Assembly: GCA_020350285.1 (NCBI GenBank)
Contig: CP070708.1
Coordinates: 2,339,157-2,403,156, forward strand
Direction: 5' to 3'
Length of the DNA: 64,000 nucleotides
DNA from: Anaerolineaceae bacterium
GTDB taxonomy: Bacteria; Chloroflexota; Anaerolineae; Anaerolineales; E44-bin32
Every line of letters starts with the position of its first letter. Positions within the stretch are counted from its first letter, which is position 1. Shown here one piece after another: positions 1 to 64,000 of this stretch. Under the pieces are notes generated by a model. That model saw nothing but the letters and a program-made list of their open reading frames with translations, made no database searches and was not told where the DNA came from. A program made the position numbers and the translations under genes.

Positions 1-36
1 GCCGGCGTTCAAAATTGTGATCGCTGAGAAATCTAC

Positions 37-474
37 ATGTTCCTAGGCCAGTTCACTCACCACATCGATGCAAAAGGCCGGCTGACCATCCCGGTGAAGT
101 ATCGCGCGGCGCTCTCCTCAGGAGCGTTTATTACCCAAGGTTTCGAACGCAACCTAGTAGTTTATACCACAGAAAGTTATAACGCGCTGGCCCAGCGAGC
201 AAGAAGTCTCAGCAGCACGGATCCTGAAGCGCGCGCAGTAAGGCGCCTAATTTTCGGTAGAGCGACTGAAGTCACAATTGATGGATCTGGTCGCATCCTC
301 ATACCACCTTATCTTCGTGAGTGGGCACAGTTAGACGGAGAGACGGCGATTATTGGTGCGGGGGAATACTTTGAGATTTGGAGCGCCGGTTCCTGGGATG
401 CAGAACTAACTTCGGTAGCCGATCCGGATATCAACGCTCGTCGTTTCTCAGAATTTGACCTTTCAACGGGGTAA
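37..474 (+). CDS. mraZ: Transcriptional regulator MraZ
   Basis: First gene of the dcw cluster. MraZ is a DNA-binding protein of the SpoVT/AbrB swapped-hairpin fold that regulates its own operon. Two copies of the fold are visible: DAKGRLTIPVKYR at about residues 12-24 and IDGSGRILIPPYLR at about 81-94. The start MFLGQF matches the usual MFLGxY family start, and 145 residues is the usual length. No strong Shine-Dalgarno sequence is visible. Only 36 bases lie upstream in the window, so the promoter and any MraZ boxes are out of view. rsmH starts 3 bases after the stop. Confidence 0.95.
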   Translation: MFLGQFTHHIDAKGRLTIPVKYRAALSSGAFITQGFERNLVVYTTESYNALAQRARSLSSTDPEARAVRRLIFGRATEVTIDGSGRILIPPYLREWAQLDGETAIIGAGEYFEIWSAGSWDAELTSVADPDINARRFSEFDLSTG

Positions 475-477
475 GCA

Positions 478-1422
478 ATGAGCGCGTCAGTTGACGACGC
501 TCATGTCCGTGGACATATCCCGGTACTTTACCAACGCGTTCTTCACGCGCTCAAACCGAGTGCGGGAGGGTGCTATATAGATGGAACGATTGGAGCTGGA
601 GGTCACAGCTCAGGAATACTTGAGGCTTCCTCTCCCGACGGTCAGGTGTTAGGGATCGACCTTGATCCGAGAGCCTTGGAGCTTGTGCACGATCGGCTCG
701 CGGAGTTCGGAGACCGTCTCCACCTACGACACGGTTCCTATCGAGATCTAGATGTGTATGCTGATGAACTCAGCTGGAAAACCGTGGATGGGTTGCTCCT
801 CGATCTTGGCGTGTCCTCAATGGTATTAGAGGATGCGAATAGGGGTTTCTCATTTCGTTTGAACGGTCCCTTAGATATGCGTTTTGATCCAACACAAGCA
901 ATAACAGCAGCGGATCTCGTCAACAGCCTGCCCGAGCGAGAATTGGCGGATTTGATCACTCGGTACGGAGAGGAGCCTCACGCACGTCGAGTGGCGAAGG
1001 CAATTGTTAAAGCCAGACCGCTACAGACGACACATGAGTTGGCGGAGCTCATTACTCGAGTGGTCAAGCGGGGACGAAGGAAGATCCATCCAGCTACCCG
1101 GACGTTTCAAGCCCTGCGTATTGCAGTCAATGATGAGTTGAATGCGTTGGAAGATGGGTTGGAGCGAGCGATCGACCGGTTAGGTCCTGGTGGTCGGATA
1201 GCGGTGATTTCGTTCCACTCGCTGGAGGATCGACTGGTTAAAAGGAAATACAAGCAGGAGAGCGTGGATTGTATTTGCCCTGAGGATCAATTGGTCTGCA
1301 CCTGTGATCATCAGGCTCGATTAAAGGTGATCACAAAACGTCCGCTTAGGCCAGACAAATTTGAATTGGAGTCCAATCCGCGCGCACGAAGCGCCAAGTT
1401 ACGGATAGCGGAACGAATCTAA
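478..1422 (+). CDS. rsmH: 16S rRNA (cytosine1402-N4)-methyltransferase RsmH
   Basis: SAM-dependent methyltransferase that modifies C1402 in the ribosomal P site. The SAM-binding loop YIDGTIGAGGHSSGIL (about residues 32-47), the family motif LLLDLGVSS (about 106-114) and ISFHSLEDRLVK near residue 245 are all present. A cysteine-rich stretch (CICPEDQLVCTC) near the C terminus is typical of the family. Length 314 is normal. It lies directly between mraZ and the ftsL-like gene, the standard dcw position. Confidence 0.96.
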   Translation: MSASVDDAHVRGHIPVLYQRVLHALKPSAGGCYIDGTIGAGGHSSGILEASSPDGQVLGIDLDPRALELVHDRLAEFGDRLHLRHGSYRDLDVYADELSWKTVDGLLLDLGVSSMVLEDANRGFSFRLNGPLDMRFDPTQAITAADLVNSLPERELADLITRYGEEPHARRVAKAIVKARPLQTTHELAELITRVVKRGRRKIHPATRTFQALRIAVNDELNALEDGLERAIDRLGPGGRIAVISFHSLEDRLVKRKYKQESVDCICPEDQLVCTCDHQARLKVITKRPLRPDKFELESNPRARSAKLRIAERI

Positions 1423-1473
1423 TTGGCATGAACCTTGCATTAAATAGGTTGCTTAGTCCGCAATGAGGATGAA

Positions 1474-1914
1474 ATGAGGCGTCGTTTTCACGCTTTTCAA
1501 CAAGCGCCATGGCGTGTCCAGATCCGCTTAACCAGTGGAACCATGCTCCCGCTAATCGCTTTGTTGATCATCGGTGGAATGTACTTGGCGGTAAATGCCC
1601 GTCATGCGCGAGCGGGGCGTCATGTCCTTGATCTTCAAAGGCAGCAGGCGGAGTTGCTTCGCTATAACGCTGAAATGGGAGCGACCTTGGCTGAAATGAC
1701 CTCACCGGAACGGATGTATCAACGCGCTCTGGGGCTAGGATTTCGATATGCCTATCCGTCTGAGATCGAGTACATCCTCTTGGAGGATTATGCGCCTCCG
1801 CGACCGTTTGTCGCACCTCGACCACCAGCTTCTACCAACCCGGGTGAGGGGATGTTATCTCCTGCCTACACCGAAACACTTGGTGAATGGTTTCTTCGGT
1901 GGCTGGGCTGGTGA
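1474..1914 (+). CDS. ftsL: FtsL/septum-formation-initiator-like divisome protein
   Basis: Small bitopic membrane protein in the ftsL position between rsmH and ftsI. A basic N terminus is followed by one membrane helix (about residues 22-42) and a heptad-like stretch (HVLDLQRQQAELLRYNAEM) that should form a short coiled coil. The tail is proline-rich. FtsL-type proteins diverge strongly, so identity rests on position, topology and coiled coil rather than conserved residues. The ATG at 1474 follows a GAGGATG ribosome site. The stop lies 17 bases before the preferred ftsI start. Confidence 0.72.
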   Translation: MRRRFHAFQQAPWRVQIRLTSGTMLPLIALLIIGGMYLAVNARHARAGRHVLDLQRQQAELLRYNAEMGATLAEMTSPERMYQRALGLGFRYAYPSEIEYILLEDYAPPRPFVAPRPPASTNPGEGMLSPAYTETLGEWFLRWLGW

Positions 1915-1931
1915 AGCAAGGAAAAAGAGTG

Positions 1932-3740
1932 ATGGAGCAGGAACCATCTCGACGTCGAATTCGGATGGTGTTGATCATTGTGGCAGCGGTTGTGCTCGCC
2001 ATGGTGATCCAGCTGATCCGCGTTCAGTTTGGCCCTTACGCCCCAGCGTTTGCAGCGATCGAGGAAATTGTCGCTGAGCAGGTGGACAAGGTCGAGCCGA
2101 CCAGAGGCGTGATTTACGATCGCGATGGGAGAGTCCTGGCTTCGAATGTGCCGTTGTACTACCTAGAGGTTGAGGTTCGTCAACTAACCGAGACCAGTAA
2201 GAAACAAATAGCGGCTGTGTTGTCTCGTGCTCTCGTCCTCCCATACGACGATGTTTATGGCCAACTCACGTATGAATGGGTTGACGAAGGTCAACTACGA
2301 ATCCGCCTGACACGCGAGATCAGCGGTGGGAAACGTTGGCCCATCACTGTCGACCAGATCGCTGCTGATGTGCTCAAAGGTTTTCTAGCTGATCCCGATG
2401 CGCCTGACCTGAGTGGTTTATCACTCGTCCCCGCTCCGAGCAGAGCTTATCCGGCGGGTTCTTTGGCGGGTCATGTGATCGGCTTCGTCAATCAAAAGGG
2501 AAAAGGATACTTCGGGATTGAAGGTTACTACGATGATTGGCTTGTCGGCAGATCGATCACCATCGAACGCGGTTACATTCCGCTCGAGGCTAGGCTGAGG
2601 CCCGATCCTCCTGCAGGCGTCAACCTGGTGCTGACCATTGATCTCGACATCCAGCAAATGGTGGAGGAGATCCTCATACAGACGATTGAAGCTGATGGTG
2701 CTGAAAGCGGACAAGTGATCGTCATGGATCCCGAGAATGGCGAGATCCTCGCCATGGCTATATGGCCGCCTCTTGATCCAAACAATTACGAGCCTTGGCT
2801 CCCTCCAGAGGAGAGGACGGACGAGGAGAGTGAAGACGACGAGGAAGAGCCCGTGATTAATCCCGCCGTCGCTGGGCAGTATGAACCTGGGTCGACTTTT
2901 AAGGTCATAACCATGGCTGCGGCGCTCGATGCCGGATTGGTGACTCCCGATGAAGAATTCATCGATACCGGCCAGATCGAAGTGGGAGGTCATACGATCC
3001 GAAACTGGGATGGTCGCGCATGGGGACCGCAGACGATGCTCGGCTGTATGGAACACTCTCTGAATGTGTGCTTGGCATATGTCTCCTCTGAGAAGCTAGG
3101 TGCACCGATGTTCTATGAGTATTTGAGAGCGTTCGGGATTGGAAAAATGACGGGGATCGATTTGGCAGGCGAGGTTTCAGGGCAACTGCGAACACCACGT
3201 CATCCAGATTGGACCGAATCAGATTTAGGGACCAATGCTTTCGGTCAAGGGGTTTCCGTGACCTCCATTCAGTTGCTCACAGCCATCGGTGCTGTTGCTA
3301 ATCAGGGTGTCATGGTGCAACCACATATAGTGCTCGAGGTTGTCGGTCCGGATGGTGTTTATTGGCCTAAGACGACAGTTCTAGGGCAGCCGATCACACG
3401 CGAAACGGCCGAGACATTAACAGAAATGTTGTCAAAGTCGCTGAGTGGAGAGACGAATTTTGCTCATGTACCTGGGTATCAATTGGCAGGGAAGACCGGC
3501 ACAGCACAGATACCGGGCGAATTTGGCTACGATCCACGCTGGACAGTGGCGTCCTTCGTGGGGTGGGGGCCGGTGAGGGATCCGCAATTCATCGTGTTTG
3601 TACGTGTCGATAAGCCGGAAACCTCACCTTGGGGATCTGTGGTTGCGGCACCGGTGTTCCGCGAGATTGTTGAACGTTTGGTGATCATGTTGGAAATTCC
3701 TCCTGATTCGATCTACGAAGGATTAAACCTAGAGAATTAG
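1932..3740 (+). CDS. ftsI: Penicillin-binding protein 2/FtsI-type septal transpeptidase
   Basis: Class B PBP that cross-links septal peptidoglycan. It has an N-terminal membrane anchor, a pedestal beginning near the motif RGVIYDRDGRVLA, and a C-terminal transpeptidase with the three active-site motifs S321-T-F-K324, S376-L-N378 and K521-T-G523. An unusual acidic insert (residues 293-307, 12 of 15 Asp/Glu) sits just before the SxxK motif. Start 1932 is preferred over an in-frame ATG at 1887 that overlaps ftsL, because AAGGA at 1918-1922 is well spaced for it; this gives 602 residues. No PASTA domain is seen at the C terminus. Confidence 0.93.
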   Translation: MEQEPSRRRIRMVLIIVAAVVLAMVIQLIRVQFGPYAPAFAAIEEIVAEQVDKVEPTRGVIYDRDGRVLASNVPLYYLEVEVRQLTETSKKQIAAVLSRALVLPYDDVYGQLTYEWVDEGQLRIRLTREISGGKRWPITVDQIAADVLKGFLADPDAPDLSGLSLVPAPSRAYPAGSLAGHVIGFVNQKGKGYFGIEGYYDDWLVGRSITIERGYIPLEARLRPDPPAGVNLVLTIDLDIQQMVEEILIQTIEADGAESGQVIVMDPENGEILAMAIWPPLDPNNYEPWLPPEERTDEESEDDEEEPVINPAVAGQYEPGSTFKVITMAAALDAGLVTPDEEFIDTGQIEVGGHTIRNWDGRAWGPQTMLGCMEHSLNVCLAYVSSEKLGAPMFYEYLRAFGIGKMTGIDLAGEVSGQLRTPRHPDWTESDLGTNAFGQGVSVTSIQLLTAIGAVANQGVMVQPHIVLEVVGPDGVYWPKTTVLGQPITRETAETLTEMLSKSLSGETNFAHVPGYQLAGKTGTAQIPGEFGYDPRWTVASFVGWGPVRDPQFIVFVRVDKPETSPWGSVVAAPVFREIVERLVIMLEIPPDSIYEGLNLEN

Positions 3741-3755
3741 TTTGGCGAGAACCCA

Positions 3756-5177
3756 ATGTTGACGCTGGGAGATATTCTCAAAGCAATCACAAGTCAGGAG
3801 ATGGCTGCGTTTGATCAAGTTATCACGGACGCGGCGATTGACTCGCGGTTGGTGATCCCAGGATCCCTTTTCATCGCCTTGCCTGGAGAAAACGTAGACG
3901 GGCACGACTTTATCGGGGAGGCTTTCGGACGCGGTGCGTTGATCGCCCTTATTGAGCGTGAAGTTCCCTCCGAGTTCGTAGTTATTGATCTCAGGAAACC
4001 TGTTCCAGAACAGGTGTTCAGTGAAATGGTTTTACCTGTCTGTCTGCGGGTCGAAAGCTCACTCGATGCGTTGCAGAACATCGCGAAGTGTTGGCGGGAG
4101 AGGCTTGATCTACGAGTGATCGGTATCACGGGCAGTGTGGGGAAATCGACAACCAAAGAACTCACCGCAGAAGTCTTGGGGCAGCGTTATCGAACGATTA
4201 AAAACCCGGGAAACCTGAATAACGAAATCGGATTACCGGTGAGTTTATTGAAGATCACGGAAGGTCACGAGCGGGCAGTGCTTGAGATGGGCTTTTACGT
4301 TCCAGGTGAAATCGCCTTGCTCTGTGAAATTGCACAACCGCAAGTTGGCGTGATCACAAACATCAGCCAGGTCCACCTTGAGCGTGCAGGAACGATGGAA
4401 GCGATCGTGCAGGGAAAGGGTGAGTTGGTCGAGAGCCTGCCTCCAGAGCCGGAGGGGGTAGCGGTATTGAACCATGATGATCCACTTACACGCACGATGT
4501 CAGAACGAACACAAGCGAAAGTGATGTTCTACGGACTCACTCCAGATGCGGACCTATGGGCGAGTGACATCCGTAGCTTGGGATTAGAAGGTGTGCGCTT
4601 TGTGATGCATTACGGTGATGAAAGCATTTACATTCGCGTGCCGTTACTTGGCCGACACTCAGTGCATACCGCACTTCGAGCGGCGGCTGTTGGGCTGATC
4701 GAGGATCTAAGTTGGGAAGAAATCGTGAGTGGTTTACAGAGTAGTCAAAGTCAATTGCGCTTGGTCGCGGTACAGGGACCAAACGGGGCTCTTTTGTTGG
4801 ATGACACATACAACGCCGCGCCGCCCTCGACGATTGCGGCATTGAATCTGCTGGCCGAATTGGAGGGACGCCGGGTTGCGGTATTGGGCGACATGCTCGA
4901 GTTAGGAGACTTTGAAGAGCGCGGTCACCGGATGGTAGGCGTAAGGGCGGCACAGGTGGCCGACGAGCTTGTTACCGTGGGAAGTCGTGCTCAGTGGATT
5001 GCTAATGAAGCATGTTTAGCGGGAATGTCTGAAGATCAGGTCGTGAGTTTGGAGGATAGTCAACAGGCGATCGAATATCTGCAAGATCGCGTCGGGGAAA
5101 ACGATGTCGTTTTGGTCAAAGGATCGCGAGGTATGAGGATGGACCTCATCGTAGCCGGTCTCGAGGAGATCGTATGA
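3756..5177 (+). CDS. murF: UDP-MurNAc-tripeptide--D-Ala-D-Ala ligase MurF
   Basis: ATP-dependent Mur ligase adding D-Ala-D-Ala, the last cytoplasmic step to the pentapeptide precursor. The P-loop GITGSVGKSTTKE (near residue 125) and the MurF hallmark GNLNNEIGLPVSLL follow an N-terminal UDP-substrate domain. GSVGKST replaces the usual GSNGKTT, still compatible with a P-loop. The C-terminal ligase domain contains LLDDTYNAAPPS and AVLGDMLELG, both typical of MurF. Length 473. It follows ftsI directly, where murE would normally intervene. Its stop overlaps mraY by 4 bases (ATGA). Confidence 0.95.
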   Translation: MLTLGDILKAITSQEMAAFDQVITDAAIDSRLVIPGSLFIALPGENVDGHDFIGEAFGRGALIALIEREVPSEFVVIDLRKPVPEQVFSEMVLPVCLRVESSLDALQNIAKCWRERLDLRVIGITGSVGKSTTKELTAEVLGQRYRTIKNPGNLNNEIGLPVSLLKITEGHERAVLEMGFYVPGEIALLCEIAQPQVGVITNISQVHLERAGTMEAIVQGKGELVESLPPEPEGVAVLNHDDPLTRTMSERTQAKVMFYGLTPDADLWASDIRSLGLEGVRFVMHYGDESIYIRVPLLGRHSVHTALRAAAVGLIEDLSWEEIVSGLQSSQSQLRLVAVQGPNGALLLDDTYNAAPPSTIAALNLLAELEGRRVAVLGDMLELGDFEERGHRMVGVRAAQVADELVTVGSRAQWIANEACLAGMSEDQVVSLEDSQQAIEYLQDRVGENDVVLVKGSRGMRMDLIVAGLEEIV

Positions 5178-6169
5178 GCCAGACGGCGCTGGCGCTCTCC
5201 TTGGGTGGGATCACCTTCTTGTTGAGTGTGATATGGGGTGGACCACTTGTGCGTATCTTGCGTATGTTGCGCATTGGTGAGCAGATCCGTATCGAAGGTC
5301 CCCAGAGGCATTTCACCAAACTGGGGACGCCGACGATGGGAGGGTGGCTTTTCATCATTCCCGTTTTGTTGATCACCGGTGTCTTGAACTTGGTTTCCAT
5401 CCTCAGTGATCTTACAGTGCTTGGTAATTCGATCTTGCTTCCTATGTTGGTCATGTTGGCTTATGCCGCTGTCGGAGCTTGGGACGACTGGCTTGGGGTT
5501 CGAGGTCCACATCGAGGGGAGGGTATGAAGGGGCGCTGGAAATTCCTGCTTCAAACGATCATCGCGCTCGGCGCTGCTTTGATCTTGAAGTATGGATTGC
5601 AACCGCCGGAACTGATCCTGCCTAATGTTCCGGAGACTCTGGACCTCGGTATTTGGTATGTGCCGATTGCCATGTTTGTGATCGTTGGTACCTGCAATGC
5701 TGTCAACCTGACGGATGGTCTCGATGGATTAGCCGGATTAATCGCGGCGACGGCATTTGCTGCATATGGGGCAATCGCCATGCTCCAGGGGCAGATATTC
5801 TTGGTCCGATTCTGTTTTACTGTTGTGGGCGCCTTGTTTGCCTTCCTTTGGTACAACGCCCACCCTGCCGAATTGTTCATGGGCGACACCGGATCCTTAG
5901 CACTGGGAGGGACCTTAGCCGTTGTGGCACTCATGACGGGACATTGGTTTTTGTTACCCATGATTGCCATCATCCCCTTCAGTGTGACGGTGAGTTGGAT
6001 CCTGCAGGTAGCATATTTCAGATGGACCAAAGGTCGAAGATTATTCAAAATGGCGCCCCTTCATCACCATTTTGAGCTTAGTGGCTGGAGTGAAACCCAG
6101 ATCGTGCAGCGATTCTGGCTTGTAGCCTTGTTGTCGGGCATGTTCGGGGTAGCTCTGGCCTTAGTGTAA
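5174..6169 (+). CDS. mraY: Phospho-N-acetylmuramoyl-pentapeptide transferase MraY
   Basis: Integral membrane enzyme that transfers phospho-MurNAc-pentapeptide to undecaprenyl phosphate, forming lipid I. Signature motifs are clear: TPTMGGW near the N terminus, NAVNLTDGLDGLAG, FMGDTGSLALGG and PLHHHFELSGW. About ten hydrophobic helices can be traced over 331 residues. Translation is coupled to murF through an ATGA overlap. A small unrecognised gene follows after 13 bases. Confidence 0.96.
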   Translation: MSQTALALSLGGITFLLSVIWGGPLVRILRMLRIGEQIRIEGPQRHFTKLGTPTMGGWLFIIPVLLITGVLNLVSILSDLTVLGNSILLPMLVMLAYAAVGAWDDWLGVRGPHRGEGMKGRWKFLLQTIIALGAALILKYGLQPPELILPNVPETLDLGIWYVPIAMFVIVGTCNAVNLTDGLDGLAGLIAATAFAAYGAIAMLQGQIFLVRFCFTVVGALFAFLWYNAHPAELFMGDTGSLALGGTLAVVALMTGHWFLLPMIAIIPFSVTVSWILQVAYFRWTKGRRLFKMAPLHHHFELSGWSETQIVQRFWLVALLSGMFGVALALV

Positions 6170-6182
6170 AGAGGAGATCCTT

Positions 6183-6443
6183 ATGGACATTGGCATGCTT
6201 TGGTTCGACGACAGCCAACTCACCACAGCTGAGAAAATCAGCCGTGCGGTGGCTTTTTACGATGAGAAATATGGCCGTACGCCTACGCTATGTCTCGTCC
6301 ATCCCGACACCTTGAATGGTGGGGAGGAGATCGTGGCAGGCGTAGAAATCCGTCAAGCTCGATCGGTCATGCCAGATCACTTCTGGATCGGTGTCGATGA
6401 TAAACCCAAACGACGCCAACCGAGTCAGTTGAAAGCTGCTTGA
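6183..6443 (+). CDS. Small conserved-looking protein of unknown function in dcw operon
   Basis: An 86-residue soluble protein between mraY and murD. I do not recognise a family. It starts MDIGMLWFDD, contains YDEKYGRTPTLCLVHPDTL in the middle and ends with a basic tail. There are no membrane segments and no cysteine clusters. The strong ribosome site GAGGAG eight bases before the ATG, the operon position and compact spacing support it as real. The 59-base gap before murD can form a weak hairpin (GATAA...TTATC). Confidence 0.75.
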   Translation: MDIGMLWFDDSQLTTAEKISRAVAFYDEKYGRTPTLCLVHPDTLNGGEEIVAGVEIRQARSVMPDHFWIGVDDKPKRRQPSQLKAA

Positions 6444-6502
6444 CCGTCGCGAAGCTGATAAAGGTTAGCCGATAGGCTTGGTTATCAGATTCAATTGAAT
6501 GA

Positions 6503-7882
6503 ATGATGACGTGGGAAGGAAAACGGGTGGTCGTGCTTGGATTGGCACGGCAAGGAATCGCCCTCACACGCTATTTCGCCAAGGGAGGGGCTGAGGTGGT
6601 GGTAAGCGATCTCAAACCAAGTGAAGCCCTTTCTGACGCGCAGGAGGCATTGTCTGATCTGCCCGTTGAATATGTATTTGGAAGCCATCCGCCTGCTCTT
6701 CTAGAGCGTGCCGACCTGTTGTGCCTTTCCGGTGGGGTACCCGCCGATCTGCCGCTGGCACTTCAGGCACGTGAACAGGGCATCAAGGTGACCAACGATG
6801 CGCAATTGTTTTTGGAGATTTGCCCTGCCCTCGTGATCGGCATCACCGGCTCTGCTGGGAAATCTACTGTTACTACGCTGGTGGGGCGGATGGCCTTATC
6901 TCATTTTGAGGATAGCGAATCTCGCGTGTGGATCGGAGGCAACATCGGTCGACCTCTGCTCGTTGATCTGTCGGATATCGGAGCAGAAGACCTGGTGATC
7001 ATGGAACTCTCGTCCTTTCAACTCGAGTTGATGACGGCCAGCCCTCACGTGGCGGGGATCTTGAATGTGACTCCGAATCATCTTGACCGACATCTAACCA
7101 TGGAAGCCTACACGGCCGCTAAGTGTCGGATCCTGGATTTCCAATCCGGTGAGGATATCGCCATATTGGGGCGCGAGGATCCGGGGGCTTGGGCATTACA
7201 GGACCAGGTAAAGGGTAGATTGATCAGTTTTGGGTGGTCGGCACCCGAAAGTGGAGACGGCACATACATCAAAGATGAGACCATCTTGCTGCGATTGGAA
7301 ACAGAGGATGTGAAGTTATCACCTGTGAGTGAGGTCGAGTTGCGTGGAGAACATAACCTGTTGAACGTGCTCGCATCTTGTGCGATCGCAGCCGCCGTTG
7401 ATATCTCGCCAGAGTCGATGGTGGCCGGAATCCAAGGTTTTCAGGGTATTGAGCATCGTTTGGAGTTTGTGCGCAGGATCGATGGGGTTGATTGGTATAA
7501 CGACTCGATCGCGACCTCGCCAGAACGTGCGATCGCCGCGATCCGAGCTTTTGATGAGCCCTTGGTATTGCTAGCAGGAGGTAGGGACAAAGATCTCCCT
7601 TGGGGCGATTTTGCCACGCTTGTGCGGCAACGCATTGATCATCTGATCTTATTTGGAGAAGCAGCGGAGAAGATCGCGGATGTGATCAACAGTTCCCCTG
7701 GTCCTAATAAGATTCAAAGCTTTGAGATCTGCGACGGGCTGGAGGCAGCTGTTCATCAGGCGAGGAGAGTAGCAGAACCCGGGGATGTGGTATTGCTTGC
7801 TCCGGGCGGGACGAGTTTTGATGAATTCAAGGACTTCGCTGAGCGTGGCGAAAACTTTCGATCATGGGTGAGTGCTTTATGA
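6503..7882 (+). CDS. murD: UDP-MurNAc-L-Ala--D-Glu ligase MurD
   Basis: Mur ligase adding D-glutamate to UDP-MurNAc-L-Ala. It has an N-terminal Rossmann-like domain (VVVLGLARQGIALTRYFA), the ATP loop GITGSAGKSTVTTL near residue 114, MELSSFQLE and NVTPNHLDRH in the central domain, and WYNDSIATSPERAIAAI in the C-terminal domain. Length 459 is typical. Two ATGs (6503, 6506) are possible and neither has a clear ribosome site. The stop overlaps the preferred ftsW start (ATGA at 7879-7882). Confidence 0.95.
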   Translation: MMTWEGKRVVVLGLARQGIALTRYFAKGGAEVVVSDLKPSEALSDAQEALSDLPVEYVFGSHPPALLERADLLCLSGGVPADLPLALQAREQGIKVTNDAQLFLEICPALVIGITGSAGKSTVTTLVGRMALSHFEDSESRVWIGGNIGRPLLVDLSDIGAEDLVIMELSSFQLELMTASPHVAGILNVTPNHLDRHLTMEAYTAAKCRILDFQSGEDIAILGREDPGAWALQDQVKGRLISFGWSAPESGDGTYIKDETILLRLETEDVKLSPVSEVELRGEHNLLNVLASCAIAAAVDISPESMVAGIQGFQGIEHRLEFVRRIDGVDWYNDSIATSPERAIAAIRAFDEPLVLLAGGRDKDLPWGDFATLVRQRIDHLILFGEAAEKIADVINSSPGPNKIQSFEICDGLEAAVHQARRVAEPGDVVLLAPGGTSFDEFKDFAERGENFRSWVSAL

Positions 7883-9117
7883 CGGCACATTACGAGCCCA
7901 CGATACCGATACAAGGATCCTCTACCCGGCGCCGTCTTACGTTGGGTTTCGACCCGTGGCTACTGATCCTTATCGTTGCTCTGATGGCCTTCGGTTTGGT
8001 GATGGTTTATTCCGCCAGCTGGGATGTATCTTGGAGGCTTCACAACGATCCAAACGCCATCTTCAGGTCACAGCTGGGGCATCTTGGGTTAGGGCTGATT
8101 GTGATGATGGTTGCAGCATGGGCTCCGATTGATTGGATTCGACGATTGGCGCCCATATTGATCTTAGTCGCCATTGGGGCGTTATTCGCTGTCCTGTTGG
8201 TCAACGTAGGAAGTGCCCACCGTAGAGCTTTCCTTGGGGGCTCGATTCAGCCCTCAGAGATGGCAAAGCTCGCACTGATCATTTACTTGGCTGTCTGGAT
8301 GGAATCCAAGGGCGATCGCTTAGGTGATATGGGTTATGGGTTTTGGCCGTTGATCATGATTATGGGAATCGTGGGAGGTCTGATCCTCATCCAGCCAGAC
8401 CTGAGTGCAGGTTTTACAGTTGCAATCATCTCAGTAACATTGTTCTTCTTGGCAGGTGCTCGAATTTTCCAAGTCCTGGTGATGGCCTTCGGGGGTGGAA
8501 CGCTTGCTCTTCTTGTTGTTCGTTTAACCCAAACCGGGCAGGAACGCTGGGGGGAGTTTATTGGCGGTCTGGTAGATCTTGAGGAAGCATCCTACCACGT
8601 GCAGCAATCTCTTCAGGCATTTTACTCGGGCGGCATCATGGGGCGAGGGTTGGGCGCCAGTCGGGGCAAGTTCGGTTTTCTACCGGCTCCGCATACAGAC
8701 AGCATATTTTCGGTGATCGGGGAAGAACTCGGTCTGATTGGTGCATTACTCGCATTGACGTTGTTTTGTTTATTCCTGTGGCGTGGATTTCGAATAGCGA
8801 TGTCTTCGCCTGACAGTTTGGAGACGCTGTTAGCGAGTGGAATTACGTTTTGGATTGGTCTTGAAGCGATGATCAATATGTCCGTTTTGCTAGGCTTGCT
8901 CCCCTTTGCTGGGAACGCTTTACCGTTCTTCAGTTATGGGGGCTCCAGCTTGGTGACAACTCTTTCTGCTGTCGGCCTTTTGTTTAACATCTCGCGCCGA
9001 ACACCAGAAAAGATTGATGTGCGAGGTTCTGTTGCGACTCTTGGTGTCAGCCGGCGGAACAGGCGGCGGCGTGTATCCCGCCTTAGCAGTCGTCGGCGCG
9101 CTCGGCAAGAGGGTTGA
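7879..9117 (+). CDS. ftsW: Septal peptidoglycan polymerase FtsW (SEDS family)
   Basis: SEDS-family lipid II polymerase, partner of FtsI. About ten membrane helices are visible with the motifs LVMVYSAS, LIQPDLSAG, PAPHTDSIFSVIGEELG and PFFSYGGSSL. The start at 7879 is chosen over an in-frame ATG at 7864 because it gives the ATGA overlap with murD common in this operon. The last ~30 residues form an arginine-rich tail and are encoded in DNA that also encodes the MurG N terminus in another frame. Confidence 0.94.
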   Translation: MTAHYEPTIPIQGSSTRRRLTLGFDPWLLILIVALMAFGLVMVYSASWDVSWRLHNDPNAIFRSQLGHLGLGLIVMMVAAWAPIDWIRRLAPILILVAIGALFAVLLVNVGSAHRRAFLGGSIQPSEMAKLALIIYLAVWMESKGDRLGDMGYGFWPLIMIMGIVGGLILIQPDLSAGFTVAIISVTLFFLAGARIFQVLVMAFGGGTLALLVVRLTQTGQERWGEFIGGLVDLEEASYHVQQSLQAFYSGGIMGRGLGASRGKFGFLPAPHTDSIFSVIGEELGLIGALLALTLFCLFLWRGFRIAMSSPDSLETLLASGITFWIGLEAMINMSVLLGLLPFAGNALPFFSYGGSSLVTTLSAVGLLFNISRRTPEKIDVRGSVATLGVSRRNRRRRVSRLSSRRRARQEG

Positions 9118-10132
9118 AGTGCTCTGGGTAGGGAGTGAAAGCGGTATCGAGACATCCCTTGTGGAGCGCGCTGGCTACGCTTTTCGACCCGTACCCGCTG
9201 CCGGTGTTCACGGCGTTGGCTTACGAAACTTGCCGGGAAACATATGGCAATTAATCAAGGGCATTCATGCTGCCCGAGTGGTGATCCATGAGTACCAACC
9301 GGACGTGCTTTTCTTCACGGGTGGTTTTGTAGGGATCCCGATCGCATTGGCAGGTTGGCGCTTGCCAAAGGTGATCTTTGTACCGGATATCGAGCCTGCA
9401 TTGGCGTTGCGGCTGATTGGGAGGATGGCTGACGTGATCGCTGTCGTCACAGAAACCTCAAAATCCCAATACTCCTCCGACCGACATGTCGTTGTGACTG
9501 GTTATCCAACTCGATCTGAGCTTCAGGTTGTTACACGCGAAGAGTCTCGAACGAGTTTGAACCTCTCCACCGAGCGGCCAGTCGTGTTGGTGTTTGGAGG
9601 CAGCCGCGGGGCAAGGTCGATTAATCAGGCGCTGTGGGGGTGTCTGACAAACCTCCTCGATAAAGTCCAGGTGGTGCATATTACAGGCGAGTTGGATTGG
9701 CCGCAGGTGGAAGAGGTTCAAGGTAATCTCCCGCAACATCTCTTAGGGGAATACCACCCCTATGCATATCTGTTTGATGAGATGGTGCACGCATTGGCAT
9801 CCGCTGATTTGGTCGTTTCGCGCTCTGGAGCGGCAACCCTCGGTGAATACACCATCCTTGGTTTGCCAGCAGTCCTCATCCCTTATCCACATGCTTGGCA
9901 ATATCAGAAGGTCAATGCTGATTATTTGGTATCGAGAGGTGCTGCTGTTCAGATCGATGACGGCAATTTGGTGGACGAGTTGTTACCAACGGTTTTGGAG
10001 CTCATCCATGATACAGACCGTCTGTCCATGATGGCTACTGCTATGCAGCAACTTGGCGTCCCAGATGCAGCTGAGGCGATTGCGGATGAAATCCTCGAAC
10101 TGGCGAAGAGGAAAGGCGTAGAGCGTGGTTAG
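9017..10132 (+). CDS. murG: MurG N-acetylglucosaminyltransferase (lipid II synthesis)
   Basis: Peripheral membrane GT28 enzyme converting lipid I to lipid II. The first glycine loop reads SAGGTGGGVYPALAV; the usual family loop is GGTGGH, so the histidine is replaced by glycine. The second glycine loop, FGGSRGARSIN, and the acceptor-side motifs SRSGAATLGE and IPYPHAWQYQKVNA are intact. The gene overlaps the 3' end of ftsW by about 100 bases. An alternative TTG start at 9032, preceded by GCGAGG at 9021-9026, would give the canonical MRLLVS start and may be the true one. Confidence 0.93.
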   Translation: MCEVLLRLLVSAGGTGGGVYPALAVVGALGKRVEVLWVGSESGIETSLVERAGYAFRPVPAAGVHGVGLRNLPGNIWQLIKGIHAARVVIHEYQPDVLFFTGGFVGIPIALAGWRLPKVIFVPDIEPALALRLIGRMADVIAVVTETSKSQYSSDRHVVVTGYPTRSELQVVTREESRTSLNLSTERPVVLVFGGSRGARSINQALWGCLTNLLDKVQVVHITGELDWPQVEEVQGNLPQHLLGEYHPYAYLFDEMVHALASADLVVSRSGAATLGEYTILGLPAVLIPYPHAWQYQKVNADYLVSRGAAVQIDDGNLVDELLPTVLELIHDTDRLSMMATAMQQLGVPDAAEAIADEILELAKRKGVERG

Positions 10133-10658
10133 TTTGATCGTAGTGTTTGGCATCTTGATCATCCTCTTCGCCGTCATTGGTGGTATGCGAGGTTGGGCAA
10201 AAGAATTATTGGTCACGAGCTCTGTGGTGTTGGCTTTGTTCTTGATCAACATCCTGGAGAATTACATCTTGACTTACAACTCGGCTCTGACAACCCAACC
10301 AGAGACGAAGCTTGCCACAAGAACTGTGATCTTGCTCTTATTAGCCTTTTTCGGTTATGAGACACCTCAAATCCGAGCTCTACAGCCGAAATTGGTTCGC
10401 GAGCGCCTTCAGGATACCTTGCTGGGATTCATCTTGGGTGCTCTGAATGGTTATCTGCTGATCGGTTCGCTTTGGTTCTTTCTGCACGAAGCTGGATACC
10501 CCACCGACCTCATTATTACGTCAGGGGAAGGGTGGGAGGAGTTGTTGGTGAAGTATGAAGAGGTGGTGAAGTGGCTAGCTCCTAACTTGCTGCCGATACC
10601 TCATATCTATTTTGCAGTTGGAGTTGTCTTTGTTGTCATTCTTGTGGTGTTTGTATGA
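10125..10658 (+). CDS. CvpA-like membrane protein
   Basis: A 177-residue protein with about four hydrophobic helices placed between murG and murC. The N terminus (IGGMRGWAKELLVTSSVVLALFL) resembles the CvpA/colicin V production family pattern of a Gly-x-x-Arg-Gly turn after the first helix. The middle contains a charged stretch (RALQPKLVRERLQD), and the C terminus ends in a hydrophobic segment. It starts with GTG and overlaps murG by 8 bases; its end overlaps murC by 4. The family assignment is tentative. Its position suggests an envelope or division role. Confidence 0.7.
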   Translation: MVSLIVVFGILIILFAVIGGMRGWAKELLVTSSVVLALFLINILENYILTYNSALTTQPETKLATRTVILLLLAFFGYETPQIRALQPKLVRERLQDTLLGFILGALNGYLLIGSLWFFLHEAGYPTDLIITSGEGWEELLVKYEEVVKWLAPNLLPIPHIYFAVGVVFVVILVVFV

Positions 10659-12025
10659 GACGGGTTCATTTCGTTGGTATTGGAGGGGCTGGTTTGTCGG
10701 CTATTGCAAGGATCTTACATGAGCGAGGTGATAAGGTGACTGGATCTGATTTGATGACTTCGGTTTACTCCCAGGCGTTGGAAAAAGACGGCGTCTTGGT
10801 TACGTATGGCCACCAAGCCGAAAATGTCCTTGGTGCGGATACCGTGATTGTGTCGTCAGCCGTTCCCGATGATAACGTGGAAGTAGAGGCTGCACGACTT
10901 GCTGGTATTCAAGTTCTGCATCGGGCGGCCTTTCTAGGCGAACTAACCGCAACCAGCCAGACGATCGCGGTGGCGGGGACACATGGAAAAACCACCACCA
11001 CTGGGTTGATTGCTTGGTTGCTTGATGCCGCTGGTTTGTCCCCCAGCTTTATAGTCGGAGGGATGGTTCAAGACTATGGCATAAATGCAAAGGCGGGTGG
11101 TGGAAAGCATTTCGTCATCGAAGCCGATGAGTATGATCGCACCTTCCTCGGATTGCGCCCAAGCGTGGCTATTGTGACCAACGTTGAGCATGACCATCCG
11201 GATTGCTACCCGACAGCGAAGGATTTCAGGGACGCCTTTGAAACCTTCGCCCGCAATGTGGAGGACTTGCTGATTGTTTGTGTCGACGATCCAGGAGCTG
11301 CTGCGCTGATGCCGGCTGGCGTACCTCGTGAGACCTACGGGTTGAGTGAAGCTGCAACTTGGCGAGCTGATGAAATTCGGGCCAACGCGGCGGGTGGCTC
11401 TGATTTTTTGGTCATCCGCGGTGGTGAAACCTTGGGTCTTTTCCGAACCCGTCTGCCAGGAAAACACAATGTGCTCAACATTCTTGCGGCCTTAATCGTG
11501 ACCGATTACCTCGGTCTGGATCTCAAGCTGGTTAGGGAGGCTTTGACTGAGTATAACGGTGTGCAACGTCGTTTCGAAGTTATTGGCGAAGAAGCGGGCG
11601 TGATGGTGATTGATGATTATGCCCATCATCCAACTGAGATCAGAGCCACATTGGCGGCAGCGCGACAGCGCTTCCCTGAGAGGTCACTTTGGGCCGTATT
11701 TCAACCCCATACATATTCGCGCACGCGAACCCTCTTACAGGCGTTCGCCGAATCATTCTCAGATGCTGACCATGTCATCATTACGGAGATCTTTGCCGCA
11801 AGGGAAAAAGCGGATCCCGAGATCACTGGTCAGCTCGTGGCGGATCGAGTTGTACACCAAGATGTGCACTTCTGCCGCCAATTCTCCCAGGCAGTGGAAC
11901 ATCTTGTGCAACATATCCAACCAGGCTCAGTGGTAATTACCCTGAGTGCAGGTGATGGAAATGAAGTAGGCCATATGTTGCTTCAAGAACTTGCATCTAG
12001 GGAAGGAGAGCGTGGAGATGACTAA
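10655..12025 (+). CDS. murC: UDP-N-acetylmuramate--L-alanine ligase MurC
   Basis: Adds L-Ala to UDP-MurNAc, the first Mur ligase step. The N-terminal Rossmann motif HFVGIGGAGLSAIARIL, the P-loop AGTHGKTTTTGL, EADEYDRTFL, NVEHDHPDCY and the C-terminal DDYAHHPTEI are all classic MurC motifs. Length 456 is normal. It is translationally coupled to the preceding membrane-protein gene (ATGA), and its end overlaps the following small gene by 8 bases. Confidence 0.96.
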   Translation: MRRVHFVGIGGAGLSAIARILHERGDKVTGSDLMTSVYSQALEKDGVLVTYGHQAENVLGADTVIVSSAVPDDNVEVEAARLAGIQVLHRAAFLGELTATSQTIAVAGTHGKTTTTGLIAWLLDAAGLSPSFIVGGMVQDYGINAKAGGGKHFVIEADEYDRTFLGLRPSVAIVTNVEHDHPDCYPTAKDFRDAFETFARNVEDLLIVCVDDPGAAALMPAGVPRETYGLSEAATWRADEIRANAAGGSDFLVIRGGETLGLFRTRLPGKHNVLNILAALIVTDYLGLDLKLVREALTEYNGVQRRFEVIGEEAGVMVIDDYAHHPTEIRATLAAARQRFPERSLWAVFQPHTYSRTRTLLQAFAESFSDADHVIITEIFAAREKADPEITGQLVADRVVHQDVHFCRQFSQAVEHLVQHIQPGSVVITLSAGDGNEVGHMLLQELASREGERGDD

Positions 12026-12194
12026 GAAAAAGCGACACGTCTTCCGACGTGACCGTCGGAGACAACTAAGACTACGCTTAGCAACGAAGAAGAGCGACGG
12101 AGAAGGCGATTCGAGTACAGTAGCGCTGCCTTATGGTGTTTTTCCCGAGCGTGAGTTGCTCGATCGAATTATCGAGAGGGTACGTCGACTTTGA
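12018..12194 (+). CDS. Small basic protein between murC and murB
   Basis: A 58-residue, very basic protein (MTKKKRHVFRRDRRRQLRLR...) ending LDRIIERVRRL. I recognise no family. A longer in-frame start at 11991 exists inside murC, but the ATG at 12018 has a good upstream purine-rich site (GGAAGGAGAG) and is preferred. The stop TGA (12192-12194) overlaps the murB ATG by one base. The basic head could bind nucleic acid or membrane lipid; this is inference only. Confidence 0.6.
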   Translation: MTKKKRHVFRRDRRRQLRLRLATKKSDGEGDSSTVALPYGVFPERELLDRIIERVRRL

Positions 12195-13171
12195 TGAGTA
12201 CACCCATTCCGACCGCTAAGGTTGAAGCGCTGCGAGACACCTTTGAGAGTGGCTTGCTCGAGAACACGCCGTTAGCACAGTACACGGCTGCTAGGATCGG
12301 CGGTCCTGCTGATTTCTTGATCATCGCTTCGTCAGGAGATCAATTAGCGGAGGTTATCAACACCTTATGGGACATCGATGTGCCTTTCAGGGTTCTGGGT
12401 GCTGGATCGAACATCCTGGTTTCTGACCAAGGCGTTAGAGAGGTCGTGGTGCTGAACCGGGCACGTGAGGTTCGTTTCATCGAAGACGATGAAGGACCTA
12501 AGGTCGAAGCCGAATCTGGGGCGATGCTCGGTGTTATCACACGGCGATCAGTTGAGAGAGGTTTGAGTGGTTTGGAATGGGCGGCAAGTATACCGGGCAC
12601 AATCGGTGGTGCTGTCGTCGGAAACGCAGGGGCTTATGGCGACGATATCGCCGGAATGCTCGAAATGGTCGAAATCTTGCAACGAGGAATAGGCGTGGAA
12701 CAATGGCCTGTTCAACGCTTGGAATATGCCTATCGAGATAGTTGGTTGAAGCAGCATCCCGGTGAAGCCGTGGTGTTGAAGGCCGTTCTCGGTTTAAAGC
12801 AGTCCACGCCGGAAGAGTGTAAAGCCAAGATGGGTGCTTTCGTTGAGCAGCGTAAGCGCACACAGCCTTCCGGCGCGAGCATGGGATCTATGTTCAAGAA
12901 TCCGGAAGGAGATTACGCGGGCAGGTTGATCGAGGCCGTAGGTTTGAAGGGTACCCAGCAGGGAGCGGCGCAAATCAGTCCGCTGCATGCGAACTTCTTC
13001 ATCAATCTAGGTGACGCTGCGGCCGCAGATGTCTGGGATCTCATTCAATTGGTGCGGGAACGTGTTGCATCGCAATTTGATGTATGGCTCGAGTTGGAAG
13101 TTGAGCTGGTAGGTGATTGGGAGATCATGAACTCCAATGTGATTCATAGCCTTCCAGGAGGTCAGGCGTGA
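12194..13171 (+). CDS. murB: UDP-N-acetylenolpyruvoylglucosamine reductase MurB
   Basis: FAD-dependent reductase forming UDP-MurNAc. The FAD-binding motifs AARIGGPADF, LGAGSNILVSD and SIPGTIGGAVVGNAGAYG are clear, followed by YRDSW and the catalytic region GASMGSMFKNP with its serine. The C-terminal part (ISPLHANFFINLG) resembles the type II enzymes that lack the tyrosine loop of the E. coli type. Length 325. The start overlaps the stop of the upstream small gene (TGATG). ddl follows with a GTGA overlap. Confidence 0.95.
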   Translation: MSTPIPTAKVEALRDTFESGLLENTPLAQYTAARIGGPADFLIIASSGDQLAEVINTLWDIDVPFRVLGAGSNILVSDQGVREVVVLNRAREVRFIEDDEGPKVEAESGAMLGVITRRSVERGLSGLEWAASIPGTIGGAVVGNAGAYGDDIAGMLEMVEILQRGIGVEQWPVQRLEYAYRDSWLKQHPGEAVVLKAVLGLKQSTPEECKAKMGAFVEQRKRTQPSGASMGSMFKNPEGDYAGRLIEAVGLKGTQQGAAQISPLHANFFINLGDAAAADVWDLIQLVRERVASQFDVWLELEVELVGDWEIMNSNVIHSLPGGQA

Positions 13172-14280
13172 CCGAGAAATTGAAGGTCGGTCTTATCTTC
13201 GGAGGTCGATCCGGTGAACATGAAATCTCTCTCTTGTCCGCTCGTTCGGTGATGGACGCTTTGGATAGATCTAAGTACGAGGTTTACGAGATCGGTATTA
13301 CGCACCAGGGTCATTGGTTAAGTGGGCCAGAGGTGCTCAAGGCGTTTGAACAGGGACAGGTGGAGCATCTGGAAGCGGTGACCATTCTCGCAGAACCGGG
13401 AATGGGTAAGTCCTATCGCTGGTCGGAAGGACGCGCTCTGGAGATGATCCATGAATTGGATGTGGTCTTCCCAGTATTGCATGGCACCTACGGAGAAGAC
13501 GGCACCATGCAGGGTTTGCTTGAGTTGGCAGATATCGCCTATGTTGGAGCGGGTGTGTTGGCGTCAGCTGTGGCGATGGATAAATGTCTCTTCAAGCAAG
13601 TGATGCGAGCAAATGACATTCGAACGGTTGACTGGATGTTGGTCCTTTCAACCGAGTTACAAGATGACATGGATGAGGTGATCAGCAAGGCAGAAGAGGT
13701 TGCAACCTATCCCTTGTTCACCAAACCGGCAAATTTAGGTTCATCGGTTGGGATCTCTAAATGCCGCAACAGGTCTGATCTCATGGAAGGCATGATGGAA
13801 GCCTCACGTTATGATCGACGCATCTTGGTTGAACAAGGGCTTGAAACGGCGCGAGAGATCGAGGTGAGTGTCCTGGGCAATGAAGACCCGCAGGCATCTA
13901 TTGCTGGAGAAGTGGTTCCTGGGGATGAGTTTTACTCATATCGAGCGAAATACATCGACGACACATCTGAACTGCATATCCCGGCACTCATCGACAAGGA
14001 GGTCGAGCGGGAAGCGCAGTGGATGGCGGTGGAAGCCTTTATGGCCATCGACGGTGCAGGGATGGGGCGGGTCGATTTCCTGCTTGATCAGGAGACCGAC
14101 GTTCTCTATATGAACGAGATCAACACCATTCCAGGATTTACGAAGATCAGTATGTACCCGAAGTTGTGGGAAGCAAGTGGTCTTCCATATCCTGCCTTAT
14201 TAGATCGCTTGATCGAGCTAGCCTTTATGCGTCAAGGGCAGAAGGAGAACTTGGTTCGTATGTATGAGGACGCATCATGA
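13168..14280 (+). CDS. ddl: D-alanine--D-alanine ligase
   Basis: ATP-grasp ligase producing D-Ala-D-Ala for MurF. The N-terminal FGGRSGEHEISLLSA, the central VFPVLHGTYGEDGTMQGLLE with IAYVGAGVLASAVAMDK, and the C-terminal EINTIPGFT are family signatures. The start is GTG at 13168, overlapping murB by 4 bases. At 370 residues it matches the longer (VanA/DdlA-like) branch. The residues deciding D-lactate versus D-alanine specificity were not evaluated. Confidence 0.95.
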   Translation: MTEKLKVGLIFGGRSGEHEISLLSARSVMDALDRSKYEVYEIGITHQGHWLSGPEVLKAFEQGQVEHLEAVTILAEPGMGKSYRWSEGRALEMIHELDVVFPVLHGTYGEDGTMQGLLELADIAYVGAGVLASAVAMDKCLFKQVMRANDIRTVDWMLVLSTELQDDMDEVISKAEEVATYPLFTKPANLGSSVGISKCRNRSDLMEGMMEASRYDRRILVEQGLETAREIEVSVLGNEDPQASIAGEVVPGDEFYSYRAKYIDDTSELHIPALIDKEVEREAQWMAVEAFMAIDGAGMGRVDFLLDQETDVLYMNEINTIPGFTKISMYPKLWEASGLPYPALLDRLIELAFMRQGQKENLVRMYEDAS

Positions 14281-15185
14281 CGCTGAGTGAGAGGGCGCTG
14301 CGGAGGATTCGAACAAGGGCTGACCAGGTGCGCGAACGTCGTGCCAAGCATGTCCGTGAGATTGAACCTGTTTCTAAAAGCCCATTGGTGAAGCGTCGCC
14401 GTCGAAAGCGCACTCGTCGTCGTATTGATTTGACACTATCCACGGGAGTTGGCGTTGAAGCTCGTTTACCAGCCATTCCCAGTGTTCGGGTTGGATCTCG
14501 CCTACTGACGATCACCCTGCTGGCGAGTATGACCTTGACCTTCATTTACGTGCTCACTTCGAATAATTTTCATGTCGAGCAAGCGAAAGTTCTAGGTAAT
14601 AAGTTGCTCAGTAGCGCACAAACGCGATCTATGGCTCAAGTTGACGGTAACCTGATCTTCAATATCGATCCGGAGCGAGTCGTACAACAGTTGAAAAAGT
14701 ATCCAGAGATTTTATCTGCTGAGGTTGATATCCGGTGGCCGAATCAGGTGGAAATCTCTCTGGTCGAACGAGAACCGGTTGTGGAATGGCACGACGGCGG
14801 TAGAACGTGGTGGATGAGTGCGGATGGCGTGGCATTCATCCAACATGGATCGTGGCCGGATATTGTAAAAGTAAGCGCTCAGGCATCGGTCTTGCACGTC
14901 TATGAGGACCCGTTGGTACCGGTCATCAAGCCTGAGGTAGTAAGTGCGGCTGTTGAACTAAGTGCGAACTTGCCGGAGATCGAGACTTTGAGTTATGACC
15001 CAGTGTATGGCCTCGGCATCGAGGAGGTTAACGGCAGGGTGGTTCACTTTGGATTTGAAGGGGACATGACAGTTAAGGTCCAGATGTATCGCAAACTTGT
15101 AGAGCGGCTGTCTGCTCGAAATATCAATCAGGTTGAGATATTTCTTATGAATCAAGACCGTCCGTTCTACCGATTGGAGTGGTAG
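14277..15185 (+). CDS. ftsQ: Cell division protein FtsQ/DivIB
   Basis: Bitopic divisome protein. It has a long, very basic cytoplasmic N terminus (about 75 residues, with KRRRRKRTRRR), one membrane helix (about residues 80-98), a POTRA domain starting NNFHVEQAKVLGN and containing ILSAEVDIRWPNQVEISLVE, then the FtsQ/DivIB C-terminal beta domain ending DRPFYRLEW. Length 302. It overlaps ddl by 4 bases; ftsA starts with GTG immediately after its stop. Confidence 0.9.
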   Translation: MTLSERALRRIRTRADQVRERRAKHVREIEPVSKSPLVKRRRRKRTRRRIDLTLSTGVGVEARLPAIPSVRVGSRLLTITLLASMTLTFIYVLTSNNFHVEQAKVLGNKLLSSAQTRSMAQVDGNLIFNIDPERVVQQLKKYPEILSAEVDIRWPNQVEISLVEREPVVEWHDGGRTWWMSADGVAFIQHGSWPDIVKVSAQASVLHVYEDPLVPVIKPEVVSAAVELSANLPEIETLSYDPVYGLGIEEVNGRVVHFGFEGDMTVKVQMYRKLVERLSARNINQVEIFLMNQDRPFYRLEW

Positions 15186-16439
15186 GTGACAGTTATTCTC
15201 GGGTCTGATGAACCGATCTTTGTCGGAATAGATGTAGGAACCACCAAGGTTTGTACATTGGTCGGTCATTTGGGTGAGGACCATCGTTTACGCGTGATCG
15301 GGGTGGGGATCGTGCCCTCGCAAGGCATGCGTAAAGGTGGCGTGGTTAGCATGGAAGGTGTTGCGAGGGCAGTGGAAGCATCCAAGGACAAGGCGGAACG
15401 CACCTCAGGGTATGAGATCACATCAGCCTTGATAAGCCTTTCAGGAGGGCAGATCGCCTCTTTGAACAGCAAAGGGATGGCCGGAGTTGCTGGTCGTACG
15501 ATCGGCTATGACGATGTAGGTCGAGCGTTGGATGCGGCACGATCGATTGTCCTCCCTTACAACCGCGTGATGGTTCACGTCATCCCGCGCAGCTTTGTTG
15601 TTGATGGCCAAGATGGGATCGAATCTCCGGTAGGTATGCACGGATACCGTTTGGAGGTTGAGGCGCACATCGTCACTGCCGGTTCGACAGCACTACGGAA
15701 CTTAGAGAAATGTATCAACGCGGCTGGCGTGGAGGTTGATGGCTGGGTGATCAGTTCAATCGCTTCCGCTGGCGTTGTGTTGACAGAGACGGAACGCGAG
15801 ATGGGGGCGGTGGTTTGTGATATCGGTGGAGGTACGGCGGATATTGCGATCTACATCGAGGGTGCAGTTTGGCACTCAGCGGTCATCCCTGTTGGGGGAG
15901 AACACCTGACCAACGATATTGCTCAAGGCCTTCACCTCCCCTATGAGACAGCTGAGGCGATCAAACATCGCCATGGTCATGCGCGATCTGCCGATCTTGA
16001 CCCAAACCAGACCTTTGCTGTTCGTCCCTTCGGCGAGGAACAAACAGTGCAGATCCGGCGTGTTGAGCTTGCGCAAGTCATAGAGCCCCGGGTCGAGGAG
16101 CTGTTTAGTTTGGTGAAACAGGAGATCAAACGAAGCGGATACGATGGTCTCTTGCCGGCTGGGGTAGTGCTCACAGGTGGAACAAGTCTGTTACCAGGGA
16201 TTCGGGAGGTAGCAGGTGATGTGCTCCGTCTACCTGTACGATCCTCACAACCTGAGGAATTGCGAGGCCTGGTGGATCGACTACACTCACCTGCCTTCTC
16301 CACCAGCGTAGGTCTCATATATTGGGCGCAGATGTTGGAAGAAGAGAGGGCGTACGACGGTTATCGTGGTGGTATTCCCTTGCCTAAGTTTAGCCTAGGA
16401 AGGGCTGCAGAATTTATTCGCAGGCTTTTGCCTGGATAG
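15186..16439 (+). CDS. ftsA: Cell division protein FtsA
   Basis: Actin-fold protein that tethers FtsZ to the membrane. The phosphate-1 motif [16 protein letters not shown], the 1C subdomain region ([20 protein letters not shown]), the phosphate-2 motif [15 protein letters not shown] and the adenosine motif [13 protein letters not shown] are present. The C-terminal stretch ([17 protein letters not shown]) looks like the expected amphipathic membrane-targeting helix. The GTG start directly abuts the ftsQ stop. Length 417 is usual. Confidence 0.95.
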
Positions 16440-16513
16440 TTATCAGATTATGCACCGAGGACTATCAAAGCGAGAAAATAATCATGAACGAAATCAGATC
16501 GAGGAGGAACACA

Positions 16514-17617
16514 ATGCAACCCGTACCGCAAATGGAGTCATTCGCTCGAATTATGGTCGTCGGAGTCGGTGGCGGAGGTAGTAACGCCGTCAACCGGATG
16601 ATCGAGGAAGGCCTAATCGGCATCGAATTTGTTGCAGTCAATACCGATGCTCAGGCTCTTCTACTCTCGAACTCTCCCACTCGCGTTCGCATCGGAGATA
16701 AGCTCACGCGCGGATTGGGCGCGGGAGGTGATCCAGAGATTGGGAAGAAAGCGGCTGAAGAGTCCGCTGAGGAGCTGTATGAGGTGATCAAAGGCACCGA
16801 TATGGTCTTCATCGCAGCAGGCATAGGCGGAGGCACCGGGACTGGAGCAGCCCCGATCCTCGCCCAAATTGCGAAAGAAGTCGGCTCATTGACCATCGGT
16901 GTGGTAACGCGACCGTTCACCTTCGAAGGAGCGAAAAGAAGGAAGACGGCCGAGGAAGGGATTGAGAAGCTTAAAGAGCACGTCGATACATTGATCGTAA
17001 TCCCTAACGATCGCCTGCTGCAGATCGCTGATAAGCGCGCCAGCTTACATGAGGCTTTTAAACTCGCCGATGATGTGCTACGTCAAGGCATCCAGGGGAT
17101 CAGTGAGCTGATTACTGTCCCCGGGTTGATTAACCTCGACTTCGCCGATGTGCGAACCATCATGTCCGAGGGTGGGGCGGCACTCATGGCCGTTGGCCGC
17201 GCATCGGGTGAGGATCGTGCACGCGTAGCGGCTGAGCAAGCGATTTCCAGCAACCTGTTGGATATCACGATCGACGGCGCACGTGGCATCCTCTTTAACG
17301 TCACGGGCGGATCGGATTTGAGCCTCTACGAGGTCAATTCGGCAGCGGCAATCATAAAAGAGACCGCTCATCCGGAGGTCAACTTGATCTTTGGTGCGGT
17401 GATCGATCCCAACATGGGGGATGAATTACGGGTCACCGTGATCGCCACCGGTTTCGCGCGTTCAAGTGGTGTGCGGAGGTTGGACCGCAGACCCCGCAGT
17501 CGTACAGAAGCAACAGCAGAGAAGGTAAAGGAAAGAGAAGTGGCTGCAGAAGAGTTCCAACCACGCGCCTTCGATGTCAACGATCTTGACATCCCGGCGT
17601 TTCTAAGACGGCGGTAG
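16514..17617 (+). CDS. ftsZ: Cell division GTPase FtsZ
   Basis: Tubulin homologue forming the Z-ring. The nucleotide-binding loop [18 protein letters not shown], the tubulin signature [13 protein letters not shown] and the catalytic T7 region ([13 protein letters not shown]) are complete. The extreme C terminus DIPAFLRRR is the conserved peptide that binds FtsA and other partners, joined by a short linker (about 35 residues). The ATG at 16514 is chosen over 16484 because GAGGAGGA immediately precedes it. Length 367. Last gene of the dcw run. Confidence 0.97.
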
Positions 17618-17841
17618 CGGTTTGAGCATCCGAGCTCAACCGTTGCTTCGTAAAGGGGGAAGCCGAAGAAGCTGATAACTCTCCGGCGGCTTCGGTGAAC
17701 CACCTTCGCATGCAGATTGGCGTCGGTCTCCTCCTCCCGGCGCCGATCTGCCGTGTTTAAGGATAGAACTGCACTAAGGATCAACCGCCAGTGGGCAAAA
17801 TATCATCTGTGGGGATGTGAGTTGTATTCATGTCCCCACAG
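17618..17841 (+). terminator. Hairpin-rich 3' region of the dcw operon (four stem-loops)
   Basis: Four consecutive inverted repeats follow ftsZ: 17618-17642 (about 8 bp), 17662-17696 (CCGAAG/CTTCGG), 17712-17726 paired with 17737-17751 (15 bp including two G-U pairs) and 17807-17815 paired with 17833-17841 (9 bp, CTGTGGGGA). None has a long T-run directly behind it, so Rho-independent termination is uncertain. The positions are read from the sequence; a role in ending or stabilising the long operon mRNA is inferred. Confidence 0.55.
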
Positions 17842-17934
17842 TTTGCATTTAAAGCTCGTCTCATTTTTTTCCGGTGATTCATGATGGGGGGACCAGGGTA
17901 CTAATTTTTTTAAGGTTCCAAAGGGGTGTTAGTC

Positions 17935-17963
17935 TTGCTCCCATCTGGAGCAGGTGTTAGAAT
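17935..17963 (+). promoter_or_regulatory. Sigma70-type promoter of nrdR-nrdJ
   Basis: A -35 TTGCTC (17935-17940) and -10 TAGAAT (17958-17963) are separated by exactly 17 bp, putting transcription start near 17970, about 80 bases before the nrdR ATG. The probable NrdR boxes lie just downstream of the start. Confidence 0.65.
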
Positions 17964-17975
17964 GGCCTCCCTCAA

Positions 17976-18022
17976 CCCGAATATATCGGGGTACAGGTAG
18001 TTTCACATCCAATATATGGCGC
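17976..18022 (+). promoter_or_regulatory. Tandem NrdR boxes (probable autoregulatory operator)
   Basis: Two near-palindromes share the core AATATAT at 17980-17986 and 18011-18017, so their repeat distance is exactly 31 bp. Box 1 reads CCCGAATATATCGGG, box 2 CCAATATATGG. NrdR is known to bind paired ~16-bp AT-core palindromes spaced about three helical turns apart upstream of ribonucleotide reductase genes. These boxes match the published core pattern well, with weaker flanks, and stand directly upstream of nrdR and nrdJ. Confidence 0.72.
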
Positions 18023-18052
18023 CGAACACGTGTGCTGAGTGAGGTGGGATCG

Positions 18053-18502
18053 ATGCGCTGCCCTTATTGTCGCAGCGAACGGACCAGGGTGATCGATACG
18101 TATCGTGATTCCAAAGGTGGTATTCGAAGGCGGCGGGTTTGTATAGGATGTGAAAATCGTTTTAGTACCTATGAAAGAGCCATCCTTTCCTCACCACTTG
18201 TGGTCAAACTGGATGGAACCCGGGAGGAATTCGACCGGGACAAGCTAGCGCGGGGCATTCGAATCGCCTGTGCAAAAAGACCGGTTTCTGCTGCCGATAT
18301 CGATCGGCTCATTGGAGAGATCGAATCAACTTTACGATCCATGGGCAAGGCTGAGGTATCGTCTAGGGTTATTGGGGATTTAGCCATCGCTGGATTAAAA
18401 GATCTCGATCACATTGCTTATATCCGCTATGCAATCGTTTATCTGGGATTAGACGACCTACAAGCGATCCGGGGAGAGATCGATCGTTTGCTAGAGGGGT
18501 AA
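18053..18502 (+). CDS. nrdR: Transcriptional repressor NrdR
   Basis: Zinc-ribbon/ATP-cone repressor that senses dATP/ATP and shuts off ribonucleotide reductase genes. The ribbon CPYC...CIGC (residues 3-34) starts right at the N terminus, as in all family members, then an ATP-cone begins LVVKLDGTREEFDRDKLARGI. Length 149 is typical. An in-frame ATG at 17954 is rejected as the start because it would place the family-conserved MRCPYC start 33 residues inside and translate across the operator. GAGGTGGG precedes the chosen ATG. Confidence 0.95.
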   Translation: MRCPYCRSERTRVIDTYRDSKGGIRRRRVCIGCENRFSTYERAILSSPLVVKLDGTREEFDRDKLARGIRIACAKRPVSAADIDRLIGEIESTLRSMGKAEVSSRVIGDLAIAGLKDLDHIAYIRYAIVYLGLDDLQAIRGEIDRLLEG

Positions 18503-18566
18503 TTCATTCTCATTGTATTCATTGTTGGATGGATTGAGTTTAGGGTCACGCTAGGAGACAATTGGG

Positions 18567-21038
18567 ATGTTAGAAACAACGAACCGTGACGTCGAGGTGA
18601 GCGTGGAGGATTCAACCCCCGACGTGAGACCGCCTCTTCCGGAGGGGTTAGGTAGGATCGAATTAAGCGATAACGGACGTACGGTTCTAAGAAAGCGATA
18701 CCTTCGCCGTGGTGAGGATGGACAACCGATCGAGACGGCGGAGGAGATGCTGTGGCGAGTAGCCTTTCATGTAGCGGCAGCTGAGAAGGAATGGGGGGGA
18801 GATGTTCCTGCAGTGGCGCGCGATTTTTATGGATTACTTGCCGCCAAGCGCTTCTTGCCAAACTCACCAACCTTTACTGGAGCAGGAACGCCATTAGGGC
18901 AATTGGCAGCCTGCTTTGTGCTTCCGATCTCAGACGACATGGGACGTGACTCGGCTGGGATCTTCCAAACCCTTCGCGATGCCGCGTTGATCCAACAAAC
19001 GGGCGGCGGAAATGGTTTCTCATTCAGTCGTTTAAGACACAGAGGCTCTGTCGTCCACACCTCCGCTGGGCAAGCGACAGGACCAGTTGGGTTCTTGCGA
19101 GTTTATGACAAGGCATTTGGGGAAATTGCCCAAGGGGGCACAAGACGGGGCGCGAATATGGGGGTGCTTAGGGTAGATCATCCCGATATCCGCGATTTTA
19201 TCAGCTGTAAGACCGATGAGGACGCGATCACCAACTTTAATATCTCTGTTGGCGTCACCGATGAGTTTATGCAAGCGGTGAAAGATGATGGCACCTATAA
19301 TCTAGTCGCACCTCATACAAGTGAAATCATTGAAACTGTTCCCGCACGGGAAATCTTCGAATTGATTGTCAAGCATGCCCATAACAATGGTGAACCGGGT
19401 GTGCTGTTTCTCGACACTGCCAATCGCAGTAATCCACTGCCCCATATGTATGAATTGGAAGCGACCAATCCATGCGGTGAGCAGTTTCTAGGTCCATATG
19501 AGAATTGTTGTTTGGGCTCAATTAATCTGTCGCAACATGTCGGACCTGATAAAACGGTAGATTGGGTGAAACTGCGCGAGAGTGTGATTCTGGCAACTCG
19601 TTTCCTTGACAATGTGAATACAGTCAACACCTATGTTCCTGCTCTGCCTCAACTCCAGGAAGCTGCCCAAAGGGCTCGGCGCATTGGCTTGGGAATCATG
19701 GGTCTGGGTGACCTCATGTACCATGTCGGTGTCAGATACGGATCTGAAGATGCGCAAGAGTTTGCAGCTCAAGTGATGGAATTCATTCGTTATCACTGTA
19801 TCTTGACTAGCATTGAGTTGGCCAAGGAACGCGGTTCTTTCCCGGCTATCGAAGGCAGCATCTATGATCCGGATAATCTTGATTGGAATCCACCGCAACC
19901 CCTCTCACCCTACAACGAGGATTACGGTCGACCTCTTCTCGACTGGAGCAAAGTAATTGATGGCATCCGAAACAATGGCCTGCGGAATGCAGCTCAAACC
20001 ACTATCGCTCCGACTGGAACAATCGCAACTGTTGCTGGCTGCGAAGGGTATGGTTGTGAACCAGTATTTGCCTTAGCCTACTACCGGAACGTTGATGACA
20101 ACGGAAAAAATCTGCGTTTGACATACATCAGCCCTCTTTTTGAACAGGCCATGATAGACGCCGGTTTAGATGATGAGACGCTGGATCAGATTATCGATCA
20201 GGTGATGGCAAGCGGTTCTTGCCAAGATATAGATGAGATCCCGGAACACATTCGAGATGTTTTCGTCGTCTCGCAAGATATCAGTGCCGAAGAACATGTG
20301 CGTATGCAAGCTTCGCTCCAAGCATTTGTCGATAACAGTTTGAGCAAAACGATTAATTTCCCCTCCAATGCGAGCGAAGACGACATCGCACGGACATACA
20401 TGCTCGCTTGGGATTTAGGTTGTAAAGGTTTAACGGTTTATGTGACTGGATCGAGGAAGAAGGTGGTCCTTGAAACCCAAGCGACGGTTGAAGGAAGGAT
20501 GGTGCCGCGAGCCCCAGCTCAGTTGCATATGTGGCTGGAAGGCAAGAAACCACGTCCTGCAAGATTAGAAGGCAGCACTTACCACGTCAGCACACCTCTA
20601 GGTAAAGCGTTCGTCACAGTAAACCATAATGGGACCGGTCAACCGTTTGAGGTTTTCATCACGACTGCGAAGGCAGGTTCCGCAACGGCTGCTGTGTCAG
20701 AAGCGATCGGAAGGATGATCTCTTACATCCTGCGGGTAGCTTCCCCCGTTTCCCCACGAGATCGTTTAGCTGAAGTGGTCCGCCAGTTAGCAGGTATCGG
20801 CGGTGGTCGTCCACTTGGTTTTGGTCCGAATCGAGTGCTTTCTCTTCCGGACGGTCTGGCACAAGCGCTCGCGGCATACTTGGGTGATACCCCTGAGATC
20901 GGAGCAGAGTTGATTTCTCTCCACGAAGACCCCTCACCCATGCAGATTGGTGATCTCTGTCCAGAATGCGGTGCCGGTGCTGTGGTCAGGGAAGAGGGTT
21001 GCCGGAAGTGTTACGCATGTGGTTTTAGTGAGTGTTAG
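18567..21038 (+). CDS. nrdJ: Adenosylcobalamin-dependent (class II) ribonucleotide reductase
   Basis: Reduces ribonucleotides with a B12-generated thiyl radical, independent of oxygen. The active-site loop [16 protein letters not shown] carries the conserved N-x-C-x-E arrangement. [35 protein letters not shown] and [14 protein letters not shown] are family motifs. The C-terminal zinc-ribbon with CPECG...[12 protein letters not shown] is the redox tail that reloads the active site. Length 823. It lies 64 bases after nrdR, presumably on the same transcript. No cobalamin riboswitch was recognised upstream. Confidence 0.95.
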
Positions 21039-21101
21039 CTTTCGAGGCATCGTGAACGTAAACTTCCCGTTCCTGATGTAAAAACATATCGGCGCAACTA
21101 T

Positions 21102-21126
21102 GGCCCCTATGGGGTCTTTCATTTTC
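21102..21126 (+). terminator. Rho-independent terminator after nrdJ
   Basis: A 6-bp stem GGCCCC/GGGGTC (one G-U pair) with a three-base loop is followed by the T-rich run TTTCATTTTC. Confidence 0.55.
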
Positions 21127-21222
21127 TGTGTTGATCTCATTACACTATGGATAATCTTCCGTACGAGGAGCTTCGGCTTTAGGAGTTCTCGCCCAGGTGG
21201 AGCTTAGAAGGAGGCAACCGGG

Positions 21223-21864
21223 ATGGCAAAGCATTTCGTGCTTGTAGCCGGCAATATCAGCTCTGGTAAGACATCGCTCACCGAATGTTTGGGAAGGCGG
21301 CTTGGGTGGATTACAGCATACGAGTCGGTGGTTGATAATCCCTACCTATCTGATTTTTATGCAGATATGAAGACATGGGCTTTTCATTTACAAATCTTCT
21401 TCCTCGGTCACCGTGCTGAACAGCATATGACCCTCTCGCGTGCCCCTCAGTCAGCGATCATCGATCGATCAATCTATGAGGACGCAGAGATATTCTCACG
21501 TGCAGCCTTGAATTTAGGAACGATCACGGAACGAGATTACCAAACTTACCGTCAAGTATTTGATCTTATTGTCGAATCACTGGCTTTACCGGATCTACTT
21601 ATATACCTCTGGGCACCGGTAGAAGTGTTGTTGGATCGAATAAAGGATCGTGGTCGTGATATGGAAATGGTAATTGATGAAGATTATTTAAAATTACTTG
21701 ATTCGTATTACCAGGAATGGATGGCTGGTTTCGATCTTTGCCCGGTGCTCAGCATACGGACAGACGACTTGGATTTTGTCCATAAGCCCCAACACCTCGA
21801 AATCGTTATTGAACGAATCCGCGACAAACTACTCGGCAGAGAGGAAATTGAGTTTCCGGTTTAA
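21223..21864 (+). CDS. Deoxynucleoside kinase (dGK/dAK family)
   Basis: Phosphorylates deoxynucleosides for salvage. The P-loop VAGNISSGKTSL (residues 8-19), the DRS-type catalytic region IIDRSIYEDAEIF and the LID arginines (IKDRGRDMEM) identify the deoxyguanosine/deoxyadenosine kinase family. Length 213 is normal. The start at 21223 is preceded by AGAAGGAGG. Next to nrdR-nrdJ it forms a dNTP-supply group, though it probably has its own transcript. Substrate preference cannot be read from the sequence. Confidence 0.88.
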   Translation: MAKHFVLVAGNISSGKTSLTECLGRRLGWITAYESVVDNPYLSDFYADMKTWAFHLQIFFLGHRAEQHMTLSRAPQSAIIDRSIYEDAEIFSRAALNLGTITERDYQTYRQVFDLIVESLALPDLLIYLWAPVEVLLDRIKDRGRDMEMVIDEDYLKLLDSYYQEWMAGFDLCPVLSIRTDDLDFVHKPQHLEIVIERIRDKLLGREEIEFPV

Positions 21865-21923
21865 TAGTGCCTTCTTTACTTAGCTCAATTTTGATGTAGA
21901 TATTCCTTCCAAGGTAAATTCAT

Positions 21924-22041
21924 AAGGCACCTCGGCACCAAGGCACTTGGGCACCTGGGATATTTTCCAATTTGTACCAAAGAAAAGGAGTGACCCATTA
22001 GAAGCCCGGTGCCTTTTTTCCCTCGTGCCCAGGTGCCCCTC
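21924..22041. repeat. GGCACC inverted-repeat element, copy 1
   Basis: A left arm with several GGCACC/GGCAC units (21924-21960) is mirrored by a right arm with GGTGCC and GTGCCCAGGTGCCCC (22006-22041), around a roughly 45-base AT-rich spacer. A second copy lies at 44220-44332. The left arm is built from the words GGCACCAAGGCAC. It fills most of the gap between the kinase gene and the exported protein. Confidence 0.7.
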
Positions 22042-22046
22042 TTTCA

Positions 22047-22071
22047 CTAATCCCTGATCCCTAATCCCTTG
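22047..22071. repeat. GGGATTAGGGATC-type repeat, copy 1
   Basis: The complement of this stretch reads CAAGGGATTAGGGATC and continues with the same word, nearly matching 52031-52060. It is a short tandem of the 7-8 base word GGGAT(T/C)A found in two distant intergenic sites. Confidence 0.6.
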
Positions 22072-22199
22072 TCCTCAACTTACAATCCCCCGATTCAATA
22101 TCCAACTGGCAGAAATAATTTACCTCCTTTTTACATCCCCACTACAGTCAGATTGCCTGTTTCCTTTACTTTTTATGCAACCAGAGTATGGAGGTTGAC

Positions 22200-23357
22200 A
22201 TGCAAGCCAAACTAAGAAATGCATTAATGTTGGTCGTAATCCTCTCGTTGGCGTTTATCGGTGTTGCCTATGCTGAGGAAGACAGGCCACAGGATCGGAT
22301 ACGGGTTGCAGGCGAGATCCTTTGGGTTGATTTGCGCGCGAGTGCCTTTGGTCTCCACGCACGAAGTGGGGAGGAGTACCGTTTTAAGGTGGATCGTAGC
22401 ACCCATTTCCGCAGCCCTGATGGCTCAGTGAAGGAACTCTCGGATCTGGAAGCCGGTATGCGAGCACTTGTTGTTGGCTTCCGAGGTGAAGAGGGGTTGA
22501 TCGCTCGTTTGGTGGTCGCGGCCAAAGCGAAACCTCGACCGGAGCGGGTAAGGGTCGTTGGTGAGATCACAGGTATCGCAACAGCTTCTGCCTCCTTCAG
22601 TTTAGAGAAACGGAACGGTGATGTGCTCACGATCCTGACCACAGAGCGAACGAGTTTCCGAAGTCGTAATGGATCGATCCAAGGCATCGAGGACTTGGAG
22701 ATCGGGATGATCGCCTTGGTGATCGGGATAAAACAAGAGGACGGCAGCATTGAGGCCTTGATCGTGGCCGCAGGGCATAAAGAAGACATTCCAGAGAATC
22801 TGAGACGCTTCAAAGGAGAGATCACTGATGTTGATCCTGGTCAGGGGGTCTTCACCCTACGGACGGCCGAAGCTGGGTCTGTAATCTTCCATACCGGTGA
22901 GCGGACTCGCTTTATCAGCAGGGACGGATCGGTAACGAACATCGATAATCTGAAAATCGGTATGACCGCTTCAGTCGGCGCGTTGGAGAAGGAAGATGGG
23001 TTATTCGCCTTACTTGTGGCAGTTGGGATGCCCACGGATCCACCGGAACGTGTATGGGGCAGGGGGACGATTATCGATCTCGGAGATCGCGTTTTCACGA
23101 TCGAAACGGGAGATGGCTCCGAGATGACGTTCTTCGTTGACAGCTCAACACGTTACCGATCTCGAGACGGGAGTGTCAATGGCTTCGAGGATCTTCAAGT
23201 GGGGATGTTTACCGTCGTAGGTGCCGTGAACCTTGAGGATGGACAACTAAAAGCAGTGTTTGTAGGTGTTGTCGGAGCCTCAACCGAAAGATCAGTCGAT
23301 ACCGAGTATCGTCCAATGCAGCCTGATAGAGATGTGGTGGTACCGATCGGTCCATAG
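22200..23357 (+). CDS. Exported protein with four DUF5666-like repeats
   Basis: A 385-residue protein with an N-terminal signal sequence (hydrophobic ALMLVVILSLAFIGVAYA, cleavage likely after AYA). Four repeats of about 75-80 residues follow, each with a beta-rich first half (V.GEI..VD....FTL), a motif T.FRSRDGSV, then LE.GM.ALVVG. This resembles DUF5666, an OB-like domain of unknown function. The ATG at 22200 is chosen because GGAGGT directly precedes it, over an ATG at 22188. No enzyme motif is visible. It could bind ligands or polymers outside the cell; that is inference. Confidence 0.75.
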   Translation: MQAKLRNALMLVVILSLAFIGVAYAEEDRPQDRIRVAGEILWVDLRASAFGLHARSGEEYRFKVDRSTHFRSPDGSVKELSDLEAGMRALVVGFRGEEGLIARLVVAAKAKPRPERVRVVGEITGIATASASFSLEKRNGDVLTILTTERTSFRSRNGSIQGIEDLEIGMIALVIGIKQEDGSIEALIVAAGHKEDIPENLRRFKGEITDVDPGQGVFTLRTAEAGSVIFHTGERTRFISRDGSVTNIDNLKIGMTASVGALEKEDGLFALLVAVGMPTDPPERVWGRGTIIDLGDRVFTIETGDGSEMTFFVDSSTRYRSRDGSVNGFEDLQVGMFTVVGAVNLEDGQLKAVFVGVVGASTERSVDTEYRPMQPDRDVVVPIGP

Positions 23358-23438
23358 ATGTGAACGGATGTGTGGCTATCAAGCTATAACAACATATCAA
23401 TACTCAATTTTTGGGATGTGGAGTCTGGCTTCCACCAT

Positions 23439-23466
23439 GTAGGGGCGGTTCGCGAACCGCCCCTAC
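23439..23466. repeat. 28-bp GTAGGGGC palindrome
   Basis: A perfect 28-bp palindrome with half-site GTAGGGGCGGTTCG. It is one of four 28-bp members in this window of a family with 14-bp arms (others at 45226, 53895 and 57569). Confidence 0.85.
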
Positions 23467-23518
23467 GTTTTCATGGGTGTTAATGGAAATAACGCTAATG
23501 ACTCTTGTATAGTTTCTT

Positions 23519-23591
23519 GTAGGGGCAATTCATGCCGTCTCGCACCGGCGTGCCGCCGTTTCTCGCGGCACGAACGGTGAATTGCCCCTAC
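23519..23591. repeat. 73-bp GTAGGGGC inverted-repeat element, copy 1
   Basis: 14-bp terminal inverted repeats (GTAGGGGCAATTCA and its complement) flank a 45-bp core containing an inner hairpin CGTGCCGC/GCGGCACG. Copies of exactly the same length occur at 54014-54086 (reverse orientation) and 57623-57695. Confidence 0.85.
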
Positions 23592-23681
23592 ATTCGAATT
23601 GTCCGGTTGGACGTTGCCTTCACATCATATCTATTTATCAGCTGATATGTATAACTTAGAATAACCTTCATGTCTTATAAG

Positions 23682-24542
23682 TTATAACTTTCCTGAGAGT
23701 CGTTCCCAAGTACTTTTAATTAACTGAGCATCGACATCCATATCCTTAGGGCTTTCACAGAGGATCCGTCCATGGCAGTTGAGATCGTTTAAGGCACGTA
23801 AAAGATCTTCAAGGTTGAAATCAGAATCTGCAAGCATCAGGTGGTTGCGCTCACCCTTCGGACCGTATTCAATGCCAGAAAGATGACAGTGCAAACGTTG
23901 CATGGCATCAATCCCTAGGGCTTCCCTGTATTTGGTCAAGAGCTCGCACCACTCAGCATACGAATTTGTTGAGCCATCACCGGAGCGGGCGTGTAAATGA
24001 GCAAAGTCGAGACATGGCTCAACGCCGTCAATCTCCTTGGAGAAGATCAAAGTGTCTTCGAGCGATCCTATCATGGCACCTTTGCCCATCGTTTCTGGAC
24101 GTAATGTGATCATAATGCCAGAAAACCTGAGTTCTTCAATACAGCCACGCAGTCTGGGGACGGCAACTTCGAGAGCTTTCTCTGGAGTTCCACCAAAATA
24201 CGAACCCGGATGAAAGATGATATCTGTTGCTCCGGCGAGGTGACCAAACCGAGATGCGTCCATTAATCGCTTCCGACTCCTGGGCCACTCCTCGTGATCC
24301 GCGTTGAGATTAATGTAGTAAGGGGCATGCACACTGATATGGACACCTGCCTCTTTCGCTGTTTGAGCGATCTTGAGACAGGTCTCCTCCGAGACGCGTA
24401 CGGAACGAACCCACCCTAATTCGAAAGCCGTCAAGCCCTGATCCGCCAGGTGCAAAATAGCACCTACCGATCCTCCGGGTTTTGCTGGCGTCGAGCGCGG
24501 TGAACCGACAGTTCCGAAGTGGAAAATTGGTGTTTGACTCAT
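23682..24542 (-). CDS. Endonuclease IV/sugar-isomerase-like TIM-barrel protein
   Basis: A 286-residue TIM-barrel of the AP endonuclease 2 superfamily. Metal-site residues of endonuclease IV can be matched in order: SVHAPYYINL (His), IIFHPGSY (His), LRPETMG (Glu), CLDFAHLHAR (Asp and His), LHCHLSGIEYGPKGERNH (His, then Glu-x-x-His where the family usually has Asp-x-His) and ILCESP (Glu). It may repair abasic sites or be a sugar-phosphate isomerase; the altered Asp-x-His position keeps the function open. It ends the minus-strand run 40 bases behind the histidine kinase gene. Confidence 0.78.
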   Translation of the reverse strand: MSQTPIFHFGTVGSPRSTPAKPGGSVGAILHLADQGLTAFELGWVRSVRVSEETCLKIAQTAKEAGVHISVHAPYYINLNADHEEWPRSRKRLMDASRFGHLAGATDIIFHPGSYFGGTPEKALEVAVPRLRGCIEELRFSGIMITLRPETMGKGAMIGSLEDTLIFSKEIDGVEPCLDFAHLHARSGDGSTNSYAEWCELLTKYREALGIDAMQRLHCHLSGIEYGPKGERNHLMLADSDFNLEDLLRALNDLNCHGRILCESPKDMDVDAQLIKSTWERLSGKL

Positions 24543-24582
24543 AGGCGCTATTCACTTTTAGGAACGCAGTGGTTAATGGTAA

Positions 24583-27138
24583 CTATTCTTCTTTACGAAG
24601 CGATCCTGTCTTGGGAGTAGGCTCGCGGGGTAGAGAGAAGTAGAAGGTGCTCCCCTTGTCTTCCTCACTCTCTACCCAAATGTGACCACCGTGCTGTTCA
24701 ATGACGGTCTTGGCCAAGGCTAAGCCTAGGCCTGTGCCCTCAATCGGGTTATCGGGGTCCTCCACGTTGATGCGACCGCGGAAAAGGTGTTCGAAGACAC
24801 GTGATATCTCATCTTCCGGAATACCAGGACCATTATCATTTACGCTGATGGTTGCCTGTTCGTCATCCCACTTAACACCGATCTTGATTTCCCCTTCCGG
24901 TTTTGTGAACTTGATTGCGTTGCTTAAGAGATTACTCATCACGGAATTCAATCGACTCGGATCACCCATAAGCAACAGAGATTCATCAGGTGGCTCGTAA
25001 ATGATCTTATGTTTTTGTGCTTCCGCGAGAGGCCGCAGATCTTCAATTGCACGACGGATGAGATCATTAACCTGACAGGGCTCATAAATCACATTGGCCG
25101 TGGATTCGACCCTGATCGTCTCCAGGAGAGCGGTAATCAAATTTGTCATGCTCTCAGTGGCTCGTTGCATCATACTCAGCGCTCTTCGCTGCTGATCATT
25201 CAGTGGAGCATCATAGAGCAGATCAGCACCCAAGCGGATCGCGTTGAGAGGATTTTTTAAATCATGTGCTGCGGTGCCCAGCAGTTGAGACCTCATGCGA
25301 TCGATTTGTTTCAGGGCTGTGATGTCTTGCATGACAGCCACGCGACCGACATCGGTCACCTCGCTGATCGTCGAAAAGAGAATGCGCTCGGTAGGTGTGG
25401 TAATCTCTTGGCTGGTGGGGAGACTGATCTCCTGATCCATCAGCATATCACCGAGAGGGTGTCCCGCAAAGACCTCAGATGCCATGCGACCTGCAGCACG
25501 GTCGGGGTTGAGACGGAAAGCTTGCCCAGCGGCTTGATTGATAAGGATAATTCGACCCAAAGTGTCTGTAAGCACAACCGAGTCTACTGTCTCAACCAGT
25601 GTCGCTTCAAGTCGACTCCGCTCTTCAGCCACGCGCTGGAACAAGGTAGCGTTATCAACAGCGATAGCGGCCCAAGAAGCGACGGAAAAGAGGACTTGTT
25701 GATCGCCCTCTGTAAAGGCTCCTCGTGGGTGGTTAATCGCTTCGATAACACCAAGGACCTCGCCGCGCCTTTCCATGGGAACACAGAGCACAGAAGTCGT
25801 AAGCAGTCCTGTTTGGCCGTCGATCGCACTTTGATATAAAGGATTAGCCCGGACATCGTTCACGATCAGAGGACGTTGATTGCGGGTTACCCATCCAGCG
25901 ATACCTTCTTCAATGCGGATCGCCACATCCCGGATACGAAGATGCCTGCCTCCGCTTGCCTTGAGCACCAATTTTTCGCCCAGTTCGTCCAAGAGGAAGA
26001 GAACACAAGCTTCAACATCAAGCAGACGTTGTGTATGCAACATGGCGTTCTCGAGAGCGGCCTCCAATTCGAGGGTGGAGGTCATCTCACGCCCGATCTC
26101 ACCCAAGACCTGCAGTTGGCTTGCTCTCGATTCAGCCGTTTCGAGGTGGATAGCATCCTGGAAACCGACCGCACCGATATTGATGATCGCTTGTGCGAGA
26201 TCCATTTCCTGCTCATTGATCTGTCTGCCAGGTCTGTTGTACAGCATACGTACAATGCCCAAGGCTTGATTCCGTGTTGCAAGCGGGAAGATCGCAGCTG
26301 CAAAGAAGCCCTCATTCTCCAACATGGCGATGTCTTTCGCTGAGCCCACGGGGGGTACGAGGCTTAGGTTTTGTGGCAACAAATCTTTCAAGACCTTCTT
26401 GTGGACCGGGTATTCGGGAAGCGAGTCACCCTCTTGTGACATAACAGTCGGTTGCATTGATTTATCCAATTGCTGACTGAAGCGACTCGTATGACCGTTT
26501 GACTCATCAAAGACCATCACCTCGCAAAAATCGGCGGAGGTTGCCTTCAGCAGGTGAGCCGCAGTTTGACGGATAGCTTCCTGTCGGTCGCGTGTACCTG
26601 TGATGGCGTGGCTGGCTTCGTAGAGCAAGGACAATTTGTGGAAAGTATACGTTTGACTGGCTGATTCGCGAGCGAGGAGGAGAGTCTCGGCTATTCGCGT
26701 GGCGAGGACTTCAAGTGTCGCGAGTTCCTCGTCGCCATATGTTTCCTGATCTTCCCTGCCAACGAAGAGCAGGCCAACTGTTTGTCCACCGGTGATACAA
26801 GGTGCACAAGCCACGATCCCAGGAGCGAGGGGCAAGGAGAGTGCCTTGTAATTCTGGTCTGTTCCGATCGCGCGATGATTCGCTAAGACTGTCCTGAGGA
26901 CGGGATCATCTGTGGAGGATGAAAGTCTCCCAAGGTTCCCCATTGGGATTCCAATAGCAAAACGAGGGATAAAGGAAATCTCAGCCTCGTCGTATTCATA
27001 CAGCGCGATGCGATCAGACCCCGTGAGCTTACCCGAAAGATTGAGCAAGCCGTTAATGATCTCCCCAGGACTATCGAAATCGAACGAAGTTGTGGCGGCC
27101 TTATATATGTTGCCTCGTGACGGATTAGACCCCATCAA
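24583..27138 (-). CDS. Cytosolic multi-GAF/PAS sensor histidine kinase
   Basis: An 851-residue hybrid-free histidine kinase. Order: GAF-like domains at about residues 25-155, 165-330 and 345-500, a PAS domain at about 505-610, a HisKA helix with the phospho-acceptor motif AAHDLKNPL near residue 625, then HATPase with NLLSNAIKF (N-box), DNGPGIPE (G1) and GTGLGLALAK (G2). No membrane helix is visible, so the signal is probably cytoplasmic. No response regulator gene is adjacent; the nearest is at 58671. The third GAF contains the typical EGIAGWV and PMERRGEVLGVIEAIN motifs. Confidence 0.92.
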   Translation of the reverse strand: MMGSNPSRGNIYKAATTSFDFDSPGEIINGLLNLSGKLTGSDRIALYEYDEAEISFIPRFAIGIPMGNLGRLSSSTDDPVLRTVLANHRAIGTDQNYKALSLPLAPGIVACAPCITGGQTVGLLFVGREDQETYGDEELATLEVLATRIAETLLLARESASQTYTFHKLSLLYEASHAITGTRDRQEAIRQTAAHLLKATSADFCEVMVFDESNGHTSRFSQQLDKSMQPTVMSQEGDSLPEYPVHKKVLKDLLPQNLSLVPPVGSAKDIAMLENEGFFAAAIFPLATRNQALGIVRMLYNRPGRQINEQEMDLAQAIINIGAVGFQDAIHLETAESRASQLQVLGEIGREMTSTLELEAALENAMLHTQRLLDVEACVLFLLDELGEKLVLKASGGRHLRIRDVAIRIEEGIAGWVTRNQRPLIVNDVRANPLYQSAIDGQTGLLTTSVLCVPMERRGEVLGVIEAINHPRGAFTEGDQQVLFSVASWAAIAVDNATLFQRVAEERSRLEATLVETVDSVVLTDTLGRIILINQAAGQAFRLNPDRAAGRMASEVFAGHPLGDMLMDQEISLPTSQEITTPTERILFSTISEVTDVGRVAVMQDITALKQIDRMRSQLLGTAAHDLKNPLNAIRLGADLLYDAPLNDQQRRALSMMQRATESMTNLITALLETIRVESTANVIYEPCQVNDLIRRAIEDLRPLAEAQKHKIIYEPPDESLLLMGDPSRLNSVMSNLLSNAIKFTKPEGEIKIGVKWDDEQATISVNDNGPGIPEDEISRVFEHLFRGRINVEDPDNPIEGTGLGLALAKTVIEQHGGHIWVESEEDKGSTFYFSLPREPTPKTGSLRKEE

Positions 27139-27216
27139 ATATCAACCTCATATCATTCCTAAATTTGTATAGAGCGAAAGCCTTTCAATCAAACCAGATC
27201 TCTGATAGCAAAGCCT

Positions 27217-27273
27217 CATAATGGGTGGCGCGTTAGCCTAGCGGCCACGGCTCTGCCCACCTCAGGCATTATG
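27217..27273 (-). other. Nested three-stem structured intergenic element
   Basis: Three nested complementary pairs lie between dgkA and the histidine kinase gene: CATAATG/CATTATG (27217-27223 with 27267-27273), GGTGG/CCACC (27224-27228 with 27257-27261) and AGCC/GGCT (27235-27238 with 27249-27252). There is no U-run, so it is not a plain terminator. It would sit about 80 nt upstream of the kinase start. I do not recognise it as a known RNA class. Confidence 0.4.
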
Positions 27274-27319
27274 GCATAGATCAATCATAGCTGCAATAAA
27301 TCCTTTGGGGGAGCGATTC

Positions 27320-27700
27320 TCAGCGACCGAGTTTGGTTAATAAGGGCGGGCCGAGAATCAACAACCCGATAACAGCTGCGGTAGCGGCTGAGATGAGAAC
27401 TCCAGCAGCTCCAACATCCTTTCCGACTCTCGCAAGGGGGTGCATCTTAGGGCTCGCGAGATCAACGACCGCTTCCAGAGCAGTGTTGAGGAATTCTGCT
27501 AACCAGACCAACCCAACAGCCAGGAGTAGAACTGCCCACTCACTTCGTTCGATTCGTAACCAGCTTCCCAAAACAATGACTCCCAATGTGGCAACGGCAT
27601 GAATCCAGGCGTTCCTCTGGGTCCGAAGGACATACCACCAGCCGGAGAAAGCATGATGAAATGCAACAATTCGGGAACGTGAACGTTTCGGCTCAGTCAT
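27320..27700 (-). CDS. dgkA: Diacylglycerol/undecaprenol kinase family protein
   Basis: Small integral membrane lipid kinase. The family signature is clear: EFLNTALEAVVDL followed by ARVGKDVGAAGVLISA, carrying the catalytic Glu and the Lys-Asp pair, with three membrane helices over 126 residues. In Gram-positive-type bacteria this family phosphorylates undecaprenol, feeding the lipid carrier used by MraY. The start at 27700 overlaps the ybeY stop (ATGA) and is preferred over an upstream ATG at 27766 within ybeY. Gene order pgpH-ybeY-dgkA matches the Firmicutes yqfF-yqfG-dgkA block. Confidence 0.88.
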   Translation of the reverse strand: MTEPKRSRSRIVAFHHAFSGWWYVLRTQRNAWIHAVATLGVIVLGSWLRIERSEWAVLLLAVGLVWLAEFLNTALEAVVDLASPKMHPLARVGKDVGAAGVLISAATAAVIGLLILGPPLLTKLGR

Positions 27701-28158
27701 ACATTTTCCTCCGGGAGCGTGATCTGGTATCCAAGTTTTGTAAAAATGGTCCGTTTCACAGCCCACATGTGGCTCCGCTCCTCTGGGTTTGTATGATCGT
27801 AACCTAACAGATGCAAGACCCCGTGGACGGTGAGAAGTGCGAGCTCGGCTTCTAAGGTATGACCAGCAGTTTTAGCTTGGATTGATGCAATGGGTATGGC
27901 AATGATCACATCACCATAATAAACATATCCTGTATCCGGATCATCGCTGCCGTCAGCGAAGGCAAGGACGTCCGTAGGTGCATCATGTCCCCTGTACTGC
28001 TTGTTTAACTCATGGATCGTTTCTTCGTCAGTGAGGACTATGGTAAGTTCCCCCGATGGAACATCTTCATGGGTAAGGACGCTGACAGCCACGGCGGGTA
28101 AACCAGAGAAGTCTTCTTCATACCTTTCATCGCAATGTAAATGCGTTTTGTAGCTCAT
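27697..28158 (-). CDS. ybeY: Endoribonuclease YbeY (rRNA maturation)
   Basis: Zinc-dependent endoribonuclease acting in 16S rRNA 3'-end maturation and ribosome quality control. The metal-binding motif HGVLHLLGYDH near residues 111-121 is complete. The N-terminal half carries LTDEETIHELNKQYRG and TDVLAF, also typical. Length 153 is normal. Coupled by 4-bp overlaps to both neighbours, pgpH upstream and dgkA downstream. Confidence 0.95.
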   Translation of the reverse strand: MSYKTHLHCDERYEEDFSGLPAVAVSVLTHEDVPSGELTIVLTDEETIHELNKQYRGHDAPTDVLAFADGSDDPDTGYVYYGDVIIAIPIASIQAKTAGHTLEAELALLTVHGVLHLLGYDHTNPEERSHMWAVKRTIFTKLGYQITLPEENV

Positions 28159-30308
28159 GAACTGTCGGGCGGCGTATTTGTGCTGTCTTGAGGATCTTGG
28201 ATTGGGGTAGTGTCCTCTTCCGCTGGTTCAGGGTATTGCAGACGTGGATGGTAAAAGTTCCTTAGTGTCCTTGTGAAAGAAGAGCGGATCGTATCGAGAT
28301 CTTTCAACGTCAAGTCGGTTCGGGCAAGTTGCCCATTTGACAGCCGATCAGCAATGACCCAACGGACGAGCTTGTCGATCTCTTCATTATTCTGAGGTTT
28401 GTCTGCGCGAACTTTGGCTTCAACGCCGTCCGCCAGCATGAGAACGGCAGTCTCCCGTGTGTGCGGTGTGGTGCCAGGATATGTGAATTCATCAGTCTTG
28501 ACGAGACTCTTATCACCCCCAGCAGCCTCTATGGCAGCATGGTATTGGTACCTGACCTTTTGGTTGCCATGATGTTCTTTAATGAAGGCTTGGATACTTT
28601 CTGGCAGGCGATATTTATTGGCAAGCTCGAGACCATCATCCACATGGGAAATAATGATGCTGGCGCTAGTCGTTGGATCTAACTGCTCATGTACATTCTG
28701 CCCAGGCACCTGGTTTTCAATGAAGAATTGAGGACGAAGAGCTTTACCGACGTCGTGATATAAGGCTCCCACACGTGTGAGTAAGGGATTGGCTTCGATG
28801 GCACGGGCAGCTTGTTCAGCGAGATTGGCGACCTGCAAACTGTGTTGGTAGGTTCCTGGTGCGTTTTGCAGCAGCAACTGTAACAGCGGATGATCAGGGC
28901 GAGATAACTCAATCAGCTGGAGGCTTGTGGTGATACCGAGGAAGTTGCTTATGAGGAGTAACAATCCGAATCCGAGACTCGCTGAGAGTAAGCCGTTGAT
29001 GATGGCAGCCCCCATGAGTGTCGCTTTACCAAGCAGGTCCGTTGCAGGATCGGGGAAGCGGAAGATGACGATCACCATGGCAGCGGAAATCGATGTGCCA
29101 ATTCCGGCCCAGAAGAAGGAGCTCAGACGCTCAGCTCGGCCTATGATCAAGGCAGCGATCGTACCACTCAAAGCGGTATACAGTCCGAGTTCCAACCCCC
29201 TTGGCGCTAAGAAACCCGCTAACGCACCACTCACTAGAGCGCTCATAATGCCCATACCGGGGCTAAAGAGAACTGCAAATAAGATGGGGAGGGTTGCAGC
29301 TGGGAAGAGATAAGGTAAGACCGTTCTTCCTGGGATCATAAGCTGCATGTTCAAAGCCACAATGATGAACATGACGCTTACGGTTAATGCATGACGTGTT
29401 TTCTTGATCTGAGTTGGATGGATTCGGTAGGCATAGAGCGCGATCGTGCTTGCTAAAAGCGTGACCAGTAATACTTGGATCGAAATTCTTTGCCAGGGTT
29501 CAGGTGGCTTCAAGAGGTTATATGCTTCCAAAGCCTCAATCTCGAGAGGTGTAATTCTAGATCCTACCCTGACGATCGTTTCCCCAGCAGCATAGGATAT
29601 CCGAACCAATTCGACCGATTGACGCGCGTTTTCTTTAGCTTCCTCGGTTGCTGATTCATTGAGCCATGTGTTCGGTGCGACAAAAGCGGTCACCAATTGG
29701 CTAACCAATTCAACTTGGTCTACTGGCAAAGCTATGCTCACGAGTGTTGGCACGGATCGCCGCGCCTCGTTTACCCTATCCTCCCTGATTTCATTACGCA
29801 TCACCTGTTCCAGCACCGATGTCGTTTCGAGTTTTATGGCCTCCCAGCGGGGATCAGGTAAATCTATTATCGCTTGGGCAATTTCAGCATCTAAAGGGGC
29901 CTCTTCGATGCGGATCAGATCTTCGATCCATTCTTCTTGGGTGCTGAGCTCATCTGCGCGAACGGTATCGATGTAGTCAAGTACGGCTCTGAGGTTTTCA
30001 AGTTGTTGTCGAGCGACATTGCTATCAGGAGGATCGTAGATGTCCTCGACTGCTTCGGCTGCCTCTTGGCGCGCTTGTTCGGTTAGAACATCACTTGGGA
30101 AATCTAACCTGTAGGGGGCAAGGATATCCTGTGGAGCGACATCACCTGGTTCTAGAATGAACGTTGACCCGTTCTGTGAAATCGGTAGGGATAGGGCGAT
30201 GACTGTCCCAATCAAGCCGAAAGCGAAAATCAACCCTAATCGGGTTGCTTGCCAAGCGAGCTTGATACGCTCGCCGATGGAGGGTCGTCCTCCCGAAGGA
30301 TCTTCCAT
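28155..30308 (-). CDS. pgpH: PgpH-type 7TMR-HD phosphohydrolase (c-di-AMP phosphodiesterase family)
   Basis: A 717-residue membrane protein. One N-terminal helix (ATRLGLIFAFGLIGTVIAL), a large extracytoplasmic 7TMR-HDED domain (about residues 45-270), about seven membrane helices (about 280-470), then a cytoplasmic HD domain with HSLQVANLAEQAA and LYHDVGK (His-Asp), HVDDG and KEHHG. PgpH of Listeria hydrolyses c-di-AMP to pApA; the same activity is inferred. The tail is rich in Pro, Asp and Thr. Confidence 0.9.
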   Translation of the reverse strand: MEDPSGGRPSIGERIKLAWQATRLGLIFAFGLIGTVIALSLPISQNGSTFILEPGDVAPQDILAPYRLDFPSDVLTEQARQEAAEAVEDIYDPPDSNVARQQLENLRAVLDYIDTVRADELSTQEEWIEDLIRIEEAPLDAEIAQAIIDLPDPRWEAIKLETTSVLEQVMRNEIREDRVNEARRSVPTLVSIALPVDQVELVSQLVTAFVAPNTWLNESATEEAKENARQSVELVRISYAAGETIVRVGSRITPLEIEALEAYNLLKPPEPWQRISIQVLLVTLLASTIALYAYRIHPTQIKKTRHALTVSVMFIIVALNMQLMIPGRTVLPYLFPAATLPILFAVLFSPGMGIMSALVSGALAGFLAPRGLELGLYTALSGTIAALIIGRAERLSSFFWAGIGTSISAAMVIVIFRFPDPATDLLGKATLMGAAIINGLLSASLGFGLLLLISNFLGITTSLQLIELSRPDHPLLQLLLQNAPGTYQHSLQVANLAEQAARAIEANPLLTRVGALYHDVGKALRPQFFIENQVPGQNVHEQLDPTTSASIIISHVDDGLELANKYRLPESIQAFIKEHHGNQKVRYQYHAAIEAAGGDKSLVKTDEFTYPGTTPHTRETAVLMLADGVEAKVRADKPQNNEEIDKLVRWVIADRLSNGQLARTDLTLKDLDTIRSSFTRTLRNFYHPRLQYPEPAEEDTTPIQDPQDSTNTPPDSS

Positions 30309-30316
30309 GGTTCCGA

Positions 30317-30766
30317 TCAGCTATTGCTTAGCAACTGTTTGACAAGTGTACTGACCGTTTTACCATCAGCTCTGCCTTGGACGCGCGGCATCAGAACTTT
30401 CATGACCTTTCCCATGGATTCTGGTCCAGAGGCTTCCACTTCCTCAATCGCTTGATGAGCAAGTTCTTCCAGTTCCTCCGGTTTCAGTGGCTGGGGGAGG
30501 TAATCATTGAGTACTTTGAGCTCGTCTTCAGCTGAGTTGATCAAATCTCCTCGGTCAGCACGCTTGGCCTCTTCGATCGCCTCTCGACGGGTTTTTGCTT
30601 CCTTCTGGATCAAAATTAGCAGTTCAGGTTCGTCGAGCGGTTCTTGTCGTTCAACCTCGGCGATCTTAATAGATGTGAGCAACATCCGTAATGTGCGTTT
30701 CTTCACATCGTCACCGGACCGTATGGCGTGCTTAAGTTCTTCTTCGAACGTTTCTCTCTTTAACAT
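30317..30766 (-). CDS. yqeY: GatB/YqeY domain protein
   Basis: A 149-residue protein of the YqeY family, related to the tail of the amidotransferase subunit GatB that contacts tRNA. It contains KRTLRMLLTSIKIAEVE, KEAKTRREAIEEA and MGKVMKVLMPRVQGRADG, all characteristic. The start at 30766 gives the standard length; an upstream in-frame ATG at 30805 would add 13 unrelated residues and lies upstream of the -10 box. A perfect TATAAT ends 6 bases before the ATG, suggesting a leaderless mRNA. Its molecular role is not settled. Confidence 0.9.
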   Translation of the reverse strand: MLKRETFEEELKHAIRSGDDVKKRTLRMLLTSIKIAEVERQEPLDEPELLILIQKEAKTRREAIEEAKRADRGDLINSAEDELKVLNDYLPQPLKPEELEELAHQAIEEVEASGPESMGKVMKVLMPRVQGRADGKTVSTLVKQLLSNS

Positions 30767-30772
30767 AGCTCC

Positions 30773-30778
30773 ATTATA
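30773..30778 (-). promoter_or_regulatory. -10 box (TATAAT) for a leaderless yqeY transcript
   Basis: On the minus strand TATAAT occupies 30778-30773 and the ATG is at 30766, so transcription should start at or within a base or two of the start codon. No good -35 hexamer is seen at 16-18 bp. It probably drives yqeY-pgpH-ybeY-dgkA. Confidence 0.5.
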
Positions 30779-30805
30779 CAGGGGAGGCGATGGACAGGGT
30801 AGCAA

Positions 30806-31209
30806 AATGGATTAAAACCCATCCGATCGATGCCAACTAGCAGTAAATTAGGGCTACTCTCCCATCTCTCCATAGTTGTGAACTCACGGCTTTATATTCA
30901 AAAGAATTACATTCATACACCGAAATATGATGATCTGAACATTCTAACATGACAAACGATTATTCCAATGATGATAAAATATATCCGGTTGGGATAAATT
31001 TAATGTTAACTTGATGTATGTCTTTTGAGTTGGATGCTTTCTGTCAGGTATAAGGTAATGTGTAAATGTTACGAATCACTGGGGGACCGGAATTCTCATC
31101 AATGGCTAGGTATAAAACATTCTTTCCTGCAAGAGCATGAAATCAAAGATGAGTAACTGGGATATGCAGGGTTGGGATTACTGACAACCCAAGGTCAAAG
31201 GAGTGTTCT
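30806..31209. other. Divergent intergenic region, promoter for msrP
   Basis: Between the divergent yqeY and msrP genes. TTGAGT (31025-31030) and TATAAG (31049-31054), spacer 18 bp, face msrP and imply a start near 31061 and a leader of about 149 nt. Within the leader GGGTTG/CAACCC (about 31168-31189) can pair close to the ribosome site GGAG. Apart from this, 30806-31020 is AT-rich and I see no gene or repeat in it. Confidence 0.5.
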
Positions 31210-32190
31210 GTGAAGAAAATCCATCCATCAGAAATTACACCAGAACATGTTTACCTCTCACGGCGGGACTTTATGAAAGGTGCGGGAGCGATGGCGTTGA
31301 GTTCGCTGGTCGTCGCAGCATGTGGGAGTGGGGAAACCCCCTCACCCTCGACCAGTCCTGATGCGACAGCTGTGCCTACAATAGGTGGGAGTCCTCAGGC
31401 AACACCTCAGCCAACATCCTTGGTGGATGAATATGGAGACCCGCTGAATTCATACGAGGATATCACCAGTTTTAATAACTTTTACGAGTTCACGACAAAC
31501 AAAACCGCTGTAGCGGAATTAGCCAAGGACTTTACGACCTCACCTTGGATGGTTGAAGTTGGTGGTCTCGTAAATCAACCTGCAACCTTAGACCTCGATG
31601 ACATACAAAAGAGGTTTCCCCAAGAAGATCGGATCTACCGTCTCCGGTGTGTCGAAGGATGGTCAATGGTCATCCCTTGGGTGGGTTTCCCCCTCGCATC
31701 CTTGTTGGAAGAGGTTGAACCTTTGAGCGATGCGAAGTATGTCCGATTTGAAACACTCTATGATCCCGATCAGATGGCTGGACAAAGAAATTCACCATAC
31801 CCTTGGCCTTATGTTGAAGGTTTACGCTTAGACGAGGCGATGAATGGGCTTACGATCCTTGCGACAGGTATTTATGGTAAAGGTCTACCCCCGCAAAGTG
31901 GAGCCCCAGTCCGGCTGGTAGTCCCTTGGAAATATGGTTTCAAGAGTATCAAGTCGATTGTCAAGATTGATCTTGTCGCAGAAGAACCAACATCAACGTG
32001 GATGGAAATATCTCCAAACGAGTATGGATTCTATGCGAATGTTAACCCCGATGTTGACCATCCAAGATGGTCTCAAGCAACGGAGCAGCGTGTTCGGGAA
32101 TCGGGTCGGCGACCGACTTTGCTTTTCAATGGTTATGAAGAAGAGGTGGGTAACCTTTATGAGGGATTAGATTTACGGGAGAATTACTAG
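31210..32190 (+). CDS. msrP: MsrP/YedY-like Tat-exported molybdopterin oxidoreductase
   Basis: Sulfite-oxidase-fold molybdoenzyme. A twin-arginine signal ([18 protein letters not shown]) ends in AACG, suggesting a lipid-anchored cysteine. The fold begins with [10 protein letters not shown] and contains [15 protein letters not shown], whose Cys should bind molybdenum as in YedY. In E. coli MsrP repairs oxidised methionine outside the cytoplasm with the heme membrane protein MsrQ; no msrQ-like gene is adjacent here. The start is GTG at 31210. Length 326 is typical. Confidence 0.9.
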
Positions 32191-32220
32191 TTTCAGCTTT
32201 CCAGACGAAATGTCTATATT

Positions 32221-32255
32221 AACCTTCCCGCGAGTTTCAAACTCGCGGGAAGGTT
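32221..32255. terminator. CCCGCGAG hairpin after msrP
   Basis: A perfect inverted repeat with 17-bp arms (AACCTTCCCGCGAGTTT and its complement around one base) 30 bases past the msrP stop. It belongs to a three-member family (also 45145-45173 and 53788-53820) with the shared core CCCGCGAG, all near transcript ends. Probably a terminator derived from a mobile palindrome. Confidence 0.7.
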
Positions 32256-32295
32256 TGTTCTTGTAGTGGTGGTTTGCATGTCGACGTGCAACCGG

Positions 32296-32400
32296 GCGTG
32301 GGAGCCCGGCCTACTCATTCCCAGTAGAGGCGGTTCCCGGACTTGTCCTGAGCTATGCCGAAGGATCGTCTTACGACCATGCGTGGGAGACCTGTCTACT
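32296..32400. repeat. Direct repeats GCGTGGGAG...CCTACT/CTACT
   Basis: Two 20-base direct repeats at 32296-32315 and 32381-32400 start with GCGTGGGAG and end in CTACT, differing at three positions. Between them lies a stretch containing CTGAGCTATGCCGAAGGATC. The left copy is also part of a hairpin CCGGGC/GCCCGG. They lie between the convergent msrP and mtaB genes. Confidence 0.6.
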
Positions 32401-32471
32401 AGTTCTTGAGCTTATTATCTTTCTACGCAGGCCTCAGTCCGTAAAAAGAAGCTGGTGCGGCTTAAAACGCA

Positions 32472-33752
32472 TTAGACTAGAAGTTCGCCGCGCATCTTTT
32501 CACCTTCCAACTCAAGAAGGCGAACCAAAGATATTTGGTTATTTAATTTTTCTCTACTTTCTGATCGCACTCTTATGTAATTGTCAGTCAGTCCTGATAG
32601 TTCCCATCTATTCGATTCAGATGGACAAGCTTTCTCCCATAAAACAGGCAAGGTTTCACCCAGAAAAGCAGTCCGGAAAGACTGTGCGGATTTTCCCGTG
32701 ATATTTCTGACCCTGCGGCTGCGATCCCGTGCATTTTGAAGAGGTACATGTTCCGGCAAATGGACGGCAGGTGTGCCTCTCCGTGGCGAGTAGATGAAGA
32801 CATGTGCTCCAGCGAATCCCATCTTCTCAATGAAGGCCAGACTCAGGTCAAATTCCTTCTCCGTTTCGCCAGGAAAACCCACCATGATGTCCGTAGTTAC
32901 CGCGAGCCCGGATACGGTATCACGTGCTTCGGAAACGAGGTTGGCAAATGATTGAGTAGAAATTGGTCGCCCCATACGGCGTAAGGTTTCATCACACCCA
33001 GATTGAAGTGGGATGTGTAACTGTCGGCAGACTCTCGAATCTCGCAACAGCACGAAAAGCTCCTTCGGTAACCCCCAGGGCTCCATGGATGATAACCTGA
33101 TACGCGAGATTTCTGTCTGATCGAGAATTGTTCGGATCAAATCGGTCAAATCGATGCCATCGGGTTGATCCAGCCCGTAAGCGCTAAGTTGAGAACCTGT
33201 CAACACGACCTCTTGCACACCGCCTCTCACCGCGCTTCGGATTTCCGCAACGATCACCCTGATCGGACGGCTACGGGAAGCACCTCTAGCGATGGTCGGA
33301 AGGCAGTAGGTGCAATGGTTATCACAACCATCCTGTACTTTGATGAAAGCGCGTGTTCGTCTGCGAATTCCTGGGACAGAACGCCTGTCTAATATGTCCC
33401 AGTTTGTTTCGAGTTCGGGAAGTCTAAGCACATCAGGGATGAGGGTTTCTTTTTGGGAGTTGGTGACGACCTGAACCACGCCCGGTAGAGCACGTGCTGC
33501 ATCGTGTTCAAGTTCGCTCCAACATCCGGTGAGGACAATTCGAGCTTCGCGATTTTTGCGGTGCACACCACGGATTTTGCTCCGTGAATCGGAAGCTGCA
33601 GCCGCTGTAACGCTGCAGGTGTTGATCACGGCAACATCACATGCTTCTGGTGAGCCAACAGGTTCATGGCCTGCCTGAATAACTTGATAGGCCATGATCT
33701 CGATTTCACTTTGGTTTAACCGACAACCGATGGAGTCAAAAAAGATCTTCAT
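32472..33752 (-). CDS. mtaB: tRNA t6A37 methylthiotransferase MtaB
   Basis: Radical-SAM methylthiotransferase converting t6A37 to ms2t6A37 in tRNA. The N-terminal UPF0004 domain begins FFDSIGCRLNQSE (the MtaB form, with Cys) and has INTCSVT and LTGCWSEL for the auxiliary cluster. The radical-SAM motif is DGCDNHCTYC near residue 140, followed by the MtaB/MiaB motif VLTGSQLSAYG. The C-terminal ~70 residues correspond to a TRAM-like domain. Length 426. AGGTAAGG precedes the ATG. Confidence 0.93.
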   Translation of the reverse strand: MKIFFDSIGCRLNQSEIEIMAYQVIQAGHEPVGSPEACDVAVINTCSVTAAAASDSRSKIRGVHRKNREARIVLTGCWSELEHDAARALPGVVQVVTNSQKETLIPDVLRLPELETNWDILDRRSVPGIRRRTRAFIKVQDGCDNHCTYCLPTIARGASRSRPIRVIVAEIRSAVRGGVQEVVLTGSQLSAYGLDQPDGIDLTDLIRTILDQTEISRIRLSSMEPWGLPKELFVLLRDSRVCRQLHIPLQSGCDETLRRMGRPISTQSFANLVSEARDTVSGLAVTTDIMVGFPGETEKEFDLSLAFIEKMGFAGAHVFIYSPRRGTPAVHLPEHVPLQNARDRSRRVRNITGKSAQSFRTAFLGETLPVLWEKACPSESNRWELSGLTDNYIRVRSESREKLNNQISLVRLLELEGEKMRGELLV

Positions 33753-33778
33753 ACCTTACCTGAACTAAACTCTCTCAT

Positions 33779-34447
33779 TTATGGCAGTAGAACGGAAAAA
33801 TTCTCAAAAAGAATATCTGTACCGGGCTTATCGTATGTGCCAGCGATAAGTCCGACATCTCCTTGTGCCCAATCAGAGGCTCTAGCTTGGGCAGCAAGCG
33901 CACCGTTGATGTATAAGGATAATTCTTCACCCACGCAATCTGCTCGAATGTGGTTGGTGTCTTCCCCTTGATTAATTGCTTCAAATGGCAGCATCGCATC
34001 ACTGCTGAGCAGGATTTCACTCCCATCCTGATAGATACCGATCGTACAGTATCCATCGCTTGATATGAGGAAGAAGTAGAAATTCCGCGCGTCTTGATAA
34101 CGGCACAACACGCCAAAAACATTGTCATCAGGTCCATCAAGTTTCGTAGTCAATACTTGAATTACTGTATCTCCTAGGTCCAAGTGTGGACGTGCCCATA
34201 CATTCGTATCAGGTGTGAAGATCGCGATCCGGTATCCACCGTTCTGGTAATCCGTGAGGTAGGTATCATCAGAATAGCGATCCCACCCGCTAGCGGTTCT
34301 TGAAAAGTCATCTTGAAACAAGACTGACCCTGAATCGATGGGAGGTTCCAACAGGTTGCATGCTTGACATAAAAACAGCATCACGGATGCTATGAGTATC
34401 AGAGTGGCATAGGTCCGGATATGAGATTGTAGGGTTTTTTCAACCAT
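33779..34447 (-). CDS. Probable lipoprotein with LamG/concanavalin-like beta domain
   Basis: A 222-residue exported protein. The hydrophobic signal TLILIASVMLFLCQAC ends in a possible but imperfect lipobox (CQAC). The body begins FQDDFSRTASGWDRYSDD and continues with beta-rich segments (NFYFFLISSDGYCTIGIYQDG, LSLYINGALAAQARA, VGLIAGTYDKPG), resembling laminin-G-like domains. No catalytic residues were recognised. The -10 box TAGAAT with an upstream TG (extended -10) ends 6 bases before the ATG, pointing to a leaderless mRNA. Confidence 0.72.
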   Translation of the reverse strand: MVEKTLQSHIRTYATLILIASVMLFLCQACNLLEPPIDSGSVLFQDDFSRTASGWDRYSDDTYLTDYQNGGYRIAIFTPDTNVWARPHLDLGDTVIQVLTTKLDGPDDNVFGVLCRYQDARNFYFFLISSDGYCTIGIYQDGSEILLSSDAMLPFEAINQGEDTNHIRADCVGEELSLYINGALAAQARASDWAQGDVGLIAGTYDKPGTDILFENFSVLLP

Positions 34448-34453
34448 GTCGGC

Positions 34454-34459
34454 ATTCTA
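34454..34459 (-). promoter_or_regulatory. Extended -10 box for the lipoprotein gene
   Basis: Minus strand TGCTAGAAT: TAGAAT at 34459-34454 with the TG extension. The ATG starts 6 bases further on, so the transcript should begin at or next to the start codon. Confidence 0.45.
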
Positions 34460-34551
34460 GCATAGAACATAGCAAGGCGTATCCATGGGATCAATCTTGT
34501 ATTCCCACAACAACAGATCGAAGCAAGTAGCTCTTAACAGAAGACTTGGGA

Positions 34552-35991
34552 TTATGGCCTTATATTCGATAGGATACGGTCAGCGAGTTGGCCGATGGGT
34601 CCACCCGGATCAAGCAGAATGGCCATCGAAAACGCTGCTCGAGCTCTTTGTTCTTCTCCTTGAGCGTAACGCAACAGCCCTATGTGGTACTGGATATCAG
34701 CTCTTGTAGGCGCAAGCATAAGTGCCCGCCACAGGAGACGCTCACTCAGACGGAAGTTGCCTAGCAAGAAATGAGCATATCCTAATGCATCGAGGTTGGT
34801 AGGGTCGCTTGGATCCAAAGCAAGCGCATTTCGTGCAGCTGGCAGACCGAGGGTTGCAACTTCAATTTCGTTAATCAATGAGAACTGTGCAAGCAGCTTC
34901 CAGAAGCGAGGATCCTGAGGGGACAGGTCTGTGGCTTGGCGATAAGCAGCGATAGCAGATCGAGTATCACCAAGAGCGGCATAAACTGACCCAAGCTCAG
35001 CGTTAACAGCTGGGTTGGTCGGTTCGAGTCGAGAGGCGATATCAAGTTGTTGTAGTGCTATCTCGGGCTTTCCAAGTTCTTGCCAATGCATCGCCAGGAA
35101 GATCCGAGGCAGTGCTGCATCACTCGCGACTTCAATTGCGTTCATCAGGTGTTGAAGGCCGTCGCGACCAGAACGATCGAGCGCGAGACCGAGGTATGCA
35201 CGGGCTTCGATATATTCTGGATTTAGCGTAAGGGCGTTTTGGAAAGCCCAAGTTGCCATCTGCCATTCTCCGTGCCTGGCGAATGTTTGGCCAACCTGTG
35301 CCAGCGTGTAAGAGGGATCATCAAGTTCTATTGCACTTTCGATCGCCTGGATGAGGGCTCTGGTGAGAGGCTTAGTGCCGGGGGATAGAGCATCACTCTG
35401 ATACAAATGTGGCAATGCATCTTCCGGATCACTCGATGATGTGATCACTGCATAGGAGTGGAGAGCTTCTTCGTGGAGGGGTTCGAAGGAGAGAAGCTCT
35501 TCGAAGGAGGCTCGGGCGTTCGTAGGATCATCTTGTTCCAAATAGGTCTGAGCCATAGTATAAAGAAAAGGAACTGGATTTGTGCAGGACCCGCCCGCAT
35601 CTCTCCACGCCGAGTTTGCCTGCTCGAGGCTACCCATCGCTAGGAAAGCACGGCTCCGTAAGCAGCCTTCAATCATATTTTCCGAAGCAGGTGAAGGTCC
35701 GCGATTCAGGTAATTCAGAGCTCGAAGAGGTTCATTCGCAGCGAGAGCGATCTCGGCCGCGTCGAGGTAAAGCCCTTCAAAGGCGTGATCGAACGCCATC
35801 GCCTCATCAATCAGACCTAGGGCTTCATCTAGTCGACCGGCATCTAGTGCGCTGTTGGCAGAACGCAGTGATCCCACAACTGGTTCTGGAATGGGTGTCG
35901 GGCTCAGAGCGATGAGGATCGCGAAAGCGAGGATGAGGTGAAGCCAGCGGGGGGATATTTGATCGCCCAATCTTAATGTCTCTCCAGTCAA
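34552..35991 (-). CDS. Membrane-anchored TPR protein
   Basis: A roughly 479-residue protein with an N-terminal hydrophobic segment (WLHLILAFAILIALS) and at least eight degenerate tetratricopeptide repeats, for example YIEARAYLGLALDRSGR, NPAVNAELGSVYAALGD and NLDALGYAHFLLGNF. TPR arrays mediate protein contacts; no specific partner can be named. The first possible start is TTG at 35991. Another TTG at 35970, nine bases after GGAGAG, may be the true start (472 residues). A TATAAT lies at 36005-36000 on the minus strand. Confidence 0.82.
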   Translation of the reverse strand: MTGETLRLGDQISPRWLHLILAFAILIALSPTPIPEPVVGSLRSANSALDAGRLDEALGLIDEAMAFDHAFEGLYLDAAEIALAANEPLRALNYLNRGPSPASENMIEGCLRSRAFLAMGSLEQANSAWRDAGGSCTNPVPFLYTMAQTYLEQDDPTNARASFEELLSFEPLHEEALHSYAVITSSSDPEDALPHLYQSDALSPGTKPLTRALIQAIESAIELDDPSYTLAQVGQTFARHGEWQMATWAFQNALTLNPEYIEARAYLGLALDRSGRDGLQHLMNAIEVASDAALPRIFLAMHWQELGKPEIALQQLDIASRLEPTNPAVNAELGSVYAALGDTRSAIAAYRQATDLSPQDPRFWKLLAQFSLINEIEVATLGLPAARNALALDPSDPTNLDALGYAHFLLGNFRLSERLLWRALMLAPTRADIQYHIGLLRYAQGEEQRARAAFSMAILLDPGGPIGQLADRILSNIRP

Positions 35992-36346
35992 CAGCGTGGA
36001 TTATAGCCTCTAGATCGCCGTCGCACGAACAGAATGAAGACATTCTCAGGATTGGTAGACTTCATCTGTGTGGGAGAATGACACAGGAATCAACGCTATG
36101 GTTTTCCTCATCATCAGCATTGCAACGGACTCGCTCTGTGCAATGTGCCAAGCTTCGAAATGAGAATTCTGATATGAGTTTCTATTAAATTCTATATGAG
36201 GTTGTCTATGACATCATGAGCGACTATAATCACGACAGCTTGGCGCCATGAAATCAAGCGCGCTACAGCTTCATGTTGCCAATAAGAAGGCAACTATTTC
36301 TTATCAACGATTGATGCATTAACTCAGGTGAGGGAAGGAGGATAAC
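35992..36346. promoter_or_regulatory. Divergent intergenic region with etfBA promoter
   Basis: Facing etfB: TTGTCT (36202-36207), 17-bp spacer, TATAAT (36225-36230), start near 36237 and a leader of about 110 nt. Facing the TPR gene: TATAAT at 36005-36000 on the minus strand. The stretch 36010-36200 holds no gene or repeat that I can identify. Confidence 0.7.
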
Positions 36347-37129
36347 TTGAATATCGTAGTCTGTGTGAAGCAAACTCCGGACACTGCGGCTATCGTAACC
36401 GTGGAAGACGGTGTTGTCTCATGGGGTGATGCGCCGGTCGTGCTTAATCCATGGGATGAATATGCCGTAGAGGAGGCGTTGCGTATCAAAGAAGCCCATG
36501 GTGGGGAAATAACAGCGATCAGCTTAGGTCCCGAGGATGCGAAGGAAGCGCTGAAGCAGGCTTTAGCTATGGGTTGTGATCAGGCGATATTGATAAGTGA
36601 TCCAGTATTTGCAGGAGCCGACACGCTCGTGGTTTCGAAGATCCTCGCGGCAAGCATTGATAAGATCGAGGGCACTGATCTGGTGATATTCGGGCGTGCT
36701 TCGGTGGACAGCGACACGGGTGTTACAGGACCACAGGTAGCTCGGCGACTAGGGTGGCCAGCACTCAGCCTTGTGGCTGCTATCTCCTCTCTAGATCCTG
36801 AGGGGAAGACCATAGCTGTCGAGCGTATGCTCGACGAGGGTAGGCAGCTGGTCAGTAGCCCACTTCCTGCAGTGGTCAGCGTCGTGAAAGAGATAAACGA
36901 ACCACGCTATCCATCATTTATGGGTATCCGCAAAGCATCGCGCGCTGAAATTCCACTTTGGACAGCAGCGGAATTAGGGTTGGATGAGATCTCAGACCCA
37001 GCAGTGATGTGGCCAGATATCATGGCACCGCCGAAGATTGAAACAGAGGTTGAGATGATTGAAGGCGAGACTCCTGAAGAAATAGCTGCACGATTGGTGG
37101 ACCGCCTGATGGAAGAGAAGGTAATCTGA
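36347..37129 (+). CDS. etfB: Electron transfer flavoprotein beta subunit
   Basis: Beta subunit of the FAD/AMP heterodimer that accepts electrons from acyl-CoA dehydrogenases. The N terminus MNIVVCVKQTPDTAA and the stretch VVLNPWDEYAVEEALRIKE are diagnostic; the ETF beta signature region VERMLDEGRQLV follows. Length 260. The start is TTG at 36347, set by a perfect AAGGAGGAT ribosome site. etfA overlaps by one base. The likely electron donors are the two acyl-CoA dehydrogenases encoded 11 kb downstream. Confidence 0.95.
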   Translation: MNIVVCVKQTPDTAAIVTVEDGVVSWGDAPVVLNPWDEYAVEEALRIKEAHGGEITAISLGPEDAKEALKQALAMGCDQAILISDPVFAGADTLVVSKILAASIDKIEGTDLVIFGRASVDSDTGVTGPQVARRLGWPALSLVAAISSLDPEGKTIAVERMLDEGRQLVSSPLPAVVSVVKEINEPRYPSFMGIRKASRAEIPLWTAAELGLDEISDPAVMWPDIMAPPKIETEVEMIEGETPEEIAARLVDRLMEEKVI

Positions 37130-38166
37130 TGGCGAACAAAATCCTTGTTTACATTGATCACTTCGCTGGTCAGGTTGTGCCAGCATCGTGGGAGGCTGTT
37201 GGCGTCGGAACGTCGTTAGCCGAGGAGCTTGGAGGCGATGTGGTAGCAGTCGTTTTGGGCCATGAGGTCGAAGAGTTCGCTCAAAACGCAATCCAGTTCG
37301 GGGCTGGTGGGGTTCTTGTGGGCGATGCCCCTGAGTTGAAGGATTATCGTCCAGAGCCGTTCGCCAGTGTGCTATCACAATTGGCAGCTGAAGCCGAGGT
37401 GCTCTTATTCCCGACTACAAGCAGGACACGTGAATTAGCGGGAATGGTCGCTGTAGATCTCGAGACGGGTGTGATACCCGATGTGGTTGCCTTTGAAATC
37501 AAGGACGGTTCAGTGTTGGCCACGCGACCAATCTACGCCGGTAAGCTTTTAACCAAAGTTGTCTGCAGTGAAAAACGGCCACAAATCCTTACCCTCCGGG
37601 GTCGAGCTTTCCCTAAACCTGAACCTGATCCTGGACGCAGTGGAGAGATCACCCCGATCGAGATGGAACTTGGCGAAATTACGACCGAGGTGACGGGCTA
37701 CAGTGAATCCAAGGTTGGGGTCAGTCTAACAGACGCTGCGATCATCGTCTCTGGAGGACGTGGTGTTTCGAACAATCCCCAGCTCAGCCCACCGGCTGAG
37801 ATCACCGATGAAAGCGAACAGGAGATATGGAGGGCTCAACAGGGCTTCGCGCTCGTTGGTGAGCTCGCCCAAGTGCTCGGCGCAGCCATGGGAGCTAGCC
37901 GAGCAGCAGTAGATGCTGGCTACATCCCCTACGAGCATCAGGTGGGTCAGACCGGGAAAGTGGTTTCTCCAGATCTCTATATCGCTTGTGGCATTTCGGG
38001 TGCCATTCAGCACCTTGCAGGTATGAGGACCTCGAAGACCATTGTGGCGATCAATCGGGATTCTGAAGCGCCTATCTTCAAGTTAGCCCGGTTTGGAATC
38101 GTGGGCGATCTATTCGATCTCCTTCCCCCGCTGACGCAGGCTTTTAAGGATCGATTGGGATCATAA
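37129..38166 (+). CDS. etfA: Electron transfer flavoprotein alpha subunit
   Basis: FAD-binding alpha subunit. The C-terminal FAD domain contains GAAMGASRAAVDAGYIPYEHQVGQTGK and ISGAIQHLAGMRTSKTIVAIN; both runs match the alpha-subunit signature for FAD binding. The N-terminal domain (LVYIDHFAGQVVPASWEAVG) is the pseudo-nucleotide-binding fold shared with EtfB. Length 345. A strong hairpin terminator lies about 100 bases after the stop. Confidence 0.95.
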   Translation: MANKILVYIDHFAGQVVPASWEAVGVGTSLAEELGGDVVAVVLGHEVEEFAQNAIQFGAGGVLVGDAPELKDYRPEPFASVLSQLAAEAEVLLFPTTSRTRELAGMVAVDLETGVIPDVVAFEIKDGSVLATRPIYAGKLLTKVVCSEKRPQILTLRGRAFPKPEPDPGRSGEITPIEMELGEITTEVTGYSESKVGVSLTDAAIIVSGGRGVSNNPQLSPPAEITDESEQEIWRAQQGFALVGELAQVLGAAMGASRAAVDAGYIPYEHQVGQTGKVVSPDLYIACGISGAIQHLAGMRTSKTIVAINRDSEAPIFKLARFGIVGDLFDLLPPLTQAFKDRLGS

Positions 38167-38262
38167 GGTTGAGAGTTAAAATAAACTCTAGCAGTGCCAA
38201 GCCCATTGGCTGCTATGAGTGCACCGAAAGGATATCCGCTAGAAGAAGGAAGAAGTAAGTGA

Positions 38263-38289
38263 TGGGGTGTGGGCATTGCCCACACCCCA
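38263..38289 (+). terminator. etfBA terminator hairpin
   Basis: A perfect 12-bp stem (TGGGGTGTGGGC and complement) with a three-base loop, followed by a moderately T-rich run (ATACATTCTATTTC). Confidence 0.7.
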
Positions 38290-38402
38290 ATACATTCTAT
38301 TTCTCCTCTAATAGTAGACCTATTTGCCTTTGCTTTCTGCGTTATATAGGAGCTATTATTCACGTCACGGAAAGGCGATCAGGGGATAAAGGCTTCGTGT
38401 AG

Positions 38403-38434
38403 TTGATATCCGGGATACGGGGATAAGGTATAAC
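38403..38434 (+). promoter_or_regulatory. Promoter of PD40 gene, probably leaderless
   Basis: TTGATA (38403-38408) and TATAAC (38429-38434), separated by a long 20-bp spacer. The ATG is at 38443, about 8 bases after the -10, and there is no Shine-Dalgarno sequence. Confidence 0.4.
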
Positions 38435-38442
38435 GATCCTAT

Positions 38443-39507
38443 ATGATTCAACTTGGAGATCCGAAATCCCGCGCCATCATGATTGTCGTCGGACTTGGCC
38501 TGGGATGTTGTTTGTTGATATCTATATGTGTCGCCATATCAGTATTTGTTATCAGTCTGCAATGGCCGGGGTTCTTGCGACTCTTCCGATCCTCGGATGC
38601 CTACTTGACCCCACTTCCTATTTACACACCTGTAAGTGGGGGAACGATCGCTTCTCCATCTCCAGAGCTGAAAAGGACGCCAACCCCTACCGAACACAAA
38701 GAAGGGGGTTTGTTTCAGGGAAAGATCGTTTTCACCTGCTTCATCGATGGTTTTGATGAAATCTGCCTTCTGGATCCCCTCAGTAAAGAGAGTCAAAGAC
38801 TAACCTTCGATCCAGCGACCGACTTCTATCCCTCTCTCAGCCCTGATAGTACTTCCATCGTTTTCTCCTCACGTAGGGACGATCGTTTTGAGATCTATAG
38901 CATGGATTTGAATGGGGAGAATCAAAACCGCCTTACGGAAGGTCTAGGAAGCCTCTTCGCTCCGGACATATCTCCGGACGGCCAGATGATCGTTTTCACC
39001 AACGCCGATGAAGGTCATCAATCGATATGGGTCATGAAACGTGATGGTGGCACACCTCGTCCTTTAACAGAGGGTTCTTGGGACGATATAGATCCCACAT
39101 GGTCTCCGGATGGTCAGCAGATCGCTTTTGCATCAAACCGCGACGGCTCACGGCAGCTATATATCATGCAGGCTGATGGCAGCCAACCTAGACGGATAAC
39201 CCAGGGGGTGTCACAACTCGGAGGGCGAAACGATTGGTCCCCGGATGGTCGACTGCTGGCATTCTACGCTGGTCCAAGGGGAGACAGAGATATTTATGTC
39301 GTGGAAATTCAGGATGGAAGTGTTCGCCGATTAACAGATGGTGGAGATAATTTGGCGCCCAGTTTCTCGCCTGATGGGCAATGGATCACATTTACATCTT
39401 ATCGTGATGGGAACAACGAAATCTATATCATGAGGTTGGATGGATCAGAGACCATCAGGCTGACTTACGGATCGCGTTCGGATTGGCAACCTAGATGGGG
39501 GCCGTAA
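38443..39507 (+). CDS. Membrane-anchored TolB-like PD40 beta-propeller protein
   Basis: A 354-residue protein with an N-terminal membrane helix (about residues 14-36), a Ser/Thr/Pro-rich linker with TPTPTEH, and six PD40-type repeats, such as ISPDGQMIVFTNADEG, WSPDGQQIAFASNRDGS and FSPDGQWITFTSYRDGN. This matches the beta-propeller of TolB-related proteins. No enzyme motif is present. It is probably exposed outside the membrane and used for binding. Confidence 0.85.
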   Translation: MIQLGDPKSRAIMIVVGLGLGCCLLISICVAISVFVISLQWPGFLRLFRSSDAYLTPLPIYTPVSGGTIASPSPELKRTPTPTEHKEGGLFQGKIVFTCFIDGFDEICLLDPLSKESQRLTFDPATDFYPSLSPDSTSIVFSSRRDDRFEIYSMDLNGENQNRLTEGLGSLFAPDISPDGQMIVFTNADEGHQSIWVMKRDGGTPRPLTEGSWDDIDPTWSPDGQQIAFASNRDGSRQLYIMQADGSQPRRITQGVSQLGGRNDWSPDGRLLAFYAGPRGDRDIYVVEIQDGSVRRLTDGGDNLAPSFSPDGQWITFTSYRDGNNEIYIMRLDGSETIRLTYGSRSDWQPRWGP

Positions 39508-39553
39508 GGTATATCCTTCAAATATTTGTTGAGTTGAATCTCCTCCATGAGCC

Positions 39554-39581
39554 TTGAGGCTCTCGACGCTTCTGCTAAAAT
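39554..39581 (+). promoter_or_regulatory. Promoter of the glycogen operon
   Basis: TTGAGG (39554-39559), 16-bp spacer, TAAAAT (39576-39581). Start near 39588, 23 bases before the GH57 ATG. The -35 sits in a small palindrome GAGCC/GGCTC. Confidence 0.55.
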
Positions 39582-39610
39582 CAGGTTCGTGCTACGGAAG
39601 GGAGTGGTTA

Positions 39611-41266
39611 ATGTCCAAAAAGGGCGCCTTTACATTTGTTTTACATTCACACCTCCCATATGCTCGGCAGGCTGGTCGATGGCCTCATGGAGAGGAGTGG
39701 CTTCACGAAGCGGCTTCTGAGACCTATGTGCCGTTATTGGATGCACTATATGGGTTACACGAGCAGGGCTTGCCAATCCACCTAACGCTCACGTTGACGC
39801 CGATCCTACTGGAGCAGCTCGCCGATGAGGATGTCCGAAGAAACTTTGTTACTTATCTGGATGATCGCATCGCATCCGCCACAGCAGACATCCCGCGTTT
39901 CGAAACAAATGGCGATACCCACTTCGCTTATTTGGCATCCTTTTATCGCGACTGGTATTTGGGGATACGTACCAGCTTCACAGAACGCTACGGTGGGAAC
40001 CTGGTGCCAGCATTTCGTCAACTGCAGAGCGAAGGTGTGATCGAGATCGTGACCTGTGCCGCGACTCATGGCTACCTGCCTTTACTAGAAAGGGACGAAT
40101 CGATCAACCTTCAACTTACGACCGCAATTCAAAGCTACCGGCGTCATTTTGGCCGCGATCCAAGATCGATATGGTTGCCGGAGTGCGCCTATCGGCCTGG
40201 TTATTACACGAAGCAGGGGATAGAGCGACCGGGTCTTGAGGATTTTCTCGCCCAGCAAGGTATCAAGCTATTCTTCACAGAAACCCACTTGATCGAAGGT
40301 GGAAAGCCCGTCGGAGTTGCCGCAGGGGAGGCCATAGGTCCTTATGGGAATGTGATTCGACGTTACCTAGTCCCATTCTCAGATGTACAGCTTGACCAAC
40401 CTGCAAGTACTTACCAACCCCATTATGTAACCCAGCCTCAGGTAGCTGTGCTGGGGCGAAATAACCGAACGGGCCTTCAAGTATGGAGTGCAGAATGGGG
40501 CTACCCTGGTGAATTTGATTATCGCGAGTTCCACAAGAAAGACGGAATCTCAGGGATGCAATACTGGCGTGTGACAGGTCCCAGAGTGGATCTCGCGGAT
40601 AAGGATGCTTATCACCCAGATTGGGCCGCAAACAAGGTGGAAAAACACGCAGACCACTATGCTCAATTGGTGGAAGAACTGTTGACCACCTATCAGGGGG
40701 AGACTGGTCAAACTGGCATCATCTCTGCGATCTACGACACAGAATTGTTTGGTCATTGGTGGTTTGAAGGTGTGGATTGGATCAGGGAAGTCTTGAGGCG
40801 ATTAGCGACCTCAGAAGTTGTCGAACTTACGACGGCTTCAGATTATGTCGAGAATCATCCACCATCAACAGTTCTTAACCTCCCGGAAGGTTCTTGGGGC
40901 GCTGGTGGCACACATTTCGTTTGGGATAATGCCGATACACGATGGATGTGGCCTATTATCCACGCAGCAGAGAACCGTTTGCATGAGGCGGTTGAGGCTC
41001 ACGCTACCGCAAGGGGAGCGATTCGACACATCCTTGACCAAGCGGCACGCGAATTGTTGCTCCTCCAGTCCTCCGATTGGCCTTTTTTGGTGACCACCGG
41101 ACAAGCTCGTGAGTACTCTATCCACCGTTTTCGCCAACACGTTGACCGCTTCAATATGTTGCTAGATGAACTTGATCAGGAACATCCGAGAGAAGAACTT
41201 GCGGCGGATTTTTGGGAGAAGGATAAGATCTTCCCCGAAATTGATTACCGATGGTTTCAAGCATGA
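39611..41266 (+). CDS. GH57 1,4-alpha-glucan branching enzyme
   Basis: Introduces alpha-1,6 branches into glycogen. GH57 motifs occur in order: FVLHSHLPYAR near the N terminus, the nucleophile region WLPECAYRPGYY with its Glu, and the acid/base region IYDTELFGHWWFEG with its Asp, as in the archaeal and Thermus GH57 branching enzymes. The C-terminal helical domain ends ...WEKDKIFPEIDYRWFQA. Length 551 from the ATG at 39611 (GGAAGGGAG upstream); an in-frame start at 39554 coincides with the -35 box and is rejected. Coupled to glgA by an ATGA overlap. Confidence 0.93.
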   Translation: MSKKGAFTFVLHSHLPYARQAGRWPHGEEWLHEAASETYVPLLDALYGLHEQGLPIHLTLTLTPILLEQLADEDVRRNFVTYLDDRIASATADIPRFETNGDTHFAYLASFYRDWYLGIRTSFTERYGGNLVPAFRQLQSEGVIEIVTCAATHGYLPLLERDESINLQLTTAIQSYRRHFGRDPRSIWLPECAYRPGYYTKQGIERPGLEDFLAQQGIKLFFTETHLIEGGKPVGVAAGEAIGPYGNVIRRYLVPFSDVQLDQPASTYQPHYVTQPQVAVLGRNNRTGLQVWSAEWGYPGEFDYREFHKKDGISGMQYWRVTGPRVDLADKDAYHPDWAANKVEKHADHYAQLVEELLTTYQGETGQTGIISAIYDTELFGHWWFEGVDWIREVLRRLATSEVVELTTASDYVENHPPSTVLNLPEGSWGAGGTHFVWDNADTRWMWPIIHAAENRLHEAVEAHATARGAIRHILDQAARELLLLQSSDWPFLVTTGQAREYSIHRFRQHVDRFNMLLDELDQEHPREELAADFWEKDKIFPEIDYRWFQA

Positions 41267-42693
41267 GGGTTTTATTTCTGGCCTCAGAGGCGACTCCTCT
41301 TGTTAAGGTAGGGGGATTAGCTGATGTCGCTGGGGAGCTTCCCCGGGCTTTGAGGACGCTGGATCTTGATGTTCGATTAGCGCTGCCATTTTATTCTTCG
41401 ATTAAAGAATCCGGACTTGAAGTGGAGCGAATTGGGGAAGCTTCTGTAGTGCATTCTGGGGGGAGGCGTGGGGCGGAGGTGTATTCAAGCGAGACTCGAG
41501 GCGTTCCAGTATTTTTGATAGACGGCGCTCCAATTCGCCAGTCAGAGGGTATCTATGAATCTCCCGAGATTGATGTTGACAAGTTTATTTTCTTCTCCTT
41601 AGCTGCTCTAGCACTATGTGAAGAAATCGGATGGCAACCAGGGATCGTCCACGCAAATGACTGGCACGCAGCTCTGTCGGTAGCTTGGCTTAATGCACAT
41701 CGAGAGGGGAACAGCTTCTGGAATGAAGTAGCGAGTGTATTTACCCTGCACAACTTGCCTTATATGGGCAGCGATGCTAGTCGGGTCTTGGTAGATTATG
41801 ATGTGAAGATCGCAGATCTTGCTCATCTGCCACCCTGGTCTCGAAATTTGCCCCTTCCCATAGGGCTTGCGACAGCGGATTGGTTGAGCACCGTCAGCCC
41901 ATCCTATGCTAAAGAAATTCAAACTTCCGAGTTCGGTCATGGCCTGGAGGGACTCCTGCAATCCCGTCGTGAACGCCTCGTTGGAATACTCAACGGGATC
42001 GACTCGGAGGTCTGGAATCCAACACAAGATGCTGCATTGTCCACGACTTTTTCGTATGATGACATCGAATCCCGTGTGAAGAATAAACAGGCATTACAAA
42101 GTGAACTAGGGCTTGAAACGGACCCGGATGTCCCGTTGTTAGCTATGGTCACTCGTTTAGATCATCAAAAAGGTGTTGATTTGGTGCTGGATGCATTGAA
42201 TGACGTAATCAATGAGCGTTGGCAATTTATATTACTTGGGACAGGCGATTCAGCACTGGAGGGGCGTGCAGAGAAACTCTCCTCTACACATCCTGATCGG
42301 ATCCGCTTTATCAACCGCTTTGCCCCCAAGCTTGCCCGCAGGATCTATGGTGGAAGCGATTTGATGATCATCCCGTCCCGTTATGAACCATGCGGGTTAG
42401 CCCAATTAATTGCGATGCGATACGGCTGTATTCCTGTCGTGCGATCCACCGGTGGGTTGAAAGATACGGTGGAGGATTACGATTCAACCGGTCAAGGGAC
42501 GGGTTTCACCTTCGGGCCGGCGGAATCGGGCGCGTTATGCACGGCTATTCAGCGGGGGCTAAACTTGTTTGGGGACAAAGCAACATGGCAAGAATTGCAG
42601 CGACGCGCAATGATGAGGGATTTCTCATGGCAAAGATCTGCTGAGGATTATTATGATTTGTATCGTCGAGCGCTTGGGGAGAGATCAGTGTGA
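41263..42693 (+). CDS. glgA: Glycogen synthase (GT5)
   Basis: Builds alpha-1,4-glucan from an NDP-glucose donor. The N-terminal donor-site motif VKVGGLADVAGELPRAL, the central HANDWHAAL, VTRLDHQKGVDLVLDAL and the C-terminal PSRYEPCGLAQLIAMRYG with STGGLKDTV identify it. Length 476. The start at 41263 gives an ATGA overlap with the branching enzyme and places MRVLFLASEATPLVKVGG as the natural N terminus. No glgC lies nearby, so the nucleotide-sugar supply is encoded elsewhere. Confidence 0.95.
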   Translation: MRVLFLASEATPLVKVGGLADVAGELPRALRTLDLDVRLALPFYSSIKESGLEVERIGEASVVHSGGRRGAEVYSSETRGVPVFLIDGAPIRQSEGIYESPEIDVDKFIFFSLAALALCEEIGWQPGIVHANDWHAALSVAWLNAHREGNSFWNEVASVFTLHNLPYMGSDASRVLVDYDVKIADLAHLPPWSRNLPLPIGLATADWLSTVSPSYAKEIQTSEFGHGLEGLLQSRRERLVGILNGIDSEVWNPTQDAALSTTFSYDDIESRVKNKQALQSELGLETDPDVPLLAMVTRLDHQKGVDLVLDALNDVINERWQFILLGTGDSALEGRAEKLSSTHPDRIRFINRFAPKLARRIYGGSDLMIIPSRYEPCGLAQLIAMRYGCIPVVRSTGGLKDTVEDYDSTGQGTGFTFGPAESGALCTAIQRGLNLFGDKATWQELQRRAMMRDFSWQRSAEDYYDLYRRALGERSV

Positions 42694-44219
42694 TGGGTGA
42701 AGTAGAAGATATATTTCAACGCAAAGGTGGCGTGCTGCTTCATCCTACATCCTTGCCTGGTCCGTATGGAATCGGTGATTTGGGTCCAACAGCATGGAGT
42801 TGGATTGACTGGTTACAAGATGCAGGTTGTCAAGTATGGCAGGTTCTCCCATTAGGTCCGACCGGATATGGGGATTCACCATATCAGAGTTTCTCCTCTT
42901 TCGCTGGAAACCCTTTACTCATTAGCCCGGAGAGGTTGTTGATGGAGGGGTTACTCACCGATGCTGACCTCGAGCCAATACCTGAGTTTCAAGATGACCG
43001 AATCGACTTTGGGATGGTTATTGAATATAAGGACCGTCTTCTGAATCTCGCCCTGGACAGGTTTCTTTCAGGAGCAACCCCAGACTTAGAAAGAGAATTC
43101 CAAGCCTATTGTCATGAACAAGCGCATTGGTTGGACGATTTTGCGCTCTTCATGGCGATTAAAGGGGAACATGAAGGTATATCTTGGATAGATTGGGAGC
43201 CAACTTTGGCTCTTCGTGAGCCCCACGCGATCGCCAAGGCGCGGGAGAGACTTAGGGGAAAAATCGAGGCTCACCGATTTCGTCAGTTTCTCTTCTCCCA
43301 GCAATGGCAAATCGTGAGACAGCGAGCGGCGGAAACGGATCTGATGATCATCGGGGACATTCCGATTTTTGTCGCCCATGATAGTGCTGATGTTTGGGCT
43401 CATCCTAAGTTTTTCTTCCTGGATGATGCCGGATTACCTACCGTTGTAGCAGGGGTGCCTCCCGACTACTTTTCCCCCACGGGTCAGAGATGGGGAAATC
43501 CACTTTATCGATGGGATGTGATGCAGGAGGATGGTTATACGTGGTGGTTATCCCGTTTGGCAAGTGTGTTATCAATGGTAGACCTCGTTCGATTGGATCA
43601 TTTTCGTGGTTTTCAGGCATATTGGGAGATCCCAGCGGAAGATGAAGGCGCGGAGACCGGAAGTTGGCGAATTGGTCCGGGTGAGGATTTTCTGGAAACG
43701 GCTCATAATGCGCTTGGAGATCTACCCATTATCGCTGAGGATTTAGGATTGATCACGCCAGAGGTTATAGCCTTACGTAAGGCTTTTAAGCTTCCAGGGA
43801 TGAAAGTGCTCCAGTTCGCGTTTGATGATGATGCTACACATGGTTATTTGCCTCATAATTATGAGAGACACTGCGTTGCTTATACAGGGACGCATGATAA
43901 CGATACCTCAAGGGGGTGGTATGCTTCAGCCCCAGAGGAAACGAAGGAATTCTGTCAGCGGTACTTGGGATGTGAAGAGGAAAATATCCCTTGGGGCATG
44001 ATACAGGCGATCTGGTCCTCGGTTGCTGAAATGGCAATCGTACCGATGCAAGACCTCCTCGAGTTAGGAAGTGAAGCACGCATGAATTTCCCCAGCCGGG
44101 CAGAAGGCAACTGGGCATGGCGTGTCAAGGCTGAGGAGCTATCTCCCCAACTCGCAAGGCGTATGCGGGAGATGGGCGTCTTGTATGGGCGGTTGATAGA
44201 AACAACCGAAATCGAGTGA
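42693..44219 (+). CDS. malQ: 4-alpha-glucanotransferase (amylomaltase, GH77)
   Basis: Disproportionates maltodextrins. Typical motifs are GVLLHPTSLPGPYGIGDLG, VWQVLPLGPTGYGDSPYQ, IIGDIPIFVAHDSADVWAHP, the nucleophile region DLVRLDHFRGFQAYW (Asp), the acid/base IIAEDLGLITPEV (Glu) and YTGTHDNDTSRGW. Length 508-509. The start is ATG 42693, or GTG 42690 one codon earlier, both overlapping the glgA stop. It completes a glycogen synthesis and remodelling operon. Confidence 0.95.
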   Translation: MGEVEDIFQRKGGVLLHPTSLPGPYGIGDLGPTAWSWIDWLQDAGCQVWQVLPLGPTGYGDSPYQSFSSFAGNPLLISPERLLMEGLLTDADLEPIPEFQDDRIDFGMVIEYKDRLLNLALDRFLSGATPDLEREFQAYCHEQAHWLDDFALFMAIKGEHEGISWIDWEPTLALREPHAIAKARERLRGKIEAHRFRQFLFSQQWQIVRQRAAETDLMIIGDIPIFVAHDSADVWAHPKFFFLDDAGLPTVVAGVPPDYFSPTGQRWGNPLYRWDVMQEDGYTWWLSRLASVLSMVDLVRLDHFRGFQAYWEIPAEDEGAETGSWRIGPGEDFLETAHNALGDLPIIAEDLGLITPEVIALRKAFKLPGMKVLQFAFDDDATHGYLPHNYERHCVAYTGTHDNDTSRGWYASAPEETKEFCQRYLGCEEENIPWGMIQAIWSSVAEMAIVPMQDLLELGSEARMNFPSRAEGNWAWRVKAEELSPQLARRMREMGVLYGRLIETTEIE

Positions 44220-44332
44220 TAGGCACCAAGGCACTATGGCACCTAGGCACCAAGGCACTTAGGATTTAATGATTAGATCCGAATTGCCATAGTGCCTAGG
44301 TGCCCAAGTGCCCAGGTACCCACGTGCTTAGG
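44220..44332. repeat. GGCACC inverted-repeat element, copy 2
   Basis: GGCACCAAGGCAC and GGCACCTAGGCACC units on the left are mirrored by GTGCCTAGGTGCCC and GTGCCCAGGTACCC on the right, around a short AT-rich spacer. Same word structure as 21924-22041. It starts right after the malQ stop and could also fold as a terminator-like hairpin. Confidence 0.7.
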
Positions 44333-44369
44333 TATAGAAATTATTTTCCTTAGTTGAAGGGAGTTCTAT

Positions 44370-44858
44370 ATGAAAATCGCCATTATCAGCGACACACACG
44401 ACAACGTGTGGAAAATCGATCAGGGTATGCCCTATATGCGTTCCGCCGATGTCGTGATCCACTGTGGAGATCTCTGTTCGCCGTTTGTCGTTGAGAGATT
44501 GGGGGAGGGATTAAAGGACACGCCAGTCCATATTGTATGGGGCAACAACGAGGGCGATCGTTTCACGATCTCAAAGGTTGCCCAAGGTTATCCACAGGTG
44601 GTCTTACATGGTGCCTTTGCCAAGCTTGAGATTGGGGGATTGAGAGTGGCGGTGAACCACTACCCGGAAATTGCCCGCGGTCTTGCGCTTTCAAGGGAGT
44701 TCGACTTGGTTTGTTATGGACACGATCACACCGCGCATGAGGAGACGGTTGGCGGTTGTCTTCTTCTCAATCCGGGTGAACTGATGGGCTTGAACGGGTA
44801 CAGCACATTAGCGCTGCTCGATCCGAGCAGTCGTGAGGTGACCTGGGTGAACCTGTAA
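44370..44858 (+). CDS. MJ0936/YfcE-family metallophosphoesterase
   Basis: A 162-residue calcineurin-like phosphodiesterase. All metal-site motifs are present: AIISDTHDN (residues 4-12), VIHCGDLCS, WGNNEGD and CYGHDHTAHEE. The family hydrolyses small phosphodiesters or cyclic nucleotides in vitro; the natural substrate is unknown. It has its own ribosome site (GAAGGGAG) and lies after the repeat element downstream of malQ. Confidence 0.9.
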   Translation: MKIAIISDTHDNVWKIDQGMPYMRSADVVIHCGDLCSPFVVERLGEGLKDTPVHIVWGNNEGDRFTISKVAQGYPQVVLHGAFAKLEIGGLRVAVNHYPEIARGLALSREFDLVCYGHDHTAHEETVGGCLLLNPGELMGLNGYSTLALLDPSSREVTWVNL

Positions 44859-44900
44859 ACGGAACATAAAGCTTCCTTGATAGGTGAACTGTCACAAGAC

Positions 44901-44930
44901 GGAAGCTGCAAGCTACAAGCTACAAGCTTC
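44901..44930. repeat. Short CAAGCTA tandem repeat
   Basis: Three to four near-perfect copies of the 7-base word CAAGCTA in a row, directly upstream of the tRNA-Arg terminator. Too short for more to be said. Confidence 0.5.
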
Positions 44931-44990
44931 AATCCCACATAACCTGCTTGTCTTCTTTTTCTAGTTATGCTCTGAAGGTTCACAAAATAC

Positions 44991-45019
44991 AAACGCCCTG
45001 GTTTCAGACCAGGGCGTTT
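44991..45019 (-). terminator. tRNA-Arg terminator
   Basis: An 11-bp inverted repeat (AAACGCCCTGG and complement) with a 7-base loop begins 2 bases past the tRNA 3' end. On the minus strand it is followed by the T-rich run GTATTTTGTG. Confidence 0.75.
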
Positions 45020-45021
45020 AG

Positions 45022-45093
45022 CGCCCCTGCGGCGACTCGAACGCCGGCATCTGCCTCCGGAGGGCAGCGCTCTATCCACTGAGCTACAGGGGC
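45022..45093 (-). tRNA. tRNA-Arg (anticodon CCG)
   Basis: On the minus strand a complete cloverleaf: 7-bp acceptor GCCCCTG/CAGGGGC, D-arm AGCTCAGTGGATAGAGC, anticodon stem CTGCC/GGCAG with loop CTCCGGA (anticodon CCG, reading CGG), T-loop GTTCGAGTC. The 3' CCA is not encoded. Flanked by its own promoter and terminator. Confidence 0.95.
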
Positions 45094-45107
45094 AAAGCGT
45101 TTTTTTG

Positions 45108-45136
45108 ATTTTACCCCATCCATTTTGGTGTAACAA
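45108..45136 (-). promoter_or_regulatory. Promoter of tRNA-Arg
   Basis: Minus strand TTGTTA (45136-45131), exactly 17 bp, TAAAAT (45113-45108). The start should fall near 45101, about 8 bases before the mature tRNA. Confidence 0.7.
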
Positions 45137-45144
45137 GTTTCTAG

Positions 45145-45173
45145 CTCCCCGCGAGCTTTAAACTTGCGGGGAG
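45145..45173. repeat. CCCGCGAG hairpin, copy 2
   Basis: CTCCCCGCGAG paired with CTTGCGGGGAG (one G-U pair). Family member of 32221-32255 and 53788-53820. This copy lies upstream of tRNA-Arg rather than at a gene end, so a terminator role is not certain for it. Confidence 0.65.
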
Positions 45174-45225
45174 TCTATCCGATGAGAATAATGAAAAGAA
45201 CCTTTTCGAAGTTTCTACGAATGGT

Positions 45226-45253
45226 GTAGGGGCAATTCATGAATTGACCCTAC
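45226..45253. repeat. 28-bp GTAGGGGC palindrome with the 73-bp element's arms
   Basis: Its two 14-bp arms (GTAGGGGCAATTCA and TGAATTGACCCTAC) are those of the 73-bp elements, joined with no 45-bp core between them. One mismatch between the arms. Confidence 0.8.
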
Positions 45254-45322
45254 GGATAGACACTTCCTCAGGTAATCCTCAATCAAACCGAGGATTGATC
45301 AAGCGTTACGGTCTAATCTCGC

Positions 45323-45374
45323 TTGACCAGGTGCTGTTGACTGTGCTATCATAAAACTACCGACCGGTCGGTAG
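45323..45374 (+). promoter_or_regulatory. Promoter and TetR operator of the beta-oxidation operon
   Basis: TTGACC (45323-45328), 18-bp spacer, TATCAT (45347-45352), start near 45359. An 18-bp perfect palindrome, CTACCGACCGGTCGGTAG, spans 45357-45374 directly over the start point and 9 bases before the tetR ATG. Its position and symmetry are what is expected for the operator of the TetR dimer encoded next; binding would block transcription initiation. Confidence 0.8.
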
Positions 45375-45383
45375 GGAAAATCT

Positions 45384-45965
45384 ATGCAGCGATCGGATAT
45401 CCTTCAAGCAGCGGCCCAAGCCTTCCGTCAAAAGGGCTACCACGCGGCCTCAATGCAAGATATCGCAGACGCTGTACAACTCCAGAAAGCAAGTCTTTAC
45501 CATCACGTTGAGGGCAAGCAGGACATCCTGCTTGCCATTCTGGATCATGCCCTTGATCTATTAATCACCGATCTAGAAGAAGTGGTCGCCACCGATCTGC
45601 CTCCCGATCAAAAACTTCGTCAAGCCATGCATGCCTATGTGGGAAGGTTAACACAAGATGCTGATCTCGCGGCAGTTCTACTGCTCGAGTATCGCAGCCT
45701 AGAACCCAAAGCGCGTGCTCAACATATCAGACGTCGTGATCATTATGAACGCATATGGCGAGACTTAATCAAAGAGGGCGTGCAAGCGAACATCTTTCAA
45801 CCCGTAGATGAAACGGTTGCCACCTTTGCCTTGTTGGGGGTTCAGAATTGGATGATCACATGGTTCAAACTTGGAGGACCATTGACAGCTCAACAACTGG
45901 CTGATCGATTCTGTGACTTGTTCCTTCATGGTTTATTGACATCCGAGGGCCATTCCAAGCAATGA
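45384..45965 (+). CDS. TetR-family regulator of the fatty-acid oxidation operon
   Basis: A 193-residue one-component repressor. The N-terminal helix-turn-helix reads AFRQKGYHAASMQDIADAVQLQKASLYHHV, covering residues ~12-42 with the typical KASLYHHVEGK ending. The C-terminal all-helical ligand domain is probably specific for acyl-CoA or a fatty acid, judged only from the operon it heads. First gene of a seven-gene run; the next gene overlaps by 4 bases (ATGA). Probably autoregulated through the palindrome over its own promoter. Confidence 0.9.
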   Translation: MQRSDILQAAAQAFRQKGYHAASMQDIADAVQLQKASLYHHVEGKQDILLAILDHALDLLITDLEEVVATDLPPDQKLRQAMHAYVGRLTQDADLAAVLLLEYRSLEPKARAQHIRRRDHYERIWRDLIKEGVQANIFQPVDETVATFALLGVQNWMITWFKLGGPLTAQQLADRFCDLFLHGLLTSEGHSKQ

Positions 45966-47083
45966 CTTCGGGCATCGAGTTCTTCCAATCAAACTCAGGC
46001 GCACGCATTTACCGTATACCATTGGAGCTTTTTCCCATCCTCTCAGGTTATGCTCACATGGTGTTCATCGAAGATATCGTCGCCTTGATCGATGTTGGTT
46101 CCGGATTCGGGGATTCCAACGATCAAATCGAAGCTGGTATGGACGAGTTGCGAACAAAATATGGAGAGCGAGCGAATTGGGGGGATATCAATTATGTATT
46201 GATCACCCATGGTCATGTGGATCACTTCGGTGGACTTCGTTATGTCCGTGAGAGAACCCAAGCAGAAATTGGTATCCATGAACTTGATCTGCCTGTGTTG
46301 GCCAATTATGAAGAGCGTTTAAAGGTCGTGGAAAACCGCCTACGAGTTTTCTTGGTCGAAGCAGGAGTTGAGAACGGCAAACGCGAAGGCATCATGACCC
46401 TCTATATGCTGAATAAGCATTTATACTCCTCTTCACCTCCTGATTTCACATTTGGTTCGAGGGGGATGCGAGTAGGACCATTTCTTATCATACATGTGCC
46501 CGGTCATTGCCCTGGACATGTAGTAATCCGGCTCGATGATGTGCTTTTCTCAGGTGATCACATCTTGAAAGATACGAGCCCCCACCAAGCCCCTGAAAGC
46601 CTCAGCTTGTACACCGGTTTGGGGCACTACTTGGAATCTTTGCGAAATGTGAGTCAATTAGTAGATGGAATTCATTTAACCTTGGGGGGGCATGAAGACC
46701 CGATCTATGATCTGGGAGGGCGCATTCAGGAAATTGAAGCTCTGCATTTAGAGCGCTTGGAAAAGATTTTAGTACAGTTGAATGAACCTTTGACCACCTC
46801 CCAGATTTCTCAAGCGCTCTTTCCGGACGTAGAAGGATATCATGAGTTGTTAGCCATCGAGGAGACGGGCGCGCATGTCGAATACCTGTCACAACGGGGG
46901 TATATCAGAATTAACAACTTAGACGAATTGGACTTTGAATCACCGGCTCCAATTCGATATATAAGGTCGGAAGGGGTGGATCGATTGAAGGCCGTCTTTA
47001 ATCATAAGCAACCAGAACCGATCACAGCACCTGAGGGAGTCAAAATAACCAAGGAACCTCACATCTCAACACATAGGCAGTGA
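45962..47083 (+). CDS. MBL-fold metallo-hydrolase
   Basis: A 373-residue metallo-beta-lactamase-fold enzyme. The metal motif LITHGHVDHFGG (near residue 80), the later HVPGHCPGHVVI (His) and LFSGDHILKD (Asp) complete the dinuclear site, then a C-terminal helical domain as in LACTB2-like hydrolases. Coupled by ATGA overlap to tetR, so co-regulated with beta-oxidation. A thioesterase or lactonase role on acyl-CoA intermediates is possible but only inferred. Confidence 0.88.
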   Translation: MTSGIEFFQSNSGARIYRIPLELFPILSGYAHMVFIEDIVALIDVGSGFGDSNDQIEAGMDELRTKYGERANWGDINYVLITHGHVDHFGGLRYVRERTQAEIGIHELDLPVLANYEERLKVVENRLRVFLVEAGVENGKREGIMTLYMLNKHLYSSSPPDFTFGSRGMRVGPFLIIHVPGHCPGHVVIRLDDVLFSGDHILKDTSPHQAPESLSLYTGLGHYLESLRNVSQLVDGIHLTLGGHEDPIYDLGGRIQEIEALHLERLEKILVQLNEPLTTSQISQALFPDVEGYHELLAIEETGAHVEYLSQRGYIRINNLDELDFESPAPIRYIRSEGVDRLKAVFNHKQPEPITAPEGVKITKEPHISTHRQ

Positions 47084-47110
47084 GGGAGGATCCCTCAAAA
47101 GGAGTGTCTC

Positions 47111-48202
47111 ATGTACTCATTCGAACCGACTGAAGAGCAACGAATGCTCATGGAGGCAATCGAACGGTATGCCAAAAACGATTTGAGGGAGGCCGCTCAT
47201 GATGCCGACGAAACCGGGGAATTACCAGGGGACTTGATCGAAAAAGGTTGGGAGATGGGTGTGCTTCAAGCGAGCATCCCTGAAGAGTATGGTGGTTTCG
47301 GTGAGCGATCCGCAGTAACAGGAGTGTTGGCGGCTGAAACCATGGGATGGGGAGATTTAGCAGGCGCCTTGGCGGCCATGCTCCCGGCTACCTATGCCAT
47401 GCCGATCCTTCTTGGGGGTACAGAGAAACAGAAGACCGAATTAATACCACCTGTAATTGAAGCGGAATGGAAGCCCTTTACAACGGCTTTCATTGAGCCC
47501 GTCTACGACTTCTATCCTGGTGAGATGGGTACGACAGCCGAGAAGAAGGGCGATGGTTATGAGCTGAACGGCGAGAAGGCTTATGTGATTTTCGCCGACA
47601 AGGCTCCCTCCATTCTTGTCTACGCTGCGCTGAATGGTCAGACACAGGCATTCATCGTTCCTGCAGGTGCGGAAGGCTTCGTAATCGGTGAGCGTGAGAA
47701 GCTGATGGGAATCGGTGGGCTTCCGTGCTACCGTGTGAGATTGAACAACCTGCAACTTCCCCTGGAAGCGAGACTTGGGGGCGAGGAAGGTTTCGATTTT
47801 GTTCCTGTTTTAGCTAGCGCTCAAGTAGCCATCGCCGCGCTAGCGGTTGGGGTTAGTAGAGCTGCTTTGGATTATGCACTACCTTATGCGAAGGAACGTG
47901 AGGTCTGGGGCGTTCCCATCGCTCAGAGACAATCCATTGCTTTCATGCTGGTAGAGATGGCAGCGGAGATCGAGGCCAATCGATTGCTTGTGTGGGAGGC
48001 AGCGTGGATGCTTGATCAGGGGAAGGATGTCTCGAAGGAAGCCTATCTAGCCTTTACCGGTACGACAGATATGGCCATGATGGTTACGGATAGGGCGGTT
48101 CAAGTCCTTGGTGGCCACGGTTTCATTCGTGAACACCCGGTTGAGTTGTGGATGCGCAATGGTCGCGGGTTTTCCACTTTCACCGGAATGGCGATGGTCT
48201 AA
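47111..48202 (+). CDS. Acyl-CoA dehydrogenase-like subunit lacking the C-terminal Glu motif
   Basis: A 363-residue flavoprotein of the acyl-CoA dehydrogenase superfamily. The N-terminal helical domain (FEPTEEQRMLMEAIERYAK) and the central beta domain are recognisable, as is the C-terminal VQVLGGHGFIREHPVE. The usual YEGT catalytic-Glu motif is absent: the protein ends RNGRGFSTFTGMAMV shortly after the helix where it would come. It may be the non-catalytic partner of the following dehydrogenase, or use a Glu elsewhere in the fold. AAGGAG precedes the ATG. Confidence 0.88.
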   Translation: MYSFEPTEEQRMLMEAIERYAKNDLREAAHDADETGELPGDLIEKGWEMGVLQASIPEEYGGFGERSAVTGVLAAETMGWGDLAGALAAMLPATYAMPILLGGTEKQKTELIPPVIEAEWKPFTTAFIEPVYDFYPGEMGTTAEKKGDGYELNGEKAYVIFADKAPSILVYAALNGQTQAFIVPAGAEGFVIGEREKLMGIGGLPCYRVRLNNLQLPLEARLGGEEGFDFVPVLASAQVAIAALAVGVSRAALDYALPYAKEREVWGVPIAQRQSIAFMLVEMAAEIEANRLLVWEAAWMLDQGKDVSKEAYLAFTGTTDMAMMVTDRAVQVLGGHGFIREHPVELWMRNGRGFSTFTGMAMV

Positions 48203-48234
48203 GCGTACGCTAAAGAAAAAAGGGAGAAGCGATC

Positions 48235-49470
48235 ATGATCAGCTTTGAGATGCCTGAATCCATTCACAAGACCAGGGTTTTGATGGAAACAGTTGCCGAG
48301 AATATGATGCGCCCAATGGCTCGTTACTTCGATGAGAACGAGCACGAGATTCCCTGGGATTACATTAATTTCATGCACCAAGCGATGGCTCAGATGGGGG
48401 GATCGGCGATAACAACCCAGGAAGACGAGAAGAAGGAAAGAAAAGGTCCCCGTTTGGGTTTTCAGAACCTGACGTTTTTGGTTGAGATGCTTTCCTGGGG
48501 AGATACAGGTATATATCTATGTACGCCAGGAGGCGGGTTGGGGGCAGCAGCTGTCCAAGCTGCAGGGACAGCTGAACATAAGAAACGCTTCTTAGCCCGT
48601 CACCAAGGGGAGAAACCAACCTTTGACGCAATGGCCCTTACTGAGTCGCATGCTGGATCGGGGATGCCGGCCGAAGTTCGCACTACAGCCGTACGCGATG
48701 GGGATGAGTGGATTCTTAATGGCGAGAAGATCTTTGTCACGGCTGGCAACAAGGCATTGGTTGACTCGGACGGTTTTGTCGTGATATGGGCGACAATTGA
48801 TCCCTCCGCCGGCAGAGCTGGAGTGCGACCAGTTGTAGTTGAAGCGGGGACACCTGGGTGTACGGTCACGAAGATGGAGCATAAACTCGGCATCCGAGCG
48901 AGCGACACCGTTTCGATTCTGCTGCAAGACTGCCGCGTTCCATTTGAGAATTTAATGGGTGACCCGGAGGTCAAAGAAAAGAAGACCGAAGGCGCTAAAG
49001 GGGTCCATCTCACCTTTGATGCAACCCGACCTATTGTGGCCGCAAGCGCGATGGGCGTCGCCAGGGCGGCGTTAGAAACCATAAAACAAATGCTGGAGGA
49101 ACAAGGTATCGAGATCCGCTATGGATTACCTCGCTCCCGGTTGACCAACATCGAGCGTGAGATCATCGACATGGAAACCAAATTGCAAGCAACCTGGCTT
49201 TTAACGATCAAGTCGATGTGGATGGCTGATGAGCGGAAGGAGAACACCATCGAAGCTTCCATGTGCAAGTTCCTTGCGGGAGACGTGGTGGTCGATATCA
49301 CCCAACGGGCTGTCGAATTAATGGGACCCCTTGGCTACACTCGTGATTACCTGCTGGAGAAGTGGTTTCGCGACGCAAAGATCAATGACCTGTACGAGGG
49401 GACGGGTCAGATCAATCGACTCATTGTTGCCCGACGTATTCTGGATTACTCTAGACACGAATTGAGCTGA
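48235..49470 (+). CDS. fadE: Acyl-CoA dehydrogenase
   Basis: A 411-residue FAD-dependent dehydrogenase that introduces the alpha-beta double bond into acyl-CoA. The substrate/FAD motif ALTESHAGSGMPAEVRTTA, NGEKIFVTAGNKA, and a C-terminal VELMGPLGYTRDYLLEKW with LYEGTGQINRLIVARRIL are present; the Glu in YEGT is the expected catalytic base. It directly follows the shorter dehydrogenase (32-base gap), and the two may form a heteromer. Electrons should pass to EtfAB. Confidence 0.93.
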   Translation: MISFEMPESIHKTRVLMETVAENMMRPMARYFDENEHEIPWDYINFMHQAMAQMGGSAITTQEDEKKERKGPRLGFQNLTFLVEMLSWGDTGIYLCTPGGGLGAAAVQAAGTAEHKKRFLARHQGEKPTFDAMALTESHAGSGMPAEVRTTAVRDGDEWILNGEKIFVTAGNKALVDSDGFVVIWATIDPSAGRAGVRPVVVEAGTPGCTVTKMEHKLGIRASDTVSILLQDCRVPFENLMGDPEVKEKKTEGAKGVHLTFDATRPIVAASAMGVARAALETIKQMLEEQGIEIRYGLPRSRLTNIEREIIDMETKLQATWLLTIKSMWMADERKENTIEASMCKFLAGDVVVDITQRAVELMGPLGYTRDYLLEKWFRDAKINDLYEGTGQINRLIVARRILDYSRHELS

Positions 49471-49576
49471 CCATTCGAAATGTGATCATGCCAAGCTCAA
49501 ACACGTTCATCAGCGGATGAACTTTAAGAGTTTGCAAAGTATAGGATTATTTAATCTATAGAGAGGAGATGACCCT

Positions 49577-52030
49577 ATGGGATATCAAATCAAAAAAGCG
49601 GCTGTCATCGGTTCTGGAACGATGGGGGGTGGCATCGCGGCATTACTCGCGGGATTAGGCATCCCCACCCTCCTGCTGGATATCGTACCTTCAAAGCTGA
49701 CACCGGCTGAGGAAGAAGCCGGCCTTACTTTGGAGGACGAAGAAGTCCGCAACCGCATTGTCCAAAGTGGTTGGAAGGCCGTGACACGGAGTCGACCGCC
49801 GTCGGTGATGAGCGAGGCTTCAAAGCATTTCATCACCTTAGGAAATCTCGATGACGATTTTGATAAGCTAGCCGATGTGGATTGGATCGTCGAGGTTATC
49901 ATCGAGAATCTGGAGATCAAGCAGGGGCTTTTCGAGCGCATCGAGAAGGTGCGCCGTGAGGACTGCATTGTCTCGACCAACACTTCGGGTCTTCCTGTTA
50001 ACGCCATCGCTGAGGGTCGAAGCGAATCCTTCCAAGAGCATTTTCTTGGGACGCACTTCTTCAATCCGCCTCGATGGTTGAAGCTCTTGGAGATCATCCC
50101 ACATGAGAAGACCTTGCCTGAAGTGATGGATTTCATGATCCGATATGGAGAGGAATTTTTGGGGAAGGGTGTGGTCATTTGTAAGGATACACCCAATTTC
50201 ATCGCCAACCGCTTTTTCAGCCTCACCAACAGTTACAGCATCTCATATGCTCTGGATCATGGCTACACCATCGAAGAGGTGGACGGAATCACAGGCGTAT
50301 TGCTTGGTCGACCTAAGACGGGAACTTTTCGCCTTCTTGACCTGGTTGGGATCGATGTCGGAGCTCATGTGAGCAGCAACCTATATGAGTTGATACCAGA
50401 TGATGAATCTCGAGAAACGCTCAGACATGAGGGATCCGCCAAGATGTTCACGACCATGGTTGAGCGTAAGTGGTTTGGAAACAAAACGAGAGTAGGTTTT
50501 TCCAAGCGCGTGACCACAGAAGATGGCAAGCGAGAGTTCTGGCCATTGAACCTGCAAACGCTGGAACACGAGCCTCCAAAGAAACCTCGATTTGAAATCT
50601 TCAGTAAAGGCAGGGAAATTGAGGATTTAGGTGAACGCTACAAGTGGATTGTCTCACAGGTCGATGATGAGGAGGCATCAGAAGAGACAGAGAAGTTGGC
50701 TAGGTATATCTGGGCGACGACATCGTTCGCTTTTGGCTACGCTTCAAGACGCATCCCTGAGATCACGGATGATATTGTGAGCCTCGATCGGGCGGTTAAG
50801 TGGGGCTTTGTCCATGAAATGGGTCCCTTTGAAATCTGGGACGCATTGGGAGTGGAGGACACCTTAAAGCGATTAGAAACCGAGGGTATTGAGGTTGACC
50901 CGTGGGTGAAAGAGATGCTTGGCGCGGGTTGTCCAACCTTCTATCAATACGAGAATGGCAATGTGGTGGGTTACTACGATCTGGAGAAGAAGGGCTACCT
51001 ACCTCTCGAACCTGATCCCCGAATTCTGCCCATTTCTACCTTGAAGGCAAAAGAGGAAGCTGTTCTTAAGAGAAATGCGTCCGCGAGTTTGATAGATATG
51101 GGGGATGGTGTGGGATTGATTGAATTCCACAGCAAAGCTAACTCACTCGACCAGGACATCTTTGATTTGATTAGTCATGCGCTCGATGTGACCGAGGATG
51201 GGAGGTTCGACGCCCTCGTCATTGGTAATGAGGGGACTCATTTCAGTGCCGGTGCCAACATCTTCGTGATGTGGATGTCGGCCCAGCAGGGTTTATTCGA
51301 TCAGATCGATCAAGGTGTGCGTGGAATGCATGACGCTGTTTTACGTATGCGGTATTTCCCCAAACCGATCGTTGCAGCACCCTTTGGTATGACGCTCGCA
51401 GGAGGAGCCGAGATCGCCATGGCATGCAGTAAACGCGTGGCCGCCGTGGAGACCTTCATCGGCTTGGTTGAGGTCGGTATCGGTGTTATCCCAGGTGGTA
51501 CAGGAAACAAAGAAATGCTCCGTCGAGTGGTTAATCCCGTAATGCGTATCGCCAACGCGGATCCAATCTCAGCAGTAGGGAAGGTCGTAGAGCTCATTGG
51601 CACGGCCAAGGTCGCTACAGGCGCGTATGAAGCCTTTGAATACGGTTTCTTCCAGCCAGGCGATCGGATTATCATGAACAAGGATCATCTTTTAGCGGAG
51701 GCTAAACGTAGTGCATTGGCTATGGTTCTAGAGGGGTATAAGCCACCTGCACAAGAGATGATTTATGCCGCTGGGCGAGAGGTTTTGGCCGCGATTCGAG
51801 GGATGGTATGGGATTTGAGATCGAGGGGCTGGGCAACAGAACATGATGCCGTTGTAACTAACAAACTTGGCTGGGTGCTGTGTGGAGGCGACATTACAGA
51901 ACCCGCCTGGGTCCCAGAACAATATATCCTCGATCTGGAGCGTCAGGCGTTTGTGGATCTCTGCAAGGAAGAGAAGACCCAAGAACGTATGGCTTATATG
52001 CTTGAGCACAACAGACCGTTGAGGAATTAG
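49577..52030 (+). CDS. fadN: FadN-type 3-hydroxyacyl-CoA dehydrogenase/enoyl-CoA hydratase fusion
   Basis: An 817-residue bifunctional beta-oxidation enzyme. The dehydrogenase half comes first: NAD motif KKAAVIGSGTMGGGIAALLA (residues 6-25), EVIIENLEIKQ, SNTSGLP-like STNTSGLPV and GTHFFNPPRWLKLLEIIP. The enoyl-CoA hydratase half follows (about 500-700), with the oxyanion/Glu motifs AGGAEIAMACS and EVGIGVIPGGTG. This order is that of Bacillus FadN, opposite to E. coli FadB. The operon arrangement with a thiolase and fadE resembles fadNAE. Confidence 0.93.
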   Translation: MGYQIKKAAVIGSGTMGGGIAALLAGLGIPTLLLDIVPSKLTPAEEEAGLTLEDEEVRNRIVQSGWKAVTRSRPPSVMSEASKHFITLGNLDDDFDKLADVDWIVEVIIENLEIKQGLFERIEKVRREDCIVSTNTSGLPVNAIAEGRSESFQEHFLGTHFFNPPRWLKLLEIIPHEKTLPEVMDFMIRYGEEFLGKGVVICKDTPNFIANRFFSLTNSYSISYALDHGYTIEEVDGITGVLLGRPKTGTFRLLDLVGIDVGAHVSSNLYELIPDDESRETLRHEGSAKMFTTMVERKWFGNKTRVGFSKRVTTEDGKREFWPLNLQTLEHEPPKKPRFEIFSKGREIEDLGERYKWIVSQVDDEEASEETEKLARYIWATTSFAFGYASRRIPEITDDIVSLDRAVKWGFVHEMGPFEIWDALGVEDTLKRLETEGIEVDPWVKEMLGAGCPTFYQYENGNVVGYYDLEKKGYLPLEPDPRILPISTLKAKEEAVLKRNASASLIDMGDGVGLIEFHSKANSLDQDIFDLISHALDVTEDGRFDALVIGNEGTHFSAGANIFVMWMSAQQGLFDQIDQGVRGMHDAVLRMRYFPKPIVAAPFGMTLAGGAEIAMACSKRVAAVETFIGLVEVGIGVIPGGTGNKEMLRRVVNPVMRIANADPISAVGKVVELIGTAKVATGAYEAFEYGFFQPGDRIIMNKDHLLAEAKRSALAMVLEGYKPPAQEMIYAAGREVLAAIRGMVWDLRSRGWATEHDAVVTNKLGWVLCGGDITEPAWVPEQYILDLERQAFVDLCKEEKTQERMAYMLEHNRPLRN

Positions 52031-52060
52031 GGAGCAAGGGATCAGGGATTAGGGATCAGG
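52031..52060. repeat. GGGATTAGGGATC-type repeat, copy 2
   Basis: Tandem GGGATCA/GGGATTA words starting one base after the fadN stop. Matches the complement of 22047-22071. It lies inside the operon, between fadN and the thiolase gene. Confidence 0.6.
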
Positions 52061-52137
52061 CCAATAAGATCTAAATCCCTTGGAGCAACCAATCCATGGG
52101 TCCTAATCCCAGATCCCATAACCAAGGAGAAATCGTT

Positions 52138-53310
52138 ATGGCGAGAGAAGCTGTACTAGTTGCAGGAGCCCGTACTGCAGTAGGACGAGCGGTGAGAGGG
52201 ACGTTAAAGAATTTCCGGGCAGAGGACATGGCTGCGGAGGCGGTCAAGGCAGCTTGGGAACGAACCGGTGATCTGGATAAAGCCTTGGTGGATGATGTTG
52301 TCATTGGGTGCGCGATGCCAGAAGGAAGTCAGGGCTTGAACATGGCGCGCCAAGTGTCATTACGTGCAGGTTTTCCGAATAGCGTCTCAGCGATGACCGT
52401 TAACCGCTTTTGTTCCTCGGGTCTCCAGACTATTGCACAGTCTTGTGAGCGTATCATCGCAGGTGGTGCAGATGTCATCATCGCCGGTGGTGTTGAAAGC
52501 ATGAGCATGGTGCCGAGAATGGGCTTCCGGCCCAGCCCTCACCCTGAGATGGTGCTGGAACTGCCCGAGGTTTACGTGGCCATGGGCCAAACTGCGGAGA
52601 ATGTTGTCAAGGAATACAACGTCAGTCGTGAGGACATGGATGAGTTCGCTTATCACAGCCACATGAAAGCGATCAAAGCGCAAGATGCGGGTTTTTTCGA
52701 CGAGGAAATCGTACCACTTGAAGTCACGACAGTGACCCTCGAAGGTGAAAACACAGTAACTTTTGACAAGGATGAGTGCATACGACGTGATACCACGCTG
52801 GAAGCGTTGGCGAAACTTCGACCGGCATTCAGGCCGGATGGCCAGGTAACGGCAGGTAATTCATCGCCCCTGTCAGATGGCGCAGCAGCAGTGGTCATCA
52901 TGAGCGGTGAAAAGGCAGCCGAGTTAGGGCTCACCCCGTGGATGCGATTTGTGGGATATGCTGTTGCGGGGGTACCACCAGAAATCATGGGGATCGGTCC
53001 GGTGAAAGCCGTTCCCAAAGTACTTGATCGATTTGGACAAAAACTCGAAGACATCGATATCATCGAGTTGAATGAGGCCTTCGCCTCACAAAGCTTAGCG
53101 GTTATTCGCACCCTCGGGATGGACATGGAAAAAGTCAATGTCAACGGTGGGGCCACGGCTTTGGGTCACCCGCTTGGTGGAACTGGGGCTAAGTTGACTG
53201 TCCAAATCATGCACGAAGCCAAACGTCGTAAGTCTATATATGTTATGGTTACCATGTGTATCGGCGGAGGCATGGGTGCGGCAGGGATTTTCGAGAATCT
53301 TCTGAATTGA
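52138..53310 (+). CDS. fadA: Acetyl-CoA acyltransferase (thiolase)
   Basis: Cleaves 3-ketoacyl-CoA in the last beta-oxidation step. The active-site Cys is in [13 protein letters not shown] (near residue 90), the His in [16 protein letters not shown] and the second Cys in [12 protein letters not shown]. Length 390. The ATG at 52138 is preceded by AAGGAGA; an in-frame ATG at 52096 falls in the intergenic repeat and is rejected. Works with the fused FadN enzyme. Confidence 0.95.
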
Positions 53311-53448
53311 TCTTCAATCCCTGATCACGCATCTCTGAGTCAAGCAGTAGTATCTACGGCAAGAAAGAGACTTAAATAAATAACCTGTACTCCCAATCCT
53401 TTGCAGATTCGAATTCAGGAGGGAGTAAAAACCAAGGAGAGGAGAAAT

Positions 53449-53772
53449 ATGTCACCCTTAACGATTGAGACATTGATGGAACGTATGCCAGGAGCCTTTC
53501 TTCCAGAGAAGGCCGAAGGTGTTGATGCTCAGATCCAGTTCAATTTGGGCGAGGGAGGGGATTGGGTCGTCACCATCCGCGAAGGAACCTGCACAGCTGA
53601 GCAGGGCGTCGCGGAAGATCCGAAATTAACCATCACTGCCGAGGCCCAAGCGTACATAGATATCGTCACGGGGAAACTAAACCCCATGACCGCGCTGGCC
53701 AACCAGCAGGTCAAGTACAAAGGTGATCTCAACCTGGCGATGAAGATGATGTCGATGTTTAAGTTGAATTGA
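53449..53772 (+). CDS. SCP2 sterol/lipid-transfer domain protein
   Basis: A 107-residue single-domain protein of the SCP2 fold, a hydrophobic-pocket lipid carrier: VDAQIQFNLGEGGDWVVTIREG, then LTITAEAQAYIDIVTGKLNP and GDLNLAMKMMSMFKL. It may present acyl chains to the enzymes encoded upstream. ATG 53449 is chosen over 53401 because of the strong AGGAGAGGAG just before it. A CCCGCGAG hairpin follows within 20 bases and probably ends the operon. Confidence 0.88.
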   Translation: MSPLTIETLMERMPGAFLPEKAEGVDAQIQFNLGEGGDWVVTIREGTCTAEQGVAEDPKLTITAEAQAYIDIVTGKLNPMTALANQQVKYKGDLNLAMKMMSMFKLN

Positions 53773-53787
53773 GGACATGAACAGTTT

Positions 53788-53820
53788 AACTCCCCGCGAG
53801 CTTTAAGCTCGCGGGGAGTT
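53788..53820 (+). terminator. Operon terminator, CCCGCGAG hairpin copy 3
   Basis: A perfect 15-bp stem (AACTCCCCGCGAGCT and complement), 3-base loop, followed by TTTTG. Placed 15 bases after the SCP2 gene stop. Confidence 0.8.
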
Positions 53821-53894
53821 TTGTAGAAACTCACATTATCCGAGTCCTGCGAGGGGGCTCGGATTCATTATATCTACCACCATCAATTTAAAAT

Positions 53895-53922
53895 GTACGG
53901 GCGACCGACCGGTCGCCCGTAC
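53895..53922. repeat. 28-bp GTACGGGC palindrome
   Basis: Arms GTACGGGCGACCGA and CCGGTCGCCCGTAC, imperfect only at the centre. Same length and layout as the other 28-bp members. Confidence 0.8.
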
Positions 53923-54013
53923 GTCATTCATAGTGAGGTTATTTCGAGTGAAATCCTTCAGCTATGCAATATATTGCATTGAGGAGAGTGTTGTTCTCAG
54001 GCTCGGGACCAAT

Positions 54014-54086
54014 GTGGGGGCAATTCACCGTTCGTGCCGCGAGAAACGGCGGTACGCCGATTCGAGACGGCATGAATTGCCCCTAC
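54014..54086. repeat. 73-bp GTAGGGGC inverted-repeat element, copy 2 (reversed)
   Basis: Reverse-complement orientation relative to copies 1 and 3, same 73-bp length, same core with CCGTTCGTGCCGCGAG. No open reading frame. Confidence 0.85.
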
Positions 54087-54254
54087 ATATAGGTTTATTT
54101 CAATGGACACTTACTCATCCATCGATAAGCTTCCTTGAGCGTACTCAGGGTAATCGCGATAAACCCATTACAGATAGGCGTGAACCACTTTTTGGGTGTC
54201 ACGAATTTGTCCCCTTTTGATAGGGCTTCCTTGCTCGGAACGACACCCACTCGT

Positions 54255-54358
54255 ATGTCATTCTGAGCGCCGAGAGGCGCGAAGAATCCCTATGCTGTAT
54301 CGAATTAGAAGCCTCATCTCAGGGATTCTTCGTTCGCTTCGCTCACTCAGAATGACAT
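54255..54358. repeat. TGTCATTCTGAG palindromic element, copy 1
   Basis: Ends ATGTCATTCTGAG and CTCAGAATGACAT frame an inner inverted repeat GAAGAATCCCT/GGGATTCTTC. The whole 53821-54462 gap holds only repeats: this element, a 73-bp element, a 28-bp palindrome and no gene that I can support. Confidence 0.75.
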
Positions 54359-54462
54359 GATTATGAAGCGATGGATTTCGTATTTGTTTGATAATAATAC
54401 AGAGGTGCGAGATATGTGTTCCTTGACAATTATCTCTAGTGGATAGTCATACCAATCCTGAC

Positions 54463-55113
54463 TTACTCAGCTTCCAGGATCAACCTTGTGCGGTGAATAC
54501 GCGCGTAAGTTGGATCCAATCCCAAGGAGGCGATGACTTCCTCGGGACGTCCTGTCGCTCCCTCACGAGCGGAAAGGATCATCCTCAGTGTGACTCGTCC
54601 CTTATCCTGGTGCGAGATTTCCAGCGACTCAATCAATGGGCGGAGATCGTAATCCTTTCCCCTCCGCTGGCGTGGGAGCTTTTTTGAGTTTAATAACGCT
54701 TGAACGGATCTCTGGAGATCATCGGGGAGCGGTGGTTTATGAAGGGTCACTTCATAATCGATGGCAACGACCTGAGATTGCAGGGAGGGCACTCGGGGAT
54801 CCACTTCTTGAACAGATTGGATTCGCATGCCTTCAGGTGCAACATGATTAACATTGTCTAAAATGTTGCCAGGAATTTGTTCTTCTTTGAGCCAGATATC
54901 CAAGACCTCACATTCGCTGGTATACCCGAGTGGTAAAGCTGGACCTTGGTTCATCTTTGGTCGGGGGTTAAAGCCCTGAGAATATACAAGTGGGACCCCG
55001 GCACGACGTAGTGTTCGCTCCCAAGTGCGGTATAGATCAAGATGGCTTGTGAATCGGATCGCCTCGCTCTTGGAGAAATGGATCCGGTAACGGTGAATCT
55101 TTCTTGGTGCCAT
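54463..55113 (-). CDS. TIGR03936/DUF2344 radical-SAM-associated protein
   Basis: A 216-residue protein of the DUF2344 family, found next to or fused with TIGR03960 radical SAM proteins. The N-terminal motif RYRIHFSKSEAIRFTSHLDLYRTWERTLRRAGVPL covers residues ~7-41 and contains the conserved FTSHLDL; SQGFNPRPKM and LPLGYTSECEVLDI follow. The function is unknown; a role in tRNA or ribosome modification has been suggested from gene context in other genomes. It starts 3 bases after the stop of the radical SAM gene. Confidence 0.87.
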   Translation of the reverse strand: MAPRKIHRYRIHFSKSEAIRFTSHLDLYRTWERTLRRAGVPLVYSQGFNPRPKMNQGPALPLGYTSECEVLDIWLKEEQIPGNILDNVNHVAPEGMRIQSVQEVDPRVPSLQSQVVAIDYEVTLHKPPLPDDLQRSVQALLNSKKLPRQRRGKDYDLRPLIESLEISHQDKGRVTLRMILSAREGATGRPEEVIASLGLDPTYARIHRTRLILEAE

Positions 55114-55116
55114 TGA

Positions 55117-57036
55117 TCAAACCTGAACTTGCGGGATTGTCTCCGCTTTCTTCCTGTCCGGTGATTGAGGCTCAGGGCATTCCCATGTTTTGCCTGGATA
55201 TAGACGGCGAAGATCCGAAAAGCCTGGCAGAATACCGCAAGCGTAGCAGTGATCGCGACAGTCTCTCCGCGTACGACCCTCTGTGCTCCAAATGTAATCC
55301 TCAACGAGAAACTGCTTCTTGACTGCTGCATCGATGTGATCCCAAGGCAGTGTTTCCTCGATCGATCGCTCACGATGCGTGTAGAAGTGCGGATCTAATC
55401 CAACGTAATCAAAAGCGTCCATCCACACTTGGTAGTTAAAGTGTTCCTGCCAAGCGTCGAATTTCGCGCCCCGCTTCCAAGCCTCCAGAATGACATGGCC
55501 AAGCCGCCGATCACCTCGAGACAGCCAAGCCTCGAGCATGGTCTCTTTTGGGTCGTTCCAATTTAGCTTCAATCCTGGTGCCCGTAATTGGCGCTTCAGA
55601 AGTCGCTGTTTTTCTTCGATATGCTCAACCCTGTCGCATGCAGTCCATTGAAAAGGGGTATGCGGTTTTGGGACGAAGGTGCCTATACTCACGTGCACAC
55701 GTGCACGTTTACCGATGATTGAGCGTCCCTTCGCGAGCACGGCTTTGCATAGATCGGCGATAGCCTGGACGTCATCTAAAGTCTCTGTGGGGTGACCGAT
55801 CATGAAGTAGAGTTTGATCGTGTGCCATCCACGTGTGTATATCTCATGAGCTGTATTTAGAAGCTGTTCAGTTGAGACCGGCTTGTTTATCAGCTCACGC
55901 ATGCGTTCAGTGGCTGCTTCTGGAGCCAAGGTGAAGCCACGGCGTTGTGACTTCTCTCGGAGCAGATCCATAAGGTCGATCGAAAGTGATTCGATGCGCA
56001 GGGAGGGAAGGGATATGTTCAAATGATGATCTTTGAAACGTTCGCTTACTTCACGAACGAGATCTAGGATCGAACTGAAATCAGATGAAGATAGTGAGAG
56101 CAACCCCACCTCTTCGAAGCCAGTATTGGCCACCCCCTCTGTGATCGCTTCGATGATCTCTTCGATGGTCCGTTCACGGACCGGCCTGGTGATCATCCCA
56201 GCCTGACAAAATCGACAACCTCGGGTGCAACCTCGCATGATCTCGATCGGGAAACGATTGTGGGTGATGTCGACAAAGGGTACGATGAGACTGCGCGGGG
56301 GAGGTGGCAGTTTCGGAACGATGCGTTTGATGACCGGTATCTGTGCATCGTCTGCCAAGCGTTCGATGTGAGATAATCGACCATCGTCTTGATAACTTGT
56401 TTGGTAGAGAGATGGGACATACACTCCCCATATCCCGGCCAGCGATTTATACAAGTCTTTTCGGCCCCCTCCACACCTCTTCCACGTTTCTAGACACTGA
56501 ATGATCTCTAGGATGACTTCTTCACCTTCACCGATAACGAACGCATCGAAGATTTCCGCCATCGGCTCCGGATTGTATGTTGCATGCCCTCCAGCGATCA
56601 ACAAAGGATCCTTTTCATTGCGGTCTGAGGTCAAGAACGGTATCCCGGCGAGGTCAAGCATGGTTAACACATTGGTATATAGAACCTCATATGGCAATGA
56701 AAAGCCAAGGATGTCGAAATCCCTCAGTGGATGCTTTGTCTCAAGTGAATGGAGTGGGACACTTTCACGACGTAGTGCATCCTCCATATCCAGCCAGGGT
56801 GCGAAGACGCGTTCTGCCAGCACATCGGTTTGTTGATTGATGATATCGTATAAGATGGCCAACCCGAGGTTGGACATCCCTATATCATAGATATCTGGGA
56901 AAGCGAGCGCGACTCGGGTGGGTGTCTTTGACCAATCCTTGACCACCTGGTTATACTCGCCACCGGTGTAGCGACCTGGTTTCTGTACCGTGGGTAGGAT
57001 GCGATCCAGCTTTCGCTGGATATCTTCAGGGATCAT
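55117..57036 (-). CDS. TIGR03960 B12-binding-like radical SAM protein
   Basis: A 639-residue radical SAM enzyme. The N terminus matches the family (LPTVQKPGRYTGGEYN), a B12-binding-like domain follows with GGHATYNPEPMAE, then the SAM-cluster motif RGCTRGCRFCQAG near residue 265. A C-terminal Cys-rich end (DCRDHCYACGI) is typical. The start at 57036 is chosen from the family N terminus; an ATG at 57111 would add 25 unrelated residues. In many bacteria the pair precedes rng and rplU, which are not in the window. Confidence 0.9.
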   Translation of the reverse strand: MIPEDIQRKLDRILPTVQKPGRYTGGEYNQVVKDWSKTPTRVALAFPDIYDIGMSNLGLAILYDIINQQTDVLAERVFAPWLDMEDALRRESVPLHSLETKHPLRDFDILGFSLPYEVLYTNVLTMLDLAGIPFLTSDRNEKDPLLIAGGHATYNPEPMAEIFDAFVIGEGEEVILEIIQCLETWKRCGGGRKDLYKSLAGIWGVYVPSLYQTSYQDDGRLSHIERLADDAQIPVIKRIVPKLPPPPRSLIVPFVDITHNRFPIEIMRGCTRGCRFCQAGMITRPVRERTIEEIIEAITEGVANTGFEEVGLLSLSSSDFSSILDLVREVSERFKDHHLNISLPSLRIESLSIDLMDLLREKSQRRGFTLAPEAATERMRELINKPVSTEQLLNTAHEIYTRGWHTIKLYFMIGHPTETLDDVQAIADLCKAVLAKGRSIIGKRARVHVSIGTFVPKPHTPFQWTACDRVEHIEEKQRLLKRQLRAPGLKLNWNDPKETMLEAWLSRGDRRLGHVILEAWKRGAKFDAWQEHFNYQVWMDAFDYVGLDPHFYTHRERSIEETLPWDHIDAAVKKQFLVEDYIWSTEGRTRRDCRDHCYACGILPGFSDLRRLYPGKTWECPEPQSPDRKKAETIPQVQV

Positions 57037-57201
57037 TCGACTACTTAACCTAACTTGGGAAATTGGACGAACCTGGTTAGATTTATTATAGCACGGCGTG
57101 TAGATCAGCATTCCGGCGAGGTATTGGAGTCATTTAGATCTCATGATAGCTCCACTCCAGTGTGGTTCTCGCAGGAGGTTGGTAGGTTGATATCCGTATT
57201 A

Positions 57202-57328
57202 ATGTCATCCTGAGCCCCTCGGTGTAGCGCGCGACCTACGGCTCCGTGAGGGATCTAGTTTTTCGATTTGAGATACCTCATTCTCCGAGCAACGAGATTC
57301 TTCGGCGCTCCGTGCCTCAGAATGACAT
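57202..57328. repeat. TGTCAT(T/C)CTGAG palindromic element, copy 2
   Basis: Begins ATGTCATCCTGAGC and ends CTCAGAATGACAT. The interior is more diverged than copies 1 and 3 but includes GAGATTCTTCGG. Confidence 0.65.
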
Positions 57329-57337
57329 ATCTAGCGT

Positions 57338-57463
57338 TGTCATTCTGAGTGAGCGAAGCGAGCGAAGAATCCCTGAGATGAAGCTTTTAGGTTCGATACA
57401 TCATAGTGATTCTTCGCGCCGAGAGCCTGTCCAAAGCTCGTCGAAGGAGCGCTCAGAATGACA
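57338..57463. repeat. TGTCATTCTGAG palindromic element, copy 3
   Basis: Begins TGTCATTCTGAGTGAGCGAA, ends GCTCAGAATGACA, with GAAGAATCCCTGAG and GATTCTTCGCG inside. A further half-end CTCAGAATGACA lies at about 57709-57720. The 57112-57849 interval holds these elements and no supported gene. Confidence 0.7.
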
Positions 57464-57568
57464 TCGAAAACTGTGGATATTACCATACCAGGTGTCCTTT
57501 AATGGTTTTGGCGCAATCAAAACCTGCGCACTCCAATGAACTTTGCCTCAAAGTAACTTGTTATTTGT

Positions 57569-57596
57569 GTAGGGGCGACCGGCCGATCGCCCTTAC
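57569..57596. repeat. 28-bp GTAGGGGC palindrome
   Basis: Arms GTAGGGGCGACCGG and CCGATCGCCCTTAC, two mismatches between the arms; length identical to the other short members. Confidence 0.75.
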
Positions 57597-57622
57597 ATCC
57601 TTAAAATATAGAGAGTCTAGCC

Positions 57623-57695
57623 GTAGGGGTAATTCATGCCGTCTCGAACCGGCGTCCCGCCGTTTCTCGCGGCACGAACGGTGAATTGCCCCTAC
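57623..57695. repeat. 73-bp GTAGGGGC inverted-repeat element, copy 3
   Basis: Same orientation and length as copy 1; few differences in the 45-bp core (for example CGTCCCGC instead of CGTGCCGC, which disrupts one inner pair). Confidence 0.85.
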
Positions 57696-57849
57696 ATCGG
57701 TAGCAAAGCTCAGAATGACAATTTAGACTACGGATCTTGGCGTAAGCAGAGCTTGCGCACTACAAAATATCAATAGATGGGATATCGCTCGTGCGAGGAA
57801 TGGATATCATGACGCTTCCTTAAAATAACGTTTCACAATCGCTTTATCG

Positions 57850-57878
57850 TTGACGGTGGACCTTGTGGATGGTAGAAT
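57850..57878 (+). promoter_or_regulatory. Promoter of tRNA-Glu
   Basis: TTGACG (57850-57855), 17-bp spacer, TAGAAT (57873-57878). Start near 57885, only a few bases before the mature tRNA. Confidence 0.7.
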
Positions 57879-57888
57879 GTTCGCCGCG

Positions 57889-57961
57889 GCCCCCATCGTC
57901 TAGTGGACCAGGACGCGGCCCTCTCAAGGCTGAAACCGGGGTTCGAACCCCCGTGGGGGCA
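57889..57961 (+). tRNA. tRNA-Glu (anticodon CTC)
   Basis: Complete cloverleaf: acceptor GCCCCCA/TGGGGGC, discriminator A, anticodon stem CGGCC/GGCTG with loop CTCTCAA (anticodon CTC, reading GAG), T-arm CCGGGGTTCGAACCCCCG. CCA is not encoded. Closely resembles standard bacterial tRNA-Glu. Confidence 0.95.
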
Positions 57962-57981
57962 CCTGAGAGTTGCCAGTTATC

Positions 57982-58014
57982 ATCGCCGCTGCTTTGTGGC
58001 GATTTTTTCTTTTT
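57982..58014 (+). terminator. Rho-independent terminator of tRNA-Glu
   Basis: Stem ATCGCC/GGCGAT (57982-57987 with 57998-58003) followed by TTTTTCTTTTT. Confidence 0.85.
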
Positions 58015-58382
58015 AATGCCACCAAGCATTGAAATGAATAAAACAGCTCGTAGTTTACACACGCTTGTTTCGGAAATCCGTGTGCCTCACGAAAATGGAA
58101 CTGCTTGTACTCAAAACATAGTACATTTGTCCCGCTTTGGTTAGGTATGATTGTTGATACCATTGTAAAGTAGCTGTAGGCACATGTATGCGGTGCCTAT
58201 GTTATGTATATTGAACAGGCTGCAGGCCCTTTTTTCTATTCAGACATTACACATCGCTGATGTGAATGGGGAGGGGCGTATATTCTGCGATCACATCCGC
58301 AAGAAAATGGGCCTAATCCTGGAGGGATTGACCAGGTTTGAAAGAGAAAACGCTTTGTGATTTGTTATGGGCATGCTGATGG
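58015..58382. other. Intergenic region without a supported gene
   Basis: One hairpin is visible, TAGGCAC/GTGCCTA (58177-58183 with 58193-58199), followed about 25 bases later by the run CCCTTTTTT. Otherwise I see no coding pattern, repeat or RNA gene here. Confidence 0.5.
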
Positions 58383-58411
58383 TTGACAGAAAGTATCATC
58401 TCATCTATGAT
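58383..58411 (+). promoter_or_regulatory. Promoter of the HisKA_3/response-regulator operon
   Basis: Consensus TTGACA (58383-58388), exactly 17 bp, TATGAT (58406-58411). Start near 58418, 20 bases before the ATG at 58438; AAGG of the ribosome site is at 58427-58430. Confidence 0.75.
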
Positions 58412-58437
58412 GATGCGTCACGTTTTAAGGAAACCTC

Positions 58438-58656
58438 ATGTCATCTCTAGACCCGGAACAATTAGCCAACGAATTACACGACGGGGTCATTCAGGAGATA
58501 TCTGCATTGCTCCTGCAGCTAGAGACATACCAGCGTATCCTCAAGAAGGATCCCGAGGCTGCTCAAACTGAACTCGATCGTATTAAAAAACAAATCAGAA
58601 AAACCCTTCGGAATTTACGGGGGATTTTAACAACGTTGCGAAATAGTCAGGGATAG
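58438..58656 (+). CDS. Stand-alone HisKA_3 phospho-acceptor domain protein
   Basis: A 72-residue protein consisting only of the dimerisation/histidine-phosphotransfer region of NarL-class kinases. ANELHDGVIQEISALLLQLE (residues 10-29) holds the phospho-acceptor motif HDxxxQ, and the second helix (ELDRIKKQIRKTLRNLRGILTTLR) completes the two-helix hairpin. There is no ATPase domain; a stop follows at once and the next gene is a response regulator 14 bases on. It may act as a phosphotransfer or dimer partner for another kinase, or as a decoy. A strong promoter and ribosome site support it as a gene. Confidence 0.75.
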   Translation: MSSLDPEQLANELHDGVIQEISALLLQLETYQRILKKDPEAAQTELDRIKKQIRKTLRNLRGILTTLRNSQG

Positions 58657-58670
58657 ACCTGAAACCTCCA

Positions 58671-59333
58671 ATGACCGAAACGGAATACGCTCCCATTCGG
58701 ATCGTGATCGCAGAAGATCATGCGGTTGTGCGTCAGGCGTTGCGCGTCATGTTGGAGATGGAACCAGATGTTACGGTTGTTGGTGAGGCGGTGGATGGTG
58801 AGGAAGCTGCCAAGCTGACAGAAGAACATAATCCGGATCTCGTTGTCCTCGATGTCCGCATGGAAGGAATGGACGGCGTCGCAGCGACCCGAAAGATACG
58901 AGATCAAAATCCAGAAACGGCTATACTCATCCTAACTGGATTTGGTGATGAAGATATCCTCGTAAATGCCGTCGAGGCCGGTGCCCACGGCTTTCTGCTT
59001 AAGGATGCTACACACGAGGAGCTGCTGGATGCTATCCGTCGGTTAGTAAAGGGTGAGTCTCTCATCACACCTTCCTTGTTACGCCGATTATTGGATGAAT
59101 TTGTGCACCGTCATGAAGAACCTCAACCCGCCCATAATCAGTTAACACCACGGGAAACGGAGGTTCTTCAAGCTTTGGCGAGAGGGTTGAGGAACGAGGA
59201 GATCGCCAGGGAGTTGGTCATCTCCGAAAAGACCGTGAAAACCCACCTCACCAATATCTTCGGTAAGCTACAAGTTGAAGGACGCTCTCAAGCGATCATT
59301 TACGCAATCCGTCACGGTCTTGTAGATGTCTGA
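58671..59333 (+). CDS. NarL/FixJ-type response regulator
   Basis: A 220-residue DNA-binding response regulator. The receiver domain (residues ~9-125) has IAEDHAVVRQAL, phospho-acceptor Asp in VVLDVRMEGMDG, Thr in LILTGFGDED and Lys in FLLKDA. The C-terminal LuxR helix-turn-helix reads LTPRETEVLQALARGLRNEEIARELVISEKTVKTHL, covering ~155-190. It shares a promoter with the HisKA_3 protein and ends in a strong terminator. The target genes are unknown; the locus just downstream is a candidate. Confidence 0.95.
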   Translation: MTETEYAPIRIVIAEDHAVVRQALRVMLEMEPDVTVVGEAVDGEEAAKLTEEHNPDLVVLDVRMEGMDGVAATRKIRDQNPETAILILTGFGDEDILVNAVEAGAHGFLLKDATHEELLDAIRRLVKGESLITPSLLRRLLDEFVHRHEEPQPAHNQLTPRETEVLQALARGLRNEEIARELVISEKTVKTHLTNIFGKLQVEGRSQAIIYAIRHGLVDV

Positions 59334-59388
59334 TCTACGACAAAGGTCTTAAGACCAAGGTCTGGACTCACATAATTCCTTTCAATCT

Positions 59389-59421
59389 AAGGACCGATAT
59401 AGAAGATCGGTCCTTTTGTTT
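59389..59421 (+). terminator. Terminator after the response regulator
   Basis: A perfect 10-bp stem AAGGACCGAT/ATCGGTCCTT (59389-59398 with 59407-59416; the loop is an A/T-rich 8 bases) followed by TTGTTT. Confidence 0.8.
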
Positions 59422-59498
59422 ATCCGGAACACGACTGCTAGTGGATGACTCCAAGGGTGGATTAATGCAAGAATAGACACAATTGAGAGAGGGAATTT

Positions 59499-59532
59499 AG
59501 GTTGCCGCCTAGTAGCTCGGGGGCAACCTTTT
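59499..59532 (+). promoter_or_regulatory. Hairpin with T-run upstream of the GT2 locus (possible attenuator)
   Basis: Stem AGGTTGCC/GGCAACCT (8 bp, 59499-59506 with 59522-59529), 15-base loop, then TTTTAAC. It lies after the response regulator terminator and 19 bases before a small reading frame, so it would act inside the leader if the promoter lies at 59420-59490. No convincing promoter was found there. Confidence 0.4.
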
Positions 59533-59550
59533 AACTTTAAAAGGAAGAGT

Positions 59551-59643
59551 ATGACGATTGTGCATTATCTGAACCGAATATCTGCGTATTTTCAACAACG
59601 CCAGATGGTGGCGTTGATTTATGCATGGAAACAACCAAGATGA
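59551..59643 (+). CDS. Candidate 30-residue small protein upstream of the REC-GT2 gene
   Basis: Reads MTIVHYLNRISAYFQQRQMV and continues ALIYAWKQPR. It is preceded by AAAAGGAAGAG at good spacing and ends in an ATGA overlap with the next small frame. I know no family. The evidence is the ribosome site plus the overlap pattern, which is common to real operons in this window; conservation was not tested. It could be a leader peptide. Confidence 0.4.
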   Translation: MTIVHYLNRISAYFQQRQMVALIYAWKQPR

Positions 59644-59744
59644 TGGGTTTCCTTGCCCGAGTACACCAAGCATACGTGAAGCCGTTGAGGAAGGTTTTAG
59701 AGAGGAGAACATACTGGTTGTCTGAATGGGAGAAGATCCATTGA
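59640..59744 (+). CDS. Candidate 34-residue small protein coupled to the REC-GT2 gene
   Basis: Starts with ATG at 59640 inside the stop of the previous frame and ends with TGA at 59742-59744, overlapping a TTG start of the large gene (TTGA). Sequence MMGFLARVHQAYVKPLRKVL then ERRTYWLSEWEKIH: basic and amphipathic. It overlaps the purine-rich site GGGAGAAG that would serve the large gene. Real expression is uncertain. Confidence 0.38.
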   Translation: MMGFLARVHQAYVKPLRKVLERRTYWLSEWEKIH

Positions 59745-62700
59745 GCGACGCCTCAGAAACGCGTCCGAATATCGGGCAAATCAGGGTTCTGATCGTCGAC
59801 GATAATCCGTCGTTCCGGCGTGAGCTTCGAGTCTTCCTCGAATCGACCGGCAACATCAAAGTTGTCGGTGAAGCTGAGAACGGCAGTCATGGGGTTGAGC
59901 TAACCGAACACCGCAACCCAGACATCGTCTTGATGGATCAGAACATGCCTACTCTCTCAGGGGTGGAGGCGACCAAGCGTATCAAAGCGAGCAGACCTCG
60001 AATACGTGTGATATTCATCGCCGCTGAGGAGCGATGGGAGAACGATGCCATCCGAGCGGGTGCGGAGCGTTTCTTCCTCAAAGACGACGATCTGAATGAA
60101 CTGATCAAGGCGATCGAAGATCCACTTGGTAGTTTGCGACCAGTCGCTCAGCCAGAACAACGTCGCCGTTTTGGGGAAATGTGGGATAACCCCTGGTTAT
60201 GGCGAGGGATAGGTATCCTAACTGTTGTCCTCTACCTGGCCTCATTGATCTCCTCGGCCAAGATGACATTGGTTTGGACGGCGTTAGTCTTTGGTTTGTT
60301 CTTCTTCCTCTATGGCCTGAAATACTACCTCAGTGTTGCCCTTATCCTTTTTGCTACGAGTGGAAATGCGAATAACGGTCAAGCCAACGGCAAACTTAAC
60401 GGTAGGTTGAACGGTTGGTTAAACGGCTGGCGGAAGGGCGATAAGAACGGTGAGAAAAACGGCCGGGGTCTAAATGGTGTCAGGGCGTTCAATGGTGGGA
60501 ACGGTCGATTGCCAAAACACCTGCAGCCGTTCATCTGCATCCAGTTGCCACTATACAACGAGATGGAAGTTGTCGACCGCCTGCTGACAGCATGTACAAA
60601 CTTGGACTACGAGAATTACGAGATCATCGTCGCCGATGACTCAACAGATGAGACCACGCAGATCCTGCAGGAGCGTTGGGAGTCTCATCCTCGGGTTAAA
60701 CTTTCACATCGCATTGACCGAAGTGGGTTCAAAGGCGGGGCGTTACAAATTGCGGTGCAACGAATGGACCCGCGAACGGAGTTTGTAGCGGTTTTCGATG
60801 CCGACTTCGTGCCTCCTCCAGATATCCTTCATCAATTCCTGGCTTACTTTTACGGTCTCAACGGGTCAAACGGAAATCATATCAGTGAAGATGCCACCCA
60901 TGTCAGCTTGGCGGATGACAAAGTGGCTGTGGTCCAGGGCTACCAGTGGCACATGCTGAATGCATCTGAGAACTGGATCACCAGAGGTATCCGCACCGAG
61001 TATTCCGGCTCCTATGTGATCGAACGGACCGGGCAAGAGCTTTTCGGCTCGATGAAGATGATCTCAGGCTCGGTGTTCATGATCCGCGCAGACGTGGTTA
61101 AGCAGGTCGGATGGAAGACTTCGATCACTGAGGATTGGGAGCTCACGATCAGGCTGTATCTGGCGGGCTACAAGGTCCTCTATACCCCCTTCATTCAAGC
61201 GCCAGCCGAATGTGTCGCAAGTTTTAAGCAGCTCACCCGCCAACGCATGCGTTGGGCTGAGGGGCACACCTTCAATGTGAAGAAGTACTTCATGGAGGTG
61301 CTGCGTTCCACTAAGATCAACCTGCGAGAAAAACTTGAGTGGGTCTATTTTGCGCCCTACTACCTGCAGGCGGCTTTCTTTCTCGTCGGTACCGGGGCTT
61401 GGCTGATCTCGGATTTCATCCTCAAAGCGCGTATACCTTTCTGGACCAGATCACTCGGTTGGTCCTTGGTTTTTGTCAATGGGTTCTCGTTGATATTGAT
61501 GAACGTCACCGGTTTGTTCTTGGAGCGCGGGGTGCGCAGGAACTGGCGCGGATTGTTATCCTTTGTCCTTCTAACTTATCTTCTTGTCCCATACCAAGCA
61601 TATGCCGCGCTGAAAGGTTTGTTTGAGCCGCACGAGGGCGGTTGGCATCGCACGCAGAAGACCGGAGTCATCACCGAGGTTCTAGGCAGACTTGGCATGC
61701 GACGGAGGTTACGTCGCTTAAAACCTAAACCATCTCAAAAGAAAAAGGGCGGTTCACTTGCTTTCTTCAGTGGCCTCGGTCCTTACATCGAAAGCGCGAT
61801 TGAAAGTTTTAATCCGTGGCTCGAACGTTTCAAGCGCCTTTTCCCTGAGAGATTCAGGCGCCTCTTCCCTCAAAGGCTGAAGCAGCTATTCCCACGCAGA
61901 TTCAGGCTCTTTGCTGACCGATTGGGGCTTCGCTTCCGCGTGGGCTTCAGCCTGACGATCAGCCTCATCCTATTGGTCGTTCTGGCTTCTAGGATCTTGA
62001 TCGTAGCGGCAGCCCCGGATGCTTTCTACCTACACACGGGAGATCCAGGCGCGCAACCGTTGGATACCAAAGTTGGTACATTTACCGCTTTGGCGGGCAC
62101 CGGTAACCAACCCGTGACAGGTGTGGGTTTCGAGCCGAAGGCGGTGCTCTTCTGGATCACAGATCGCACCAGCGAGGGAAGTGGATCTTATGCTCGCTTT
62201 GGTCGCGGGTGGACGGACGGTAGCAACGAAGCTGCGGTCGCGACCGCGTGGGACGATGAGCCTGCTGGGGGAAGCAACTCCAACGAATCGAGAGATCGCA
62301 TCGTCAATTCCGCCAGCATCACCCTTGTGGACCACAACGGCAACCTACTCGCTGAGGCGAGCACCAGCTCCCTCGACGCTGATGGCTTCACCCTCAATTG
62401 GACCACTTCAGGGGGTTCCCGCCTTGTCACATATCTGGCCCTTGGTGGGGACGCCCTCACCAATGTGAAAGTCGGAAGTTTCGTCTGGCCCTTTGGTAGT
62501 TTGAACTACTCAGAGACCGGTGTCGGCTTCCAACCTGATGCTTTGATGTTCGCCGGGGTTGAAATGGCGACCGGTTTTGGGACCACGACCCGCGGCGGTC
62601 ATGGCTTTGGGATCGCGCTCTCCCCCTCAGACCGTCACAGCGATGCCCATCGCTGGCGGAACAATAAAACGGATGTGGATTCCGGCTCAAGCGGATTAAT

Positions 62701-64000
62701 GGGCAATCGGGCATTAGTTTTTGCCGATGACACCAACACACCTGAAAACGAACTTGATCTAGTCTCGATGGACGCCGATGGCTTCTCGCTCACCAAGGCA
62801 GTCGGTCTTGCGGATGAACAGGTGACAGTCATCTATATAGCGTTCGAGGGGATGAGTATCGATCGCGGCGTGTTGACTCAACCTCCATTTCCGATATTCC
62901 AATCGGTCTCAGGGTTAAGCTTCCAACCAAGTGCTGTGATTTTCGATGGCGGTGATAAACCGACCGCGGTCGGATTTGAACAAGATGCCGAGATGGTGGC
63001 TGGTGTAGCTACAAGCGCCAGTGAGGAGGCAGCGTTCTGGATCGGTGCTCAGAACACCTCCAATCCATATCCTTCTGATACGAGCCTCTCGACTAGTCGA
63101 TCGATCATCAGTTATACAGCTGGAGTCCCGACATCTAACGCACAAGCCGAATTCGTTTCAATGAACTCCGATGGGTTCACCATCAGTTGGACCCAGGCAG
63201 ACTCTACCCAACGCAGGGTAGGGTGGATCGCTCTCGGTTCCACCGCATCGAGCATCTCTCCTTCTGGCGAATCGATGAACACGACCCTGGGCTCTGGTGC
63301 GGCGACATCGGTCTTCGACGATATCGCAGATGAGGCCTATTGGTACACCGACCTGACTTACCCCACGGGGGATGACGACGCCAGCATCGCAGCCGGAAAT
63401 TACACGCTCAATATGTATTTCGACCAATTGCCAGATGCTTGGTGGAACACAGATTATCTCTACCGCCAGCAGATCACCGTTTCAACCGGAGCATCTGGAG
63501 TGGGGCAGGACTACTCCGTTTCTTTCACTTTCGATCATGCCTCCCTGGTGAGTGGCACCAAATCCCTCTCCAACGGAAACGACGTCCGTGTCGTGCATTG
63601 GAACGGTTCAGGTTGGACGGAACTCGACAGGGTCCTCGATCCCCTTTCTTCATGGGACGACGCTTTGACGAAGCTTTGGTTTGCGCTGGAAGACCCGATC
63701 TCAGCCTCAAGTTCAGATAACAACTACTATCTCTACTACGGCAATTCATCGGCCACAGGACCTCCAGAATCGTGGTCCACTGTCTTCATGCTCGGTGATG
63801 ATTTCGATGACGGCACGTTGACCAGCGATGTTGATATCTCATCCGCAGGTACGGCCAGTATCAGCGAGATAGCCGGTGAGGCTTTCATCGATTTGGGAAC
63901 CAATGAAGCAACCGATGCCGGGATCATCGTCACCGCGAGTGAGTTACCGCCTGATAACCAGTTTGCCATTCAACATAAGACCAAGGTCGTCAGTGGCGGC
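59741..64000 (+). CDS. Receiver-GT2 glycosyltransferase-exported beta-repeat-DUF2341 fusion (partial, 3' end outside window)
   Basis: 1420 codons without a stop up to the window edge. Domains from TTG 59741: receiver (residues ~14-127, phospho-Asp D66, Lys K114, but Ala94 where Ser/Thr is usual); two membrane helices (~150-205); an (Asn-Gly-x-x) repeat linker (209-256); GT2 domain with ADDSTD (D299/D300), DAD 353-355, TED 463-465 and QRMRW 501-505, the set of processive cellulose-synthase-like enzymes; about three helices (~535-625); a basic octapeptide repeat (695-726); a membrane helix (~736-754); three exported repeats starting ~778, 909 and 1044; and a DUF2341-like domain from ~1233 (AWWNTDYLYRQQITV). 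No PilZ domain is seen. Alternative start: ATG 59726. Predicted to make and export a surface glycan under phosphorelay control. Confidence 0.85.
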   Translation, partial: MSDASETRPNIGQIRVLIVDDNPSFRRELRVFLESTGNIKVVGEAENGSHGVELTEHRNPDIVLMDQNMPTLSGVEATKRIKASRPRIRVIFIAAEERWENDAIRAGAERFFLKDDDLNELIKAIEDPLGSLRPVAQPEQRRRFGEMWDNPWLWRGIGILTVVLYLASLISSAKMTLVWTALVFGLFFFLYGLKYYLSVALILFATSGNANNGQANGKLNGRLNGWLNGWRKGDKNGEKNGRGLNGVRAFNGGNGRLPKHLQPFICIQLPLYNEMEVVDRLLTACTNLDYENYEIIVADDSTDETTQILQERWESHPRVKLSHRIDRSGFKGGALQIAVQRMDPRTEFVAVFDADFVPPPDILHQFLAYFYGLNGSNGNHISEDATHVSLADDKVAVVQGYQWHMLNASENWITRGIRTEYSGSYVIERTGQELFGSMKMISGSVFMIRADVVKQVGWKTSITEDWELTIRLYLAGYKVLYTPFIQAPAECVASFKQLTRQRMRWAEGHTFNVKKYFMEVLRSTKINLREKLEWVYFAPYYLQAAFFLVGTGAWLISDFILKARIPFWTRSLGWSLVFVNGFSLILMNVTGLFLERGVRRNWRGLLSFVLLTYLLVPYQAYAALKGLFEPHEGGWHRTQKTGVITEVLGRLGMRRRLRRLKPKPSQKKKGGSLAFFSGLGPYIESAIESFNPWLERFKRLFPERFRRLFPQRLKQLFPRRFRLFADRLGLRFRVGFSLTISLILLVVLASRILIVAAAPDAFYLHTGDPGAQPLDTKVGTFTALAGTGNQPVTGVGFEPKAVLFWITDRTSEGSGSYARFGRGWTDGSNEAAVATAWDDEPAGGSNSNESRDRIVNSASITLVDHNGNLLAEASTSSLDADGFTLNWTTSGGSRLVTYLALGGDALTNVKVGSFVWPFGSLNYSETGVGFQPDALMFAGVEMATGFGTTTRGGHGFGIALSPSDRHSDAHRWRNNKTDVDSGSSGLMGNRALVFADDTNTPENELDLVSMDADGFSLTKAVGLADEQVTVIYIAFEGMSIDRGVLTQPPFPIFQSVSGLSFQPSAVIFDGGDKPTAVGFEQDAEMVAGVATSASEEAAFWIGAQNTSNPYPSDTSLSTSRSIISYTAGVPTSNAQAEFVSMNSDGFTISWTQADSTQRRVGWIALGSTASSISPSGESMNTTLGSGAATSVFDDIADEAYWYTDLTYPTGDDDASIAAGNYTLNMYFDQLPDAWWNTDYLYRQQITVSTGASGVGQDYSVSFTFDHASLVSGTKSLSNGNDVRVVHWNGSGWTELDRVLDPLSSWDDALTKLWFALEDPISASSSDNNYYLYYGNSSATGPPESWSTVFMLGDDFDDGTLTSDVDISSAGTASISEIAGEAFIDLGTNEATDAGIIVTASELPPDNQFAIQHKTKVVSGG

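Follow-up and report, generated by a model that had tools for sequence, protein, structure and literature searches.

One open reading frame at the 3′ end of the window (the whole stretch of 64,000 nucleotides analysed here) joins a receiver (REC) domain, a membrane family 2 glycosyltransferase (GT2) and predicted exported beta-rich modules, and we suggest, with a probability of roughly 0.6, that this gene encodes a polyprotein of a synthase and surface proteins that signal peptidase would cut between the units. In its fuller form, to which we give somewhat better than even chances, the reading is of a bacterial polyprotein made up of a polysaccharide synthase and one to at least six surface proteins, cut by signal peptidase I and coupled to an exosortase, which would amount to a virus-like expression strategy for the extracellular matrix. 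We base this on a single and conserved frame, on a recurrent pattern of membrane hairpins and candidate cleavage sites, on an exosortase gene linked to the chain in relatives and on the occurrence there of the units as separate genes; from these we infer the topology, the cutting and the anchoring of the products, and a part shared between them in producing and retaining an exopolysaccharide coat.

The frame opens with an ATG and meets no stop before the window ends (Table 1). In the host assembly (G000) it can be followed for at least 3,494 residues (L008:2883-13364), up to the point where a 100-N spacer halts the assembly before a stop codon is reached; about 40% of the known chain length falls within the window, and the tandem hairpins all lie farther 3′. 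Pfam recognizes the receiver (Response_reg) and the GT2 within the window, and DUF2341 and Laminin_G_3 at significant scores beyond it. The original prediction, that REC, membrane GT2 and exported beta-rich modules share one frame and that this order should be sought in other Chloroflexota, is borne out: the fusion is conserved across the phylum, in genomes of the same genus and in more distant ones.

The one-contig record of the host genome was built from contigs with 100-N spacers between them. Adjacent spacers lie at even distances (about 2.75 kb apart near 570 kb and 3.35 kb near 489 kb; L009, L010, L077, L102), so the contigs seem to be size-sorted and their order to carry no information. 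Beyond the contig join 3′ of the chain, a 1,048-aa gene on the minus strand (L008:14696-17842), read by eye, is an apparent serine hydroxymethyltransferase-like/GcvT-like fusion, and in the 1.5 kb upstream gap a search for RNA elements returned a tRNA-Glu only.

Table 1. Features of the chain gene and its upstream neighbours (nucleotide positions of the window; aa, residues of the chain)
Feature	Position	Strand	Basis
72-aa HisKA_3-only ORF, without ATPase domain, conserved neighbour	58438..58656	+	HisKA_3 E 2e-17
NarL/LuxR-type response regulator, conserved upstream neighbour	58671..59333	+	
Chain gene (REC, GT2, surface units), first 1,425 aa	59726..64000	+	frame open at the window end, at least 3,494 aa in the assembly
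Receiver domain, aa 18-133	59777..60124	+	PF00072 E 1.7e-23; residue table; well-predicted REC fold
N-terminal membrane helices between REC and GT2, aa ~156-214	60191..60367	+	hydropathy, model
Asn-Gly-rich linker preceding GT2, aa ~210-262	60353..60511	+	alignment A2; NG repeats variable in all members
GT2 catalytic domain, aa 265-560	60518..61405	+	PF13641/PF13632/PF00535; D, DxD, TED, QxxRW
Synthase C-terminal membrane helices, aa ~547-633, predicted	61364..61624	+	model, hydropathy
Highly basic linker, aa 636-744, predicted to be cytoplasmic	61631..61957	+	positive-inside rule, inference from sequence
First helix of signal-peptide type, with site VAA|APD	61958..62023	+	cut predicted behind aa 762 (base 62011)
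Three homologous beta-rich repeats, aa 784-918, 919-1052, 1053-1187	62075..63286	+	repeat comparison; no Pfam family above cut-off
DUF2341-like domain, first exported unit	63575..63823	+	21.9 bits, cut-off 23.4

Within the synthase part, the GT2 (PF13641, aa 275-512, E 5.6e-19) carries its motif residues as VADD, FDAD, TED and QRMRW, and the D, DxD, TED and QxxRW set is invariant across the family alignment (A4). The best Foldseek matches for the synthase were BcsA and viral hyaluronan synthase; the window GT2 missed the PgaC equivalog cut-off (84 bits against 422). A structural model of the REC-GT2 part (mean pLDDT 59) is good for REC only. In the tree the GT2 domains of the family group in one clade, clearly separated from the stand-alone GT2 proteins of the order. 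The window protein is like BcsA, PgaC/IcaA and NfrB in its motifs and in having a membrane-embedded GT2, and unlike them in lacking PilZ and in possessing its own N-terminal REC, Asn-Gly-rich inserts and a C-terminal chain of surface units; to our knowledge, REC and surface units are absent from NfrB. Asn-Gly repeats (NGNGNG) of variable length occur in most members, both in the linker before the GT2 and inside it near aa 380. In one relative (L105:3312-6671) the cytoplasmic linker behind the GT2 contains three repeats resembling the C-terminal domain of RNA polymerase alpha.

The REC domain (PF00072, aa 21-131) retains the acidic pair, the acceptor Asp and the Lys, whereas the Thr/Ser switch residue is an Ala, so that the window protein has only part of the residue set of a phospho-switch (acidic pair, Asp, Thr/Ser, Lys). 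The Thr/Ser residue has been lost in most relatives too, while the acceptor Asp is usually retained; it is a Glu in G006:C54, the site is lost in G008, and one gene with a GT2 and several units (G006:C58) has no REC. Phosphorylation of the REC Asp switching the synthase, as in response regulator enzymes, had been the expected mode of control. The acceptor residue is indeed there, and five genomes conserve, upstream, the gene of a NarL-type regulator together with the 72-aa HisKA_3-only ORF, which possibly encodes a small phosphotransfer protein (the ORF is 66–98% identical in G002, G003, G004 and G006); considering, however, the widespread loss of Thr/Ser and the members deprived of the Asp or of the whole domain, we treat such a switch as a tentative reading, and it is no less likely that REC serves for docking or for sensing a partner. 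The related idea that REC takes the place of c-di-GMP control is weakened by the soil relatives, in which REC occurs together with an MshEN domain, placed between REC and GT2. MshEN is a type of c-di-GMP receptor (PMC5013675) through which the E. coli GT2 NfrB is controlled (PMC8669469); the soil relatives may likewise receive a c-di-GMP input at their GT2, which speaks further against REC phosphorylation as the switch, whereas the window protein has no MshEN. The copy without REC (L072:5646-12905) has an in-frame TAG between the GT2 and the first signal helix; its first unit seems to have been deleted, the signal helix being joined directly to the anchor.

Behind the synthase, the three repeats of about 130 residues are homologous, as had been proposed from their shared motifs (pairwise identity 26–33%, z = 7–8 against shuffles), with G(V/L)xFxPxAxxF at aa 799, 932 and 1063 and DGF(T/S) at aa 886, 1018 and 1149. 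The block is missing at the same place in G003, and its AlphaFold model (pLDDT 26.7) was discarded. The DUF2341-like domain also proposed for the window stays under the cut-off there, but later copies exceed it, one of them clearly (PF10102, 47.4 bits, in unit 4 of the same chain). A significant match to Laminin_G_3, a ConA-like lectin domain, lies 3′ of the window end, and the exported units of relatives include fn3 domains.

Past the first unit the chain repeats a fixed order, in which a beta, DUF2341 or lectin-like module is followed by a transmembrane (TM) anchor, a basic loop of the RKRK type, a second helix with a signal-peptidase-like site (consensus VSA|APD, e.g. PVSA|APD) and then the next module. 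Under a signal peptidase I rule ([AVSTGI]xA, not before Pro, 4–12 residues past the helix core), a site is present at the second helix in all 27 internal hairpins examined in the family and at the anchor in 2 of the 27, against 30% of all positions, a background that makes the rule permissive; the 27 copies are, moreover, related and hence not independent tests. A better argument than the count is that the putative site is retained where its flanks have changed, as in VSA|EVS, VEA|YVD, VEA|APN, SSA|APD and VGA|APT. The first signal-peptide-like helix and its site also recur in G002, G003, G004, G001 and G007. The hairpin loops have an average charge of about +4 and both flanks are negative, which fits a loop inside and modules outside; for the first signal helix, the predicted orientation is read from the basic linker and not from a helix count behind the GT2. 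Comparison of codons between G000 and G002 gave a dN/dS of 0.03–0.14 over the full length of the chain, and two of the three hairpins, 1 and 2, match the GT2 core in constraint. Each of the eight genomes tested has a signal peptidase I. Longer chains exist: the frame in G002 has at least 4,570 residues and five internal hairpins, and that in G007 has 4,275 residues and five hairpins, with one more in the next frame, 7 Ns apart.

We propose that the synthase would be inserted co-translationally into the membrane at the N-terminus of the chain and that each carbohydrate-binding-like beta module would be exported. Between units, the anchor helix would cross from outside to inside, a short Arg/Lys-rich turn would lie in the cytoplasm, and the signal-peptide-like helix would lead back out, with signal peptidase I predicted to cut after this second helix at (A/V/S/T)xA, mostly before (A/S)PD; the first signal helix would stay as the last membrane span of the synthase. 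A single translation event could thereby supply the synthase together with several anchored surface proteins, all in a fixed ratio, and the PEP-CTERM-like tail of the last unit, perhaps together with internal tails that keep VPE, may be processed by exosortase. The earlier notion of enzyme and surface module as one protein is correct for the gene and its frame, but, considering that a signal-peptide-like helix and site precede every module, separate mature proteins are more likely.

If the chain were left uncut, it would be a giant multi-spanning protein whose surface modules hold the emerging polysaccharide where it is synthesized. The single frame and the conserved hairpins suit this possibility, and an anchor with its second helix could form a plain membrane hairpin; yet a plain hairpin needs no (A/V/S/T)xA site, whereas all second helices have one and the anchors nearly none. 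Moreover, the second unit in soil relatives (L111, L114, L115) is a separate ORF that overlaps the end of the first, which indicates that covalent linkage is not essential, and we regard an uncut protein as unlikely. The same overlapping genes lend something to the opposite idea, that the units are translated separately from internal starts and that the long frame is an overlapping operon only, as do the start codons that fall by chance near many junctions. Considering that a Shine-Dalgarno-like match, even of four bases, occurs at a single one of the 27 junctions, that three junction loops have no start codon at all and that the loops are open and constrained, we argue against internal starts, which appear very improbable.

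The suspicion that an assembly error had joined separate genes is prompted by the construction of the host record from contigs with 100-N spacers and by the tendency of such repeats to break assemblies. The window and the 10.5 kb frame are, however, free of N, and a mis-join of the REC-GT2-exported fusion is refuted by its presence in several other assemblies, with the REC-GT2 part 91% (G002), 89% (G003) and 71% (G004, split over two contigs) identical to the window protein. As the chain is also under strong purifying selection, we give an artefact hardly any weight and return to the signal-peptidase-cut polyprotein.

The complete ends of the chain in relatives consist of a Pro-Glu motif, a membrane helix and a basic cluster, and are thus PEP-CTERM-like: a complete one-unit form of 901 residues (G006:C87) ends in VVPEY-TM-RMKRRKR, a three-unit form (G001) in TVPEN...KRKK, the G007 chain in TVPEP...LRRRR (a VTVPEP tail) and those of soil MAGs in IVPEG...WWKRRRP. 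Since no NCBIfam tail model reached its cut-off on the anchor tails, this reading draws on the motif, its position and the linked exosortase. In the window gene the Glu of VPE is often missing from the internal anchors (IPG, IVD, VLD), which makes handling by exosortase doubtful at those places, and we do not claim that it acts internally. Anchoring by sortase was considered and rejected: sortases are present, but the tails inspected have no LPXTG-like motif.

An exosortase scores above the TIGR04178 cut-off in G000, G001 and G006 (PF09721 missed it in the genus, and none of the named exosortase subtype models reached cut-off); the translations show WNC, R and HDYG motifs, plausibly the Cys/Arg/His catalytic residues. 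Its gene lies directly 3′ of chain-type genes in G001, G006 and L116, and in G000 it adjoins a tail fragment. Close homologues of the chain-linked exosortase were found in 4 of 61 relatives (G000, G001, G006 and G022), all of which carry the REC-GT2 family or its N-terminal part. In G022 the exosortase gene is 3′ of a REC-TM fragment without GT2, which has been lost through deletion or a collapsed assembly. Searches of G002, G003, G004, G007 and G008, which are incomplete genomes, returned no exosortase.

The PEP-CTERM/exosortase (EpsH) system (Haft et al., 2006; PMC1569441) is like the chain in its signal peptide, exported module, Pro-Glu motif, membrane helix and basic tail, as well as in the nearby exosortase and the tie to exopolysaccharide genes. 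In that system, however, the tail is C-terminal, with one gene per protein, and TM regions between signal peptide and tail are absent except in one small family (PMC1569441). The tail-like anchors of the chain are instead internal, tandem and fused to a synthase, and the chain family has 27 internal anchor-plus-signal hairpins where a PEP-CTERM protein has a single terminal signal. Because the tail and exosortase features are present while the terminal-only feature is not, the system is a variant of PEP-CTERM/exopolysaccharide systems and not a plain member. As a rule, Chloroflexota are considered to be without a typical outer membrane. An outer membrane was noted for all PEP-CTERM bacteria (PMC1569441).

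Judged by the sequence rule only, the frame also has what defines a polyprotein processed by signal peptidase, namely an internal signal peptide and site within one frame. In the Bradyrhizobium cytochrome b/c1 protein FbcH, an internal signal sequence is cut by signal peptidase to give two membrane-anchored respiratory subunits, and the flavivirus structural polyprotein is cut by host signal peptidase at internal signal sequences. The chain is predicted to resemble both in placing an internal signal sequence between two membrane-anchored products, and we know of neither joining a polysaccharide synthase to tandem surface proteins. A literature search on PEP-CTERM and bacterial polyproteins, FbcH and DUF2341 glycosyltransferases, with most subscription literature outside its scope, returned no direct precedent.

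Relatives recovered from the scan of species genomes have GT2 domains at 56–96% identity; in those that reach the N-terminus the GT2 is nearly always preceded by REC, as it is followed by exported sequence in those that reach the C-terminus. Within the family of the window the units are joined in frame, and the multi-unit forms group together in a single subclade (SH-aLRT 95). Strong matches to the hairpin profile are confined to seven genomes of one family among 400 genomes of the order, and to the window's own genome in a phylum sample of 400. A search for plasmid spread with one internal segment gave no match. A gene for a ParA/MinD-like ATPase (VNRKGGxGKTTTTFNLAGAL) recurs near the chain gene, downstream of it in L098, L109, L113 and L072.

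Finally, if the chain is cut as we propose, bacteria too would make several surface proteins together with an enzyme, in a fixed ratio, by means of long polyproteins processed by signal peptidase. Exopolysaccharide synthesis and PEP-CTERM proteins, previously linked mainly by co-occurrence and gene neighbourhood, would be tied together in one translation product, and the series of forms, from one unit through overlapping genes to multi-unit fusions, offers a way to test how such a polyprotein evolved.
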